From an uncultured SAR86 cluster bacterium (GTDB lineage Bacteria > Pseudomonadota > Gammaproteobacteria > Magnimaribacterales > AG-339-G14), in NCBI GenBank assembly GCA_902616715.1, contig CACMTR010000002.1, forward strand, positions 1 to 64,000: DNA of 64,000 nt. The letters are read 5' to 3'. The position numbers were made by a program, and so were the translations under genes. A model generated the notes under the pieces. That model worked only from the letters and a program-made list of their open reading frames with translations. It did no database searches and had not been told where the DNA came from. Positions 1-64,000 of this stretch are shown here, one piece after another; the first letter of the stretch is position 1, and every line of letters begins with the position of its first letter.

Positions 1-379
1 AGTTTTCTTCAGCGTCCATTTCTTTCCAAACTTCTTCGAGAACTCTTCCAGAAGTTACTGCATTAGGCCACCCTGCATAATGAGCAAGATGAAAGATAAT
101 TTCTTCTATTTTTTCTTTACTGATACCTAAATTTCTAGCACCACGAAAGTGTAAACGAAGCTCATTTTCCCTATTGAGAGCAATTAGCCCCGCCAGAGTA
201 ATTATGCTTCTTTCTTGAATTTCTAGTCCAGGCCTTGACCAAACAGATCCAAATAAAGTCTCAACGGTGTGAGACCTAAAATCTTCAGAAAAACTACCTT
301 CGGCCTTATGAAGAAAATTTAACTTCTTTAATATTTCTGTGCCTTTTTTTAATCTTTTTTCATCGCTTTCGAATGTCAT
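1..379 (-). CDS. Carboxymuconolactone decarboxylase-family protein (partial, C-terminus off window)
   Basis: The first 126 residues of a CMD/AhpD-superfamily protein are visible; the 3' end runs off the left edge. The pattern is that of gamma-carboxymuconolactone decarboxylase: an N-terminal helix, then VWSRPGLEIQERSII, then ELRLHFRGARNLGIS, then a helix ending HYAGWPNA. The CxxC pair of the peroxidase-like AhpD branch is not seen, so a decarboxylase-like or unknown function is more likely than peroxide reduction. The ATG at 379 is preceded by a strong AGGAGAGG ribosome site. It is transcribed in the same direction as the next gene. Substrate cannot be told from sequence. Confidence 0.8.
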   Translation of the reverse strand, partial: MTFESDEKRLKKGTEILKKLNFLHKAEGSFSEDFRSHTVETLFGSVWSRPGLEIQERSIITLAGLIALNRENELRLHFRGARNLGISKEKIEEIIFHLAHYAGWPNAVTSGRVLEEVWKEMDAEEN

Positions 380-392
380 AAACCTCTCCTTT

Positions 393-812
393 TTAATTAA
401 ACAAATACCACCCAATATCCACTAACATAATTATAGTTACTATAAATCCTATAGAGAAAAATAAGCTTCTTAAGCTTGGATTCTTTCTTGTGGCAACTGA
501 ATAATATACAGCTGTATAAATATACCTTGCTAAAACGTAAATTATTACTAATCTAGATAGCCTTACTGGGTCCATGGACAATAAAATACTTAATAAAGCT
601 GCTCCTAAAAAAGGAATAATATTTTCTAAAGAATTTTTAAAAGCTCTATCACTTCTAAATACAAAAGATTCTGGGCCTAAGTCAGGATTAGTGGTTCCTG
701 GTACATATCTTTTTTGAGTTCTTGAAGCTCCAATAGAAATAATTGCTTCAATAACAATTAAGGTCAAGAGAGCCCATATTCCAATAAAACTTACATAATA
801 TTCTTCCATCAT
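393..812 (-). CDS. MAPEG-family membrane protein
   Basis: A 139-residue protein with about four membrane segments and the MAPEG signature region: FRSDRAFKNSLEN after the first loop, then an R-x-x-Y stretch (ARYIYTAVYY) in the third segment. MAPEG proteins include membrane glutathione transferases and eicosanoid enzymes; bacterial members are mostly uncharacterised. Length fits the family. It lies 17 bases from the acyltransferase gene upstream and 13 bases before the CMD-family gene, so the three are probably co-transcribed. A second MAPEG gene is at 20355-20771. Confidence 0.8.
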   Translation of the reverse strand: MMEEYYVSFIGIWALLTLIVIEAIISIGASRTQKRYVPGTTNPDLGPESFVFRSDRAFKNSLENIIPFLGAALLSILLSMDPVRLSRLVIIYVLARYIYTAVYYSVATRKNPSLRSLFFSIGFIVTIIMLVDIGWYLFN

Positions 813-829
813 TACATTTCTCCTATCTA

Positions 830-1438
830 TTAATATCTTTCAGGATGTTTTCCTTTATACTTTTTGAAATAAAGCTTTAACGAATTAATATCTTTTTCAT
901 TATCTCCCGTTGGTTTAAAAATTTCACCAAAAACAAATCTTTTATGCTCAAAATCTATTCCCGTTAAAACAATCTCAGCATTAATCTCTTTAGCAATTCT
1001 CAAAAATCCAGTTTTCCATTTAATAACCTTTTTTCTCGTTCCTTCTGGAGTAATACCTAATAAAATTGCGTCTCTCTCATTTCCTAAATTAGATATAAAT
1101 TTTTTTGCCCCAATAGGTGCATTTCTATTAACTGGTATACCGCCAAGCCAACTAAAAAAATGTTTAATTCCAAATTTAAATATGGAATCTTTTGCTAAAA
1201 AGTTAACTTTTATGTCGAGTGCTAAAACTAAGGGAAAGGCTCTTATAAAATCTTCATAAGAGGTGTGTGGAGCAGCAGTGATGATAACTCTTTTTTTATT
1301 AGGCAAAGATCCTTCTATTTTCCAACCATAGAACTTAAAAATTAATGTACCTAATAATATAAAAAAATTTGATCTTCTTGCTCTAAAGTGATCTGGAATC
1401 GAATTTCTAAATTCTTTAATTCCAGATTCATTAAACAT
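830..1438 (-). CDS. PlsC-like 1-acylglycerol-3-phosphate acyltransferase family protein
   Basis: A 202-residue acyltransferase of the PlsC/LPLAT superfamily. The catalytic HX4D box is H58-T-S-Y-E-D63 and the acceptor-binding box is PEGTR at 131-135, with the expected spacing. Family members move an acyl chain from acyl-CoA or acyl-ACP to a lysophospholipid or similar acceptor at the inner membrane. It is shorter than E. coli PlsC (245) and has only a short hydrophobic stretch near residues 25-35. The HTSxED variant of the box is common in a COG0204-like bacterial branch whose acceptor is not established, so I give no gene symbol. Confidence 0.85.
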   Translation of the reverse strand: MFNESGIKEFRNSIPDHFRARRSNFFILLGTLIFKFYGWKIEGSLPNKKRVIITAAPHTSYEDFIRAFPLVLALDIKVNFLAKDSIFKFGIKHFFSWLGGIPVNRNAPIGAKKFISNLGNERDAILLGITPEGTRKKVIKWKTGFLRIAKEINAEIVLTGIDFEHKRFVFGEIFKPTGDNEKDINSLKLYFKKYKGKHPERY

Positions 1439-1467
1439 TAAAATTAAAAAAACGTTTTAATAACTTT

Positions 1468-2514
1468 CTAAGGAGATTTAATTATATCAAACTCAATAAG
1501 ACTTTTGGCTGAGGCTATAACGGCTTCTTCTCCTGATCTGGGTTGCCAACCTAAAATATTTTTTGCTTTTGAATTATCAAGTTCTTTAGTTTTACCTAAT
1601 TGATTTGCTACAGTTTTCATTAGAGGACTAAAAAATCCGAGCAGTTTAATTAAAAAATCTGGCGCAGTGCCTTTTGGAAGTCTTTTCTGATATTCAGGTA
1701 TTTTTTTTCTTAAAAACTCACTTATTAATGGAATTGCCAAGGTTTCTGAACTTGCAATGAACCTATTTCCTGAAGCTTGAGGAGACTCTAATGCCAGAAG
1801 GTGCAATTGAGCCACATCCCTAACATCAACAATTCCAAAACTAATATTGGGTGCCAAAGGGAACCCTCCGTTTAAAAAACGTTTCACTAGTTCGACACTC
1901 GTTCCAAAGTCAGATTCTAAAACTGGCCCTAGGACTAGCGAAGGATTTATTACCGAAAGTTCCATATTGCACTCGTCACTGTTAACAAAGTCCCAAGCCG
2001 CTTTTTCAGCATAGGTTTTTGATTTGTTATAAGCAGAACAGCCTTCAGCGTCAGTATCAGTCCAATCTTCTTCATTGAAGCTATCTTTTTCATGTCCATA
2101 AATTATTGCGGCAACTGATGAGGTCAAAACAATTTTTTTAACTCCTTCTTCATTTGCGGCTTTGATAACCCGCAAAGTCCCTTCTCTTGCAGGAACTATA
2201 AGATCGTTTTCATCTTTTGGCTCCTCCAAGGCCACTGGAGAAGCAACATGCATGACATAATCACAACCTTTTACTGCTTCAGACCATCCTTCATCTTTAG
2301 TTAAGTCTGCGCTAACCCAATCAACGTCAATTTTATTGAGTCTCTCATAAGTTGAACCGGCTTCATCTAAGATTTTATTCAAGTCTGAAACCCTATCTAA
2401 ATTTCTAACCGTGGATTTAATTTTATAACCTGCTGCAGCAAGTTTTAATATGCAATGAGTCGCAATAAATCCTGAACCACCTGTAACTAAAACTGTCTTG
2501 TCTTGATTTGTCAT
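1468..2514 (-). CDS. NAD(P)-dependent extended SDR, dihydroflavonol-4-reductase-like
   Basis: A 348-residue extended short-chain dehydrogenase. The Rossmann motif TGGSGFIATH is near the N-terminus, the conserved VMHVASP strand follows around residue 90, and the active-site YxxxK appears as YNKSK near residue 165. Relatives reduce aldehydes or ketones or act on 3-beta-hydroxysteroids. The frame can be opened four codons earlier at a TTG (2526), but the ATG at 2514 is preceded by GAGGA five bases upstream and is preferred. The gene follows a secreted methyltransferase whose stop codon lies just upstream at 2523. Confidence 0.85.
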   Translation of the reverse strand: MTNQDKTVLVTGGSGFIATHCILKLAAAGYKIKSTVRNLDRVSDLNKILDEAGSTYERLNKIDVDWVSADLTKDEGWSEAVKGCDYVMHVASPVALEEPKDENDLIVPAREGTLRVIKAANEEGVKKIVLTSSVAAIIYGHEKDSFNEEDWTDTDAEGCSAYNKSKTYAEKAAWDFVNSDECNMELSVINPSLVLGPVLESDFGTSVELVKRFLNGGFPLAPNISFGIVDVRDVAQLHLLALESPQASGNRFIASSETLAIPLISEFLRKKIPEYQKRLPKGTAPDFLIKLLGFFSPLMKTVANQLGKTKELDNSKAKNILGWQPRSGEEAVIASAKSLIEFDIIKSP

Positions 2515-2522
2515 AGTAATCC

Positions 2523-3296
2523 TCAAATTTTTTTAAATAAAAAAGTAAATCTGTCGCTCTCACCAATCTGCAAATACTTATCTTGATCTAGCTCCTTCAA
2601 TCTCATTACTGGAGGCAAAGTCCAAACTCCTCTAGGATGATCTTTAGTATCCTTTGGGTTTGAATTAATTTCTGATTTTGCTATCAGCTTAAACCCGAGT
2701 TTTTCTATTGATTCAATAGCGTATTTTTCAGTGACATAGCCTGTTTTTTTCATATTCTGTATCGAAGTTCCTTCTTTTGCTCTATGTTCAACTACTCCAA
2801 GCAACCCTCCTTTCTTTAAAGATGCGTAGGAGTTTTTAATTATAAAATCCCAGTTAGGGCCAATCCAATTATGTAGATTCCTAAAAGTCACAACCACATC
2901 AACAGACTCAACTTCAGAGTATTTAGAATTAAGAGAAGCCAACTTAACTTGATCATAAACTGAACTGCTTGCTAATTTTTTTTCAAAATTATCTCTTACC
3001 CTTTTAGCAAAATCTCCCATTGAAGGATCAAAATGAACTGCAATCAATTCTCCATTATCTTTGAGATAATGAGCTAATATTTCTGTGTACCACCCGCCAC
3101 CAGGAGATAATTCTATAACGGTCATATCTGGTCTAATCCCAAAAAAGGTTAAAGTCTCGTAAGGGTGACGATAAACATCTCTGGCTACATTTTTATCTGA
3201 TCTAATTTCACTTTCAATAGCATTTTTTAAAGGGTCTGCTAAAGCAAATGAATTAAAAAAAATTAAAAGTATAAAAGTTAAAATCTTCATAATCAT
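2523..3296 (-). CDS. Exported SAM-dependent methyltransferase-like protein (COG4798 type)
   Basis: A 257-residue protein with a clear signal peptide (hydrophobic to about residue 20, cleavage after ALA) followed by a methyltransferase fold. The glycine motif I reads VIELSPGGGWYTEIL, an acidic/His turn (AVHFDP) follows motif II, and VVTFRNLHNW fits motif IV. This is the pattern of the predicted exported methyltransferases of COG4798. A SAM-type fold outside the cytoplasm is puzzling, since SAM is not known in the periplasm; the role is unknown. Three bases separate it from the CREST-protein gene upstream, so the two are co-transcribed. Confidence 0.8.
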   Translation of the reverse strand: MIMKILTFILLIFFNSFALADPLKNAIESEIRSDKNVARDVYRHPYETLTFFGIRPDMTVIELSPGGGWYTEILAHYLKDNGELIAVHFDPSMGDFAKRVRDNFEKKLASSSVYDQVKLASLNSKYSEVESVDVVVTFRNLHNWIGPNWDFIIKNSYASLKKGGLLGVVEHRAKEGTSIQNMKKTGYVTEKYAIESIEKLGFKLIAKSEINSNPKDTKDHPRGVWTLPPVMRLKELDQDKYLQIGESDRFTFLFKKI

Positions 3297-3299
3297 AAT

Positions 3300-4265
3300 T
3301 TAACTGGTAAATGATCTTTTCTCTGTTCTGTAAAAAAAGAAAAAAGAAAGTGTCGCTAAAGCACAAATAATATGCCATAACGCATGAGGTTGAATAATTG
3401 AATCAGGATAACACCATTCAGAGTCAGGATTAATCATTAAATTTCCTTGCAACCAGATGGTAAAAGCTAATATATAAAAAAAACATCCAGCAAAAAACCA
3501 AGGATTATATTTTCTGTAACTATCTGGTTTATTAGTGGCAATCAGCCCTGGAAGCCAAAAGAATAGGGTCCACCAGAAATCTTGAAGATTAATTAGAACT
3601 TCATATGGAGATGTTCCAAATAGCCAAAGCACTGCATACCCAACAAATCCGGAGAAAAATCTCATAAAACTTGAATAAAAATTATATAAAAATTCTGAAA
3701 TTATCCATAAACCTATTGATAGACCAAACAAACTAAAATCTATTCCTAGCTCAGAACCAAAAAACCAGCTAAGTACAGAAAAGGAAATTAATATAAAAAA
3801 ATAAGCCGTCAAAAATTGATTTTCAGACCAGCCATTTAAGATTTTAAAATTTAAAAGCCAAGGAATTATTATGTATGCAACCATACTAACGTTATCTATC
3901 CATTGCCCCCACACAGTATGAGTTCCATGCATCATTAATGAGCCGGGTCCTAAAAAAATTGAAGCCGATGCATATAAAACTGATATTGAAGTGAACCCAA
4001 TGAAAAAATTTTGACCTGTAACTTCCTCTCTCGAAAGAATCCAAACCATAAAGATTCCAGTTAAAATAAATCCTATATTACTTAAAGCATTAGAGGGCTC
4101 TCTAAAATAACCCGAACTTATTCTTTCACACCACCTAGAAATTTCTCCTATTTGATAACCTGATTCAACTGAAAGCATTATTCCAGAATACGCAAATAAA
4201 AAATAAAGTAAAAAGAATGCAGCAATTGACGAAATAGCAATAGTGACAGCGTAATTTTTTAACAT
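3300..4265 (-). CDS. CREST-superfamily membrane hydrolase, alkaline-ceramidase-like
   Basis: A 321-residue polytopic protein (about seven to eight membrane segments) with the residues expected of the CREST superfamily (alkaline ceramidase, PAQR receptors, Per1). Serine 109 and His113/116 lie in LGPGSLMMHGTH, Asp124 follows in QWIDN, and His294 and His298 lie in the C-terminal QPHALWH. These form a zinc-dependent amidase site in ceramidases. An N-terminal CER...REPSNALSN motif also matches. A ceramide-type amide or related lipid is the likely substrate, but this is inference. It is followed at once by an exported methyltransferase gene. Confidence 0.75.
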   Translation of the reverse strand: MLKNYAVTIAISSIAAFFLLYFLFAYSGIMLSVESGYQIGEISRWCERISSGYFREPSNALSNIGFILTGIFMVWILSREEVTGQNFFIGFTSISVLYASASIFLGPGSLMMHGTHTVWGQWIDNVSMVAYIIIPWLLNFKILNGWSENQFLTAYFFILISFSVLSWFFGSELGIDFSLFGLSIGLWIISEFLYNFYSSFMRFFSGFVGYAVLWLFGTSPYEVLINLQDFWWTLFFWLPGLIATNKPDSYRKYNPWFFAGCFFYILAFTIWLQGNLMINPDSEWCYPDSIIQPHALWHIICALATLSFFFFYRTEKRSFTS

Positions 4266-4266
4266 T

Positions 4267-5595
4267 TTAAGACCAACTTATCCTTGAAAAAGCTCCCGTA
4301 GAACAATAGAAGATATCTCTATTATCTCCTGGAGTCAAAAACATGCCGTTTGCTAATCTTGAATCTAATCCAACTTTGCTCAAAAGCTCTCCATTTGTTA
4401 GGTCTAAGACAATGATATGGTCCTCACCATTTTCATAGTGATTTATCACAAGCTCATTGCTTTCAGGGAATACAACTGGTTGCATTGTGGGCCTAAAGTT
4501 TTTTAGCCATGAAACTTTCAGTGAATTTTGAGAAGTATCGATACCTGCAATACTGCCATTTATGCTATCCCAAGCTATACAAATTTTTGATTCAGGAATA
4601 TTCACCGGCGGCGCAATAATGCCTCCTCCTTCTTTTTGAAAGGGCTCTATAAAATCAAGTTCTTCAGTTAATAAGTCAATTTTGATTAGTCTTTGCTTTC
4701 CTTTCCAAGGAGCAGGTGATCTCCAACTCAAAGATTTAAATTCATCAAATCGTCCATTGGGTTCTTCTCCATAAATATCCCTTACGGACTGGATATCTCC
4801 GTTATCCATAATCCATATATTTCCGTCAGAAATACAACCATCCCATGCTAATCCTTGAGAGCCATTGATGCTTCTATATTTAGGCGCCCAAGATTCATCA
4901 AGTTCGAGTGAAGTTTTATTTACTTTGATTTTTAAAATTTTCTCGATCCCTGGTACGTAAATAAATTCTCCCAAGTTATTTAACTCTGAAGCTATTCTTC
5001 CCATTGAACCTTCAGGCAAAGGAAAAGGCTCATCGATTAGCTCCAAAGTATCGGGATTCAAACGAGTAATAAAAGAGTTGCCTTGATTTTCAAGTCTGCA
5101 ATCTTTTGTGACAATAGATCCGTCTGAGAGAACTAATAGTCCATTATGAGCTCTATCTTTTGGAAGTTTTTTTTCTTCTAATAATTCACAGTTTGCACTT
5201 AAAGAATGCATAAAATTTCCATTAACTTTTATAATATTTCCGTTTTGATGTGCAGCAATTGCGCCACACCAAACATGACCACCGCAAGGCAACTTAGGGC
5301 TCTCAGCAAGAGTTTCCAATGAAATTGGATTAAATTTTTGGAGCCAGCCATAGGGTTCTGGCCCAAAGAAATAAGGCATTGTTCCACCCAAAAAATATTC
5401 ACCTTTCTCTCTTTTTATAACCATGACGTTCCATTTATCTGAGGATAAAGTTTGCACTTTTGGATATGAGCCTTTTGCGTTTAAAGAGCCTTGATAGGAT
5501 TTTTGTCTTCGATTGCCTCCACATTCAACAGGCCATGAGGAACTAAAATAACCAGGTAAGTTTTCGTTTCTATCAATCATATTGAAATTCGTCAT
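4267..5595 (-). CDS. Unknown beta-propeller-like protein
   Basis: I do not recognise the family with confidence. The 442 residues contain repeated beta-strand blades of the type found in PQQ/SMP-30-like propellers: short strands ending in G-D/N turns such as VLSDGSIVTKD, LAWDGCISDGNIWIMDNGD and NELVINHYENGED. There is no signal peptide or membrane segment. The frame opens at a TTG (5610), but I prefer the ATG at 5595; an ATG at 5577 is also possible, and none has a clear ribosome site. One base separates it from the CREST gene downstream, so it heads the 5595-1468 operon. A lactonase or sugar-ligand role is possible but unsupported. Confidence 0.65.
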   Translation of the reverse strand: MTNFNMIDRNENLPGYFSSSWPVECGGNRRQKSYQGSLNAKGSYPKVQTLSSDKWNVMVIKREKGEYFLGGTMPYFFGPEPYGWLQKFNPISLETLAESPKLPCGGHVWCGAIAAHQNGNIIKVNGNFMHSLSANCELLEEKKLPKDRAHNGLLVLSDGSIVTKDCRLENQGNSFITRLNPDTLELIDEPFPLPEGSMGRIASELNNLGEFIYVPGIEKILKIKVNKTSLELDESWAPKYRSINGSQGLAWDGCISDGNIWIMDNGDIQSVRDIYGEEPNGRFDEFKSLSWRSPAPWKGKQRLIKIDLLTEELDFIEPFQKEGGGIIAPPVNIPESKICIAWDSINGSIAGIDTSQNSLKVSWLKNFRPTMQPVVFPESNELVINHYENGEDHIIVLDLTNGELLSKVGLDSRLANGMFLTPGDNRDIFYCSTGAFSRISWS

Positions 5596-5623
5596 GATGA
5601 ATTTTAGCAATGATGAAGAAATT

Positions 5624-5661
5624 AAATAAATTTATCTTATAAGAAATTGAAATAAATTTAT
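5624..5661. promoter_or_regulatory. Two identical palindromic sites in a divergent intergenic region
   Basis: The 12-mer AAATAAATTTAT occurs at 5624-5635 and again at 5650-5661. Each contains the perfect 10-bp palindrome ATAAATTTAT, and their starts are 26 bp apart, about two and a half helical turns. They lie between the divergent genes at 5595 (minus) and 5700 (plus), where both promoters must be. A dimeric regulator or bent DNA are possible readings; the region is very AT-rich, so chance is not excluded. Confidence 0.3.
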
Positions 5662-5699
5662 TCGTCAATTCATCGCTAAAAAAGATTATTATCATCGTG

Positions 5700-6164
5700 A
5701 TGAAACACAATTGGAAAGTTAGCTTAATTTTTGCAGCTCTATTAACACTATTTGCTTCATATCCAGCTTATTCAGTGAAATATGACAAAAGCAATCCAAC
5801 TAAAATGTATTCGAAAGCTTATAAAATGATCGACAAAGGTCAATTCTCCAAAGCTCAAAAAATCCTTAAAAATTACACTAAATCCGAGCCAGATGATTCA
5901 GACGGCTGGACTCTCCTAGCTTTTTCATACAGAAAACTTGAAAAATTCGAAGCATCCGAAGAGTCCTATTTGAAAGCCCTTAGTATAGACCCAGAAAATA
6001 AGTCAGCTTTAGAATATCAAGGTGAGTTGTTTGTAGAGACGAATCGCTTAGACCTTGCAAATGTTAATTTAGAAAAACTTAAAACACTTTGTCCTGAATC
6101 TTGCATGGAACTAGAAAAATTGGAAAGTTACATAACGAGTTCATCAAGTAAATCAAATATATAA
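5700..6164 (+). CDS. Exported TPR-repeat protein
   Basis: A 154-residue protein with a signal peptide (KVSLIFAALLTLFASYPAYS, cleavage near residue 26) and two to three tetratricopeptide repeats. A pair of helices at about 35-65 (MYSKAYKMIDKGQFSKAQKIL) is followed by a canonical repeat at about 70-103 ending ALSIDPENKSALEYQ. Such proteins act as periplasmic scaffolds. A GTG directly precedes the ATG; the ATG at 5700 is used. Two cysteines near the C-terminus (CPESC) could form a disulphide after export. It is a single-gene unit converging on the esterase gene. Confidence 0.75.
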   Translation: MKHNWKVSLIFAALLTLFASYPAYSVKYDKSNPTKMYSKAYKMIDKGQFSKAQKILKNYTKSEPDDSDGWTLLAFSYRKLEKFEASEESYLKALSIDPENKSALEYQGELFVETNRLDLANVNLEKLKTLCPESCMELEKLESYITSSSSKSNI

Positions 6165-6182
6165 GTTTAAAAGCTAGCTAAA

Positions 6183-7148
6183 CTATCGGTTTTCTTCAAG
6201 AATAAAATTTAAAACGCCCTCAAACCTTTTCCCAAAATCTTTAGGATTATGGCCAAAACCTTCGAACACCAAACTTTGGAAAGTTAAGGCATTAGAGGAA
6301 AATATCTCGTCTATTTTATTTTGAGGTTCCTCATAAAACTGATCTAGGCTTTCAGTTCCTCGATCTAAGTAAATTTTTTTTTCTCTAAGCTCATCAATAT
6401 TCTCTATTATGTAAGAATATATTGCCTCGGTGGTATACGGATCTCCAAAAAATCTAATTTCACTTCTAAAAGGAAATAAGGCGTAATCTAAAGGTCTTAT
6501 GCCTATCCAATGGGTTGATAAAGATGCTGCAAATCCAAACCTATGGGGTAATTCAATCAAAGCATTTAATGAAATTAGCCCTCCCATGCTAGATCCTAAT
6601 ATTCCCATATTTTTTGAACTCATATCCCTTTCAAACTTGTCCTCTAAATATGGAATTAGCTCCTCTTCTAAGAATTTTATGTAATCAAATTTCTCTAGAT
6701 CGACAAAATTCTGATAAGCAAATTTTCGAAATCCAAAGCCAAAATATTTAATTGCTTGTTTTGGAAAATATTCGGCATATCTTTTAGATTCATCTAATAA
6801 TTTCCCTCCATTTGTTCGCGCTGCATTCTCTACGCCAACAACAACTATGTTTGGTAATTTATTTTTTTTGTTCAGAGATTGAAGGGTTTCGTCTATGCCC
6901 CATTCCTCATCTCTCCAATTTACTTTACCGTCAAAGAGATACTGACCATCTTGTATGATTATAAAAGTAGTATCTTGATCAATTACTTCTTTGCTAGGAG
7001 AGTAAATCAATAATCTTCTCTCTCCCAAAAATTTAGATTCAAATACTTCTTCCGAAAGCGTTCCGAACACTATTTCTTCGGTTGATGCATAACCAGTTGT
7101 GAGGCTAAATAAAAGAATTACAAAAACTTTAAAAAAATCTTTAATCAA
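6183..7148 (-). CDS. Exported alpha/beta-hydrolase esterase (Fes/esterase-D type)
   Basis: A 321-residue protein with a signal peptide (to about residue 21, TGYA) and a putative-esterase fold (PF00756-like). The nucleophile elbow is GSSMGG with Ser187; His300 in FGHNPKDFG is the likely catalytic histidine and an Asp near 262 the acid. Relatives cleave siderophore esters, feruloyl esters or S-formylglutathione; here export suggests an extracytoplasmic ester. No ATG lies near the signal peptide, so translation probably starts at the TTG at 7148. That TTG overlaps the end of the GH84 gene by eight bases, implying translational coupling. Confidence 0.8.
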   Translation of the reverse strand: MIKDFFKVFVILLFSLTTGYASTEEIVFGTLSEEVFESKFLGERRLLIYSPSKEVIDQDTTFIIIQDGQYLFDGKVNWRDEEWGIDETLQSLNKKNKLPNIVVVGVENAARTNGGKLLDESKRYAEYFPKQAIKYFGFGFRKFAYQNFVDLEKFDYIKFLEEELIPYLEDKFERDMSSKNMGILGSSMGGLISLNALIELPHRFGFAASLSTHWIGIRPLDYALFPFRSEIRFFGDPYTTEAIYSYIIENIDELREKKIYLDRGTESLDQFYEEPQNKIDEIFSSNALTFQSLVFEGFGHNPKDFGKRFEGVLNFILEENR

Positions 7149-8184
7149 TTTTTTTCAAATTAAAACGTGATTCAAGCAAACCTGAGGAAACATCTTCTTT
7201 TAAAAACTTTCTCAAAATATGTAAGTAAGGATATATTTCTTGTTTTATTGGAGCAGTCCATTCCCATAATAAAAATTCAATTGTCCTAATTTCCTCTTCT
7301 GATCTAGCGAAGCTCGCATCTAATTTAAACAGGTTTAAAATTTTCTCGAACTCCTTAGGAAGCCCAGCTTTTTCAAAAAGCGTAAGAATTTCTTCTTGTC
7401 GGTGAAAAATTTTGTTCGCTAAAGCTTCTAAACAAAACTTATCCACATTAAGTAACCCTGTTCCATTTATCAAAATTCCTTCAAGATTTTCTAACTTAGA
7501 TTGTTCATCGCCATCAAACGCTTCCATGACAACTTTAGGAACACAATAATCGTTGGCATAAAAGTTATCCCAAATAATGAGTTTATGATTAAGCACTTCC
7601 CTCCACCCTTCAATAGCTTCTTGAGAATATTTTGATGACACAACTTTTGATCCTGTCCAAAACATTGGGATTTCTTCATCTAAATCTTTTGAAAGTTCTT
7701 TTAAATAAATGCTTTCTGTAAATGTCGGCTTTGCGAGTTGTTCACAATATTCAGAAGGCACACAATAAAAATTTATATCCTTGTACTTATCATTACATCT
7801 ATTAATGATCTCAGCATGATGCCTTCCACTTTGTTCTTGGAAAAGATCATCAAAAAGAATTACGATGTCTGAAATTTCTATTAATTCGGCTTCAGAAATT
7901 TTCTTAAATAGCTCATCGTAAGAATTTTGGAAATTAATGCCGGGTGAAATTCCAAAAAGAAACTTTATCTCATTAGCTTTGCAACTGGAGTTAAATTCAT
8001 CCAGACGTTTCTTTGTCTGTTCTGGATAGGATTCCTTCCAATTTAAGCGATGAAAAGGATCTTCCTTTGGGCAATAAAAATAAGAATTAAGTTTTTGATC
8101 AACTATCTGCCTTAAGATTTCTTCTCGCTCACCCCAAGAAAGTAGCTTTCCAAAATATCCTTCTATGTAACCGCTGAGCTTCAT
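7141..8184 (-). CDS. GH84-family beta-N-acetylglucosaminidase (O-GlcNAcase-like)
   Basis: A 347-residue protein matching the catalytic domain of glycoside hydrolase family 84. GYIEGYFG at the start, YFYCPKEDPFHRLNWKESYP near 35-54, and the catalytic Asp pair D112-D113 in VILFDDLF all match; family enzymes use two adjacent Asp with substrate-assisted catalysis. There is no signal peptide and no extra domain, unlike the long secreted bacterial members, so it appears cytoplasmic and minimal. It sits between a cytochrome b561 gene and an exported esterase in one operon. N-acetylglucosamine from chitin, peptidoglycan or host glycans is the likely substrate (inference). Confidence 0.8.
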   Translation of the reverse strand: MKLSGYIEGYFGKLLSWGEREEILRQIVDQKLNSYFYCPKEDPFHRLNWKESYPEQTKKRLDEFNSSCKANEIKFLFGISPGINFQNSYDELFKKISEAELIEISDIVILFDDLFQEQSGRHHAEIINRCNDKYKDINFYCVPSEYCEQLAKPTFTESIYLKELSKDLDEEIPMFWTGSKVVSSKYSQEAIEGWREVLNHKLIIWDNFYANDYCVPKVVMEAFDGDEQSKLENLEGILINGTGLLNVDKFCLEALANKIFHRQEEILTLFEKAGLPKEFEKILNLFKLDASFARSEEEIRTIEFLLWEWTAPIKQEIYPYLHILRKFLKEDVSSGLLESRFNLKKID

Positions 8185-8190
8185 AATCGT

Positions 8191-8733
8191 TCATTTCACA
8201 GTTTTTCTTGTCCAAAACTTAGTCATATTTTTAGTTGTGTCATCCTTAACGACAAAGTGATGATAAAGAGCAGCCAAGATATGTATCACTATCAATGCAA
8301 TAATCGCATTTGTTGCAAATTCATGAACACCTCTAATCAAGTTAAACATGTTCGGATTGTCTACTTCTGATGACAAATTGAATGTACCAAAAACTACTAT
8401 TGGGTCACTTGTGAAATTTGCAGAAGCAATACCAGAAATAATTAAAAGTCCCATTAGAAAATACAAGCCATAATGGCCAGTCTTTGCCATGACTACCTGC
8501 CAGCCTGGCATTGATTCGGGCAAGCTTGGTGCACCGTACAGAAATCTCAAAAATATTCTTAGAATTAACAAGAAAGTTACTATGAGTCCTGCAGTAGCAT
8601 GATCAACTCTGGATTCCAAGCGATCCCAGAGCTCCATGTCTCCACCAAATTTTTGCGCAACGTTCAAATCTAACATGATGACAATCGCCATTAACCAGTG
8701 AATGACTTTTTGCGCTCTTAAATAATCTATCAT
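8191..8733 (-). CDS. Cytochrome b561-family protein
   Basis: A 180-residue four-helix membrane cytochrome. The expected haem-ligand histidines are present: His12 (KVIHW), His45 (DHATAG), one in KTGHYG near 87, and one in HILAALYHH near 150. Family proteins pass electrons between the quinone pool or a periplasmic donor and an acceptor, often in superoxide or nickel-hydrogenase contexts. Length is normal. It heads the operon b561-GH84-esterase and is divergent from the photolyase-family gene, with 81 bases between the start codons for both promoters. Confidence 0.85.
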   Translation of the reverse strand: MIDYLRAQKVIHWLMAIVIMLDLNVAQKFGGDMELWDRLESRVDHATAGLIVTFLLILRIFLRFLYGAPSLPESMPGWQVVMAKTGHYGLYFLMGLLIISGIASANFTSDPIVVFGTFNLSSEVDNPNMFNLIRGVHEFATNAIIALIVIHILAALYHHFVVKDDTTKNMTKFWTRKTVK

Positions 8734-8814
8734 TTGATTGAGCTATTCTAGCAAATTCTTTTTATATTCTTATAAGGCGATTTCTAAAAATTTTAAAGTA
8801 ATATTCTTGCGCTT

Positions 8815-10239
8815 ATGGATGTAATAATTTTGCAAAGAGATCTAAGGCTATTGGATAACCCCGCCTTGTTTTATGGCTCTAAAAAAGGAAATTATTGTGT
8901 CATTTACGTTTACGATGAAAATTATTGGCAGTCCTATGGAAGATCGCCAAGACAGTTGAAATTTGCTGTTGATTGCATGAAGGAGCTTAACGAAAATTTA
9001 AAAAAATTAGATTCTGAGATTTTAATTTTCAAGGGCTCATTTGAAAAATTAGGTATTTTTTTAAGAAAAGAATTTCCGAGTTCAAAAATTCATCTCAACC
9101 ACTGCACCGATAACCTTTATCACCGCAAAGAAATAAAAAAATTTTTAAATAAGTTCGAAAACACCTCACTTAATATTTATGACAATTTTGGCCTCCAACT
9201 TCAAAAATTCAACAGAGACAATTGGTCGAGAGACTGGAATGAAATAATGAGCAGGCCTTTATTAGGCTCTCCAAGTAATTCAATATTTAACAAGAAATTA
9301 CCTTTATTAAGTTTCGAAGATTTTGAACAAAATTTAAATATTGATAATTCTGCTCTTGGCGGAATTCAAAAAGGTGGAGAAAAATTAGCTTCTGAATTAC
9401 TTAACTCTTTTTTTGAATATCGTGCGGATGGCTATAGTAAAAAAATGTCTTGCCCAAGAGAGGCAGAAACCTCTTGCTCAAGACTATCTCCACACATTGC
9501 TTTTGGTTCAATTTCGATAAGAAAAATCTATCAAGAGTTAAATAATGTTTTATTTTTATCGCCTTATAAGAAGGATCTTTACTCTTTCAAGAAAAGACTG
9601 CATTGGCATTGTCACTTTGTTCAAAAACTTGAAACGGAACCAGAACTTGAATTTAGATCTATGCATCCGTTTTGTGATGAACTGAGAACAAAAGAAGATT
9701 CTGAACTGATAGAAAGATGGATAAAGGGTCAAACTGGATTCCCATTTTTAGATGCTTGTATCTCATATTTAAATTCTAATGGGTGGATAAATTTTAGGAT
9801 GAGAGCAATGATCATGTCCTTTGCCAGTTATAATCTTTGGCAGCCATGGCAAAAAACTTCACCTTTGTTAGCGGAACTTTTTACTGACTTTGAACCTGGA
9901 ATTCATATCAGCCAGGTTCAAATGCAAAGTGGAGTTACTGGAATAAACCTGCCCAGAATTTATTCAGTTTTCAAACAAAGCTTAGATCAGGATCCAACTG
10001 CCGAGTGGACTAAAAAAATAATTCCTCAACTTGAAAATGTCGAAACTAATTTGATACATAATGCGGAATTAAGAGATCTCTACTTTGAACAAATTGTGGA
10101 TCCGAAACTTTCAGCAAAAAAAGCTAGAGATACGATTTGGGCGATGAGGAAAAACAAAGATTTTAAAAAAATTGCTCGAGAAGTCTACCTCAAGCACGGA
10201 AGCAGAAGGAGGCAGCAATTTAACCGCGCTTCTAATTAA
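8815..10239 (+). CDS. Cryptochrome/photolyase-family flavoprotein (divergent)
   Basis: A 474-residue protein with the two photolyase domains: an N-terminal Rossmann domain (LQRDLRLLDNPAL) and a C-terminal FAD-binding helical domain containing SRLSPHIAFGSIS, WIKGQTGFPFLDACI and NGWINFRMRAM. It departs from classical CPD photolyases: the usual ELxWRdF becomes KRLHWHCHFVQKLE, and the flavin-proximal NxGGWQW region becomes HISQVQMQSG. It therefore belongs to a divergent branch whose activity (repair or light sensing) is uncertain. I do not see the four-cysteine cluster of FeS-type bacterial photolyases. It is a single gene facing the DUF2237 gene. Confidence 0.8.
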   Translation: MDVIILQRDLRLLDNPALFYGSKKGNYCVIYVYDENYWQSYGRSPRQLKFAVDCMKELNENLKKLDSEILIFKGSFEKLGIFLRKEFPSSKIHLNHCTDNLYHRKEIKKFLNKFENTSLNIYDNFGLQLQKFNRDNWSRDWNEIMSRPLLGSPSNSIFNKKLPLLSFEDFEQNLNIDNSALGGIQKGGEKLASELLNSFFEYRADGYSKKMSCPREAETSCSRLSPHIAFGSISIRKIYQELNNVLFLSPYKKDLYSFKKRLHWHCHFVQKLETEPELEFRSMHPFCDELRTKEDSELIERWIKGQTGFPFLDACISYLNSNGWINFRMRAMIMSFASYNLWQPWQKTSPLLAELFTDFEPGIHISQVQMQSGVTGINLPRIYSVFKQSLDQDPTAEWTKKIIPQLENVETNLIHNAELRDLYFEQIVDPKLSAKKARDTIWAMRKNKDFKKIAREVYLKHGSRRRQQFNRASN

Positions 10240-10241
10240 AA

Positions 10242-10610
10242 CTAAGAAAGATCGAGAGAAAAACTTTTTAAAGTTTCTATATCAACAAATTCTAAAATCT
10301 TTTGGTTGCTTTTACGTAAAAACAATTTAGGCGCTTTGTTGTTTTCGAAGGCTTCTTTCCACCTTTCTGCACAAATACACCAATGATCGCCCTCTTTTAA
10401 ACCAGGAAAATTAAATTCTGGTTTTGGCGTCGAAAGATCATTACCGCGTGACTTTGAAAACTCTAAAAACTCCTCAGTCATCTGAGCACAAACTACGTGG
10501 AGACCTCTATCCATTTCGTCAGTTCTACAGAAGCCGTCACGAAAAAAACCTGTAATTGGATTAGAACAGCATTCTTCTATAGGTTCTCCGAAAATATTTA
10601 ACTGATTCAT
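10242..10610 (-). CDS. DUF2237 family protein
   Basis: A 122-residue protein that matches the DUF2237 pattern along its length: NIFGEPIEECC at the start, TGFFRDGFCRT near 20-30, CAQMTEEFLEFSKSRGNDLS in the middle, FPGLKEGDHWCICAERW near 69-85 and KAPKLFLRKS. The conserved cysteines (14, 15, 28, 41, 78, 80) could bind metal. Function is not established for the family. It is four bases from the DUF4149 gene upstream and converges with the photolyase-family gene two bases away. Confidence 0.85.
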   Translation of the reverse strand: MNQLNIFGEPIEECCSNPITGFFRDGFCRTDEMDRGLHVVCAQMTEEFLEFSKSRGNDLSTPKPEFNFPGLKEGDHWCICAERWKEAFENNKAPKLFLRKSNQKILEFVDIETLKSFSLDLS

Positions 10611-10614
10611 TTTT

Positions 10615-11001
10615 TTAAATAAACATTATTAGAGAGATGTTTCCAAGCAAAACTATAAGCGTTAACGCGACACTTACAAAGTGTAACTTATTAAATAGCG
10701 AGGTATTTCCTTTATCTCTTGCTGTATTAGTCATCGGAACTAGGTAGTAACAAGTTGCCATGAATATAACTGTGCCTAAAGAAATTAAGCTTAATAATAG
10801 GGTATTGCTAAACAGAGAAATTAGAAAAGAAAAGGATCCAATTAAAGCAATAGTCAAAAATAATTTTGGAAATATACTCCTCAAAAACGGGCCTGCCTGA
10901 TTTTCTGGAATGACTTTAAAAATTGTCGGAGCTACCAAAGCAGATTGGAAAATTATCATCCCAGAAATTAGCCCAGATAAAAAAATTAAAATGGAACTCA
11001 T
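10615..11001 (-). CDS. DUF4149/TMEM205-like membrane protein
   Basis: A 128-residue protein with four membrane helices. An early segment (SGLISGMIIFQSALVAPTIF) with a conserved A-P-x-x-F is followed by PENQAGPFLRSIFPKLF, the signature of the DUF4149/TMEM205 family. The role is unknown. It lies six bases after the crotonase gene in the same direction, so it belongs to the 11829-10242 operon. Confidence 0.7.
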   Translation of the reverse strand: MSSILIFLSGLISGMIIFQSALVAPTIFKVIPENQAGPFLRSIFPKLFLTIALIGSFSFLISLFSNTLLLSLISLGTVIFMATCYYLVPMTNTARDKGNTSLFNKLHFVSVALTLIVLLGNISLIMFI

Positions 11002-11007
11002 TGGTAA

Positions 11008-11829
11008 TTATTTCCCTGAAAATTTTGGTTGTTGTTTTTCTACAAAAGCTTTTACAGCGTTTTTATGATCCGTTGTTTGGCCACAATGCACATGATGCGT
11101 TGCTTCAAGATCAAGACACTCATCGACATCACCATTCATTGCTCGATTTAAATTTTCCTTCATATATCTATATGCAACGGAGGGACCGGTTGCTAGTTGT
11201 TCTGCGATTTCCTTTGTTTTGGCTTCTAAATTATCGGCATCAACTACCCAATTTGTAAGTCCAAGACTTAAAGCTTCTTCTGCTGAAACTCTGTCCGATA
11301 GGAAATATAATTCTCGCGCTTTTGCCGAACCAATTAGTTGAGACATAAAGTAAGTTCCGCCATAGTCTCCAGAAAATCCAACTTTTGCAAAAGCAGTTGT
11401 CATAAAAGCTGTTGATGACATAATCCTCAAATCACAAGACAACGCGTAAGACAATCCAGCTCCTGCCGCCGCGCCTGGAAGTGAGGCAATTGTTGGTTTA
11501 GGCATTTTATATAATTTGCCAGAAGTACCACGTTGATTATCTCTTTGTCTATGAATAGCCTTATCAATAGTATCTTTTTCGCTGTCTCCTTTATTCTTAG
11601 CATTCATTCCTTTTACGTCTCCGCCAGCGCAAAATGCGTTACCGGCTCCTGTTAAAACAACACATCTAACTTCTTCATCTAATTCAAACTTAGCAATTTT
11701 TTCTTGCAAAGCACCATTCATTTCTGAAGACATTGCGTTTCTTGCTTCAGGTCGATTCATAATTAAGTACCCAACGTTATTTTCGATTTTTGCGATTAGG
11801 TGTTCTGTTCCTGTATCTAAGTTTTTCAT
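11008..11829 (-). CDS. Enoyl-CoA hydratase/isomerase (crotonase) family protein
   Basis: A 273-residue crotonase with the oxyanion-hole segments AFCAGGDVKGM (about residues 66-76) and GAAAGAGLSYALSCD (about 118-132). Neither catalytic glutamate of rat enoyl-CoA hydratase is obvious: the first site reads AGLS instead of GCEL, and the second lies in AKVGFSGDYGGTYF. The SGDYGG variant is widespread among bacterial crotonases of undefined substrate, so simple beta-oxidation hydratase activity should not be assumed. The gene is divergent from the VOC gene at 11871 and leads the DUF4149/DUF2237 genes. Confidence 0.85.
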   Translation of the reverse strand: MKNLDTGTEHLIAKIENNVGYLIMNRPEARNAMSSEMNGALQEKIAKFELDEEVRCVVLTGAGNAFCAGGDVKGMNAKNKGDSEKDTIDKAIHRQRDNQRGTSGKLYKMPKPTIASLPGAAAGAGLSYALSCDLRIMSSTAFMTTAFAKVGFSGDYGGTYFMSQLIGSAKARELYFLSDRVSAEEALSLGLTNWVVDADNLEAKTKEIAEQLATGPSVAYRYMKENLNRAMNGDVDECLDLEATHHVHCGQTTDHKNAVKAFVEKQQPKFSGK

Positions 11830-11870
11830 TTATTCCTCACTGGTTTTTTATTTGTTATTCTACAAATAAT

Positions 11871-12620
11871 ATGAGATTAAGACAGTTAGTATTTGTGTCA
11901 AAAGAGAGAGATAGACTAGCAAAAGAGATTTGTGATGTCTTTGATCTAAAAGAAGCATATAACGATCCTGGATTAATAAGCTTTGGCTTGGAAAATGTCT
12001 TAATTCCCCTAAACGATACGTTTTTTGAAATTGTCACACCGGTTCAAGAAAATACTACTGCAGAAAGATTTTTTGAAAAAACTGGTGGTGAAGGCGGCTA
12101 TATGATTATCGTAGACGTCGAAGACTTTGAACATGAAAATGAGAGAGTTGAAAATTCAGAGATAAGGATTATTTGGAATGGAGATAGGCAGGAAGAAGGT
12201 ATTCATGCGAGGACAATACATCTTCATCCTAAACAAGTAGGCGGAGCCATTTTGTCTTTAGATAAAATGATCCCTGAAAACGAATGGTTGTGGGCTGGTA
12301 CAAAGTGGAAAGAACATATTAACAACTCTTTAGTAGACTGTATTTCTGGAGTCATTCTTCAATCAAGCGATCCGGATAAGTTGTGTTCTCAGTGGGAACT
12401 TGCGCTAGGCAAAGAAAGAGATTCGGACACAAAATTAAATATTTCTCTAGACCAGTCAAACATTAGTTTTGTAGAAGATTTAAATTCCAAAGTGGACGGG
12501 ATTTATGCATTTGTAATTAAAGCGCTTGATCGCAACGCCATACTTGAAAATGCAAAATTAAAGGGCTTTTTAGTGAACAATGAAATATCTATAGGAGGAG
12601 TAAAAATAATTTTAGAATAA
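11871..12620 (+). CDS. VOC/glyoxalase-like superfamily protein
   Basis: A 249-residue protein with two VOC-like halves. The N-terminal strand MRLRQLVFVS, the LIPLNDTFFEIVTP strand and the GGEGGYMIIVDVED segment match glyoxalase-like proteins. A longer frame can be opened upstream at 11790, but that would overlap the start of the minus-strand crotonase and add an unrelated hydrophobic stretch, so the ATG at 11871 is used. Metal ligands are not clear and the substrate is unknown. It converges with the fatty-acid-hydroxylase gene, four bases away. Confidence 0.7.
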   Translation: MRLRQLVFVSKERDRLAKEICDVFDLKEAYNDPGLISFGLENVLIPLNDTFFEIVTPVQENTTAERFFEKTGGEGGYMIIVDVEDFEHENERVENSEIRIIWNGDRQEEGIHARTIHLHPKQVGGAILSLDKMIPENEWLWAGTKWKEHINNSLVDCISGVILQSSDPDKLCSQWELALGKERDSDTKLNISLDQSNISFVEDLNSKVDGIYAFVIKALDRNAILENAKLKGFLVNNEISIGGVKIILE

Positions 12621-12624
12621 AATT

Positions 12625-13473
12625 TTAAAAGGATCCGCTTCTTGTTTTGGTATTAGGAGGGCCAAGGAATATTTTTAGAGATTCTTTATAGCTTAAAGAA
12701 TTTCTCATATCTTTTAACATAGCCATCCACCCCATAAAGGTAATTTTAATTGGGTTAAAGGTATTCACATTGTTCACCAATCCAAAGACCACAGGTTTTT
12801 TTTCAGGCTCAAAAGAACCAAACATTTTGTCCCAGATTATTAATAAATTTCCATAATTTTTATCAATATACTGAGGATTTGATCCGTGATGAACTCTATG
12901 ATGAGAAGGTGTATTAAAAATATATTCGAGAGGTCCTAACTTTCCAACAATTTGAGTGTGTCCGATAATACCCCACAGAGTACTAATTACTCCAGCGACT
13001 GCAATGATTGTAGGATCAAAACCCAAAATTGGCATAATCATAAAAAATGGTACTTTCGAAATTGGACCAAACCAAGCTTGTCTAAAAGAAACAGCAAAGT
13101 TCATTTCTTCACTGGAATGATGACTCATATGAACCGCCCAAAGAAACCTTACTCTGTGCGATAAACGGTGGTATATATAAAAAATTAAATCAATAAAGAT
13201 AAAAGTAAAAACCCACATAGCCCAAAGGGGTAAAATACCTGCAAGATCAAACACCCTGAAGTCATATAAGAAAAAATGAAATGCTAAAATCCCTCCTTTC
13301 ACCGCAAAACTCATGAGCATATTCCCGGTTAACAAACCCATGGTGCAGAGTGTGTCGCCTTGCCGATACAAGGCATTGTTTCTTATATTCGAGATAAAAA
13401 CTTCAACCAATATCATTGCAAGAATTATTGGTACACCAATAGCATAGACTTCATTAACCGTAAGAGATGTCAT
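12625..13473 (-). CDS. Sterol desaturase / fatty acid hydroxylase family membrane di-iron enzyme
   Basis: A 282-residue membrane protein with the eight-histidine di-iron pattern of the family: HX3H at 102-106 (HRLSH), HxxHH at 115-119 (HMSHH), a further His in GHTQIVGKLGP and HHRVHHG at 191-197. About five membrane helices precede or separate these boxes. Members hydroxylate or desaturate fatty acyl, sterol or ether lipids with O2. It is transcribed divergently from the VOC dioxygenase-like gene, with 73 bases between. The substrate is not clear from sequence. Confidence 0.9.
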   Translation of the reverse strand: MTSLTVNEVYAIGVPIILAMILVEVFISNIRNNALYRQGDTLCTMGLLTGNMLMSFAVKGGILAFHFFLYDFRVFDLAGILPLWAMWVFTFIFIDLIFYIYHRLSHRVRFLWAVHMSHHSSEEMNFAVSFRQAWFGPISKVPFFMIMPILGFDPTIIAVAGVISTLWGIIGHTQIVGKLGPLEYIFNTPSHHRVHHGSNPQYIDKNYGNLLIIWDKMFGSFEPEKKPVVFGLVNNVNTFNPIKITFMGWMAMLKDMRNSLSYKESLKIFLGPPNTKTRSGSF

Positions 13474-13546
13474 AATTTAATTATATTCACAAAAAAGTAA
13501 CTAACAAAATAATCAAGCCGTTTTGTTTATAGGTTAGAATTTAATT

Positions 13547-14236
13547 ATGACAGTTGAGAAAAAACTAAATCTAGACATTTATCAAAATCTAAAATCTTCC
13601 GATGCTCCAGACGAGTTTCATCATGTCGCCTTTAAAACAATGAACTATGCACCCATGATTGAATTCTATTCAAAGTTGTTTGGCTGCGAGCCCTTGTACG
13701 AAAGTAACGAACTAACTTTTCTCGCTTTTGACGAAGAGCACCACCGAGTGGCAATTGCAAACACCTACCCCGTTTTTAAAAATTTGAGCTTTATTCCAAA
13801 ACAATTGATGAAACTTAAGAATTGGCTGAATAGATCATTTCCTTCAATTGTCGGTCTTGATCACATTTCTTATAAATTAAATCCGATTGATAAATGGTTT
13901 GAGTTCTATTTTTCAGCAAAGAAAAAGGGTCTGTTGCCCTATTGGACAATTAATCATGGTTGGATTACTGGGATGTATTACAAAGATCCTGATGGGAACT
14001 TAGTTGAGATATTTTTTGAGCACTTTCAATCGGCTGAAGAATTTAAAAAAAATATTGCACCTGATTTTTCTGATGAGCCTGTAGGGACAAATATGGATGT
14101 TGAGACCTTATATGAATTGTTTAAAAATGGGGCTTCTTTCGAAGAACTTATCCAAAAAGGCAATACAGTGCCTGCAGGGAAAAAACCAGTTTTTGGAATG
14201 GAAGCAGTGAGAAATATGCGAAAAAAATTCAAATAA
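13547..14236 (+). CDS. VOC-family protein, catechol-2,3-dioxygenase-like
   Basis: A 229-residue protein with one VOC module of the extradiol dioxygenase type. The putative metal ligands are a His in FHHVAF (residues 25-26), a second His in GLDHISYK near 106 and a Glu in NLVEIFFE near 155, preceded by the YYKDPDG turn. The C-terminal 70 residues (helical, with DEPVGTNMDVETLYELF) are an extension also found in other marine proteins of this type. It ends two bases from the convergent symporter gene. Reaction and substrate are not certain. Confidence 0.75.
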   Translation: MTVEKKLNLDIYQNLKSSDAPDEFHHVAFKTMNYAPMIEFYSKLFGCEPLYESNELTFLAFDEEHHRVAIANTYPVFKNLSFIPKQLMKLKNWLNRSFPSIVGLDHISYKLNPIDKWFEFYFSAKKKGLLPYWTINHGWITGMYYKDPDGNLVEIFFEHFQSAEEFKKNIAPDFSDEPVGTNMDVETLYELFKNGASFEELIQKGNTVPAGKKPVFGMEAVRNMRKKFK

Positions 14237-14238
14237 AT

Positions 14239-15987
14239 TTAAGGCTGTCTTATTTCGTCAACTAGCTCATAGACATTTTTCGGTGGAGCTTTAAAAAAAG
14301 AACTTACAACTAACGCAGCGCCAAAGTTAATAAACATTCCAAAAAACCCAAAGCCCTCAGGAGAGACTCCAAATATCCAGTAATCTGAAGTATTCAACTC
14401 GGGATTTATAAATTTAAAAAATATTATATAACTCGCTGTAACTATTAAGCCCGATAGCATGCCTGCGATTGCCCCCTCTTTGTTGAGCCTCTTATAAAAA
14501 ATTCCTAAAAACAATACTGGAAATATTGTGGAAGCTGCTAAACCAAAAGCAAAAGCAACAACTTGAGCCACGAATCCTGGTGGATAAATTCCAAATAAGC
14601 CTGCAACTATTATTGCTATTGCTGCTGCGATTCGAGCAAACAACAACTCTTGTCTTTCGTTAATATTAGGCATCAAAGTTTTCTTCATTAAATCATGAGA
14701 AATCGATGCAGAAATTACTAGAAGTAGGCCAGCGGCAGTTGATAAAGCAGCGGCTAAGGCGCCAGCAGCAACTAAAGCAATTACCCAATTTGGTAACTGA
14801 GCAATTTCTGGGTTTGCAAGCACCATAATGTCTCTATCTATGTAAACTTCATTTGAGTTATTTAAATCAGGCTTATTCGCAACCTCTCTTTCGCCATATC
14901 TTCCTAACTCGTCACTATAATTAGGTTTTACGCCGTCTAAAGCATCTCCCGCAGAATAATTTATTTTTCCGTCTTCATTTTTATCCTTCCAGGCAATAAG
15001 TCCTATTTGTTCCCAATTTTTAAACCATCCTGGCGCATTTTCATATTCCACTTCCTGAACTGATTCAATAAAATTTACCCTAGCAAAAGCTGATACTGCT
15101 GGTGCCGTTGTGTATAAAAGCGCAATAAAAATTAATGCGTAACCAGCAGATTTTCTAGCATCACTAACTTTTGGAACAGTAAAAAACCTTACAATTACAT
15201 GTGGCAATCCAGCCGTGCCAAACATTAAAGCAGCCGTGATAAAAAAAACATCAATGTTGCTTTTTGTGTTTGAAGTATATTCATCAAATCCCAAGTCAAC
15301 GTTAAGTCGATCTAATTTCTCTAAAAGATAAGTAGAAGTTCCAGAAATTTGATCTCCAAATCCCAATTGAGGAATTGGATTATTTGTAATTAATATCGAA
15401 ATAAAAATTGCTGGAACTAAATACGCGAAAATAAGAACACAGTACTGCGCTACTTGTGTGTAGGTAATGCCTTTCATACCGCCTAAAACCGCATAAAAAA
15501 ACACAATTCCCATTCCTATAATTACTCCTAATTCAATATCTACTTCTAAAAATCTAGAAAATACAATGCCTACACCTCTCATTTGGCCAGCAATATAAGT
15601 AAATGAAATAAAAATTAGGCATAACACTGCAACTAATCTGGCAGCATCAGAATAATATCTAGTCCCTATAAAATCGGGGACAGTGTATTGTCCAAACTTT
15701 CTTAAGTAAGGCGCTAGCAATAAAGCTAGGAGTACATACCCACCAGTCCAACCCATTAAATAAACAGATCCATCTTTTCCTAAAAAAGAAATGATGCCAG
15801 CCATAGATATAAAGGAAGCTGCAGACATCCAGTCTGCTGCGGTAGCCATCCCATTGGCAATTGGATTAACCCCTTTATCAGCAATATAAAAATCACTGGT
15901 CGATCTTGCGCGAGACCAAATGGCTATACCAATGTAGAGCGAGAAACTAATGCCGACAAAAATAAAAGTAAGAAGTTGTGCGACCAT
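14239..15987 (-). CDS. Sodium:solute symporter, acetate-permease-like (VC_2705 type)
   Basis: A 582-residue SSS-family transporter with about 13 membrane helices. TAADWMSAASFISMAG in helix 2 and ALAAALSTAAGLLLVISASISHD near residue 415 are family signatures, the latter holding sodium-site residues. A soluble insert at about 310-385 contains an EF-hand-like loop, DKNEDGKINYSAGD. Pairing with a DUF4212 small subunit (the start and stop overlap by one base) assigns it to the two-component ActP-like branch that probably takes up short carboxylates. It is co-transcribed with the small-subunit gene. Confidence 0.9.
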   Translation of the reverse strand: MVAQLLTFIFVGISFSLYIGIAIWSRARSTSDFYIADKGVNPIANGMATAADWMSAASFISMAGIISFLGKDGSVYLMGWTGGYVLLALLLAPYLRKFGQYTVPDFIGTRYYSDAARLVAVLCLIFISFTYIAGQMRGVGIVFSRFLEVDIELGVIIGMGIVFFYAVLGGMKGITYTQVAQYCVLIFAYLVPAIFISILITNNPIPQLGFGDQISGTSTYLLEKLDRLNVDLGFDEYTSNTKSNIDVFFITAALMFGTAGLPHVIVRFFTVPKVSDARKSAGYALIFIALLYTTAPAVSAFARVNFIESVQEVEYENAPGWFKNWEQIGLIAWKDKNEDGKINYSAGDALDGVKPNYSDELGRYGEREVANKPDLNNSNEVYIDRDIMVLANPEIAQLPNWVIALVAAGALAAALSTAAGLLLVISASISHDLMKKTLMPNINERQELLFARIAAAIAIIVAGLFGIYPPGFVAQVVAFAFGLAASTIFPVLFLGIFYKRLNKEGAIAGMLSGLIVTASYIIFFKFINPELNTSDYWIFGVSPEGFGFFGMFINFGAALVVSSFFKAPPKNVYELVDEIRQP

Positions 15988-16229
15988 TAATCTTCTTTTT
16001 TAGATTTATATTTCTTATCCAATCTATTCATAAGAAATACGTACATAAATATTAGAATTACGAAAACATAAATACTGCCTTGTTGTGCAAACCAAAAACC
16101 TAACTTAAAGCCCCCGATCATAATTGCATCCAATTTTTCAGACCAAATAATTCCAAATCCAAATGAAACTAGAAACCATATGGATAAGAGAATCGATAAA
16201 ATTAAAAGGTTCGCTCGCCAATAATTCAT
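15987..16229 (-). CDS. DUF4212 small subunit of a sodium/solute symporter
   Basis: An 80-residue two-helix membrane protein with the family signatures YWRANLLILSILLSIWF and FKLGFWFAQQGSIYVFV. These proteins always precede a VC_2705-type symporter and are thought to be an accessory subunit. Its TAA overlaps the symporter ATG (TAATG), and its own ATG abuts the stop of the carboxylesterase gene upstream, so it lies inside the long 19299-14239 operon. Confidence 0.88.
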   Translation of the reverse strand: MNYWRANLLILSILLSIWFLVSFGFGIIWSEKLDAIMIGGFKLGFWFAQQGSIYVFVILIFMYVFLMNRLDKKYKSKKED

Positions 16230-17060
16230 CTAATTAATCCAAACCTCTTTTTTCATGAATTCATCGATTTGTTTTTTAATTTCAAGGTGCTCTTGATCAG
16301 AAAAGCGCCAATGCTCTCCTCCATCAACAGTAATTAATATATGCCTTGGTTTTAAAACATCATCTAACATCAACGCATGTTTGTAAGGAACCAACGTGTC
16401 ATCCGTTCCGTGCACTGTTATAACTTTTGGAACTTCCTTGTGGATCATTTCAATAGGTGAATATTGTTCTGAAATTTCTTGAATTGTTTTGTTTGGAGGA
16501 ATCCATATGTTGATGTAGTTTAAAAAAGGTCTATTTTCTTTCAAGAAATTAAAATTATCTTCAATGTCCACAATACCAAAAAAATTGATAATAGCTTTTG
16601 GAACTATCGTAGCTTTACAAGAAAACTCAAAGTCTCCTGAATTTTTAAACCCAGCAAATAATGCAAGATGACCGCCTGCGCTCAAACCCATCAATGTTAC
16701 GTCTTCAGTGGAGAGACCTCTGCGTATAATTTCTTCTGAAATTAATTGATAAGCGCATAATGTGTCTTCGGCAGCTTGTGGTGCGGTATTTCTTCCATAA
16801 CGATATCCTATAGAAAATATATTTACTTCATCATTTACTTTGAAATAGCGTTCAAGCCTTCTGATCCATCTTGTTTCCCTTTTTCCGCTAAAAATCCAAC
16901 CGCCCCCATGGATCCAAACCAAAACTTTATCTGAACTTCCAGGATAAAAATCTACTTTCTGTTTTTCATGATCGCCATATGAAAGCTCTTCAATTTCAAC
17001 TGAACTTACAAGAGACGAAAAAACAAAGAAACATAAGAAGTAAATTAACCCAAGCTTCAT
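16230..17060 (-). CDS. Exported carboxylesterase-type alpha/beta hydrolase
   Basis: A 276-residue hydrolase with a signal peptide (to about residue 20) and the hormone-sensitive-lipase-like oxyanion motif HGGGW near 50, nucleophile GLSAGG near 145, the acid in HGTDDTLVP and the catalytic His in DGGEHWRF near 258. It probably acts outside the cytoplasm on small esters. Its ATG overlaps the stop of the preceding hydrolase gene by four bases (ATGA). Confidence 0.85.
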   Translation of the reverse strand: MKLGLIYFLCFFVFSSLVSSVEIEELSYGDHEKQKVDFYPGSSDKVLVWIHGGGWIFSGKRETRWIRRLERYFKVNDEVNIFSIGYRYGRNTAPQAAEDTLCAYQLISEEIIRRGLSTEDVTLMGLSAGGHLALFAGFKNSGDFEFSCKATIVPKAIINFFGIVDIEDNFNFLKENRPFLNYINIWIPPNKTIQEISEQYSPIEMIHKEVPKVITVHGTDDTLVPYKHALMLDDVLKPRHILITVDGGEHWRFSDQEHLEIKKQIDEFMKKEVWIN

Positions 17061-18019
17061 AGTTGTTTTAAAAAACTCAATAAATGTTTAGCGACCTTTG
17101 TAGGCATTGAATAAGTGATGTCGTGAAAGCCATTTTCTATGACTGTGCTGAAAAGATTATTAAAATCCTTTTGCATTTCGTTATGTCCATCAAATGAAAC
17201 CGTTTCATCGCTTGTACCCCATATAACCGAGCATGGTATTTCTGAATTACCGATATCTTTAAAACTACTTTTATCTTGAAATAAATTAAAATTTTTAATG
17301 GTAGACAATAATGACCTTGTGAAGCCTTCATATTTCATTTGTTCTCTGTAAATTTCATTAAGTCTTTCTTGAGGAACATGTTGTTCGTCTTCTAAAGTCG
17401 ACAAAGTAAGTGTGGCATTCCCTCCGTAGAATATTGAAGGCGCTACAACTCCAATAAATTGTCTAATTATTGGCATTGTAAGAAATCGATAAAAAAGTTT
17501 TTGATACCAAGGCACTGACAAACTCATATAACCTGCCGGAGCAATAAAGCTCGCTGACCTAACTTTTTCCGAGTGTTTCTCAGCATAGCCGGCAACAATT
17601 GGACCTCCCATTGAATAACCAACCAAATTAATTTTTTGACTTATCTCTTGATGCTCGATCAGTTCATCTAATGAATCAACAAATAAATCCTTGGTATATT
17701 TTACCTTTGGCCGCGATGAGTAACCTCTCCCATAGTGGTCATAAACTAAAACCTTAAAACCTTCCTCAAGTAAATAAGGCAGTACTCCCTCCCAAACAAC
17801 GCTGGGCGTAGAAAATCCATGAACCAAAACTAATATTTCTCCATTTTCTTTTTCAGGAGAAAACCATCGATAATATAGCTTCCCATTTTTTAAATCGGCA
17901 AGATTTCCACTTTCAGGTATTCGAATTTTATTAGGATTTAAAAGTTTAAAAGCAAAATAAAAATAGATAAAAATTAGAAAAAAAATAATTATAGATAAAG
18001 CTATAAGCAGAGTATTCAA
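17057..18019 (-). CDS. Membrane-anchored alpha/beta hydrolase
   Basis: A 320-residue hydrolase with an N-terminal membrane anchor (about residues 3-28), then the fold core: LVLVHGFSTPS, YDHYGRGYSSRP, the nucleophile in GYSMGG near 142 and a final His in NGFHDITYS near 300. The pattern resembles monoacylglycerol lipases and meta-cleavage-product hydrolases. There is no ATG before the anchor; the TTG at 18019 starts one base after the stop of the crotonase gene, which implies coupled translation. The substrate is unknown. Confidence 0.8.
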   Translation of the reverse strand: MNTLLIALSIIIFFLIFIYFYFAFKLLNPNKIRIPESGNLADLKNGKLYYRWFSPEKENGEILVLVHGFSTPSVVWEGVLPYLLEEGFKVLVYDHYGRGYSSRPKVKYTKDLFVDSLDELIEHQEISQKINLVGYSMGGPIVAGYAEKHSEKVRSASFIAPAGYMSLSVPWYQKLFYRFLTMPIIRQFIGVVAPSIFYGGNATLTLSTLEDEQHVPQERLNEIYREQMKYEGFTRSLLSTIKNFNLFQDKSSFKDIGNSEIPCSVIWGTSDETVSFDGHNEMQKDFNNLFSTVIENGFHDITYSMPTKVAKHLLSFLKQL

Positions 18020-18020
18020 A

Positions 18021-18731
18021 CTATTTTTCTCTGGTTAATAAAAATTGATCGTAGTCCATATGCATTGCCGACAAATCTGAATTATAGGTAATGGCATTGA
18101 TGCTTTTTTTAATCATTTGTGCAGGCAAAGCTGATTTAGAAGCATAAAATTCAGCCATTCTTTTAGCACCATCAGTGAGGTGTGAATTTTTACAAACTTC
18201 ATCATAAAATCCCCACTCTAATAACTTGGAAGCAGTTTCTTGTTCCCCACCAATAACTAACTTTTTAGCTTTAGCAGGCCCGACCAATCTTACTGCTAAA
18301 GGTAATCCAAACCAGTTTAAATTCATTCCCAAATTAATTTCTGGATATCCCAACAAAGCATCCTCTGCTGCGATCCTAAAATCACAAGCGGAAGCGAAGC
18401 AAGCTGCCCCGCCTAAGCAGTACCCATGGATCGCTGAAATAGTGATTTGGTTTATTTCGAGAAAAGACATAACAGCTGGCTTTCCAACATTTGATCGCCA
18501 AGCTTCTAACTTTGATTCAGGTAAATTATTTTCCTTGATGTCTGCCCCTGCAGAAAAATTTTTTCCTTCGCCTATATAGATAATCACTTTAGAATCATAG
18601 TCATCCTTAAGCGAATTATTGAAATCTGTAAGTTCTTTTAAAAGACCTTCGTTGAGGGCGTTCATAGAATCAGGTCGATTCAAATAAACCCAGCATATGT
18701 TTTCTTCTTTTTTAATTTTTAAAAATTCCAT
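18021..18731 (-). CDS. Enoyl-CoA hydratase/isomerase (crotonase) family protein
   Basis: A 236-residue crotonase, a little short for the family. The oxyanion segments FSAGADIKEN (about 59-68) and GYCLGGAACFASACD (about 103-117) are clear. The first rat-type catalytic Glu (GGGCE) is replaced by alanine, while the second (YPEINLG) is kept, so isomerase or other crotonase chemistry is possible. It is seven bases downstream of the nitroreductase gene and one base before the membrane hydrolase, in the same operon. Confidence 0.85.
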   Translation of the reverse strand: MEFLKIKKEENICWVYLNRPDSMNALNEGLLKELTDFNNSLKDDYDSKVIIYIGEGKNFSAGADIKENNLPESKLEAWRSNVGKPAVMSFLEINQITISAIHGYCLGGAACFASACDFRIAAEDALLGYPEINLGMNLNWFGLPLAVRLVGPAKAKKLVIGGEQETASKLLEWGFYDEVCKNSHLTDGAKRMAEFYASKSALPAQMIKKSINAITYNSDLSAMHMDYDQFLLTREK

Positions 18732-18738
18732 GTCGGAT

Positions 18739-19299
18739 TTACTCCCATTTGGTCACAAAATCTTTAGGGTTCATTTCAGGAATTTTTTTTTGCTTTCCAC
18801 TGGGTGTGCCAACATAAAGATAACCAATAACTTTTTGATTAGAAGACAAGTCAAGATATTCAGAAATCTTATCTTCAAGGGCAAATTTACCTGTACGCCA
18901 TACTCCAGCATATCCTAATGAATTCAGGGCTAATAAAATATTCTCTGCTGCTGCTGCAGTAGAAAACATTTGTTCTATTTCAGGCACTTTAGGGTGTTCT
19001 TTTATTTCGGTAACTAAAGCAATTATCATTGGCGCGCGAAATGGCGCAGCCTCATATTTCTTTAACGCTTCTTCGCTCAGATCTTCTACGTTCTCTTCAG
19101 CAAATTTTTTAAAAATTTTTGATAACTTTTCAAGTCCTCTTCCTGTAATTTCTATAAACCTTGAAGGTCTTTGCCAAGCATGATCTGGGGCTCTTAAGGC
19201 CGCCTTGTACACAAGTTCCATCTCTTCTGAACTAGGTATTGGTTCCGAGAGCTCTCTCGGAGAATTTCTCGACAAAATATTTTCTAATCCTTCATTCAT
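18739..19299 (-). CDS. Nitroreductase-family flavoprotein, YdjA-like
   Basis: A 186-residue FMN-dependent oxidoreductase of the small YdjA type. SRNSPRELSEPIP and AALRAPDHAWQRPSRFIEI at the N-terminus form the phosphate- and flavin-binding region, and LGYAGVWRTGKFA near 130-142 is the second conserved stretch. The physiological substrate of YdjA-type enzymes is unclear; they reduce nitro- or enone compounds in vitro. It is the first gene of the operon to 14239, facing away from the FAH-family gene 160 bases upstream. Confidence 0.85.
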   Translation of the reverse strand: MNEGLENILSRNSPRELSEPIPSSEEMELVYKAALRAPDHAWQRPSRFIEITGRGLEKLSKIFKKFAEENVEDLSEEALKKYEAAPFRAPMIIALVTEIKEHPKVPEIEQMFSTAAAAENILLALNSLGYAGVWRTGKFALEDKISEYLDLSSNQKVIGYLYVGTPSGKQKKIPEMNPKDFVTKWE

Positions 19300-19458
19300 A
19301 AAGAAATTATATTATCACGCTCAAAAAATTTATTATTTTGTTTTATTCCACTGTAATAAAAATATGCTTAAATATATCTAAAGGGTTTACCTTAGCTTTG
19401 TACAACCTTTATCGAGACTTTTTAGATCTCTTAAATCTATAATCATTGAGGAACAAAA

Positions 19459-20358
19459 ATGAGTTTTAAATTAGGAACAGTAGACGGCAAAGCCGTTCTA
19501 ATCAAGGATGATCACTATTTTGACGTGGCAAGCTTGTCAAACGGAGCAATCAGTTCTGATAGCGTAGAAGCGCTTAAATTTCAAACAAAGCTTAGCGAAC
19601 TATATGAAACTCTTTCTGAAAACAATGCCACCGGTAATTTATCTGAAGTTGAGCTTGGTAATCCTGTTCCCAAAAGTCCAAATTGTTATGCTGTAGGTTT
19701 AAATTACAGGAAGCATGCGGAAGAAAGCGGCATGGATATTCCCGAAGTACCTATGATTTTTACTAAACATACATCGTGTTTTGTTGGTCCTAAAGCTAAT
19801 ATAGAAATGAGAAGCGATTACGTAGATTGGGAAGTAGAATTGGTTGCGGTCATAGGAAAAGAGGGAAAAAACATCCCAAAAGAAAATGCTCTTGAACATG
19901 TCGCGGGTTTGTGTGTTGGTCAAGATATTTCTGATAGGCCAGCTCAATTCGCTACTACCCCAGCAATGTTTAACCTAGGAAAATCTTTTGATACTTATGG
20001 GCCAATGGGGCCTGCATTGGTTTCTCTAGACTTACTAGAGAATTGTGAAAGTTTAGATATTGAATGTAAATTGAATGGGGAGACAGTTCAGAAAAGTAAT
20101 ACGAGTGATCTTATCTTTAATATTTCTTCAATTATTTCTTATCTTTCAGAAATTGTTTCGCTTAATGTTGGTGACACCATATGGACTGGAACTCCCAGTG
20201 GAGTTGGAATCGCATCAGGAAAGTTTCTAAAAGATGGAGATATACTCACTTCTTCTATTGAAGGTTTGGGCTCAATGGAAAACAAATGTGTGCGCATATC
20301 TGATCACTCGAGAGCGAACATAGTTCCAGAATTTATGAAAGGTTTTTTAAAAGATTAA
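19459..20358 (+). CDS. Fumarylacetoacetate hydrolase-family protein
   Basis: A 299-residue FAH-fold enzyme. The catalytic-core signatures are GLNYRKHAEESG near residue 78, the metal-binding acidic pair in VDWEVELVAVIGKE near 122-135, AGLCVGQDISDR near 150 and IWTGTPSGVGIASGKFL near 240. Relatives hydrolyse or decarboxylate acylpyruvates in aromatic catabolism, or act as oxaloacetate decarboxylases. The start has a good GAGG site nine bases upstream. It is monocistronic; its stop overlaps the stop of the convergent MAPEG gene by four bases. Confidence 0.88.
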   Translation: MSFKLGTVDGKAVLIKDDHYFDVASLSNGAISSDSVEALKFQTKLSELYETLSENNATGNLSEVELGNPVPKSPNCYAVGLNYRKHAEESGMDIPEVPMIFTKHTSCFVGPKANIEMRSDYVDWEVELVAVIGKEGKNIPKENALEHVAGLCVGQDISDRPAQFATTPAMFNLGKSFDTYGPMGPALVSLDLLENCESLDIECKLNGETVQKSNTSDLIFNISSIISYLSEIVSLNVGDTIWTGTPSGVGIASGKFLKDGDILTSSIEGLGSMENKCVRISDHSRANIVPEFMKGFLKD

Positions 20359-20771
20359 AACCAAGAAGCTCTAACTAGTTCAAAACTGGCAAGAACTAAT
20401 AAAATCAAAAATCCTAAAAAGGTCAAAGACATTCCGCCTATTCTTAATATTGGGCTATGCAACATAAAACCAAAACCGATGCCGTGCATTAATCTGCCTA
20501 AGAAAAAAAACATTCCTGCTGCATGTAAATAAAAAGGATCTAACTTATTTAACTCGCAAAGAAATAATAAAATTAAAAATAAAGGCGCGTTTTCTATTAA
20601 ATTTCCATGAGCTCTTATTGCGCGTTGGAGCATTTCAGGATCTATTTGTCGATTGGGAGAATGCAAAAATTTTGTCACAGGGCTATTTCTTAAATCTAGC
20701 ACTCTAATAGTTAAAACTAGTGTAAAAAAAACTAATAAAATAGTGTAAATGAGTGTGATTTCTAAGCTCAT
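20355..20771 (-). CDS. MAPEG-family membrane protein
   Basis: A 138-residue four-helix protein. The signature RAIRAHGNLIENAPLFLIL (near residues 50-68) and GRLMHGIGF (near 92-100) match the bacterial YecN-like branch of MAPEG, which contains glutathione-dependent membrane enzymes. It is six bases after the saccharopine-dehydrogenase-like gene and its 3' end overlaps the end of the FAH-family gene on the other strand. Confidence 0.85.
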   Translation of the reverse strand: MSLEITLIYTILLVFFTLVLTIRVLDLRNSPVTKFLHSPNRQIDPEMLQRAIRAHGNLIENAPLFLILLFLCELNKLDPFYLHAAGMFFFLGRLMHGIGFGFMLHSPILRIGGMSLTFLGFLILLVLASFELVRASWF

Positions 20772-20777
20772 AAAGCT

Positions 20778-21947
20778 CTAACTTTCCTCATTAAAAGTTA
20801 ACCCCGCATTTGCCTCTAATCTAGAAATAAGGGCCTCTCCCATCGAAGCAGCTGGAGTGTAGATGCCTCCTTCAAGTTCTGTGCAATCTTGGAGTAAACA
20901 TAAAGCGCTCTCGGCAATCATCTTTGAGGTAGAGCCATATCCAGGATCCATATCCCCTGCCACCGAAATACTTAAAACCGAATCATCATCCAAATCAGCA
21001 CAGAATAAGACATCGTAATTTCCATTTTCTCTAGATTCCTTTGAAGGCCCCTCTCCAGGTTTAGGAGCATCCGCTAAAGGATTTGCTCCAGCGATTGCTT
21101 CAGCTGCTGCTTTGCCAGAGTCTCCAGGACCTTGAATCCACATTTCGTTGTAGCAAAAATCTTGCCCATATGCATGGTTCAATAAGGCATTTGAACGGTG
21201 AATGTTCTTGGTATTAATTGGCGCCATGAAAAAAGGAGAAACCCACGTTTCGAGTTTCTCATCGAATATTGGTTTTGAGTCATTCGGCTGTTGGGGACCC
21301 TGAAACCCATTGGCTAAAGAAAAGGGATTTCCCAGCACCTCGATCAATTCTGGTTTTTTCTTTAGTGAGGCCATTGTTGCTGTCAAAGAGGCTGCAGTAC
21401 CTCCAGAAAATTCTCCATTCATTGCTCTTACTCTGCCTCGAACATTTTTAGCAGGACTGCCCTGGGTTGCTTCAGCTTTTCTTTGCACTAAATAAACACC
21501 TAGGTCAAAAGGTATGCTGTCAAAACCACAAGAAAAAACAATTCTTGCGCCAGAGTCTTTTGCTTTCTGATCATGCTCCTGAATCATTTGATGCATCCAA
21601 GCTGGCTCTCCACAAAGATCAACATAATCTGTGCCAATTTCAGCGCAGGCTTTCAAAATATTTGACCCATACAATTGATACGGTCCAACGGTGGTCAAGA
21701 TACATTTTGATTGTTCAACCATACTGTCGACACTATCTTGATCATTACTATCCACAACTATTGCCTCGATTGATTCAGATAGTTTAAATGCCTCTTTAAC
21801 AGATTTAAGTTTTGCTTCGCTCCTGCCAGCTATAGCCCATTTCAGATTTTCTGCTTTCCCATAATTTGAGACCATGTAATCGACAACAAGCTTGCCTGTG
21901 TAGCCAGTTGCTCCATAAACAACAACGTCAAATTTCTTATCTCCCAT
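20778..21947 (-). CDS. Saccharopine dehydrogenase-like / trans-acting enoyl reductase-like protein
   Basis: A 389-residue protein with an N-terminal Rossmann fold (VVVYGATGYTGKLVVDY at about 8-24), the CILTTVGPYQLYG strand near 85 and DLCGEPAWMHQMI near 112. This is the pattern of the saccharopine-dehydrogenase-like family that includes mycobacterial trans-acting enoyl reductases and eukaryotic SCCPDH. The activity in gammaproteobacteria is unknown; a lipid substrate is possible given the neighbouring MAPEG gene. Confidence 0.85.
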   Translation of the reverse strand: MGDKKFDVVVYGATGYTGKLVVDYMVSNYGKAENLKWAIAGRSEAKLKSVKEAFKLSESIEAIVVDSNDQDSVDSMVEQSKCILTTVGPYQLYGSNILKACAEIGTDYVDLCGEPAWMHQMIQEHDQKAKDSGARIVFSCGFDSIPFDLGVYLVQRKAEATQGSPAKNVRGRVRAMNGEFSGGTAASLTATMASLKKKPELIEVLGNPFSLANGFQGPQQPNDSKPIFDEKLETWVSPFFMAPINTKNIHRSNALLNHAYGQDFCYNEMWIQGPGDSGKAAAEAIAGANPLADAPKPGEGPSKESRENGNYDVLFCADLDDDSVLSISVAGDMDPGYGSTSKMIAESALCLLQDCTELEGGIYTPAASMGEALISRLEANAGLTFNEES

Positions 21948-21990
21948 TTTTTTCTCCGATTAAAAACTAAAAAAGTTTAATTATTAAATT

Positions 21991-22386
21991 TTACTCGTGA
22001 CACTCACAATTAATTTCTTTGCAAATTTGATGATTTTTATAATGAGCAAACACTAAAAATATTGATCCTGCCAAAGTAAATAATCTTTCTCCTGTTTCGC
22101 CGTATAATGGTTCTCCAATAAAGACCGCCCCACAAAGAATCATCAAACCTATCAAACCAATAAGGAAATATAAAACCTGTCCATGATTTTTATAGCCAAG
22201 TATTAAAGCTAATAAACTAATAGGTATTGCAAAAAATAAAATTAAGTTATGAATGAATTCATTATCTATGGTGGTTGCAAAAATTCCTGAGGACAAAATT
22301 ACAAAAGATGGAACAAAAAAACAATGCACAACACATGCAAGCGATAAGCTGATTGCAAATTTGTCTGATCTTAGTTGAGCTTCCAT
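21991..22386 (-). CDS. MerC-domain membrane protein
   Basis: A 131-residue four-helix protein resembling MerC mercury transporters: DKFAISLSLACVVHCFFVP places a Cys and a His-Cys pair in the first helix, as in the family. The C-terminal tail HYKNHQICKEINCECHE is rich in Cys and His and could bind metal. No merR, merA, merT or merP is nearby, so a mercury role is not supported; many chromosomal MerC-domain proteins have no known function. It lies 43 bases upstream of the saccharopine-type gene on the same strand. Confidence 0.75.
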   Translation of the reverse strand: MEAQLRSDKFAISLSLACVVHCFFVPSFVILSSGIFATTIDNEFIHNLILFFAIPISLLALILGYKNHGQVLYFLIGLIGLMILCGAVFIGEPLYGETGERLFTLAGSIFLVFAHYKNHQICKEINCECHE

Positions 22387-22504
22387 AGATAAAAGTGGTT
22401 TTCAAGTCTAAAGAAAAATATACAACGTCGCAATAATAATGTGCTTAGCAAAAACATGAAGCTTAAGAAATAATAAAACAAAAACTTAAATAATTTTTCC
22501 TCCT

Positions 22505-22528
22505 TTGAAGTTTCAAGTTTAATATAAT
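22505..22528 (+). promoter_or_regulatory. Promoter -10 element with adjoining inverted repeat
   Basis: A perfect TATAAT lies at 22523-22528, placing the expected transcription start at about the GTG start codon of the SDR gene at 22535, so the mRNA may be leaderless. Just upstream, TTGAAGTTTCAA at 22505-22516 has TTGAA/TTCAA arms and could be an operator. No convincing -35 box at normal spacing was seen. Confidence 0.4.
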
Positions 22529-22534
22529 TCTATT

Positions 22535-23266
22535 GTGCAAGAAGATAGATCTGTATTAGTCCTGGGAGTAGGTCCTGAAGAAGGTTTAGGCGTTGCATTG
22601 TGTAAAGCTTTTGCTGCTGAAGGTTACTCTGTCTTTGGGTGTGGCCGAAGTGAAGAAAATATGGATGCTTTAAATAAGATAAAAACAGACAAGGGCAAAA
22701 TTACAGGTCTTGTTGGTGATGTAACAAAAGAAGAGGACGTTGAGAAAATCTTTGATGCAGTTGATAAAAACTCTAAAACTCTCAGCTCAGTTATTTATAA
22801 CGCTGGAAATAACAACGCTAAACCATTTCTTGAAATGGATTTACCCTTTTTTCAAGATCTTTGGGAGGTTTGTGCTAAAGGAGCCTTCCTAATTGCGCAA
22901 CAAGCCATTCCAAGGTTAGTGAATAACAAAGGCGGCTCTTTAATTTTTACAGGCGCTACAGCTTCCTTAAGATCAAAGCCTCCTTTTACAGCATTTGCTT
23001 CGGCTAAAAGTGCTGAAAGATCGCTTGCCCAGGGACTAGCGAAAGAATTTGGAAGCAAAGGAGTCCACGTAGCAAACGTAATCATAGATGGAATAATTGA
23101 TGGCGATAAAGTAAATCTTAGGTTTCCTGAATTTGCAGCAAGCAAAGGTGAAGACGGTAAATTAAATATTGCTCACATTGCTGACAATTTTTTAATGCTT
23201 CATAACCAAAAAAGAAGTACATGGTCTTTTGAGCTTGATTTGAGACCTTGGTCAGAATCTTGGTGA
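22535..23266 (+). CDS. Short-chain dehydrogenase/reductase family protein
   Basis: A 243-residue classical-type SDR. The cofactor motif reads GVGPEEGLG near residues 11-19, a variant of TGxxxGxG; YNAGNN near 88 matches the NNAG strand and FTGATASLR near 139 carries the usual Ser position as Thr/Ala. The catalytic YxxxK is replaced: the region reads FTAFASAKSAERS, with Phe where Tyr is expected and the Lys kept. It may therefore not be a normal dehydrogenase. The start is GTG, five residues before the first beta-strand, with no good ribosome site. Confidence 0.8.
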   Translation: MQEDRSVLVLGVGPEEGLGVALCKAFAAEGYSVFGCGRSEENMDALNKIKTDKGKITGLVGDVTKEEDVEKIFDAVDKNSKTLSSVIYNAGNNNAKPFLEMDLPFFQDLWEVCAKGAFLIAQQAIPRLVNNKGGSLIFTGATASLRSKPPFTAFASAKSAERSLAQGLAKEFGSKGVHVANVIIDGIIDGDKVNLRFPEFAASKGEDGKLNIAHIADNFLMLHNQKRSTWSFELDLRPWSESW

Positions 23267-23270
23267 TGCC

Positions 23271-23786
23271 TTATTTTTTTAAATAGAAAGTCTCAAAAGT
23301 TTCCCAATGCTCTATATTTTTATGAATTTTTACTAAACTTATTTTTTCCAAATAGATTTCATTGGGGATCACCAATTCTCTACATAAGTTTTTTTTTAAA
23401 TCTTCGTTAGCACTACCGTAAAATAAACTTATATGAGGAAAGTATTCTTTTGAGGCAAACCCAGCTTTTTCATCAATAGATTTCTTCAATGAATTCAATT
23501 CATCTGAATTTTCTACAACGAAAAACAGCGATTGAAAGTAATTTTCTTTGTAGCCAATACCGCTAAGTTTTAATTTTAATTTAGAAAACCTTTTACTTAA
23601 ATTCAAAAAATTTTTTCTATCATCACTTTCGTTGTAATTTATGGGTCCAGATAAAGTAAGGTGAACATCAAAATCGGGTCCTGAGAGTTTTTCATTTACT
23701 TTTGTTTTCTGAGACTCTACTAAATAAGCAGACTCTTGGTCGAACTCTCCCCAAACATAAAGTCCTTTTGATATTTCGGGATTCAA
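23271..23786 (-). CDS. 2H phosphoesterase-superfamily protein
   Basis: A 171-residue protein with the two H-x-T/S motifs that define the 2H superfamily: H42-L-T44 in VHLTLSG and H118-I-S120 in FPHISLFYG. Each is followed by a beta-strand, and the size matches cyclic phosphodiesterase-like members that open 1'',2''- or 2',3'-cyclic phosphates. The real substrate cannot be told. The only nearby start is the TTG at 23786, six bases after the stop of the dioxygenase gene, so the two are probably coupled. Confidence 0.75.
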   Translation of the reverse strand: MNPEISKGLYVWGEFDQESAYLVESQKTKVNEKLSGPDFDVHLTLSGPINYNESDDRKNFLNLSKRFSKLKLKLSGIGYKENYFQSLFFVVENSDELNSLKKSIDEKAGFASKEYFPHISLFYGSANEDLKKNLCRELVIPNEIYLEKISLVKIHKNIEHWETFETFYLKK

Positions 23787-23792
23787 ATCAAT

Positions 23793-24992
23793 TTATTTTC
23801 TAAATCTTTCGCCACGTTGCTTTGCAAGTTTGAAAGCAGCTTGAGTCTCTGCTTCAACTTCATCCTTTTGTTTTTGACGCAACTCTTCATATTCTTCAGA
23901 CCACCACCGACGAGTAACTTGAGGGAAAGTGCCCATACGATTTACACTCGCATTAGCTCCACGGTCGCGCCCAGATTCATAACCTGCTACCCCAACTAAA
24001 TCTGCTTTAGATTTTCCAAAAGGAATTAAGTCGCCTTCCATTTTGGGAATTAAAAAATATGGCATCGATACTCTTGTTTCTCCCCGAGGAATTAAAGTTG
24101 TATTCACTCGATGCAAAGTCGCTGAATACCTGCCCTCACTTAGATGCATTAAAGTGCCTCCAGTATTAACTATGACTGACCCAGGAATGACTGGTACATG
24201 ATAGTTACCAGGTGCCGTTCGACAGGTCACTGGGGCATCTATCCATTGTCCTTCTGCGGCAACGACTTGCAATCCAGGACGATCGTTTATTAATAACGCG
24301 ATAAAGGGCGGCCCATCTATGTGAGCACCAACGTTCTTGCTTGAAAATTTTTCATACTCTCGTTTGACGTTATCGCGGTCTTTTTTGTCATAAACTTCCA
24401 AACTAAAGTTATGATTTAAACTAGCAGCTAAATCTGGATCATGAAAATCAAAATATTCATGAAACGCTTCGATGTTTTCTCCTAATGACTCAACAATAGC
24501 TTCACCAAGTAAGTGTGTTAAATGATGATAACGTTTATTTAAGTCGTCAATTAGAGGTCTAAAACCTGGGAGATAGTCAGCATCAGGCCAAGTATTTGGA
24601 CCTCGAAATAATCTCCGATGAATAGGCTGGGTTTTATCATCATAATCACACAAAGGCTCCTGTTCGAAACTATATTGAAAAGCTTCTATCACTTGTCCAT
24701 ACCCACTATCCGCTGGAGTTGGCAAACTATAACCTCGGAAATAAGGAGTGTTGGAAATATGAGCTGTCTTTTTAACGTCCATAGGAGAATCAAAAAAACC
24801 TCTTACCTCTTTGAACGCTCTTTGTTGAAATTCATCTGTTAGACCAGGCGCATTGGTCAACACCATGAAGCCAAAATCTGATAATGCGTAGGTAAGATCT
24901 TTAAAAAACTTATCTGGGTTTTCGCTTCGATCCAGCCAATCAACTTTGGGTATTTCAAGCGCAGAACCTTGATGCATCAACTTTTCCTTCAT
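23793..24992 (-). CDS. Fe(II)/2-oxoglutarate-dependent oxygenase (isopenicillin-N-synthase-like)
   Basis: A 399-residue dioxygenase of the IPNS/plant 2-ODD type. The iron ligands are His224 and Asp226 (AHIDGPP) and His294 (ATLHRVN); the co-substrate RxS motif is Arg307-V-Ser309. The N-terminal DFGFMVLTN segment is typical. The C-terminus ends in a charged coiled helix (EEYEELRQKQKDEVEAE). It is longer than most family members. The substrate is unknown. It is first in a two-gene unit with the 2H phosphoesterase gene. Confidence 0.85.
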   Translation of the reverse strand: MKEKLMHQGSALEIPKVDWLDRSENPDKFFKDLTYALSDFGFMVLTNAPGLTDEFQQRAFKEVRGFFDSPMDVKKTAHISNTPYFRGYSLPTPADSGYGQVIEAFQYSFEQEPLCDYDDKTQPIHRRLFRGPNTWPDADYLPGFRPLIDDLNKRYHHLTHLLGEAIVESLGENIEAFHEYFDFHDPDLAASLNHNFSLEVYDKKDRDNVKREYEKFSSKNVGAHIDGPPFIALLINDRPGLQVVAAEGQWIDAPVTCRTAPGNYHVPVIPGSVIVNTGGTLMHLSEGRYSATLHRVNTTLIPRGETRVSMPYFLIPKMEGDLIPFGKSKADLVGVAGYESGRDRGANASVNRMGTFPQVTRRWWSEEYEELRQKQKDEVEAETQAAFKLAKQRGERFRK

Positions 24993-25038
24993 ACTTATTT
25001 CTTTAGATTATAAACATAAAGGATTTTTTCTAAAACTT

Positions 25039-25064
25039 AAGTTCAATATTGAATTTTTGAACTT
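25039..25064. promoter_or_regulatory. Nested inverted repeat in a divergent intergenic region
   Basis: AAGTTCAA (25039-25046) is matched by TTGAACTT (25057-25064), and inside lies the perfect 12-bp palindrome TTCAATATTGAA (25042-25053). The site is 47 bases upstream of the dioxygenase start and 116 upstream of the small secreted protein gene, a plausible operator for one or both. Nothing else is recognised in the 187-base gap. Confidence 0.35.
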
Positions 25065-25179
25065 GGATACTAAAATTTAACTAGTTGATTTGCTTAAGTA
25101 TCGGTTGTACCTGACAAGCTATAACCTTACAAGCTTAAGATGCCCATCATTTTATTAAAAACTTTAAACGGAAACACTT

Positions 25180-25542
25180 ATGAAAATATTTTTATTGATA
25201 TCCATGTTGATTTTTACTCCATTCAGCTTAGCCTCTTACCATGGCGAATCTACTCCTGAAGAAGCTCCCATGGGTGGGAACTCTGGCGGAGGATATGGCG
25301 GCGGTGGCGGCGCCATAGCAGGGATATTACTGGTAGTTGGTTTAGTTTACTTTTTGAACAGAGATACTGATACCGATGAAGTAGCCAATGAATTATTAAG
25401 TCAAAACACAAAAAAATTAAAAAAGTTTGAATTCAATTTTGAAACTAATGAAATGCAAAATGCTTCAGATATAGGTCCCCAAAATAATTTTGCACAACCT
25501 CAAAATAAATTACAGCTAAATTTAAAATACAATTTAAATTAA
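25180..25542 (+). CDS. Small exported glycine-rich protein of unknown function
   Basis: I do not recognise this 120-residue protein. It has a signal peptide (MKIFLLISMLIFTPFSLAS), a short acidic stretch, a glycine-rich linker (GGNSGGGYGGGGG, residues 32-44), a hydrophobic segment that could span the membrane (AIAGILLVVGLVYFL), and a polar 65-residue tail ending in alternating KLQLNLKYNLN. The ending resembles an amphipathic beta-strand. It is monocistronic and followed by a strong terminator. Confidence 0.65.
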   Translation: MKIFLLISMLIFTPFSLASYHGESTPEEAPMGGNSGGGYGGGGGAIAGILLVVGLVYFLNRDTDTDEVANELLSQNTKKLKKFEFNFETNEMQNASDIGPQNNFAQPQNKLQLNLKYNLN

Positions 25543-25547
25543 CAAAA

Positions 25548-25787
25548 TTAAAGAGGTTCTTTTGGAGCCTCTTTATTTTTTTGGTTTTTAAAATTTTTTA
25601 ACGCTTTCGACAGGTCATCCCAGTTAGCGAATAAACTTCCGAGAGCAAATATTGCTAACCCATGGTGAGAAGCAAAATCATCAAACTCATGAATACCCAA
25701 CTCTACAGATAATTCTAGAAGACATGAAATTAATAAAAGTCCGTAAACAAGTATTCCTAAAATCGGGTATTTTTTAAAATCTATCAT
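25548..25787 (-). CDS. Small membrane protein of unknown function
   Basis: A 79-residue protein with two hydrophobic segments (YPILGILVYGLLLISCLLELS and HHGLAIFALGSLFANW) and a lysine-rich tail. I do not recognise the family; HEFDDFASHHG could bind metal. Its ATG lies three bases after the stop of a sequence resembling the last codons of glmS (25791-25808), whose GTGGAG also provides the ribosome site. This suggests it once followed a glmS 3' end directly. Confidence 0.6.
   Translation of the reverse strand: MIDFKKYPILGILVYGLLLISCLLELSVELGIHEFDDFASHHGLAIFALGSLFANWDDLSKALKNFKNQKNKEAPKEPL
25550..25582 (+). terminator. Factor-independent terminator of the glycine-rich protein gene
   Basis: A 10-bp stem (25550-25559 pairing with 25565-25574, one G-T pair) with a five-base loop is followed by A and seven T residues on the plus strand. 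It lies eight bases after the stop of the plus-strand gene and covers the 3' end of the convergent minus-strand gene. Confidence 0.75.
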
Positions 25788-25790
25788 TAT

Positions 25791-25808
25791 TTACTCCACT
25801 GTCACTGA
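25791..25808 (-). repeat. Sequence matching the glmS 3' end (possible attachment-site half)
   Basis: Read on the minus strand this is TCAGTGACAGTGGAGTAA, encoding S-V-T-V-E-stop. The true glmS end at 27851-27868 is TCAGTCACGGTGGAGTAG, also S-V-T-V-E-stop. Fifteen of 18 bases match and all three differences are synonymous. It directly adjoins the 97-bp repeat that starts at 25811. Integration at the 3' end of glmS with displacement of the original end would produce this; a partly coincidental ribosome site (GGAG) is the alternative. Confidence 0.5.
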
Positions 25809-25810
25809 TT

Positions 25811-25907
25811 AAGTATAAACAGTGATTTGATTTTTTACTCACTATCTGTGAATTTTTTTTAATTTAAATTAACTCTGTACCTATAAAATTCAATATTATT
25901 TGTAACG
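25811..25907 (-). pseudogene. Decayed 3' end of a second NucS-like nuclease gene; direct repeat copy A
   Basis: These 97 bases align without gaps to 26863-26959 with 10 mismatches (about 90 percent). The aligned region includes the nuclease stop codon. Translated on the minus strand the copy gives V-T-N-N-I-E-F-Y-R-Y-R-V-N-L-N followed by an in-frame TAA, then K-K-F-T-D-S-E-stop; the intact gene ends VTNNIEFYRYRINFNLKKV-TDNE. Homology ends upstream at about 25907, so only about the last 24 codons remain. Many differences are synonymous or conservative, suggesting divergence from a once-functional paralogue and not a fresh duplication. Confidence 0.75.
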
Positions 25908-25978
25908 TCCATATCCATAAGGTGCAAATCTCACATTAATTCTTATAAAATGATTTGCATCAATATAGAGATATAACT

Positions 25979-26821
25979 ATGGAAGAAATAAATTTAAAAC
26001 AGAAAGAATTCTGGTCTGGTTCAGGTGGTGATGTTTGGGTATCCAAACAAAGTGAGATGGATATTATGCTTAATCCATTGGGAACTAAAGCAATAAGTAA
26101 ACTAGATTTAAATAAAGCAACAAAAATAATAGATATTGGTTGTGGGTGTGGCGCAACTACTCTAGATATTGCAAAACAATTAGAAGAAGGAGAGATCATA
26201 GGGGTAGATATATCCGAGCCTATGCTAGCTAGGGCAGCTAAAAATGCTTCCGATCAATCTTTATCTAATGCTAATTTTCAAGTTTTAGATGTACAAGTTG
26301 ATGATATGCCATCAGATTTTGATATTGCCTTTTCTAGATTTGGCGTTATGTTTTTTGAAGATCCATACCAAGCATTTTCAAACATATACAAATCTTTGAA
26401 AGATAATGGTCAACTCAGTTTTGTATGTTGGCAAAATCCATCTTTAAATCCTTGGCAGAGTTTATCCTTACAAGTTATAAAAGAGTACCTCGATCTTCCA
26501 TCTCCTCCTCCAAAGAGTCCTGGACCCTTTGCGTTTGAAGATAAAAATTATATTTCAGATATTCTCAATCAATCTAATTTTAAAGATATAGAGATAGAAG
26601 ATAATCAAGAAGACATTGTTATGTTTTCAGGAAAATCTATTGAAGAAGCTTGTGAGGACTACTTAACTATTAATCCTGTAGTGACTGAAATGCTTAAAAA
26701 TTCAAAAGAAGAACTGAAAGGTGAGATTCTTCAAGCATTAATTCTTAAGTTTTCAGAGTTCCATAATGGTGATGGACTGTTGTTTCCAAGTGCAACCTGG
26801 ATAGTTACAGCAAGAAAATAG
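25979..26821 (+). CDS. Class I SAM-dependent methyltransferase
   Basis: A 280-residue methyltransferase with motif I IIDIGCGCGATTLDIA (near residue 43), the acidic end of strand 2 in IIGVDIS, VLDVQVDD at motif III and FDIAFSRFGVMFFEDP at motif IV. It resembles UbiE/small-molecule methyltransferases and not DNA methylases; no DPPY-type motif is present. The frame can be opened at a TTG (25955), but the ATG at 25979 follows AGAG at suitable spacing. It is the only plus-strand gene between 25.6 and 45.6 kb and is bracketed by the two nuclease 3'-end repeats, so it may have been inserted with them. Confidence 0.85.
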   Translation: MEEINLKQKEFWSGSGGDVWVSKQSEMDIMLNPLGTKAISKLDLNKATKIIDIGCGCGATTLDIAKQLEEGEIIGVDISEPMLARAAKNASDQSLSNANFQVLDVQVDDMPSDFDIAFSRFGVMFFEDPYQAFSNIYKSLKDNGQLSFVCWQNPSLNPWQSLSLQVIKEYLDLPSPPPKSPGPFAFEDKNYISDILNQSNFKDIEIEDNQEDIVMFSGKSIEEACEDYLTINPVVTEMLKNSKEELKGEILQALILKFSEFHNGDGLLFPSATWIVTARK

Positions 26822-26862
26822 CAATAGTTTGTTTTTTACATAAAAGAATTTATGTTTGCATT

Positions 26863-26959
26863 AAGTTTGAACAGTGATTTGATTTCTTACTCATTATCTG
26901 TGACTTTTTTTAAATTAAAATTAATTCTGTATCTATAAAATTCAATATTATTCGTAACG
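26863..26959. repeat. Direct repeat copy B (3' end of intact nuclease gene)
   Basis: This is the partner of 25811-25907, about 90 percent identical over 97 bp and in the same orientation. It covers the last 24 codons and stop of the nuclease gene at 26887-27828 plus 24 bases beyond. The two copies enclose the methyltransferase gene. Confidence 0.85.
26867..26880 (+). repeat. Inverted repeat, right end of the nuclease unit
   Basis: TTGAACAGTGATTT is the exact reverse complement of 27835-27848. It ends six bases from the stop codon of the nuclease gene. The related AACAGTGATTT at 25818-25828 belongs to the decayed copy. Confidence 0.8.
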
Positions 26960-27828
26960 CTTAATGCTCTTCTTATTCTTTGATCGTCTTCAAATGCGAT
27001 GATTATGCCTTTAACCTCTTGATCGTCTTCAGCAATTTCATCTTTTATGTAACCCATATATCTCTGGATCTGTCCTATAACCCTATCACTCGCTCTTCCT
27101 TTTTTTAACTCAATTACTAAAAGTTCTTTTCTGTCTTTGCTGATTGCAAGAATATCTATGGGACCTGTATCTGTTTGGTACTGTCGTCCTGTAAACTCAT
27201 CGTCTTCAAAAATATCATATTCTTCTGAAAGGTCAGTTTGTATCCAGTTTTTAACTAAGAAGTCCTCTAAGTGTTCTTCTAAAACAAACTCACTTGGATT
27301 TTCTATGTCGCTATCATTGCTTACTACTGGACTTGATTCACTATCGCCCATTAGTTTTTTGATCTCTTCAGAGTATTGAGTAAGGTTACATATTGTTGAA
27401 ATTGAACCAGACGAGTTTTTTAGGGGATCGCTCATATCCTCCCTTTTAATTGTTTTATTCAACCAATTCACACTTCTTCTATGTCTTAAGAAATGTTCAG
27501 CATCACCCTCGACATAAAAATAGTCACTGCAAATTTCACCAAGGTGATAATTACCTTGTCCGTCTGGCGACAATATAATATCGTCCTGCTCGAGAAACTT
27601 TGCCAAAGTGTGAATTGCTCCACAAGCAAGACCCGCTTTAATTTTGGATGCGCCCGGATGTCTTTCTAAATACTCAGGTATATATTTTTTATTAAATTTT
27701 CTCCAATTATCAGGAAGATCATTTGAGAAATCTATATCCATGCTGAAGTCGACACCGATATAACCGCTTTCAAAGCAGTCACTGAAAAACATATGTTGCT
27801 TACCTAAAACTACTCTCAGATAATTCAT
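26887..27828 (-). CDS. NucS/Mrr-like PD-(D/E)XK endonuclease with N-terminal sensor-like domain
   Basis: A 313-residue protein. The C-terminal part (about 185-305) is a PD-(D/E)XK nuclease of the NucS type: Asp225 in GPIDIL, Glu240-x-Lys242 in VIELKKG, and Q-x-x-RY at 253-257. The N-terminal 140 residues (LGKQHMFFSDCFESGYIGVDF, IILSPDGQGNYHLGEI, HRRSVNWL) form a separate domain found in predicted restriction proteins; I suspect a PUA/EVE-like base-reading fold, but that is inference. A stand-alone modification-dependent restriction or anti-phage role is likely. It is framed on both sides, six bases from ATG and from stop, by a perfect 14-bp inverted repeat. AAGAG precedes the ATG. Confidence 0.8.
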   Translation of the reverse strand: MNYLRVVLGKQHMFFSDCFESGYIGVDFSMDIDFSNDLPDNWRKFNKKYIPEYLERHPGASKIKAGLACGAIHTLAKFLEQDDIILSPDGQGNYHLGEICSDYFYVEGDAEHFLRHRRSVNWLNKTIKREDMSDPLKNSSGSISTICNLTQYSEEIKKLMGDSESSPVVSNDSDIENPSEFVLEEHLEDFLVKNWIQTDLSEEYDIFEDDEFTGRQYQTDTGPIDILAISKDRKELLVIELKKGRASDRVIGQIQRYMGYIKDEIAEDDQEVKGIIIAFEDDQRIRRALSVTNNIEFYRYRINFNLKKVTDNE

Positions 27829-27834
27829 ACTCTT

Positions 27835-27848
27835 AAATCACTGTTCAA
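27835..27848 (-). repeat. Inverted repeat, left end of the nuclease unit
   Basis: AAATCACTGTTCAA on the plus strand, exact reverse complement of 26867-26880. It lies six bases upstream of the nuclease ATG and two bases after the glmS stop codon, filling the whole gap between the genes. It could be an element end or an operator for the nuclease gene. Confidence 0.8.
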
Positions 27849-27850
27849 AA

Positions 27851-29677
27851 CTACTCCACCGTGACTGACTTGGCTAAATTCCTGGGCTGATCAATATCAG
27901 TGCCTCTCAGTAGAGCGACTTCGTAAGATAAAATCTGTAAGGGAATTGAATACAAAATTGGTGTGAGCAAGAAATCACATTCGGGCATACTAATGTATCT
28001 TCCCGTTGATAAGTCTAATTTCTCCTTAGCGTTTCCAAACACATATAAAGCTCCGCCTCTGGCTTTAACCTCTTCTAAATTTGAAACAAGTTTTTCTGCC
28101 AATTCGTATTCTGGGGCAATTGCAACCACTGGCATATCTTCATCTATTAAAGCTAAAGGTCCGTGCTTTAGTTCACCAGCCGGATAAGCTTCGGCATGAA
28201 TATAAGATATTTCTTTTAATTTTAAAGCGCCCTCTTTGGCAATTGGATAGAAAATTCCTCTTCCTAAAAATAAAGCATTATCTTTATTAGCAATCTCTGG
28301 AGCAAAATCGATGATGTCATTTTTTAGCTTTAAGGCTTCAGAAATCTTTTCTGGTAAGAGCCTTAAAGCTTTAATCATTCGAGCTCTTAGACGAGGATTT
28401 TTCCCTGCTGCTTTTGCTAAAGATAAAGTTAAAAGCATTAAAGCTGTAAGCTGAGTGGTAAAGGCCTTGGTAGAGGCAACGCCAATTTCTGGCCCAGCGT
28501 TGGTTAGCAATAAAAAATCAGATTCACGAGCTAAAGAGCTGGTTGGAACGTTGCAAATAGAAAGTGACGCTAAGTAACCTTTGTCTCCAGCGTACCTCAA
28601 TGCAGCGAGTGTATCTGCTGTTTCACCAGACTGAGAAATAGTCACCAAAAGAGTGTCCTTATCAACATATGGATTTTTATAACGATACTCGCTTGCATAA
28701 TCGAGTTGAGTCGGAAGGCCAGAAATTGCCGAAAACCAATTTGCTGCGACTCTTCCGGCATGAAGACTGGTGCCACAAGCGATTATTTGAATTCTTTTGA
28801 CTTTGGCAAACATCTCCGATGAACCTTGTCCAAAAATATTTTCCAAAACATCTTCACCACCGATTCTTCCATCCAAAGTATTAAGAACAGCTTGAGGTTG
28901 CTCATAAATTTCTTTTTCCATGTAATGTTTAAAGTTTCCTTTAGAAGTTGCCTCTGCGTTAATATCAATTGTTAACTTTTCTCTATTTGCCAATTGATCC
29001 TTGGCATCGTAAATTTCAACCAAATCAGGTGAAATTTTTGCAACGTCTCCATCTTCCAAAATCAAGAAATTACTAGTCAAATCGCCAAGGGCAAGAGGGT
29101 CAGACGCGGCAAAATTTTCTTTTTTGCCAAGGCCAATCACTAGAGGTGAACGATTTCTTGCAACCACAAAACTTTCAGGTTCTCGCTGATCAAGCGCCGC
29201 AATTGCGTAAGCTCCATCAAGCTTGTTTTTAAGTTTTTGCATTGCGGACAATAAAGAATCTTCAGCTTTTAAAAAATTATCCAATAGATGGGCAATCAGT
29301 TCTGAATCAGTCTTAGAATTGAAGGCATATCCCTCGTCTGTAAGTTCTTCCTTTAAGGACAAATAATTTTCTATGATGCCGTTATGGACTATGAAAACTC
29401 GATCATTCGATTGATGAGGATGAGCATTTATTTCTGACGGCTCCCCATGAGTTGCCCATCTAGTATGCGCAATACCTACCTTGCCTTTAGGCTTATCCGC
29501 TATCATCTTTTCTTCTAAATTTTTTACTTTCCCTAACGTCCGAAGGTGCGCAACATTATTTTCAGAATGCATAGCGATGCCTGCTGAGTCGTAACCTCGG
29601 TATTCCATTTTAAAAAGCCCTCTAATTAAAAGCTTGCCAACACTTCTATCGGTTGCTGCTGCAATGATCCCGCACAT
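27851..29677 (-). CDS. glmS: Glutamine--fructose-6-phosphate aminotransferase (isomerizing)
   Basis: A full-length 608-residue GlmS that makes glucosamine-6-phosphate from fructose-6-phosphate and glutamine, the first step to UDP-GlcNAc. The N-terminal nucleophile cysteine follows the start Met (MCGIIA), and the glutaminase domain has EYRGYDSAG and TRWATHGEP. Two SIS sugar-isomerase domains follow (ACGTSLHAG, ISQSGETADT, STKAFTTQ). It ends AKSVTVE as usual. The start overlaps the glmU stop by one base, so the two are an operon. No glmS ribozyme is seen. A copy of its final codons is at 25791-25808. Confidence 0.97.
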   Translation of the reverse strand: MCGIIAAATDRSVGKLLIRGLFKMEYRGYDSAGIAMHSENNVAHLRTLGKVKNLEEKMIADKPKGKVGIAHTRWATHGEPSEINAHPHQSNDRVFIVHNGIIENYLSLKEELTDEGYAFNSKTDSELIAHLLDNFLKAEDSLLSAMQKLKNKLDGAYAIAALDQREPESFVVARNRSPLVIGLGKKENFAASDPLALGDLTSNFLILEDGDVAKISPDLVEIYDAKDQLANREKLTIDINAEATSKGNFKHYMEKEIYEQPQAVLNTLDGRIGGEDVLENIFGQGSSEMFAKVKRIQIIACGTSLHAGRVAANWFSAISGLPTQLDYASEYRYKNPYVDKDTLLVTISQSGETADTLAALRYAGDKGYLASLSICNVPTSSLARESDFLLLTNAGPEIGVASTKAFTTQLTALMLLTLSLAKAAGKNPRLRARMIKALRLLPEKISEALKLKNDIIDFAPEIANKDNALFLGRGIFYPIAKEGALKLKEISYIHAEAYPAGELKHGPLALIDEDMPVVAIAPEYELAEKLVSNLEEVKARGGALYVFGNAKEKLDLSTGRYISMPECDFLLTPILYSIPLQILSYEVALLRGTDIDQPRNLAKSVTVE

Positions 29678-31017
29678 TATTTTCTCTTAATATTCCTTTG
29701 TCTGCTTCTGCCTAAAGCAAGTTTATTTTCTGGTACATCATTTGTAACTACTGATCCCGCACCAATCATACTGTTTTTTCCAATTTTAAGAGGCGCGACT
29801 AAAGAAGAATTAGAACCAATAAACGCTCCTGAGCCAACTTTCGTTTTGCTTTTTTTCTTGCCATCGTAATTAACAAAAATTGTTCCTGCGCCAATATTAA
29901 CTGACTCACCAATTTCTCCATCCCCAATATAAGCGAGGTGTTTTGCTTTAGTATTTTTACCAATCTTGCTTCTTTTAACCTCTACAAAATTACCTATTTC
30001 AACTTTGCTTTCGAGTTTGGCCTCTGGGCCAATATGCGCAAAAGGCCCGATTTTACAAAGCGAGTCTATGAAAGAATTTTCTATCAAAGAATTTGACTCA
30101 ACCACTACACCGTCTTGTATAACCGAGTCCCTAATGATAGAGCCCGCTCCTATGAAACAATTTTTACCGATATTTACCTCGCCTTCAAAAATTACATTGA
30201 CGTCAATAAAAGTATTGCTACCAATTTTTATCTCGCCCCTAAAATCAAGGCGATCGATGTCGGCAAATTTAACAGCCTTCGAAACAAGAGTGTTTGCTGA
30301 AATCTTGTTATATGCTTTTTTAAGTTCGTATAATTCTTCTGGACTGTTAGCGCCTAATACCTCACCAACTGAACTTGGCTGAATAGTTTTTACAAAAATT
30401 TTTTCTTTAACTGCCAATCCAATAATGTCAGTTAGATAGTATTCTTTAGCAGAATTTTTATTCTTAATTAACGGAATCAACTGTTTTAAATCTTTAGCTG
30501 ACGTTGCAATGATTCCGGAGTTGACCTCAGAAATTTCTTTCTCTTTTTTTGTAGCATCTTTCTCTTCTACAATAGCTACCACCTTATTTTTTTCTTTGAC
30601 TATTCGGCCGTAGCCTTTTGGATTTTCTGCAACAAAAGTTAACAAACCCAATTGATTCTTTTTTATAGAAATCAATTTGTTCAATGTTGGAAGACTAACT
30701 AATGGTACGTCTCCATACATAATTAAAGTCGTTGCTTCGGGTCGCAAAGAGCTCAAGGCTTGTTTCACAGCATGCCCAGTTCCTAATTGGTTTTTTTGAG
30801 AAATCCAATTAGTGCTTTTGGGTGCCTTAACTGAAGCCTTAATTAAATTCTTTTCATTGCCAAGGACTATGTGCAGTTTTGCGTTCTTTAGGAGAGCACA
30901 TGTGTCTATAACATGTTGCAAAAGGGGTTTGTTAGCTAATTTGTTTAAAACTTTCGGAGTGGAGGACTTCATACGAGTCCCTTTGCCTGCAGCTAAAATA
31001 ATTACATCGATCTTCAT
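29677..31017 (-). CDS. glmU: Bifunctional N-acetylglucosamine-1-phosphate uridyltransferase / glucosamine-1-phosphate acetyltransferase
   Basis: A 446-residue GlmU. The N-terminal nucleotidyltransferase domain carries LAAGKGTRMKS and GTGHAVKQA; the C-terminal half is a left-handed beta-helix with hexapeptide repeats and the acetyltransferase signature SVNIGAGTIFVNYDG. It supplies UDP-GlcNAc for peptidoglycan and LPS. It sits between atpC and glmS, a common gammaproteobacterial arrangement. A weak CCCT/AGGG hairpin lies in the 38-base gap after atpC. Confidence 0.97.
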   Translation of the reverse strand: MKIDVIILAAGKGTRMKSSTPKVLNKLANKPLLQHVIDTCALLKNAKLHIVLGNEKNLIKASVKAPKSTNWISQKNQLGTGHAVKQALSSLRPEATTLIMYGDVPLVSLPTLNKLISIKKNQLGLLTFVAENPKGYGRIVKEKNKVVAIVEEKDATKKEKEISEVNSGIIATSAKDLKQLIPLIKNKNSAKEYYLTDIIGLAVKEKIFVKTIQPSSVGEVLGANSPEELYELKKAYNKISANTLVSKAVKFADIDRLDFRGEIKIGSNTFIDVNVIFEGEVNIGKNCFIGAGSIIRDSVIQDGVVVESNSLIENSFIDSLCKIGPFAHIGPEAKLESKVEIGNFVEVKRSKIGKNTKAKHLAYIGDGEIGESVNIGAGTIFVNYDGKKKSKTKVGSGAFIGSNSSLVAPLKIGKNSMIGAGSVVTNDVPENKLALGRSRQRNIKRK

Positions 31018-31055
31018 CTGCGCCCTGATAATATTTCCTAGGGTGAGATATTAAA

Positions 31056-31469
31056 CTATTTTTTTCTAAGTTTGCGTAATGTTTGTAGTCTTGCAGCCGC
31101 TTCTGCTAATTCTGCCCTAGCTCTTGAAAAATCAACTCCAGCTTCTGCGTCATTTTTCAACTTCTCTGCTTCTTCTTTAGCCTTTTCTGCCTCAGCCTCA
31201 TCAATATCTTCTGCTCTAACCGCGACATCGGAAAGCAAGGTTACAACATCCGGTTGGACTTCGATAAATCCCCCCGAAAGAAAAAAAACTTCTTCTTCGC
31301 CATTTTCTTTAACAACCTTTACAGGGCCGGGAATAATTCCAGTCAACAACTGGGAATGTCCTGGAGTAATTCCAATTTCTCCTAAAGAACCCGTTGCAAC
31401 AACCATAGAAACTGCTTCAGAAAAAATTTCTTTTTCTGCGCTGACTATAGTGCATTGCATAGAAGACAT
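31056..31469 (-). CDS. atpC: ATP synthase F1 epsilon subunit
   Basis: A 137-residue epsilon subunit with the N-terminal beta-sandwich (CTIVSAEKEIFSE, GEIGITPGHSQLL, FFLSGGFIEVQPD) and the C-terminal helical hairpin rich in Ala and Glu. It inhibits ATP hydrolysis and joins F1 to the c-ring. It is the last gene of the atp operon, two bases after atpD. Confidence 0.95.
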   Translation of the reverse strand: MSSMQCTIVSAEKEIFSEAVSMVVATGSLGEIGITPGHSQLLTGIIPGPVKVVKENGEEEVFFLSGGFIEVQPDVVTLLSDVAVRAEDIDEAEAEKAKEEAEKLKNDAEAGVDFSRARAELAEAAARLQTLRKLRKK

Positions 31470-31471
31470 AT

Positions 31472-33724
<2,253 letters not shown>

Positions 33725-33725
<1 letters not shown>

Positions 33726-35269
33726 TAATAGGTTTGGGTTGTTTTAAATTTTTCTAAAGCATTGGTAAAAGTCTGAACTACTTCATCAGAATATTCTCCG
33801 GTTTCTGCCAACTTTTCCATAAACTCTTTATGTTCTGAGGTCATATAGGATATAAGTGCAGATTCATAATCGGCAATTTTGTTCAGCTCTACGTCTTTAA
33901 GATAGCCTTTTTCAACTGCAAAAAGCACCAATCCCATTTCAGCAACTGTCATAGGAGAGTATTGTTTTTGCTTCATTAATTCAGTTACTTTTTGACCAAG
34001 CTCTAATTGCTCTCTTGAAGCGTCGTCTAGATCAGAAGCAAACTGAGCAAAAGCTTCTAGCTCTCTAAATTGTGCCAGTGCTATTCTTACCCCTCCACCT
34101 AATTTTTTAATTAAAGGAGTTTGTGCAGCTCCTCCAACTCTTGAAACTGAAATTCCTGGGTTCATCGCAGGTAATAATCCTTTATTAAAATACGATGTTT
34201 CAAGAAATATTTGGCCGTCGGTAATCGAAATCACATTGGTTGGAACAAATGCTGAGACGTCTCCTGCTTGCGTTTCAATTATCGGCAAGGCAGTCAAAGA
34301 CCCAGTTTTGTCTTTTACCTTTCCTCCTGTTTGTTCGGCTACATATTCTTCATTTACTCTGCAGCCCCTTTCGAGCAATCTTGAGTGTAAATAGAATATG
34401 TCTCCTGGATAAGCTTCACGTCCAGGAGGTCTTCTCAATAAAAGGGATATTTGACGATATGCAACTGCTTGCTTGGATAAGTCGTCATAAATAATTAAAG
34501 CGTCTTCACCTAAATCTCTGAAATATTCACCCATGGAACACCCAGAATAAGGAGCGAGAAATTGCATCGGTGCTGGATCTGCGGCTCCCGCAGCAACTAC
34601 AATTGTATGCTCCATAGCACCAAACTCTTCTAATTTTCTTACTACCGCAGCAATTGAAGATTGTTTTTGACCCACAGCAACATAGATACATTTAACACCT
34701 GTGCCTTTTTGGTTAATGATTGCGTCAAGAGCAATAGCAGTCTTTCCAGTCTGCCTGTCGCCAATAATAAGCTCTCTTTGACCTCTACCAATGGGTACCA
34801 TGCTGTCTACAGCTTTTAAACCGATTTGTACTGGCTGATCAACTGGCTTTCTAGTCATAACTCCAGGGGCCACTTTTTCGATTGGAGAATAACTTGAACA
34901 ATCCACTGGACCCTTGCCATCAATCGGATTTCCAAGTGCATCTACAACCCTTCCCAATAGTTCTGTGCCCACAGGGACCTCCAGAATCTTACCCGTGCAT
35001 TTTGCTGTATCTCCTTCTGCTAACTTTTTATAATCACCAAATATTACGACTCCAACAGAATCTCTTTCTAAGTTAAGAGCCATTCCTGTTATACCGCCTT
35101 CGAATTCAATCAATTCCCCATACATGACCTCACTGAGGCCATGGATTCTCGCAATTCCATCAGAGAGGAAAACAATGGTTCCTTCATTAGATTCTTGCGA
35201 CGTAGTTTCAAGATTATTGATACGGTCTTTTATTATTTGACTTATTTCAGAGGGATTTAAGTTATCCAT
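33725..35269 (-). CDS. atpA: ATP synthase F1 alpha subunit
   Basis: A 514-residue alpha subunit of normal length. The regulatory nucleotide site has the P-loop [11 protein letters not shown] near residue 170, and the signature [17 protein letters not shown] lies near 365. It follows atpH by ten bases. Confidence 0.97.
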
Positions 35270-35279
35270 GTTTCACCTT

Positions 35280-35816
35280 TTAGTTTCTTAATTGTGACTT
35301 GAGAGACTCAAGTTTATTTTTTAAAGAAAGATCAATTACTTGATCTTCATATGAAATTTTCATTCCGCCAATGAGCGATGTATCGATTGAAGCAGAAATA
35401 ACAATTTCTGCTTCCAGTCTTTTTTGCATTGCTGATTTTATTTTGTCTAATTGAGATTCTTCTAGTTCAAATGCAGAAGAGACAGTAACATTTTTTTGGT
35501 TTCTTTTTTTTGCCACCAAGTCTAGAAAATTGTAAAAAATATTGTCATAAAGCCTGAGCCTATTTGCCTCTCCTAGGGTTTTCAAAAAATTAGAAGTCTT
35601 TGAGGAAATTTCTCCTTCAAACAAAGCAATAAATTTGTCTGTTTTTTCTTTTTGAGAAATATCCGGAGTTTCTATAAGAGACTTTACTGCCTGATCCTGA
35701 AAAGCGTTAGAAATTAAAGTTAAATCTTGAATCCAAGAATCAATAGCATCGTCTTGTTCAGAAATCTGGAAGATAGCTTCTGCGTAAGGTCTTGACTGTG
35801 TTAAATATTCTGACAT
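35280..35816 (-). CDS. atpH: ATP synthase delta subunit
   Basis: A 178-residue stator delta subunit: an N-terminal helical bundle (RPYAEAIFQISEQ) and a C-terminal region with IDTSLIGGMKISYEDQVIDLSLKNKL typical of the family. It links the b subunits to the top of F1. Its start codon overlaps the atpF stop. Confidence 0.95.
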   Translation of the reverse strand: MSEYLTQSRPYAEAIFQISEQDDAIDSWIQDLTLISNAFQDQAVKSLIETPDISQKEKTDKFIALFEGEISSKTSNFLKTLGEANRLRLYDNIFYNFLDLVAKKRNQKNVTVSSAFELEESQLDKIKSAMQKRLEAEIVISASIDTSLIGGMKISYEDQVIDLSLKNKLESLKSQLRN

Positions 35817-36286
35817 TAAAGCTCTTTTATTAGATCATCAATAATCTGCTTATTTGATTCTGCATCTACTTCTTTTTCTAAAATCTTTGCTGCTCCAGCT
35901 AGAACTAAAGACGACACTTCTTGTTTTAAATTTTCTTTAGCCTTGGTTACATTTTGTTCAATGTCAGCTTCAGCTGCAGATTTTATTTTTAATTGTTCTT
36001 CTGTGGCTTGGGTCTTAGCCTCTTCAACTATTTGATCGCCTCTAGATCCGGCTTGATTAATCAAAGAAGATGCTTCATTTTTTGCGTCTTCTATCATTTT
36101 TCTAGATGCGTCTTCAGCCTCTTCAAGTTTCTTTTGTGATTCGCTTGCTGCTTCCAGGCCTTTAGAAATTTCTTCCCTTCTAGAATCTAGAATGCTAGAA
36201 AAACTTGGCCATAAATATCTATAAGTAATAAAGATAAAAATACTAAAAGCTAGTAATTCTGCAAAAAAGGTAGCGTTGACGTTCAT
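35816..36286 (-). CDS. atpF: ATP synthase Fo b subunit
   Basis: A 156-residue b subunit with one N-terminal membrane helix (about residues 5-25, ending RYLWPSFSSIL) and a long charged helix that forms the peripheral stalk. Length matches E. coli AtpF. It lies three bases after atpE. Confidence 0.95.
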   Translation of the reverse strand: MNVNATFFAELLAFSIFIFITYRYLWPSFSSILDSRREEISKGLEAASESQKKLEEAEDASRKMIEDAKNEASSLINQAGSRGDQIVEEAKTQATEEQLKIKSAAEADIEQNVTKAKENLKQEVSSLVLAGAAKILEKEVDAESNKQIIDDLIKEL

Positions 36287-36289
36287 AGT

Positions 36290-36520
<231 letters not shown>

Positions 36521-36533
36521 CTAATGTTGTTGG

Positions 36534-37415
36534 CTAGTGTTTTGCACAAGCCAGGTTAATGTATGCAATGGTAAGCATCATAAATATATACGCTTGCAAA
36601 GCAATTATAAGAATGTGGAACAAAGCCCACGCTAAATTCATAATTAGCCCAGGGAAAAACCATAAGGTCTGTCCAAAAGACATGAGAAATTGGCCAAACA
36701 TTATGCCAATTAGAATAAATATCATTTCTCCAGCAAATAAGTTTCCATAAAGCCTTAAAGCTAGAGCTACGTGCTTAGAAAAATAACCTACTAACTCAAT
36801 TGGATTTATAAACTCTTTCAAAAAACCCCCTAAACCATGATTGGCAATTGTGTAATAAGTTACGAAAAACATTACAACTAAAGCTAGGGCTAGCGGAGCA
36901 TTTACATCTGCGGTTGGCAGTACTTTAAAGTAATCAAATCCACTGCCTGCAACACCGGCGAAATTAGTTAGCTCGACGGGCAACAAATCCATCAAATTCC
37001 AAGCCAAAATCCAAACGCAGGAAGTAAAGGCTAATGGACCGATAATTTTTGATGAGCCATGGAAATTGCTACTTACGGCATTACTAATGAATTCAAAAAC
37101 ATATTCTGCAAAGTTTTGAATTTTTCCGGGAACCCCTGTTTTTGCTGCTCTAATGGCAAGGCCAAAAAAGCCAAAAAATATTACGCCTAAAATAGAAGAC
37201 ATAAAAATTGTGTCTACGTGAAAAGCCCAAAACCCCATTTCTGATACTTTGCAAGGAGACTCAGGAAAAATAGTCTGCTGATGATAAGCAAAACCCCAAC
37301 TCTCTGACTTTTCACACCAGCCATAAGTTAGATTAGTTAGGTGATGACTAATATAATCAGATGTCGGAGTTAAATCCGAAGCATTTGAAGGATCTATAAC
37401 GTTTTTTTCTGCCAT
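36534..37415 (-). CDS. atpB: ATP synthase Fo a subunit
   Basis: A 293-residue a subunit with about six membrane helices. The essential arginine lies in LALRLYGNLFAGEM near residue 215, and the last helices end in LQAYIFMMLTIAYIN. An N-terminal extension of about 80 residues contains the periplasmic CKVSEMGFWAFHVD segment. The frame opens five codons earlier at a TTG, but the ATG at 37415 is preferred. It is the first gene of the operon; no atpI precedes it. Confidence 0.95.
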   Translation of the reverse strand: MAEKNVIDPSNASDLTPTSDYISHHLTNLTYGWCEKSESWGFAYHQQTIFPESPCKVSEMGFWAFHVDTIFMSSILGVIFFGFFGLAIRAAKTGVPGKIQNFAEYVFEFISNAVSSNFHGSSKIIGPLAFTSCVWILAWNLMDLLPVELTNFAGVAGSGFDYFKVLPTADVNAPLALALVVMFFVTYYTIANHGLGGFLKEFINPIELVGYFSKHVALALRLYGNLFAGEMIFILIGIMFGQFLMSFGQTLWFFPGLIMNLAWALFHILIIALQAYIFMMLTIAYINLACAKH

Positions 37416-37433
37416 TTTTCGTTTGGGCAACGC

Positions 37434-37463
37434 ATTATAGTTAGGTCTGACTTAACTATTCAA
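37434..37463 (-). promoter_or_regulatory. Sigma70-like promoter of the atp operon with palindromic spacer
   Basis: On the minus strand, TTGAAT (37463-37458) and a perfect TATAAT (37439-37434) are separated by 18 bases, about 20 bases upstream of atpB. The spacer AGTTAAGTCAGACCTAACT (37439-37457) is a near-perfect 19-bp palindrome with one mismatched pair, so a repressor could bind between the two boxes. Confidence 0.6.
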
Positions 37464-37487
37464 GAATAATATAAAAAAAAATTTTAC

Positions 37488-38348
37488 TTATTCGCTTTTC
37501 TTAAGGGGCTTAATTATAGAATCTAGTTGATCTAAATTTTTATATGCAAAAGTTATTTTTCCAGAACCATTTTTTTTGTGAGAAATTGTCACAGAAGAAC
37601 TTAAATTGTCACTCAGTTCATTTTCTAAACTAACTAGGTTTGGGTCTTTTTTTGGAGAAATTTTAGGATTTTTTTGTTCTTGATATGATTTTACCAACGC
37701 TTCTGTTTGCCTAACTGAAAGACCATTTTTACTAATTTTTTTTGCAAAACTTTCTTGCACCCCTTCCGGGAGGGTCAATAATGGCCTGGCATGCCCCATG
37801 CTTAAAGAGCCTGCTTGCAAAAGATCTTGAACATCCTTGGATAATTGCAGCAATCTCATGCTGTTGGCAACCGCCGCCCTTGATTTTCCTAAAGATTTGC
37901 CAAGGTCGTCTTGAGTTAAATTAAATTCTTTTTGCAATCGTTGGATTCCTCTTGCCTCGTCTATAGGGTTGAGGTCTTCTCTTTGTAAATTTTCTATTAA
38001 TCCAATCTTATTTATTTCCTCATCATTTACTTCTTTGATAACAACCGGCACCGATTCTAAACCAGCCAATTTACCTGCTCGCAATCTCCTCTCGCCAGCT
38101 ATTAGCTCGTATCCACCGCCCGCGGTTTCTCTTACGATTAACGGCTGGATAATGCCTTGTGAGAGAATTGATTCCTTGAGCTCTTCGAGTTTCTCATCGT
38201 TTATAACTGTTCGAGGTTGAAATCTACTAAAATTAATTTTGTCTATCTCTACGCTTAAAACGTTTACTTTTTTTCCATCTAACTTTATCTCGGTGCCTAA
38301 TAGAGCGCCGAGCCCTCTTTTAGATCTTTTTTCATGTTCAGTTGTCAT
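37488..38348 (-). CDS. parB: Chromosome-partitioning protein ParB
   Basis: A 286-residue ParB. The N-terminal CTPase domain carries the GERRLRAGKLAG motif; the helix-turn-helix (TQDDLGKSLGKSRAAVANSMRLL) reads parS; the C-terminal dimerisation region is KITFAYKNLDQLDSIIKPL. A perfect parS site is found within recF at 48460-48475. Its ATG overlaps the parA stop by four bases. Confidence 0.96.
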   Translation of the reverse strand: MTTEHEKRSKRGLGALLGTEIKLDGKKVNVLSVEIDKINFSRFQPRTVINDEKLEELKESILSQGIIQPLIVRETAGGGYELIAGERRLRAGKLAGLESVPVVIKEVNDEEINKIGLIENLQREDLNPIDEARGIQRLQKEFNLTQDDLGKSLGKSRAAVANSMRLLQLSKDVQDLLQAGSLSMGHARPLLTLPEGVQESFAKKISKNGLSVRQTEALVKSYQEQKNPKISPKKDPNLVSLENELSDNLSSSVTISHKKNGSGKITFAYKNLDQLDSIIKPLKKSE

Positions 38349-39115
38349 GCTGCGCTATCTTTTTCATATTTATTGATCAACTCTCCAGCCAAAGCTAAAT
38401 AAGCGATTGTTCCTTTAGCTTCTGGCTCGTAATATAACGCCGGCATTCCGTAACTTGGCGCTTCAGAAAGCTTTACATTTCTTGGAATGACTGTTGTGCA
38501 TAGCTCCTCTGAAAAGTGTTTTTCAAGTTCTTGAGAAACCTCTCGTGCAGATTTATTTCTTATGTCGAACATTGTTCTTAGAATAACAGAGATTTTTATT
38601 TGGTCCCCGGTAGAAGAATTTATCTCTTGAATTGTTTGATTCATTGCTGCGAGACCCTCCAAAGAATAGTATTCACATTGCAAGGGAATTAAAACTTTAT
38701 CAGCGGCTCTTAGGGCGCTTACCGACAGCATTCCGAGAGAAGGAGGGCAATCTATAACTATATAGTCATAATCATATTTAATTTGGCGTAATTTCTCCCT
38801 TAAAACTGCTGTTGGATTGCCAATATTTATCAATTCCATTTCTGCAGAAATAAGATCTTGACTTGCAGGTATGAGATCAAATTTAAATTCGGTTTTAAGA
38901 ATAATAGAGTTAATTGGTTTATTATCGATCAAAACGTCCAATAGACTTGATGAGATATCTGTATCTATACCAGATGCTGAAGTTGAATTTTTTTGTGAAT
39001 CTAGGTCAATTAATAAAACCTTTCTAGACGCTGCAGACAACGAAGCCGCGAGATTTAATGCGGTAGTTGTCTTACCTACACCGCCTTTTTGATTTGCAAT
39101 AACTAAAGTAGTCAA
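38345..39115 (-). CDS. parA: Chromosome-partitioning ATPase ParA
   Basis: A 256-residue ParA/Soj-type ATPase with the deviant Walker A KGGVGKTTTALNLA at about 10-23 and VIDCPPSLG as Walker B. It forms nucleoid-bound gradients that move ParB-parS complexes. The start is TTG, directly before the conserved TTLVIANQKGG, with no alternative. It is 13 bases after rsmG. Confidence 0.96.
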   Translation of the reverse strand: MTTLVIANQKGGVGKTTTALNLAASLSAASRKVLLIDLDSQKNSTSASGIDTDISSSLLDVLIDNKPINSIILKTEFKFDLIPASQDLISAEMELINIGNPTAVLREKLRQIKYDYDYIVIDCPPSLGMLSVSALRAADKVLIPLQCEYYSLEGLAAMNQTIQEINSSTGDQIKISVILRTMFDIRNKSAREVSQELEKHFSEELCTTVIPRNVKLSEAPSYGMPALYYEPEAKGTIAYLALAGELINKYEKDSAA

Positions 39116-39128
39116 CTTATAAACTATA

Positions 39129-39731
39129 TCAGTTTTTTAAATCCGATATTCTTAAAAACCCTCTCTTCTTTTTTAAAATTTTTTCTGCGACTGAATTTAT
39201 GTATTGAGTTTTATAACCCTCAATAAAAATGTCTTGGTCCTCTGAAACCATCATTAGAATAACGGTCTGTTCGTTTATATTTTTTTTTATTTTTTTTATT
39301 AGTTCGTTGGGGCTTGATAAAGCCCTGCAAACAATTAGTTGCTCTTCAGACACATCGTAGTCTTCGATTCTGGTGTGCCTCAGCTCTGCGTTTTTTAGGT
39401 TTAACTTTGCTTTGACGTGAGTTAAAAAAGCTATCTTTTTTCGGTTTGAGTCTAATAGCGTTACTTTTGTTTCTGGATTTGTTAACGCTATAACAATACC
39501 GGGAAGCCCGGCTCCTGTTCCTATGTCTAAAATTTTTTTTGTTTTTATCTCTCTATTTATAGCAAGGCAGTCTATTACATGTTCTTTTAAATCTTGGTCG
39601 CTTGTTTGTCTAGAAACAAGATTTCTTGTCTTGTTCCACTTTTTAATTAAATTTATGTAGTCGCTAAGTTTTTGCAACGCGTTGATGTCTTTGACGCCTA
39701 AAACCTCTTGATCTTTTAGATCAAACAACAT
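39129..39731 (-). CDS. rsmG: 16S rRNA (guanine-527-N7)-methyltransferase
   Basis: A 200-residue RsmG with the SAM motif ILDIGTGAGLPGIVIAL near residue 73 and LDSNRKKIAFL. Slightly shorter than E. coli RsmG (207). It overlaps the mnmG 3' end by 11 bases, the usual gammaproteobacterial coupling. Confidence 0.95.
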   Translation of the reverse strand: MLFDLKDQEVLGVKDINALQKLSDYINLIKKWNKTRNLVSRQTSDQDLKEHVIDCLAINREIKTKKILDIGTGAGLPGIVIALTNPETKVTLLDSNRKKIAFLTHVKAKLNLKNAELRHTRIEDYDVSEEQLIVCRALSSPNELIKKIKKNINEQTVILMMVSEDQDIFIEGYKTQYINSVAEKILKKKRGFLRISDLKN

Positions 39732-41592
39732 TATCTTTTTGCAAGCTCTTTTTTTTAATATGAACCAATAAAAGAGAAATAGCTGCGGGCGTTAACCCTG
39801 GAATTCTTTGAGCATGAGCTAGAGTTTTTGGTTTAACAAGAGAGAGTTTTTGTTTCGATTCATTTGACAGGCCCTCAATTTGGTTAAAATCAATTTGCTC
39901 TGGTATTAAGGCATTTTCATTTTTCTTAATTTTTTTTATTTCTTTTTTCTGTCTTTGTATGTAACCAGAATATTTTTGATTTGTTGTGACATCTAGAGCA
40001 ATCTCGCTCTTTTCTGGAGTTATATTCAATATTTCACACAGACCTTCATAAGTTATTTCTGGTCTTTTCAACAGTTCAAAAGCAGAAACTCCTGTTTGGC
40101 GCTTTGCTTTAGACTTTTTATGTAATTTATTAATCTGGTAAGGCGATAATTTAAAATTTTTCAATCTTTCCTTTTCCTTTTCGATATCTTCGAGCTTCCT
40201 ATTAAAATTCACCCATCTCTCATCATTGATAAGTCCAAGTTTCTTCGCGATCGGGCTTAATCTTTGGTCTGCGTTATCTTCTCTAAGTAAAAGTCTGTGT
40301 TCTGCTCTTGATGTGAACATTCGGTAAGGTTCTTTTGTCCCCAGTGTAACTAAATCGTCTATCAAAACGCCGATGTAGCTTTCTTCTCTTTTAGGGATCC
40401 AGGGCGGTTTTTCGTCAATAGTTAATGAAGCATTTATTCCTGCAACAAGACCTTGAGCTGCAGCTTCTTCATAGCCCGTCGTTCCGTTGATTTGTCCTGC
40501 AAAATATAAATTTTTTATTTTTTTTGTTTCAAGCGTGTGATTTAACTCTCTAGGATCAAAAAAATCGTATTCTACTGCGTATCCATGTTTTGTAATCACT
40601 GCTTCTTCGAAGCCTTGTATAGAGTTAACCATTCTTTGTTGAATCTGCTTTGGCATGCTTGTAGAAATTCCATTGGGATATATTTCTTTAGAAGTAAGTC
40701 CTTCAGGTTCTATAAATATTTGATGCGAATCTTTGTCTGAAAATCTGTGAATTTTATCTTCTATTGAAGGGCAATATCTCGGACCAAGGCCCTCTATTTT
40801 TCCTGAAAACATAGGAGATTTTTCTATTCCTTCCATAATAATTTCATGAGTCTTTATATTTGTTCTGGTTATGTAACAGCTCATTTGTTTAGGATGTACT
40901 TTATCTGTAGTTACAAATGACATTGTTGGTCTTGGGAAGTCACTTGGTTGTTCTTTTGTAGCGGACCAATTTACTGTATTTGCCGCTATTCTTGGCGGCG
41001 TTCCTGTCTTTAACCTCCCGGACTTAAGATTTAAAGAAAGTAAAAAATCAGCTAATTTTTTTGAAGGCTTATCTCCTATTCTTCCGCCTTCTTGTTCTTC
41101 TTCTCCTGTAAATAGTTTTCCATTTAAGAAAGTCCCTGCTGTAAGGATAACTTTTTCTGAATGTATCGTTTCTCCGTTTGTTAGTTTTACTCCACAAGCT
41201 TCACCGTTGAGCAAAAGAACTTCAGAAACCTCACAATTTACTACTGTAAGTAAGTGTTCACTATTTATTATATCCTTTACTTTGTTTGAATAAAGCACTC
41301 TGTCTGATTGCGACCTGGTTGCTCTAACTGCTGCTCCTTTAGAAGCGTTAAGAACTCGGAAGTGTATGCCTGCATAATCTGCAGCTATTCCCATTAATCC
41401 GCCCATCGCATCTATTTCTTTGACAAGGTGACTCTTTCCAATGCCCCCAATAGCAGGATTACATGACATTTTTCCAATATCATCCGGAGAGTTTGTAATC
41501 AAACAGCTGTTTTTGTTGAGGCGCGAGCATGCGAAAGCAGCCTCTACCCCAGCATGACCTCCGCCAATAATTACTATTTCAAATTTATCCAC
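39721..41592 (-). CDS. mnmG: tRNA uridine-5-carboxymethylaminomethyl modification enzyme, FAD subunit
   Basis: A 623-residue MnmG (GidA) with the N-terminal FAD-binding motif IGGGHAGVEAAFA, the conserved MSCNPAIGGIGKSHLVKE near 43-60 and AGQINGTTGYEEAAAQG near 370. With MnmE it modifies the wobble uridine of several tRNAs. The start is GTG at 41592, and the start region itself (41585-41593) is a perfect DnaA box on the plus strand. Confidence 0.96.
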   Translation of the reverse strand: MDKFEIVIIGGGHAGVEAAFACSRLNKNSCLITNSPDDIGKMSCNPAIGGIGKSHLVKEIDAMGGLMGIAADYAGIHFRVLNASKGAAVRATRSQSDRVLYSNKVKDIINSEHLLTVVNCEVSEVLLLNGEACGVKLTNGETIHSEKVILTAGTFLNGKLFTGEEEQEGGRIGDKPSKKLADFLLSLNLKSGRLKTGTPPRIAANTVNWSATKEQPSDFPRPTMSFVTTDKVHPKQMSCYITRTNIKTHEIIMEGIEKSPMFSGKIEGLGPRYCPSIEDKIHRFSDKDSHQIFIEPEGLTSKEIYPNGISTSMPKQIQQRMVNSIQGFEEAVITKHGYAVEYDFFDPRELNHTLETKKIKNLYFAGQINGTTGYEEAAAQGLVAGINASLTIDEKPPWIPKREESYIGVLIDDLVTLGTKEPYRMFTSRAEHRLLLREDNADQRLSPIAKKLGLINDERWVNFNRKLEDIEKEKERLKNFKLSPYQINKLHKKSKAKRQTGVSAFELLKRPEITYEGLCEILNITPEKSEIALDVTTNQKYSGYIQRQKKEIKKIKKNENALIPEQIDFNQIEGLSNESKQKLSLVKPKTLAHAQRIPGLTPAAISLLLVHIKKKSLQKDNVV

Positions 41593-41593
41593 A
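41585..41593 (+). promoter_or_regulatory. Perfect DnaA box at the mnmG start
   Basis: TTATCCACA, identical to the consensus DnaA box, overlaps the GTG start of mnmG and borders the very AT-rich gap to mnmE. Confidence 0.6.
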
Positions 41594-41830
41594 CCCTTAT
41601 TAAATATTAATTAAATAATATATATATTATTTATATTACTGTTGTTATTATTAGGGACGCTATTTTCTGTTAATTACTTTTCTACCTCAAGTACTATTTG
41701 GTGTTGAGAAAAAATGAAAGTGTAGAAAAAGTTTTTTTAAGATGTTAATAAATTGTTAATTTTTGTTGGTAACTATAAAAAATTATTCAAAAAAAATATA
41801 AATTAAAAAAAACTCACAAAATACTAACAA
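41594..41830. other. AT-rich mnmG-mnmE intergenic region, possible origin or DNA-unwinding element
   Basis: This 237-base gap is the largest in the window and about 81 percent A+T by count (44 G/C). It holds runs such as TAAATATTAATTAAATAATATATATATTATTTATATT and several A tracts, with one perfect DnaA box at its left edge. In Enterobacteria oriC lies beside mnmG (gidA), so this is a candidate; the promoter of the mnmG operon must also be here. I saw no GATC cluster and no further perfect DnaA box. Confidence 0.4.
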
Positions 41831-43135
41831 TTATTTACCGATGCAAAAGGAAGAAAAAATTTCTCCTAATAACTCATCGGATGTATAAGGAGATTTTATT
41901 TCTCCCAACAAATTACTAGCATACCTAAGATTATCTGCTATCAACTCTAAAGAATCTTCAGAATCGAGTTTTAATGCCTCTGACAATTCTTCTTCTGCCA
42001 TCTTTAATAATTTAGTGTGTCTCGATCTAGCGGAAAAAGTGATTTGACCAAGTGAATTAGGTAAGTTTAACTTTTCTATCATTTTTGCTTTTAATTCTTC
42101 AATACCAGTATTTTTTAAAAAAGAGGTATTTATTTTCTTTTTATTAAGATCATCAGAGAGATCAGATTTATTTTCTAGCCTTATAACCGGTTTGTCATAA
42201 TCACAAGAATAATCTCTTGAAAACACGTCGACCACCTCAATAATAAGATCGCAATTACTTAAAAGCTCTTGGGCAAGAAAGACACCTTCTTTTTCTATAG
42301 GATCTTTAGAGATCTTAGTAATTCCAGCTGTATCATGTAAAAGAAAGCTAACATTATCTATTTTGACAGATCTTTGAACTATGTCACGTGTTGTACCACT
42401 AATTTCGGAGACAATCGATGCATTTTTATTACATAAAATGTTCATAAGCGTTGATTTTCCAACGTTAGGAGGGCCGGTAATTACAACCTTAGCGCCTTCA
42501 ATAAGATACCTTGATGCGTCAGAATCTCTTATAAAGTCGTTGATTTTAATGCTAAAATCATTTAAATTCTTTTTAAATCGTTTAAAATCTTTTATAATTT
42601 CCTCGTCGGAAAAATCTATATTGCTTTCTAAGTAAACCCTTAGCTTAAGCAATTCATCTATAAGACTATCAACTTTTTTCTCAAACTCACCAGCAAGAGA
42701 GCGGGCGCTTGCATTAAGCTGTAATTCATTTTCAGAATTTATCAAATCATCAATAGCTTCAGCTTCTAGATAGCTTAACTTTCCGTTAATGAAGCCGCGC
42801 AAAGAAAACTCCCCGGGACCAGCTCTTCTACACCCCAAATCTACAAAAAAATCTATAATAAACTCTACTATAAGAGGGTTGCCATGACAGGAAACCTCCA
42901 AAACATCTTCGCCGGTGAAAGAATTAGGACTCTTAAAGAAAGTAAGTACACACTTCTCTTTAAAATCATGTTTTAATTGTATTTCTTTTACAATTGCTTT
43001 TTTATTAACAAGATTTTTAATTTTTAATTTTTGGCTTAAGAAAGTAAGATCTGGGCCTGAAATTCTTACTAAAGATATAGCTCCTCTGCCCAAAGGAGAC
43101 GAACACGCTATTATAGTGTCAGATATATTTTGCAC
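41831..43135 (-). CDS. mnmE: tRNA modification GTPase MnmE
   Basis: A 434-residue MnmE (TrmE). The N-terminal folate-binding domain has GRGAISLVRISGP; the G domain has GPPNVGKSTLMN near 217, the SGTTRD switch and HDTAG. It ends with the diagnostic CIGK, whose Cys is needed for activity. The start is GTG. Slightly shorter than E. coli MnmE (454). It is nine bases after yidC. Confidence 0.96.
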   Translation of the reverse strand: MQNISDTIIACSSPLGRGAISLVRISGPDLTFLSQKLKIKNLVNKKAIVKEIQLKHDFKEKCVLTFFKSPNSFTGEDVLEVSCHGNPLIVEFIIDFFVDLGCRRAGPGEFSLRGFINGKLSYLEAEAIDDLINSENELQLNASARSLAGEFEKKVDSLIDELLKLRVYLESNIDFSDEEIIKDFKRFKKNLNDFSIKINDFIRDSDASRYLIEGAKVVITGPPNVGKSTLMNILCNKNASIVSEISGTTRDIVQRSVKIDNVSFLLHDTAGITKISKDPIEKEGVFLAQELLSNCDLIIEVVDVFSRDYSCDYDKPVIRLENKSDLSDDLNKKKINTSFLKNTGIEELKAKMIEKLNLPNSLGQITFSARSRHTKLLKMAEEELSEALKLDSEDSLELIADNLRYASNLLGEIKSPYTSDELLGEIFSSFCIGK

Positions 43136-43144
43136 GATATAAAT

Positions 43145-44758
43145 CTAACCTTTTGGGCCGTGTAGATACATTTGTAAGGCTGAAACCAAAGAGTTTATGA
43201 ACCAGTACAAAACAAGCCCAGCAGGGAAAAAAGCAAATAAAACTCCAAAGATAAAAGGCATGTATTTAAATACGTTAACCTGAATCGGATCAGTGCCTAC
43301 TGGCTGGGGCTGAAGTTGCTGCATGCCCCACATCGCAAGAGTATTGAGGATTGGCAGAATAAAAAAAGGGTCTTTTGAAGATAAATCAGTAATCCAAAAG
43401 AGAAAAGGCGCATATCTAAGCTCTACTGTCTCTATTAGCACCCAATAAAAAGCAAGAAAAAAGGGCAATTGAAGCAACATTGGCAAACAACCTAGGGCAG
43501 GATTAACTTTCTCCTTTTTATAAAGGTCCATCATGGCCTTTGAAAGTGCTTGCCTGTCATCTGAATATCTTTCTTGAATTTCTTTTAACATGGGCTGAAC
43601 CTGTCTCATTTTTCCCATGTTTTTGTATGAAACGTAAGATAGAGGCCATAAAATAGCTTTTATTAATATAGTGACCAATATAATTGCCCAGCCCCAATTA
43701 CCGACTATGCCAAAGAAAAAATTCATTGCCTGGTACATGGGTTGGCCTATCCACCATAAGAAGCCATAGTCTACCGCTAGATAAAGATCAGGGTGTGCTT
43801 TCGTTAATTCGCTTTGAACCTTGGGTCCAAAATAAACTTTATGGTTAAAAATAGAGCTTTCTTCGGAGGCAAGACTAATTGTTTGACCAACTATTCCTAT
43901 TGAATAATCTCCGTTATTTTTCTGTTTCGCTTGGAAAACGTAGTTTTGATTATCAGATGGAACGACCGCGGATAAAAAATAATGTTGTAGCATTGCTGCC
44001 CAACCGTCTGTCGAGGCTTGTTTAAAATTATTTTCTGCAATGTCATTAAATGGAATCTTCAAATAGTTTTCTTCGGTTGTTCTAAACGCCGGCCCCAGAT
44101 ATGCAAAACTTGAAGGGTCTGTAAAACCCGATCCTTTGGCCTCAACAATTTCAGATGATCTATCAATTTTTGAAAAGGGGGCTAATTTAATTTCAGTAAA
44201 ATCTAAGTTTTGTACAGAGTCTTTAATCTTAAGGTAGTAATCTTTTGGGCCAAAGCTAATTATTTTCTTTGTAAGTAAATTGTTAGATTTTTTTTCTAGA
44301 ACAAAGACGTTATTGATTCCGTCTTTATAATTTTCTGAAACTTTAAATAATGAATTACCTGATTCATTTAGATTTAAAAAAGCAAAACCACTAAGTTGAG
44401 AATATCTTTCCAGTCCGCAATCATTGAAGATTAATTTATTAATTTCAGACCCGGCATTCTCTGGAAATTTAATTAATTCGGCATGAACAATCTTCCCGGT
44501 TTTGAGATCTATTTTGGCTCTCCAATTCTCATTAAAAAAAGAGTAAGTATCATTTTCTGCACACGTCTCCGCAGTTAAAAATGTTTCTTCTCCAACAATA
44601 TCATCCCTTGAGACAAAATCGTCTGTTTCTATAGTTTGTGAATACTCACTATCAGTTAAAATGTTATCAGATTCTGATTCTTGAACAGGAGGATTGTAAT
44701 TTATTAATAATAAATAACTTAAAAATATGATTGAAAAAATTAAAAAATATCTTTGCAT
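43145..44758 (-). CDS. yidC: Membrane protein insertase YidC
   Basis: A 537-residue YidC of the long gram-negative form: an N-terminal membrane helix, a large periplasmic beta domain (about 60-320) and five C-terminal helices with GNWGWAIILVTILIKAILWPLSY, the positively charged cytoplasmic loop and NPALGCLPMLLQLPFFLAFY. It inserts proteins such as the ATP synthase c subunit. It is two bases after yidD. Confidence 0.97.
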   Translation of the reverse strand: MQRYFLIFSIIFLSYLLLINYNPPVQESESDNILTDSEYSQTIETDDFVSRDDIVGEETFLTAETCAENDTYSFFNENWRAKIDLKTGKIVHAELIKFPENAGSEINKLIFNDCGLERYSQLSGFAFLNLNESGNSLFKVSENYKDGINNVFVLEKKSNNLLTKKIISFGPKDYYLKIKDSVQNLDFTEIKLAPFSKIDRSSEIVEAKGSGFTDPSSFAYLGPAFRTTEENYLKIPFNDIAENNFKQASTDGWAAMLQHYFLSAVVPSDNQNYVFQAKQKNNGDYSIGIVGQTISLASEESSIFNHKVYFGPKVQSELTKAHPDLYLAVDYGFLWWIGQPMYQAMNFFFGIVGNWGWAIILVTILIKAILWPLSYVSYKNMGKMRQVQPMLKEIQERYSDDRQALSKAMMDLYKKEKVNPALGCLPMLLQLPFFLAFYWVLIETVELRYAPFLFWITDLSSKDPFFILPILNTLAMWGMQQLQPQPVGTDPIQVNVFKYMPFIFGVLFAFFPAGLVLYWFINSLVSALQMYLHGPKG

Positions 44759-44760
44759 TA

Positions 44761-45024
44761 TTAATTTTTTAGATCTTCTTTCTCAGGAACTAAATCTACG
44801 CCACTGCCTCCGAGAGGGTGGCATTTTGCAATCCTTGTTATAGATAAAATTAGGCCCTTTCTCAGACCATGAATTTTTAGAGATTCTTGGGCATAGGAGC
44901 TGCAAGTTGGATGATACCTACAGTTTTGCCCTAGGTAAGGACTTAAAAAAATCTTATAAACTCTTATTAAAAACAAAAGAAAATTTATAATTAAACCTTC
45001 TAATTTACTGATCAGATTTTTCAT
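44761..45024 (-). CDS. yidD: Membrane protein insertion efficiency factor YidD
   Basis: An 87-residue YidD with an N-terminal amphipathic helix and the signature [19 protein letters not shown] followed by [14 protein letters not shown]. It overlaps the end of rnpA by 20 bases, as is common. Confidence 0.95.
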
Positions 45025-45355
45025 GTGACAAAAGCGATTCTAACTTCCTTTTAAGTTTTTTTATATGGTTTTTTATTTCAGATTTATCAAAGATCTTAAT
45101 CTTATTTGTAACCAAAAATATAATGTTAAACCCTTCAAGCGATTTATCTCTTGCAAGTTCTCTAGCCCTTCTTTTAATAAAATTTCTATTGGTAGCGAGC
45201 AAGATTTTCTTCTTTGGAACTATTAAGCCTAAAAAAACTTTATCACTTTCATTTTTCTTTAAAAAAATTTTAAAGGGCCCTGAAGATAATTGGTGTTCTT
45301 TAGATTTGAAAATGGAATCGTAACTTGCATTCCCCTTTAAAGAGTTTACTTTCAA
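45005..45355 (-). CDS. rnpA: Ribonuclease P protein component
   Basis: A 116-residue RNase P protein. The basic RNR motif region reads [17 protein letters not shown] near 55-71, preceded by [10 protein letters not shown]. It helps the RNA subunit process tRNA 5' ends. No ATG is available; the TTG at 45355 lies two bases after the rpmH stop. Confidence 0.93.
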
Positions 45356-45357
45356 CT

Positions 45358-45492
45358 TTAAGCAGCTAGTTGTTTTCTTCCCTTATTTCTCCTGTTTTTT
45401 AATACAGCTCTGCCGCCAATAGTTGAGTTTCTTTTACGAAAACCATGGGTGCGTTTTCTTTTTAATTTACTTGGCTGGTAAGTTCTCTTCAT
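45358..45492 (-). CDS. rpmH: Ribosomal protein L34
   Basis: A 44-residue L34: it begins [14 protein letters not shown], continues [26 protein letters not shown] and ends QLAA, matching the family along its full length. The ATG is at 45492. It heads the rpmH-rnpA-yidD-yidC unit and is divergent from dnaA across a 149-base gap. Confidence 0.97.
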
Positions 45493-45550
45493 AAGGTTGA
45501 GGAATATTAAAGATTTATAAAAAAAAATCAATAATTACATTTATTTCTTA

Positions 45551-45578
45551 TTAACAAGATATCCACAACATATATAAT
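45551..45578 (+). promoter_or_regulatory. dnaA promoter
   Basis: TTAACA (45551-45556) and TATAAT (45573-45578) are separated by 16 bases and lie 64 bases upstream of the dnaA start. A DnaA-box-like ATATCCACA (45559-45567) fills the spacer and a perfect box lies just downstream, the layout expected for DnaA autoregulation. Confidence 0.6.
45559..45567 (+). promoter_or_regulatory. Near-perfect DnaA box
   Basis: ATATCCACA, one mismatch from TTATCCACA, between the -35 and -10 boxes of the dnaA promoter. Confidence 0.5.
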
Positions 45579-45586
45579 GGATATCC

Positions 45587-45595
45587 TGTGGATAA
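45587..45595 (-). promoter_or_regulatory. Perfect DnaA box
   Basis: TTATCCACA on the minus strand, about 10 bases downstream of the dnaA -10 box. Confidence 0.65.
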
Positions 45596-45641
45596 GTTAT
45601 TTAAAAAATAATACTATTTAAAATCAATCTGGAGACTTAAT

Positions 45642-46970
45642 TTGCAAATTTGGAAGGACTGTAAAAGTCAATTTAAGCATGAGCTTAACGAGGAAGAGTT
45701 TTCTGCCTGGATAAACCCTTTAGACTTCACTCAATATGCTGATGATAACGGGGTTAAGTCCTTTTACGTGCTCGCTCCCAATGATTTTATTAAAGAGCAT
45801 ATTAGAACGAATTTTGATGATAAATTTAGAGATTTTTTAGCAAAAGCGTCAGGCAATAGTAATTTTTCTTTAATTTATGACTTATCTACAAAGCATAAGT
45901 TATTGAAATTAAAGAAAAAAAATAAAAATATTTCTCTTTTCTCAGATAAAGAAAATTCTTTGGTGGAAAATTTCACTTTTGAAACTTTCGTGGAAGGTAA
46001 ATCCAATCATATTGCCTTAGCAGCAGCTAAACAGGTTTCTGACTTGCCAGACGGAGCCTATAATCCTTTATTTATCTATGGAGGCGTTGGATTAGGAAAA
46101 ACTCATTTAATGCACGCAGTTGGAAATAAAATTAAGGCAAATGATTCCTCTAAAAAAGTTGTTTATGTTCATTCAGAGCGATTTGTTGGAGATATGGTTA
46201 AATCTCTTCAATTGGGCGCTATTAACGAATTTAAAAACTTTTACAGATCCGTAGATGCCTTATTGATCGATGATATTCAGTTTTTTGCAGGTAAAGAGCA
46301 ATCACAAGAGGAGTTATTTCATACTTTTAATTCTTTGTTAGAAGGCGGCCAGCAAATGATTTTGACTTGTGATAGGTATCCTAAAGAAATAAATGGATTA
46401 GAAGAGCGATTAAAATCAAGATTAGGATGGGGCTTGCCCGTAGTAATTGAACCTCCTGAATTAGAAACAAGAGTTGCTATTCTACTAAGTAAAGCTGAAG
46501 AAAGAGGTTACGATTTGTCTCAAGAAAGTGCATTTTTTATGGCCCAAAAGATTAGATCAAATGTCAGAGAGCTTGAAGGATCCCTAGCAAGAGTAGGCGC
46601 AGAAGCAAAGTTTACAAACAAGGAAATTGACGTTAGTTTAATTAAGGAGTCTTTATCAGATCTTTTATCGATTCAGGCTAGACAAGTTAGTATAGATAAT
46701 ATCCAAAAGATAGTATCAGACTACTACAACATTAAACTATCAGATCTTTTGTCAAATAAAAGAAACAGATCTTTGGCAAGACCTAGACAATTATCCATGA
46801 GTTTAGCCAAAGAACTTACAACACATAGTCTGCCTGAAATAGGCGAATCTTTTGGCGGAAGGGATCATACTACTGTGCTTCATGCCTGTAGAAGGATAAA
46901 TGAGCTTAGAACTGTCGATACTAACATTGAAGAAGACTATAAAAAACTAGTTAGAGCTCTGACAGCATAA
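45642..46970 (+). CDS. dnaA: Chromosomal replication initiator DnaA
   Basis: A 442-residue DnaA. Domain I is at the N-terminus ([21 protein letters not shown]), the AAA+ domain has Walker [10 protein letters not shown] near 148 and LLIDDIQFF near 207, and the DNA-binding domain ends with the signature [15 protein letters not shown] near 410. Domain II is very short. The start is TTG with GGAGA six bases upstream. Its stop overlaps the dnaN start (TAATG). Confidence 0.97.
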
Positions 46971-48070
46971 TGAACTTTAAAATTCTAAAATCTAAATTAT
47001 CTGAACCTTTATCTTTATTGGCGTCAGTCGCAGAAAGTAGGCAGTCAATACCTATTTTATCTAATATTTTTATAAAGGCTGAAAAAGATTTAATTACTCT
47101 GATTGCAACAGATTTAGAGATTGAGTTAAGTTTTAAAATTGATTGTGATGCTATTTTAGAACCAGGAGAGACAACAGTTTCAGCCAGAAAAATTTTTGAT
47201 TTAACGAGGTCTTTGCCTGACGAGACTTCTCTTGAGTTCATGCTCAAAGAAAATCAATTAATAGTTACAGCTCTAAAATTTAATGGAGAGTTTGCTATTT
47301 TGCCAATTCAAGACTTTCCAGTCGTTGAGATTGAAAAATTTGATCTGGAAACAACTTTGAATGGCAAAGTATTCGCTGATTTAATTGATCAAACCTCTTT
47401 TGCAATGGCTTCTCAGGACGTTAGATATTACTTAAACGGTATCTTAGTTGAAATAGAAGGTTCTAATGTAAATTTAGTTGCTACAGATGGTCATAGATTG
47501 GCATGGGCATCAGAAACATTAGAAAAAGATTTAGAAGAAAACAAACTGATTTTACCTAGAAAATCAGCATTAGAATTACAAAAATTGTTAAATCTTTATC
47601 CAGGCGAAGTAAACTTATCTTTTTCATCCAATCAAATTTTAATTTCTTCTGATGAGTTTAGGTTTGTTAGCAAACTTATAGAAGGTAATTATCCTGACTA
47701 CCAGAAAGTTTTTCCCTCAGGGGAAGAGCAAACCTTAAAAGTTGAAAAATCTTTAATTCAAACGGCGTTAAACAGAGCATCTGTTCTATCAAACGAAAAA
47801 TACAGAGGAGTAAAATTTATACTCTCTAAGGATAATTTAAAGATTTGTGCAAATAATCCTAGCAAAGAAAGTGCTGAAGAAGAAATCTCAGTAGATTATT
47901 CTGGAGACGACTTAGAAATCGGTTTTAATATTAGTTATATTCAAGAATCTTTGTCAGTTATTCATAATGCTGAAGTAGATTTCGTTTTTTATGGGCCTGA
48001 AAATTCATGTATTATTAAAAACAACAAAAACGATAACTTAGTTCATGTAATTATGCCGATGCGATTATGA
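46970..48070 (+). CDS. dnaN: DNA polymerase III beta subunit (sliding clamp)
   Basis: A 366-residue beta clamp with three repeated domains; conserved SRQSIPILSNIFIKA near 25, VATDGHRLA near 170 and the C-terminal HVIMPMRL are standard. It tethers polymerase III to DNA. It is translationally coupled to dnaA. Confidence 0.97.
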   Translation: MNFKILKSKLSEPLSLLASVAESRQSIPILSNIFIKAEKDLITLIATDLEIELSFKIDCDAILEPGETTVSARKIFDLTRSLPDETSLEFMLKENQLIVTALKFNGEFAILPIQDFPVVEIEKFDLETTLNGKVFADLIDQTSFAMASQDVRYYLNGILVEIEGSNVNLVATDGHRLAWASETLEKDLEENKLILPRKSALELQKLLNLYPGEVNLSFSSNQILISSDEFRFVSKLIEGNYPDYQKVFPSGEEQTLKVEKSLIQTALNRASVLSNEKYRGVKFILSKDNLKICANNPSKESAEEEISVDYSGDDLEIGFNISYIQESLSVIHNAEVDFVFYGPENSCIIKNNKNDNLVHVIMPMRL

Positions 48071-48074
48071 TTTC

Positions 48075-49097
48075 ATGTATCTTAATCAATTACACCTTTT
48101 AAATTTTAGATCTTTTGAAGATTCTTTCTTTGACCTTAAAGATACGAATCTAGTTTACGGCGAGAATGGTTGCGGTAAAACTTCTTTTTTGGAAGCGATT
48201 CACTTTTCTTTGAAGGCTAAGTCTTTTAGAACTAGTAGTGTAAATTCAATGATTAATAAAAATTATGACTTCTTTAGAATAAGCACAAAAGTTAATTCTG
48301 ATAAGAAGATAATAGAGAAAAGAATTGGGAAAGTTCTTATTAAAGATAACTATGAAACTTTCAACAAGTACGATGTTCTGCCTCTTTTGTTAAATAACTT
48401 TAGTTTAAGATTTTTAGAACAAAATAAAGAGATAAGAAGAGAATTCATAGATTATTTTTTGTTTCACGTGAAACATGATTATTTAGAAAAATTAAAAAAA
48501 TTTAAAAAAATTCTTTTTTCAAGAAACATAGCTCTAAAAGAGAAGGATGTCGAACAAATATCAGTTTGGACTAAATTATTAATAGAGATTAGTAATGAAA
48601 TAAACATCTCTAGAAAAGAAATAGTTACTGAAGTACTAGAAGATTTAGAAGAAAACATATTAGGCAAAGTAGGAGATAATAAGTGGTCTGAAATTCTTTC
48701 TACATTAGAAATTTCTTTTTTCTCTGGTTGGGAGGGTGAAAGTCTTGAAAAGCGACTAAGAGAAGAATATGAAGAGGATCTCGCTAAAGGTTTTACAAAA
48801 TCAGGTGCTCATAAATTTGATTTAGAAATAAATGTTTTAGGTGAAAAAAGTGGAAATATTCTTTCGAGAGGAGAACAGAAGCTATTGATTTTATTGGTTT
48901 TTTTATCATTTGGAGAATTTTTTTCTAATCTTGAAAATAAAAATTTAATATATCTTATAGATGATTTGTCCTCAGAATTGGATCAAAAGAATTTGAATTT
49001 GGCTATGCAGTTTTTAAACATTACAAAAGGACAAAAGATAATTACTTCAGTAAAAAAAATAGAAAATGAGTCCATTAATCAACTAATTGATTTATAA
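48075..49097 (+). CDS. recF: DNA replication and repair protein RecF
   Basis: A 340-residue RecF with Walker A GENGCGKTSF near 31-40, the ABC-type signature ILSRGEQKLLILL near 262 and Walker B IYLIDDLSSELD near 295. It loads RecA at gaps. It follows dnaN by four bases. The stretch coding for FLFHVKHDY contains a perfect parS site, so codon choice here is constrained by the partition system. Confidence 0.95.
   Translation: MYLNQLHLLNFRSFEDSFFDLKDTNLVYGENGCGKTSFLEAIHFSLKAKSFRTSSVNSMINKNYDFFRISTKVNSDKKIIEKRIGKVLIKDNYETFNKYDVLPLLLNNFSLRFLEQNKEIRREFIDYFLFHVKHDYLEKLKKFKKILFSRNIALKEKDVEQISVWTKLLIEISNEINISRKEIVTEVLEDLEENILGKVGDNKWSEILSTLEISFFSGWEGESLEKRLREEYEEDLAKGFTKSGAHKFDLEINVLGEKSGNILSRGEQKLLILLVFLSFGEFFSNLENKNLIYLIDDLSSELDQKNLNLAMQFLNITKGQKIITSVKKIENESINQLIDL
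48460..48475. promoter_or_regulatory. Perfect 16-bp parS centromere site inside recF
   Basis: TGTTTCACGTGAAACA, identical to the consensus ParB-binding palindrome of bacterial chromosomes. It is about 10 kb from parAB and 2.8 kb from the dnaA start, within the origin domain as expected. Confidence 0.93.
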
Positions 49098-52050
<2,953 letters not shown>

Positions 52051-52054
<4 letters not shown>

Positions 52055-53394
52055 TTTAAGGATTTCTTATAAAACTCAGTTAGGCTATCAATCGAAATAG
52101 TCTCTTGATTCATCGTATCTCTATTTCTAACAGTGACTGTCTGGTTTTCTAAGCTGTCAAAATCGACGGTTATGCAGATTGGGGTTCCTATTTCATCGTG
52201 TTTTCTGTAACTTTTCCCAATATTTCCAGTGTTTTCTAATATCACCCTGCCCAATTTTTCATTTTGTAAGGTTTTCTTGAGTTTTTTAGCTAATTCCACT
52301 AATTCTGGGTTATTTTTCTTTAGAGGCACTACCGCAGCTTTGATAGGCGAAAGATGTGGTTTTAAGCCTAAAACTACTCTTTTTGTGCCATTTTCCAGTA
52401 CTTCTTCTCTGTAAGCTTCATTTAGTATAGCCAAAAACCCTCTTTCTACCCCCGCTGAAGGCTCAATTACATAGGGAACGCTCCAAGTCTTATCTTCATT
52501 TTGTATGGCTAATTTAGAATTAGACCGCTTATTTTCCTTTGTGTTAGACTGAAGATTGAGTTCATTCTGGTTTTTACTATGAGAACCTAGGTCAAAATCA
52601 GTTCTATTTGCAATTCCTTCTAGCTCTTCTAATCCATGCGGAAACTTATACATGAGATCTACTGTTGCTTTTGAGTAATGAGCCAATTCATGTTTTTCAA
52701 CATTCAAGAGCTCTATACTCTCTTTTTTTACTCCTTGCTCCTCCCACCATTTTAATCTCTGTTCAATCCAATATTCATGCCATTTTTCATCTTCTCCAGG
52801 CAAAACAAAAAACTCAAGTTCCATTTGCTCAAACTCTCTAACTCTAAAAATAAAGTTTCTTGGTGTAATTTCATTCCTGAAGGCTTTACCAATTTGGGCT
52901 ATTCCAAAAGGAGGTTTTCTAGAGGTTGAATCTGTTATATTTTTAAAATTAGTAAAAATTTGCTGAGCAGTTTCTGGCCTCAAATAAGCAAAACTATCTC
53001 CGTCATCAACAGGACCAATGTTTGTTTTAAACATCAAATTAAATTGTCTCGGTTCAGTAAGGTCTTCATCTTTGCAATAATCAGGAATTTGATCTGCTCT
53101 AAATCTTTCACCACAAGATTTACAATCCACTAATGGATCAGTAAAAGTATCTTCATGACCAGAATATTTAAGAACTTCAGGATGAGTCAAAATAGACGCA
53201 TCAATACCTTCAACATCATCTCTGTCGTAAACGATAGAACTCCACCAAGAATCTTTTAAGTTATTTTTTAATTCAACTCCCAAAGGACCAAAATCATAGA
53301 CACCTTGGATGCCCCCGTAGATCTCATTTGACTGAAATATGAATCCCCTTCTTTTACAAAGAGCAACCAACTCGTCCATATTTTTTGCTGTCAT
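52051..53394 (-). CDS. glyS: Glycyl-tRNA synthetase, single-chain (alpha2, eukaryote/archaeal-like) type
   Basis: A 447-residue class IIa synthetase. The N-terminal [19 protein letters not shown], the zinc-like CKSCGERF insert near 92, [13 protein letters not shown] near 138, [14 protein letters not shown] (motif 2 region) and [13 protein letters not shown] (motif 3) are those of the homodimeric GlyQS type. Most gammaproteobacteria instead carry the unrelated alpha2beta2 GlyQ+GlyS enzyme in this place, next to gmhB. No glyQ/glyS pair is in the window. The gene symbol follows the usual naming of the single-chain enzyme. Confidence 0.93.
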
Positions 53395-53423
53395 TAATGC
53401 ATTTAAACTATAGTAAGTGCTTA

Positions 53424-54872
53424 CTAAGATCTCCAGAAAAAGGTTGTAAATAAAACTAGCAATGTATAAATTTCTAATCTTCCAAGTATCATTGTAAACG
53501 ATAATATTATTTTGCTTACATCATTTAATGACGCATAGTTATTTGTCGCGTCTCCCAAAGCTGGGCCGAGATTATTTAAGCATGAGAATATTGTTGAAAA
53601 AGCAGTTTCTATATTTAAGCCAGTAGCTAATATTAATAGTATCCCAAAAAATAATGCAAATAAGTAAACTGAGACAAACCCCCAAACAGAATCCGAGATA
53701 TCTGAATCTATTACATTATCTCCGACCTTAAGAGGTATGACTGAACTTGGGTGAATTAGTTTCTTTAATTCATTTTTTGCTTGTCTGTAAAGAATATAAA
53801 TCCTAATAGCTTTTAAACCTCCTCCAGTGGATCCTGCACAAGCCCCCATACCAGCTAAAGCAATCAATAAATATGGAATGAAAAGTGGCAAAGAAGAATG
53901 ATCAGTTACAACAAATCCTGTAGTAGTTGCAAAGGAAACTGTTTGGAACAGAGATAGGATTAAAGTGTCTATGTTATCTAAACCTATTGATGATTGTAGA
54001 ACGATAAAAATAATTAAAAACGAACTAAATAAAACAATGCTATAAAAACTAAGTTCTTTGTCTTTAAAGTATCCTCCAAGTTCAAGCTTATTAAATGCGA
54101 CAAAATGTAGTGAAAAACTCATTGCTGACAGGAACATAAACACCGAAGCGAAAAAATATATAAAATTATTGGAAAAATATGCAAAGCTTGCATCATAATT
54201 TGAGAATCCCCCTATAGCAATGGTTGAGAAAGAATGTGTAATTGCGTCAAAATTACTCATTCCTGAAAATCTATAGCAAAAGAAACACATAATTGTAAGA
54301 AAAAGGTAAATAAACCACAAAGATTTGGCTGTTTCAGCCATTTTTGGCCTTAATTTATTATTATTTACAGGATTTGAGGCTTCTCCCCTATATAATTGCA
54401 TTCCTCCAATGCCTAATATTGGAAATAGTGCTAACGCTAAGACAACAATCCCTAAGCCTCCAACCCATTGCAATAGCGCCCTATAAAATAGAATGGATTT
54501 TAACTCTACATCAAGATTAGTAAATATTGTAGCTCCAGTTGTCGTTAAACCTGAGACAGACTCGAAGTAAGCATTCACTATAGATAAAGATTTTTCCTGT
54601 AAAACGAAAGGAATTGATGCAAAAATGGAGAATACAAACCATAAAAGAACAATTAGTAAGAATCCATCTCTTATTTTTAGGTCTTCATAGTCTTTCTTAT
54701 AATTTACGCCATACAGGAATAATCCTGACACAAAAGTTATTAAAGCTGATTGAAAGAAACTTGAATAGTTAGTTTCATTGTAGATCAACGAAATCAAAAG
54801 AGGAACAAGCTGAATTAATGAAAATAATATCAATCCAGTTCCTAATATCTTTGAAATTAGTCTAAATTTCAC
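53424..54872 (-). CDS. trkH: Trk potassium uptake system membrane subunit
   Basis: A 482-residue TrkH with four M1-P-M2 repeats; the selectivity-filter-like turns are [32 protein letters not shown] and [10 protein letters not shown]. It forms the K+ channel gated by TrkA, encoded ten bases upstream. The start is GTG. Confidence 0.95.
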
Positions 54873-54882
54873 AAAAACACCT

Positions 54883-56244
54883 TTATTTCGTTAATTTTCG
54901 CTCAACTTCTTCGAATTTACTGGAATCTGACAGAAAAACTATTAAATGATCATTTTCTTCAACTTTAACATCGTGATGAGCTATTTTTATCTTATCGTCG
55001 CTTGAAATGGCAGCTATAACAGTTCCTTCAGGTGTTGAAATTTCCCCAAAATCTTTTCCAACAATATTTTCTGCGTTTTCAGATGACTTTGCTACTATTT
55101 CAATTGCTTCAGCTTTACCTCTTTTAAGAGAATGAGCTGTTACTAGCTCCTTTTTTGATAGGTTTTTTAAAACAACTCCAATAGCTATATCTGTTGGAGC
55201 AATAGTAATGTCAACTTCTTCATTTTCTTTAATTAAATCAAGATAATTTTGCTTATTTACTAAAGAGACAATTTTTTTTGCCCCTAGTTTTTTTGCTAAT
55301 AAAGATGACATTACGTTTGCCTCATCATTATTTGTCAAAGCACAAAATAGATCCATATTATCTATATTTTCTTCTTCTAATAATTCTGAGTCAGATGAAT
55401 CTCCATGAAGGATTAACGAGTTCTCAAGTTTTTCATTTAGGTAAACACATCTTTCTTTATCCGCTTCTATAATTTTTACTCTATATTTAGATTCCAAAGA
55501 ATTTGCTAACCGTCTACCGATCCTTCCTCCTCCAGCAATCATTATATTTTTGTATCCTTTATCGTATTGGTAGATTGTTGATATAACTTTTTTAATATCT
55601 TTCTTAGCCGAAATAAAAAAAACTTCATCTCCCTTATTTATCGTGTCGCTACCATTTGGGATTATTAAATTTTCATCTCTATTGATTGCAGCAACTCTAA
55701 CGTCCACGTTAGGAATTATTTCTTTAAGTTCTGAAATTTTATGACCAGTTATCAAACCTCCTTTAGCTTTTACGCTCACCATTGATGCTTGACCGTTTCC
55801 AAAATCTAAAACTTTATTTGCACCAGGAACTTCAATAATTCTTTTTATGAAATCTGTAATTAAATTCTCAGGGCTAATGACAACATCTATTGTGTAATCT
55901 CCTGCTTCAAAAATTTCACTACCTTTCCCACCTAAATATTGTGTAGCCCTAATACGAGCCATGGTTTTAGTTTTCTTACTAATATGTTTAATCATCTGAC
56001 ATGCAACCATATTCACTTCATCGTATTGAGTCATTGCTATAGCTAGATCAGCTTTTTCTATTTCAGCTTGTTCCAATGTTTTTGGATAGCAGGCATTCCC
56101 ACAGATAGTTTTCAGATCGTGATGATCAGAAATTTTTATAAGTTTTTCTTGTTTTAAATCAATCAGAGTTACGTCATGATCGGATGCAAGAATAGCCGAG
56201 AGTTCTGAACCGACTTGGCCGGCACCTAAAATTACTATGTTCAA
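54883..56244 (-). CDS. trkA: Trk potassium uptake system NAD-binding subunit
   Basis: A 453-residue TrkA with two RCK halves: Rossmann motifs GAGQVGSELSAIL at the N-terminus and GGGRIGRRLANSL near 238, each followed by a TrkA-C domain. It gates TrkH. The start is TTG. Usually rsmB lies between fmt and trkA; here only a 46-base gap does. Confidence 0.95.
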   Translation of the reverse strand: MNIVILGAGQVGSELSAILASDHDVTLIDLKQEKLIKISDHHDLKTICGNACYPKTLEQAEIEKADLAIAMTQYDEVNMVACQMIKHISKKTKTMARIRATQYLGGKGSEIFEAGDYTIDVVISPENLITDFIKRIIEVPGANKVLDFGNGQASMVSVKAKGGLITGHKISELKEIIPNVDVRVAAINRDENLIIPNGSDTINKGDEVFFISAKKDIKKVISTIYQYDKGYKNIMIAGGGRIGRRLANSLESKYRVKIIEADKERCVYLNEKLENSLILHGDSSDSELLEEENIDNMDLFCALTNNDEANVMSSLLAKKLGAKKIVSLVNKQNYLDLIKENEEVDITIAPTDIAIGVVLKNLSKKELVTAHSLKRGKAEAIEIVAKSSENAENIVGKDFGEISTPEGTVIAAISSDDKIKIAHHDVKVEENDHLIVFLSDSSKFEEVERKLTK

Positions 56245-56290
56245 TTTTTATCCCTTGTAAAATTATACTCCCAGATATTTTTTTTAGTAA

Positions 56291-57223
56291 CTAGCTTAAA
56301 AAATTTTCTTGTGAAAATATTTGTTTAGATCCATTATAAAAGGACTCATACTTTTGCCTTTTTTTGCCAGCCCTGGAAAGTTCTTTGATACTTACGCAGA
56401 AATCTTTTGCGCCAATAAATAAATTATGCTTTGAAACTTCAACAATTTTTCCTGGGCCAGGGCTTTCTATTGCAACTGTCTCAGCTAGATAAAAATTTAT
56501 TCTCTCTCTGCTCAATAAACTATAGGTTGCAGGAGAGGGACTTAAGCCATTAATAAGATTAGTTATGTTAATAGCCGTTGTAGACCAATCGATTTTGGAT
56601 TCCTCCTTGATTATTTTAGGAGCGTAAGATGCTTTTTCGTTGTCTTGATTGACTAAGTTGAAAGTATTTTTATCAATAGAATCAATAACTTCTAAAATTT
56701 TAGTAGAAGATACTTTAGACATTTTTCTTTCCAAGCTATCAGATGTTTCGCTTTGTTCAATATCAATTAAAACTTGTTCGTAAACGGGACCTGTGTCCAA
56801 ACCTTTTTCCATTTTCATAAAACTTACACCGGTCAACTTGTCCCCATTGATAATAGCTCTTTGAATTGGTGCAGCACCTCGTAATTTAGGGAGTAAAGAA
56901 GTGTGAATGTTCAACGCGCCCTTCTTGAAAATTTTTAGCATTTCTTCTGGTATCAAATGGCCATAAGCAAAAACTACGAATAGATCGGCTTCTTTAGATT
57001 TTAAAAAATCTATAAAGTCTTTGTCTTTCAAAATTGGTGGTTGTTTGACTTCAATATTATTGTCTTCGGCAAACAGCTTTACAGGAGGTTTAGTAATTTT
57101 TTTCCCTCTACCGGATGGTTTGTCTTCATTGGTTAAAACCAAAGTTAATTCGTGATCTGACTCATGAATAGTTGTTAATGTTTCTATTGCAATTTCAGGA
57201 GTACCAGCAAAAATAATTTTCAT
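56291..57223 (-). CDS. fmt: Methionyl-tRNA formyltransferase
   Basis: A 310-residue Fmt with the catalytic signature LNIHTSLLPKLRGAAPIQRAI near 105-125 and MEKGLDTGPVY near 145. It formylates initiator Met-tRNA. The C-terminal OB domain is present. It is six bases downstream of def on the same strand. Confidence 0.96.
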   Translation of the reverse strand: MKIIFAGTPEIAIETLTTIHESDHELTLVLTNEDKPSGRGKKITKPPVKLFAEDNNIEVKQPPILKDKDFIDFLKSKEADLFVVFAYGHLIPEEMLKIFKKGALNIHTSLLPKLRGAAPIQRAIINGDKLTGVSFMKMEKGLDTGPVYEQVLIDIEQSETSDSLERKMSKVSSTKILEVIDSIDKNTFNLVNQDNEKASYAPKIIKEESKIDWSTTAINITNLINGLSPSPATYSLLSRERINFYLAETVAIESPGPGKIVEVSKHNLFIGAKDFCVSIKELSRAGKKRQKYESFYNGSKQIFSQENFLS

Positions 57224-57229
57224 AAGATT

Positions 57230-57730
57230 TTATTTTTTAAGTTTAAGTAACTTTGATCGAATGCGTTGTCTCTTGACTGAAGAAATATAATCTACCATGA
57301 GTTTTCCATCTAGATGATCGGTTTCATGTTGAACAACTACTCCTAATAAACCTTCAGGAATTATTTTCTCATTTTCACCAGAGAGATTTTGAAAACTTAT
57401 TTCAACTTGAGTTGGTCGAATTACTTCTTCGTAAAATCCAGGAATTGATAAACACCCCTCATCGTAACCACCCTTTTTATTTTCATTTAAGACTTTAATT
57501 TTTGGATTTACGAAAATGTGAGGCTCCTGTTTTTCATCTGATATGTCTGCAACAATTATTCTCTTATTAACTCCAATTTGAATTGCTGCTAAGCCGATAC
57601 CTTTAAATTCGTACATTGTTTCTAGAAGATCGTTTGCAAGCTCCTTTAAATTGGAATCAAAATTAGTTACTTCTTTAGCAACTTCTCTGAGCTTGGGATC
57701 TGGAAAAGTTAAAATTTTTCTTATAGTCAT
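57230..57730 (-). CDS. def: Peptide deformylase
   Basis: A 166-residue deformylase with the three motifs GIGLAAIQIGV, EGCLSIPG (metal Cys) and QHETDHLDG (HExxH). It removes the formyl group from nascent proteins and forms an operon with fmt. It is divergent from purE. Confidence 0.97.
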   Translation of the reverse strand: MTIRKILTFPDPKLREVAKEVTNFDSNLKELANDLLETMYEFKGIGLAAIQIGVNKRIIVADISDEKQEPHIFVNPKIKVLNENKKGGYDEGCLSIPGFYEEVIRPTQVEISFQNLSGENEKIIPEGLLGVVVQHETDHLDGKLMVDYISSVKRQRIRSKLLKLKK

Positions 57731-57790
57731 TTAAGTTTTAATCTAAAATAAAATGTAATTATAAGTAATATTTTTTAGGTAGGGTTTATT

Positions 57791-58279
57791 TTGAAAGTAT
57801 CAATAGTTATAGGTTCTAAAACCGACATGGAATTAGCAGAAGCAGCTGGAGATGTATTAAAACAATTAGAAATTGAATACAGCATAAATGTTTTGAGTGC
57901 ACATCGAATGCCTGAATATCTTCAAGAACACTTGCAAGCAGCCATTGCTGATGGAACTAAAGTCTTTATTGGCATAGCTGGAATGGCAGCTCATCTAGCT
58001 GGAAATATTGCTGCTCACACGTCATTGCCAGTAATAGGAGTTCCTGGTGATGGTGGGCCTTTAAGTGGTCTCGACGCGTTGCTCTCAACTGTCCAAATGC
58101 CAAAAGGAGTTCCGGTAGCTACTGTTGCTATAGGTAAAGCAGGCGCGATAAATGCAGGCCATTTAGCAGCACAAATTCTTTCTGTTTCTGATGAAAAACT
58201 ACAAAGCTTAATAAGTGAAGCAAGAAAAGCTAACAAAGAACAGCTAAAAAAGGAAAACGACGAGCTTCAGGGAATTTAA
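57791..58279 (+). CDS. purE: N5-carboxyaminoimidazole ribonucleotide mutase
   Basis: A 162-residue class I PurE of purine synthesis with GSKTDMELAEAA, SAHRMPEYL (normally SAHRTP), AGNIAAHTSLPVIGVP and LLSTVQMPKGVPVATVAIG. The start is TTG with GGTAGGG upstream. The partner purK is not next to it. It begins a plus-strand unit with tsaC and aroE, at the place where dprA often lies. Confidence 0.95.
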   Translation: MKVSIVIGSKTDMELAEAAGDVLKQLEIEYSINVLSAHRMPEYLQEHLQAAIADGTKVFIGIAGMAAHLAGNIAAHTSLPVIGVPGDGGPLSGLDALLSTVQMPKGVPVATVAIGKAGAINAGHLAAQILSVSDEKLQSLISEARKANKEQLKKENDELQGI

Positions 58280-58309
58280 CTAAAAATTCGACGAACTTTA
58301 AAGAAGTTA

Positions 58310-58846
58310 ATGTCAATTTTGCAGAAAATATTCAATAATGATCAGGTTTTTGCTCATCCTACAGAAGGAGTTTGGGGCTTAGGTTGTAATCCTTTTTCAG
58401 AGATTGCTGTAGATAATCTCTTCGATATTAAGCAAAGACCTAAGAATAAAGGTGTGATAGTTCTGGCTGGAAATGAAAATCAATTAGGTCATTTTATAAA
58501 TCATCTAACTAAGGATCAAAAAAAATCATTTTTTGAAAAATCTCCTGGACCGCATACATGGCTGATTCCAGCTAGTGATGAAATTCCAATTTGGCTTCAA
58601 GGAAAAACTGGATTGGTAGCGGTAAGATTATCTTTGCATCCTGATGTTATTAGAATTACGAATGAATTAGAAAGTCCTATTTGCTCTTCCTCCGCAAATT
58701 TGAGTGGAGAAGAGCCAGCTAAGAATGAGTCAGACATAAAAAAAATTTTTGGGAGAGCTCTTCATATTGTTGATGGTGAATTAGGCAAACTTAACAAACC
58801 AACTCCTGTCCAAGAATTAATAACTGGAAAATGGATTAGAAAATGA
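58310..58846 (+). CDS. tsaC: Threonylcarbamoyl-AMP synthase
   Basis: A 178-residue TsaC (YrdC) with HPTEGVWGLGCNP, KQRPKNKGVIVLA and SSANLSGEEPA. It makes the t6A precursor for tRNA position 37. Short form without the Sua5 C-domain. Its stop overlaps the aroE start by four bases. Confidence 0.94.
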   Translation: MSILQKIFNNDQVFAHPTEGVWGLGCNPFSEIAVDNLFDIKQRPKNKGVIVLAGNENQLGHFINHLTKDQKKSFFEKSPGPHTWLIPASDEIPIWLQGKTGLVAVRLSLHPDVIRITNELESPICSSSANLSGEEPAKNESDIKKIFGRALHIVDGELGKLNKPTPVQELITGKWIRK

Positions 58847-59676
58847 AACTTGGAGTAATTGGCTCGCCCATAGAACATAGCAGATCACCAGAAATTCATT
58901 ATGAATTTGCTGCACAGTTTGATTTGAACATTTCTTTTGAGAAATATCTGGTTGAAAAAAACGAATGCATTGATTGGGTTAAAGAGTTTTTTGTAAACAA
59001 GGGATCTGGGTTGAGCGTTACCCTTCCTCTAAAAGAAGTAGTTCTAGAAGCAGCAGACGAAATTTCGGAAAGAGCGCTTCAAGCTGGAGCCGCAAATATG
59101 TTGCACCTGAGGGGAAATAAGATTTTTGCAGACTGCACAGATGGAATTGGTCTAGTTAAAGATTTTAAAAATAACGAAATTGAGATCACAAATAAAACCA
59201 TCTTAGTTATTGGCGCGGGAGGAGCAAGCAGGGGAATACTTCCTTCGCTATTAAATGAGGATCCTAAACAAGTAATAGTCGCAAACAGAACTCCCGAAAA
59301 ATCATTTAAATTAGTGTCTGAAATCCAAGAAACAAGCGGGTTACAGATGAAAAGTTCTATTCTTATACCCTCAGGTTTAAGTTTAAAAGGTATAGATTTT
59401 AATACTTTTGACATTGTTATAAATGCAACTTCTATCTCCACGTCAAAAGAGCAAACACTTGATATAGACAAAGCAATTTTTAATAAAGCTTCTGTAGCCC
59501 TTGATTTATACTACTCTCAGAGCGATACACTGTTCATGAAAATGGCTAAAGATAACAATGTTTTAACTGTGCTGGATGGGTGGGGTATGCTAGTTCACCA
59601 AGCTGCTGCTTCGTTTAGTCAATGGAGTGGATTCAATCCCAAGACAAAAGAGGCGCTTAAGTCACGTAGAGACTAG
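58843..59676 (+). CDS. aroE: Shikimate dehydrogenase
   Basis: A 277-residue AroE. SRSPEIH binds shikimate, the catalytic Lys is in LSVTLPLK near 65, AGAANML keeps the Asn, and the catalytic Asp is in DCTDGIG, where DNTDG is usual. The NADP motif is GAGGASRG and LVHQAAASFSQW ends the site. Some normally conserved neighbours differ (DCTDG, SVT for NVT), but catalytic residues remain. Confidence 0.93.
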   Translation: MKLGVIGSPIEHSRSPEIHYEFAAQFDLNISFEKYLVEKNECIDWVKEFFVNKGSGLSVTLPLKEVVLEAADEISERALQAGAANMLHLRGNKIFADCTDGIGLVKDFKNNEIEITNKTILVIGAGGASRGILPSLLNEDPKQVIVANRTPEKSFKLVSEIQETSGLQMKSSILIPSGLSLKGIDFNTFDIVINATSISTSKEQTLDIDKAIFNKASVALDLYYSQSDTLFMKMAKDNNVLTVLDGWGMLVHQAAASFSQWSGFNPKTKEALKSRRD

Positions 59677-59729
59677 CCTTCGAATGCGCTAAAATACTGG
59701 CAAAATTTCAATCTAACACGTTTCGAGTG

Positions 59730-60860
59730 ATGACAATTTTTAGAATAATTCTACTTGCTTTGCCACTTATATCTCTACAGGCGTTTGCTGGTTGGGATGA
59801 TGTGAATATGTCACCAGGAGCTACAGCTCTTGGTCAAGAAATTTTTGGTTTACATATGACCATATTCTGGATCTGTTTCGCAATAGGGGTTGCGGTTCTT
59901 GGAGCAATGGCCTTCATTCTTTTTAAATATAGAAAAAAAGAGGGAGTTGAGGCAGCAAAATTTGACGACAGCACTTTCTTAGAATTTACTTGGACAATCC
60001 TTTTCGCTCTTATTCTTATTGGAATGTCTATTCCAGCGACCATAACAATGATTAGAGCTTACGACGACACTGAAGGAGATATTAATATTTTGATTACTGG
60101 CCATCAGTGGAAATGGCAGTATGAGTATATTGAAGATGAAGTGAGTTTTTTTAGCAATCTTTCTACCTCTCTTGATGAAAGAAATAACTTAGCCCCAAAA
60201 GGTGAAAATTATTTACTAGAGGTCGATGAACACTTAGTTATTCCAACCGGAGCTCGAATTAGATTTTTAATAACTGCAAACGATGTCATTCACTCTTGGT
60301 GGGTACCAGACTTCGCAATTAAACAAGACGCAATTCCTGGATTCGTTAACACAGGTTGGACACAGGTAAACGAGCCCGGAATATTTAGAGGACAATGTAC
60401 AGAGTTGTGCGGACAATATCATGGATATATGCCGATAGTAGTCGAAGCGGTTTCTCCAGATGAGTACAAAGAATTTATAATCCAAAAGAAAGAAGCAAAA
60501 CTTCAACAAGCTGCTTTAACCGAGAAACTTTGGACGACTGAAGAATTAATGGCTATGGGCGAAGGGGTTTATCAAAAAAATTGTGTGGCGTGTCACCAAG
60601 TCAATGGTGAAGGATTAGCACCAGTTTTTCCCGCTTTAGCTGGAAGCGACATTGTCATGAATGATAAGGCCAGACAAATTGAGATTTTAATGGAAGGTGT
60701 TCAAGGTGCAGCAATGCAGTCTTATGCAGAACAGTTAACAGAAGTTGAAATAGCTGCGGTGATAACTTATACCAGAAAATCTTGGGGCAATGATGCTTCA
60801 GGAACAGGTGAAATAGTTGCTCCGAAAGAAATTTTAGATTACAAAACAAATAAATTATAG
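59730..60860 (+). CDS. coxB: Cytochrome c oxidase subunit II with fused cytochrome c domain
   Basis: A 376-residue subunit II of the caa3 type. A signal peptide and two membrane helices (about 30-55 and 80-102) precede the CuA domain, with HSWWVPDF, the CuA ligands in CTELCGQYHGYM near 220-231, then a C-terminal cytochrome c domain with the haem motif CVACH near 285 and an axial Met in MQSYAEQL. It accepts electrons from cytochrome c. A GTG directly precedes the ATG. First gene of the coxB-coxA-ctaG-coxC operon. Confidence 0.95.
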   Translation: MTIFRIILLALPLISLQAFAGWDDVNMSPGATALGQEIFGLHMTIFWICFAIGVAVLGAMAFILFKYRKKEGVEAAKFDDSTFLEFTWTILFALILIGMSIPATITMIRAYDDTEGDINILITGHQWKWQYEYIEDEVSFFSNLSTSLDERNNLAPKGENYLLEVDEHLVIPTGARIRFLITANDVIHSWWVPDFAIKQDAIPGFVNTGWTQVNEPGIFRGQCTELCGQYHGYMPIVVEAVSPDEYKEFIIQKKEAKLQQAALTEKLWTTEELMAMGEGVYQKNCVACHQVNGEGLAPVFPALAGSDIVMNDKARQIEILMEGVQGAAMQSYAEQLTEVEIAAVITYTRKSWGNDASGTGEIVAPKEILDYKTNKL

Positions 60861-60869
60861 AGGAAAAAA

Positions 60870-62477
60870 ATGAGTGCAGTCATAGAGTCACATCACGACG
60901 ATCATCACCACGGACCAGCGAAAGGGTTCTCTCGATGGTTGTACACAACTAACCATAAAGACATTGGTTCACTATATCTTTGGTTCAGCTTCATCATGCT
61001 TTTTGTGGGAGGAGCTATGGCCATGGTGATAAGAGCCGAGCTTTTTGAGCCAGGAAGTCAAATTGTATCTCCAGAATTTTATAATCAGATGGTAACGAAT
61101 CACGGTTTGATAATGGTTTTCGGGGTAATTATGCCGGCGTTTGTTGGTTTAGCTAATTGGATGATTCCCATGCAAATAGGTGCTCCAGATATGGCTTTGC
61201 CTAGGTTAAACAACTTAAGTTTTTGGATTTTACCAGCAGCATTTGGAGTTTTGCTCTCGACCTTTCTAATGGAAGGTGGGGCACCAAACTTTGGCTGGAC
61301 TTTCTATGCGCCTTTGTCTACTGAGTATGCACCCCCAACTGTCACCTTCTTTATATTTGCTGTCCACATTATGGGAGCCTCCTCGATCATGGGATCAATT
61401 AACATTATTACCACAATTCTTAACATGAGAGCTCCAGGTATGACGCTTATGAAAATGCCTTTATTTGTCTGGTCATGGCTTATTACAGCTTATCTGCTTA
61501 TTGCGGTGATGCCAGTTTTGGCTGGAGCAGTAACCATGATGTTGATGGACATTCATTTTGGGACCAGTTTTTTTAGTGCAGCAGGAGGAGGGGATCCTGT
61601 TTTATTTCAGCACGTGTTTTGGTTTTTTGGACATCCGGAAGTTTACATCATGATCTTGCCCGCTTTTGGAATCGTGTCTCATATCATTGAGACTTTTTCG
61701 AGAAAGCCAATTTTCGGCTATTCGTCGATGGTTTATGCGATCGCCTCAATTGCTCTTTTATCTTTTGTTGTTTGGGCGCACCACATGTTCACAGTAGGTA
61801 TGCCTATTGCGGGTGAATTATTTTTCATGTATTCGACCATGTTAATTGCTATTCCTACAGGAGTTAAAGTATTCAATTGGTTATCAACTATGTTTAAGGG
61901 CTCCTTAACATTTGAAACACCTATGTTGTTTGCGATTGCCTTTGTGGCACTGTTTACCATCGGAGGTCTCTCAGGATTGATGTTGGCGATAGCACCTGCA
62001 GATTTTCAATATCATGATACTTATTTTGTGGTTGCACACTTCCATTATGTTCTTGTTCCAGGAGCGCTTTTCTCTATTGTGGCTGCAGTTTATTATTGGC
62101 TGCCAAAGTGGACGGGTTACATGTACGATGAAGTTTTAGGGAAGACTCATTTTTGGTTGTCTTTTATATCCGTGAACTTAACTTTCTTCCCAATGCATTT
62201 TGTTGGACTGGCAGGAATGCCCAGAAGAATACCTGATTATGCAATGCAATTTGCTGATTACAATATGATCGTCAGTGTTGGTGCATTTTTATTTGGACTT
62301 TCACAGCTCCTATTCTTATTCAATGTTCTGAAGTGCGTTTACTATGGTAAAAGCGCTACAGCAGAAGTTTGGGAAGGAGCAAAGGGCAAAGGTTTAGAGT
62401 GGACTGTTGATTCACCTGCGCCTTATCATACCTTTGAAACCTCACCAGACTTAACTAATCCTCAAACGAATAATTAA
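60870..62477 (+). CDS. coxA: Cytochrome c oxidase subunit I
   Basis: A 535-residue haem-copper oxidase catalytic subunit with 12 helices. The ligand regions are TNHGLIMVFG (low-spin haem His), FFGHPEVYIMILPAFG (CuB His-Tyr pair, also the K-channel region), WAHHMFTVG (CuB His pair) and VVAHFHYVLVPG (haem a3 and a His). It reduces O2 and pumps protons. It follows coxB by nine bases with AGAGGAAA as ribosome site. Confidence 0.97.
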   Translation: MSAVIESHHDDHHHGPAKGFSRWLYTTNHKDIGSLYLWFSFIMLFVGGAMAMVIRAELFEPGSQIVSPEFYNQMVTNHGLIMVFGVIMPAFVGLANWMIPMQIGAPDMALPRLNNLSFWILPAAFGVLLSTFLMEGGAPNFGWTFYAPLSTEYAPPTVTFFIFAVHIMGASSIMGSINIITTILNMRAPGMTLMKMPLFVWSWLITAYLLIAVMPVLAGAVTMMLMDIHFGTSFFSAAGGGDPVLFQHVFWFFGHPEVYIMILPAFGIVSHIIETFSRKPIFGYSSMVYAIASIALLSFVVWAHHMFTVGMPIAGELFFMYSTMLIAIPTGVKVFNWLSTMFKGSLTFETPMLFAIAFVALFTIGGLSGLMLAIAPADFQYHDTYFVVAHFHYVLVPGALFSIVAAVYYWLPKWTGYMYDEVLGKTHFWLSFISVNLTFFPMHFVGLAGMPRRIPDYAMQFADYNMIVSVGAFLFGLSQLLFLFNVLKCVYYGKSATAEVWEGAKGKGLEWTVDSPAPYHTFETSPDLTNPQTNN

Positions 62478-62480
62478 CCT

Positions 62481-63005
62481 ATGGGCCAAACAAAAAATGT
62501 ATTTCGGTTGTTACTTCTTACATTTGGGATGTTTGGCTTTGGTTTCGGTTTAGTTCCTTTATACGATATTTTCTGTGACATCACCGGTTTGAATGGAAAA
62601 GTGACTGGGCCAACTTTTTCTTCTTATGACGAAGAACTAGAGACTAGAACTATGAAGGTTACTTTTGTGACCCTTAATAATAAAAACATGCCTTGGGGTT
62701 TCAAGTCAGACGCACCGCAAATGAAGATAGAAACCGGTAAGGATTACTTAATGAATTTTACTTTTACAAATACTACGACTGAGCCAATGGTTGCCCAAGC
62801 GATCCCTAGTGTTTCTCCTGGTCGTGGGGCAAAATATTTTCACAAAACAGAATGTTTTTGTTTTGAACAACAATATCTTGCTGCAGGCGAATCCATTACG
62901 ATTCCAGTAAAATTTATAATTGACCCAGAGATTCCAAATGATATCTCATCTTTAGCTTTGGGGTATACTTTGTTCGACGTGACTGAACAGTTTGCATATA
63001 AATAA
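62481..63005 (+). CDS. ctaG: Cytochrome c oxidase assembly protein CtaG/Cox11
   Basis: A 174-residue Cox11-type copper chaperone: one N-terminal membrane helix, then a periplasmic domain with the copper-binding CFCF motif in KTECFCFEQQ near 131. It delivers copper to CuB. Its stop overlaps the coxC start (TAATG). Confidence 0.94.
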   Translation: MGQTKNVFRLLLLTFGMFGFGFGLVPLYDIFCDITGLNGKVTGPTFSSYDEELETRTMKVTFVTLNNKNMPWGFKSDAPQMKIETGKDYLMNFTFTNTTTEPMVAQAIPSVSPGRGAKYFHKTECFCFEQQYLAAGESITIPVKFIIDPEIPNDISSLALGYTLFDVTEQFAYK

Positions 63006-63907
63006 TGAGCTCAGAATCTTCTTATTACGTTCCAGCCAGTAGCAAATTGCCAATTTTCATGGCTCTCTCTCTACTGCTATTTGTTTATGGTGCGGGTTAC
63101 ACCATAAATGATCTTGGAAAAGAGGACTCTTTCTCACATTGGATCCTAATTTCAAGCTTTCTTTTGATGTGGGGCACAATGTTTTTTTGGTTTTCTGAGG
63201 TTATTAAAGAAAACGATAAGGGGATGTACAGTGATCAACTGAACACGTCCTTTGTGCATGGGATGTCTTGGTTTATTTTTTCAGAAGTCATGTTTTTCTT
63301 TGCCTTCTTCTTGGCTCTGGGCTATGTAAGAATTTTTGCTGTTCCTTGGTTAGGTGGGGAAGGCGAAAAAGGCATAGCTAATATTTTATGGCCTGGATTT
63401 GAGGCTAGCTGGCCTTTGATGGAGACGCCAGACAATGAAAGATTTCCTGGTGCTCACCACAATATGTCAATTCCAGCCTTGAGCAAGATTCACACTTGGT
63501 TACCTTTTTGGAATACTCTATGTTTGGTAACCTCAAGTGGAACTATTGCTCTAGCGGAAGCTGCATTGAAAAAAGGAAACCGAAAAGGTTTTAAACTTTG
63601 GATGGTAGCAACTCTGACGCTTGGTTACATTTTTGTTGTTTTACAAAGTGTTGAGTACTACGAGGCTTATGCTCATATGGGTCTAACTTTGGGAGCTGGT
63701 ATTTATGGTACTACTTTCTTTTTAATGACCGGTTTTCATGGATTTCACGTTTGCCTTGGAGCCATTATTTTGACGATAATGACAATCAGAGGCTTCAGGG
63801 GAGCTTTTAGTGAGCACGAACATTTTGGATTAGCCGCCGGATCTTGGTATTGGCATTTTGTTGATGTCGTTTGGATTCTTTTGGTACTTGTTGTGTATGT
63901 TTTTTAA
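63005..63907 (+). CDS. coxC: Cytochrome c oxidase subunit III
   Basis: A 300-residue subunit III with seven helices; HGMSWFIFSEVMFFFAFF, GLTLGAGIYGTTFFLMTGFHGFHV and the C-terminal AAGSWYWHFVDVVWILLVLVVYVF are family signatures. An insert around 120-160 is typical of proteobacterial forms. Its stop overlaps the convergent minus-strand stop. Confidence 0.96.
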   Translation: MSSESSYYVPASSKLPIFMALSLLLFVYGAGYTINDLGKEDSFSHWILISSFLLMWGTMFFWFSEVIKENDKGMYSDQLNTSFVHGMSWFIFSEVMFFFAFFLALGYVRIFAVPWLGGEGEKGIANILWPGFEASWPLMETPDNERFPGAHHNMSIPALSKIHTWLPFWNTLCLVTSSGTIALAEAALKKGNRKGFKLWMVATLTLGYIFVVLQSVEYYEAYAHMGLTLGAGIYGTTFFLMTGFHGFHVCLGAIILTIMTIRGFRGAFSEHEHFGLAAGSWYWHFVDVVWILLVLVVYVF

Positions 63908-64000
63908 CCCCAAGGGGCTCCAACTTCCAAATTTCCAGTCGTAATACCAATTGCAAGCGTAGCCAATATTAAAAGAGCTAAAGTAACTCTAACTCTCAAA
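63904..64000 (-). CDS. C-terminus of a small membrane protein, perhaps DUF2909-like (partial)
   Basis: The last 31 residues of a minus-strand frame are visible: LRVRVTLALLILATLAIG, a hydrophobic segment, then a short tail ending GAPWG. Small two-helix DUF2909 proteins end in this way and usually lie just after coxC on the opposite strand in gammaproteobacteria. The start lies beyond the right edge. Its stop codon overlaps that of coxC. Confidence 0.5.
   Translation of the reverse strand, partial: LRVRVTLALLILATLAIGITTGNLEVGAPWG

What the first reader, a model, noticed from the sequence alone, without database searches (positions are those of the whole stretch)
26867..27848. Single-gene nuclease unit bounded by a perfect 14-bp inverted repeat, directly after glmS
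TTGAACAGTGATTT (26867-26880) and its exact reverse complement (27835-27848) frame a NucS/Mrr-like endonuclease gene, each six bases from its stop or start codon. No transposase or integrase is present. The unit starts two bases after the glmS stop. It could be a minimal non-autonomous element mobilised by a nuclease, a defence cassette exchanged at a glmS hotspot, or a gene with symmetrical self-regulatory sites. I know of no described element with this layout.
Basis: partly seen in the sequence, partly recalled or inferred. Interest (0 to 1): 0.78.

Follow-up and report, generated by a model that had tools for sequence, protein, structure and literature searches.

The report
Defence-gene cassette at glmS, integrase-borne
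The nuclease gene is one of many tiny gene cassettes that a family of serine integrases appears to have inserted, often in rows, into the end of the glmS gene of ocean bacteria, and its inverted repeat is part of the integrase's attachment site.

Summary
Comparison makes it real. In 89 of 116 SAR86-order glmS loci, copies of the 18-bp glmS 3' end (SVTVE*) lie downstream of glmS: 206 copies against 1 on the other strand. In 111 of 206 intervals they bound cassettes with matching 16-bp inverted arms, the right arm exactly 4 bp before the next glmS end. The window's repeat is such an arm pair; its displaced glmS end is at 25791-25808, beyond a methyltransferase gene and a nuclease remnant. G006 shows the site without the insert. 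Wobble-base identity switches at one dinucleotide (AC), the centre of the 54-bp dyad, as expected of large serine integrases. Elements with such an integrase beside this site exist in one SAR86 genome and two viral contigs. Cassettes up to 99.6% identical occur in different families, so they move. The nuclease is PADLOC candidate PDC-S02 cargo, not the mobiliser. It works like SCC/ECC, at another gene. The integrase for the window's arms is unknown; nothing was bench-tested.

The parts
27851..29677 (-). glmS, host target gene
   Evidence: ORF and Pfam SIS/GATase
27851..27868 (-). attL core TCAGTCACGGTGGAGTAG (SVTVE*); inferred strand-exchange dinucleotide AC at 27861-27862
   Evidence: core pattern and exchange mapping
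27835..27850 (-). left terminal repeat TTTTGAACAGTGATTT (P' arm); the finding's right 14-bp arm is its inner part
   Evidence: the same type (>=13/16) directly follows a glmS end at 63 junctions in 45 of 116 loci
26887..27828 (-). cargo: NucS_C-type PD-(D/E)XK nuclease, PADLOC candidate PDC-S02
   Evidence: Pfam NucS_C 5.7e-12; PDC-S02 1.3e-140; Foldseek 2vld 3.9e-7, on a model that is confident only in the C-terminal part
26865..26880 (-). right terminal repeat AAATCACTGTTCAAAC of the nuclease copy, followed by TTAA (26861-26864); no core follows here
25955..26821 (+). class I SAM-dependent methyltransferase gene inside the inserted segment; origin unexplained
   Evidence: Pfam; no relative by tblastn in the loci fetched by then
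25808..25907 (-). remnant: 3' end of a second nuclease copy plus its terminal repeat, 90/100 identical to 26860-26959
25813..25828 (-). right terminal repeat AAATCACTGTTTATAC of the remnant (13/16 to the left repeat), then TTAA 25809-25812
25791..25808 (-). attR: displaced glmS 3' end TCAGTGACAGTGGAGTAA; AC at 25801-25802
   Evidence: empty site in G006/L040

Best explanation
The unit is cargo of a non-autonomous integrative cassette that entered the glmS 3' end by large-serine-integrase recombination. The inverted repeats are the two arms of the integrase's attP. In a circular cassette they would flank a 22-bp centre (4 bp plus the 18-bp glmS end) whose middle AC is where strands are exchanged with the matching stretch of glmS. 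Integration gives glmS a replacement last 12 nt from the cassette and pushes the old end to the far side of the insert. Because each insertion rebuilds the target next to glmS, cassettes can pile up in rows. The integrase is supplied in trans by autonomous elements that carry it beside the same kind of attP. The cargo, here a PDC-S02 nuclease, probably defends the host against phage. Shown from sequence: anatomy, exchange point, displaced glmS ends, empty site, horizontal spread, integrases next to the same att site. Inferred: action in trans, a circular intermediate of LSR-less cassettes, defence function.
For: 206 displaced glmS ends downstream of glmS against 1 on the opposite strand in 1.205 Mb from 116 loci; 89 of 116 loci have at least one. 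In 111 of 206 core-to-core intervals the 16-bp arms match at >=11/16 with a gap of exactly 4 bp; each other gap from 0 to 10 gives at most 3, and re-pairing arms between cassettes gives 11.7%. Exchange point: in 130 left-junction pairs, wobble identity is .38 and .28 before AC and .62 and .60 after it; in 132 right-junction pairs (94 junctions) it is .87 and .80 before and .26 and .39 after. Integrase next to the site: viral contigs L146 and L147 (L147 with a 99-bp terminal repeat, so probably circular) and SAR86 genome G142, where a 6,047-bp element in glmS carries it. LSR-less cassettes carry the same arms as the G142 and G081 integrase elements, 14-16 of 16. Of 34 full-length homologous cassette pairs in different genomes, 15 span families; 13 of these are 96-99.6% identical and 2 about 86%. 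24 of 54 integrase loci with enough downstream DNA end at a displaced glmS end.
Against: No integrase was found for the window's own repeat type, none in its genome (PF00239), and a relative of L147's integrase in only 2 of 203 order genomes, one of them a fragment; one query can miss divergent enzymes. I made no search for circular LSR-less cassettes. 95 of 206 intervals fail the arm test; some contain cores missed by the strict pattern, as in L055. AC is a fixed position of the search pattern, so its constancy is not itself evidence; the wobble switch is. The junction pairs are not independent. In the window the intact nuclease's right repeat is not followed by a core; a methyltransferase and a nuclease remnant intervene. 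Sharing of cassettes could partly reflect homologous recombination after the first insertion.
Confidence: 0.85

Rival explanations
1. The cassettes spread by homologous recombination between glmS flanks of different strains; no recombinase acts on the repeats today.
For: Integrase relatives are rare in the sampled order (2 of 203 genomes), and the loci share glmS.
Against: The identity switch falls between wobble bases 3 nt apart on both sides. Arms stay paired at a fixed 4-bp gap in 111 of 206 intervals. Single cassettes of about 230-1800 bp occur in different families, and junction pairs of one cassette with different neighbours are common.
Confidence: 0.08
2. A tyrosine-recombinase system (integron or Xer-dependent element).
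For: Arrays of small cassettes look integron-like; two phage-integrase-family genes, likely XerC and XerD, are in the genome.
Against: The site-adjacent enzymes in L146, L147 and G142 are serine integrases; L146 and L147 match Resolvase, Recombinase and, below its cut-off, Zn-ribbon, and exchange is confined to a central stretch of about 2 bp. No further tyrosine recombinase was detected in the window's genome.
Confidence: 0.03
3. The inverted repeat is coincidence or an operator pair controlling the nuclease.
For: A 14-bp pair in this window is not rare by itself.
Against: The same repeat type (>=13/16) directly follows a glmS end at 63 junctions in 45 of 116 loci, in front of various genes. 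Occurrences away from glmS ends were not counted there; in the window's genome the exact repeat occurs only at this cassette.
Confidence: 0.02
4. A Tn7-like or other DDE transposon remnant using the glmS target.
For: Tn7 targets glmS (recalled).
Against: Exchange lies inside the coding end and the glmS end itself is replaced and displaced; Tn7 inserts downstream with a 5-bp duplication (recalled). DDE transposases were not searched for genome-wide.
Confidence: 0.02

Closest known systems
Staphylococcal and enterococcal cassette chromosomes (SCC, ECC)
   Same: Large serine recombinase, insertion at the 3' end of a conserved gene, about 50-bp att direct repeats, inverted repeats giving dyad symmetry, variable cargo (PMC6222049, passages read). 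The best NCBIfam matches of G142's enzyme are CcrB (8.4e-23) and XisF (8.1e-22).
   Different: Target glmS, not rlmH; scores far below the Ccr cut-offs; one integrase beside the site in L147 and G142, not a CcrA/CcrB pair; 111 arm-supported cassettes with a median of 547 bp, only one of them with an integrase; many different arm types.
Integron gene cassettes
   Same: Rows of small cassettes behind a fixed host site.
   Different: Double-strand dyad att site with a central exchange point and serine integrases beside it; no IntI-like gene beyond the two likely Xer genes in the window's genome. Integron features are recalled; attC sites were not searched for.
PADLOC candidate PDC-S02 and NucS/EndoMS
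   Same: Full-length PDC-S02 match 1.3e-140; NucS-type nuclease domain in sequence and predicted fold.
   Different: The NucS equivalog model cut-off is not met (47.8 against 216 bits); the N-terminal part is not covered by the NucS models and is poorly modelled.

Membership tests
SCC/ECC cassette chromosome | Ccr-family large serine recombinase | tested here: not met
   NCBIfam CcrB 80.8 bits for G142 and 70.2 for L147 against cut-off 900
SCC/ECC cassette chromosome | Insertion at the 3' end of rlmH | tested here: not met
   Insertion is in glmS
SCC/ECC cassette chromosome | att direct repeats with dyad symmetry | tested here: met
   54-bp dyad and displaced cores
Element of glmS-targeting large serine integrases (non-autonomous member) | attP arms + 4 bp + glmS core as in integrase-bearing elements | tested here: met
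   window arms 13/16 across the whole insert, 15/16 for the intact nuclease copy, whose own right arm lacks a core
Element of glmS-targeting large serine integrases (non-autonomous member) | Recombination by such an integrase | not testable with these tools
   needs an in vitro or E. coli assay
Integron | IntI-type tyrosine integrase and attC sites | tested here: inconclusive
   PF00589 gives 2 matches in the window's genome, likely XerC/XerD; attC sites not searched
PDC-S02 defence candidate | Full-length profile match | tested here: met
   1.3e-140 over residues 2-308
PDC-S02 defence candidate | Anti-phage activity | not testable with these tools
   needs phage challenge of E. coli expressing the gene
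Tn7 | TnsABCD and 5-bp target duplication downstream of glmS | not tested
   features recalled; the insertion geometry differs

The most novel reading that the evidence does not exclude
SAR86 carries a serine-integrase counterpart of the integron: a communal glmS platform where LSR-less cassettes with many arm types are inserted by visiting integrases. The integrase itself is encoded across its own attP: an A7-A9 slip run near its stop would let a -1 frameshift read through attP into a start-less DNA-binding domain on the other side. Only the circular element could then make the extended enzyme, and integration would cut the domain off, a built-in switch of recombination direction or specificity.
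Probability: 0.4. Interest if true: 0.9.

Novelty: new variant of a known kind. Interest (0 to 1): 0.8.

Why it matters
SAR86 is a clade of gammaproteobacteria ubiquitous in surface oceans (PMC3569297, abstract); the genomes here are about 1-1.8 Mb. A single hotspot that takes up defence and accessory genes as cassettes of a few hundred bases, shared between families at up to 99.6% identity, would help explain how such small genomes keep changing their phage defences. It also gives a list of cassette genes to test, a set of serine integrases with a defined target in a widely conserved gene, and a concrete hypothesis for how some of them could sense whether they are integrated.

Tried and rejected
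Nuclease as mobiliser: rejected, because arms of the same type flank other genes. Of the nuclease relatives, those in G009 and G035 lie in or at the edge of glmS-core cassettes with other arms; for G046 and G041 no core was found in the 19-20 kb fetched and no window-type repeat beside the gene. Serine catalytic domain resident in the window's genome: not found; 5 of 61 relatives have one, 4 over the cut-off. Tyrosine recombinase: only two matches in the window's genome. Phage records for the small domain: no match at E 0.01 with one query in 50,697 records. The G044 and G047 large serine recombinases have no glmS core in the 12-14 kb fetched around them. Fold search of the small domain: no match with E <= 0.001, so its assignment rests on partial PF07508 matches; L146's copy had no Pfam match. 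The model of the nuclease is poor in its N-terminal half. In one search the L219 junction was wrongly joined, because the glmS-proximal cassette has other arms, so it is not counted.

Literature searches: SAR86+glmS+integrase and SAR86+serine recombinase gave 0 papers. Large serine recombinase+glmS gave 2, listing only, about genetic tools by title and abstract start. Further listings. Papers opened: PMC6222049, PMC12884075 and PMC3569297, passages only. The library lacks most subscription journals and all preprints, so absence from print is not established.

Full report
Observation. The 14-bp inverted repeat, its coordinates, the six-base spacing to the gene and the two-base distance from the glmS stop are all correct. 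The repeat has only these two exact copies in the assembly. Its mere existence is not significant: controls give about two such pairs per window, or about 0.55 when at least 4 G/C are required; the window has two distinct pairs.

What pointed further. A protein search of relatives found a second piece of the nuclease C-terminus at 25838-25912 in the same genome. Reading that region showed the repeat again and, beyond it, TTACTCCACTGTCACTGA, the reverse complement of a glmS 3' end encoding SVTVE-stop. So nuclease, methyltransferase and remnant all lie between the true glmS end and a displaced copy of it.

Relatives. glmS was found in 151 of 203 genomes of the window's order at the cut-off used, and I fetched downstream sequence from 117 of these 151, chosen by hand. 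One relative, G142, matches a named SAR86 record, AH-326-D05, so the window belongs to the SAR86 order. 116 loci were analysed, including the window; L202 was dropped as too short, and a few others have little downstream DNA and count as misses. On the glmS strand, 206 further copies of the 18-bp glmS end occur in 1,204,970 bp, against 1 on the other strand; 89 of 116 loci have at least one. In 111 of 206 core-to-core intervals the 16 bp after one core match, inverted, at >=11/16 the 16 bp that end exactly 4 bp before the next core. Gaps of 0-3 and 5-10 bp give at most 3 each. Pairing arms of different cassettes gives 11.7%, because some arm types are common. These 111 cassettes, in 63 loci, measure 186 to 6,047 bp core to core, median 547. 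The other 95 intervals fail the test; cores that the strict pattern misses account for some of them (for example L055).

Strand exchange. Where the same cassette sits in different neighbourhoods, the third codon positions of the core show where its own DNA begins. On the left side, identity is .38 and .28 at the two wobble bases before AC and .62 and .60 after it (130 pairs, not independent). On the right side it is .87 and .80 before and .26 and .39 after (132 pairs from 94 junctions). So the switch lies between the wobble bases on either side of AC. AC itself is fixed in the search pattern, so its constancy proves nothing, but it is also the geometric centre of the 54-bp dyad formed by right arm, 4 bp, core and left arm. 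A two-base exchange at the centre of a dyad of about 50 bp is the established behaviour of large serine integrases (recalled). G006, 1698 of 1815 nt identical to the window over glmS without its last 12 nt, has the empty site: its glmS end is followed by the sequence that in the window follows the displaced core. A recent integrase study also suggests tandem insertion through a rebuilt attB (PMC12884075, passages).

The enzyme. A search with a small domain found beside glmS led to two viral-collection contigs, L146 and L147. In each, a serine integrase of about 590 aa is followed by a complete arm-4 bp-glmS core-arm site, with arms matching 12/16 and 15/16. L147 has a 99-bp terminal repeat, so it is probably a 9.95-kb circle. 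In SAR86 genome G142 such an element (6,047 bp, arms 15/16, integrase at +4349 to +6001) is integrated in glmS and followed by LSR-less cassettes. G081 has an integrase end with another arm type. LSR-less cassettes in other genomes carry arms matching these two elements at 14-16 of 16. Among the 116 loci only G142's has an integrase by tblastn with eight queries. Two collection scans returned 64 integrase loci. I examined 59 of them, leaving out five partial ones (L263, L265, L267, L268, L278). 54 have at least 150 bp downstream, and 24 of these, including L146, L147 and G142, have a displaced glmS end within 900 bp, most at +28 to +135; at least one record is in both collections (L229 and L274, both misses). 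By eye, about eleven of the remaining 30 have slightly different glmS ends, and four or five point at glmS on the opposite strand. The taxa are mostly Proteobacteria by record title.

Movement. Of 34 full-length homologous cassette pairs in different genomes, 15 join different families of the order. 13 are 96-99.6% identical and two about 86%, although glmS proteins of the other families are only 46-75% identical to the window's. 111 cassettes fall into 88 groups, 73 of them singletons.

Cargo. The largest ORF of 101 cassettes plus the window nuclease was scanned; 9 of the 110 other cassettes had no ORF of 60 aa and were dropped, and one of the 101 is G142's integrase itself. Matches at E 1e-4 include HNH (3), MvaI/BcnI restriction enzyme (2), MrcB_N (2), NucS_C (2), a cytosine DNA methylase, SRA and type III restriction domains. 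There are also non-defence or unknown families: DUF805 (4), ASCH (3), MORN (3), DUF2306 (3), MAPEG and a desaturase (25 of 31 families shown). So defence genes are prominent, not exclusive. The window nuclease is a full-length PDC-S02 (1.3e-140). Relatives in G009 and G035 sit in or beside glmS-core cassettes with different arms, so cargo and arms are exchanged.

What does not fit. In the window the intact nuclease's right arm and TTAA are followed at once by other sequence, not by a core. The methyltransferase gene has no relative in the loci fetched. Tandem insertion of two nuclease cassettes followed by a deletion or an illegitimate insertion would account for it, but is not shown. No integrase with the window's arm type was found.

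A second discovery. In glmS-targeting integrases the -1 frame is open from before the integrase stop codon to the AC in 18 of 18 testable cases; the +1 frame is open in 5 of 18. Six of the 24 were set aside because the integrase frame itself runs through the core. A run of at least 7 A lies within 60 nt of the stop in 16 of 18, against 10 of 29 integrases without a strict glmS core, of which about eight have a degenerate glmS end by eye. In two native and four rejoined attP sites the same frame continues into a small ORF, some of which match the PF07508 DNA-binding domain and mostly have no Met upstream of the conserved part. Small ORFs of this kind remain next to glmS in several SAR86 genomes: 6 of the 10 PF07508 hits in 61 genomes lie beside glmS or in its array. 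I read this as a possible integrase extension made only by the circular form. Phylogenetic dependence among the 18 was not corrected for, frameshifting was not tested, and the fold search did not confirm the domain.

Verdict. A real non-autonomous cassette of a glmS-targeting serine-integrase system, probably of several different integrases. It works like SCC/ECC but fails two of their defining features, so it is a new variant of a known kind.

Noticed in passing
L147:6600-7077, L146:3500-3933, L217 and 15 further integrase loci: The -1 frame is open from the integrase end to the exchange point in 18 of 18 cases, with an A7-A9 run near the stop in 16 of 18; in two intact and four rejoined attP sites it continues into a mostly start-less small DNA-binding-like ORF.
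   Followed up: partly
window 25808-26860: Methyltransferase gene between an intact nuclease cassette and a 100-bp remnant of a second copy; no core at the 26861 junction.
   Followed up: partly
L225, L230, L227, L240, perhaps L220: Integrase relatives whose 3' end points directly at glmS on the opposite strand, so the element appears inserted the other way round (by eye).
   Followed up: no
L055 and L069 arrays: Pairs of long ORFs in these glmS arrays look like multi-gene restriction-modification systems by eye; they were not scanned one by one.
   Followed up: no
G102:C2, G117:C4, G147:C8, G053:C1, G170:C1: Contigs end within 1 kb downstream of glmS, in G102 right at its end, as expected if the site varies within the population.
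   Followed up: no
window 8767-9572: Another perfect inverted repeat (15 bp, beginning TTCTTATAAGGCGA), arms about 790 bp apart.
   Followed up: no
L147:7146-7745 and L146:881-1726: The integrase-bearing viral-collection contigs also carry a second serine recombinase gene.
   Followed up: no
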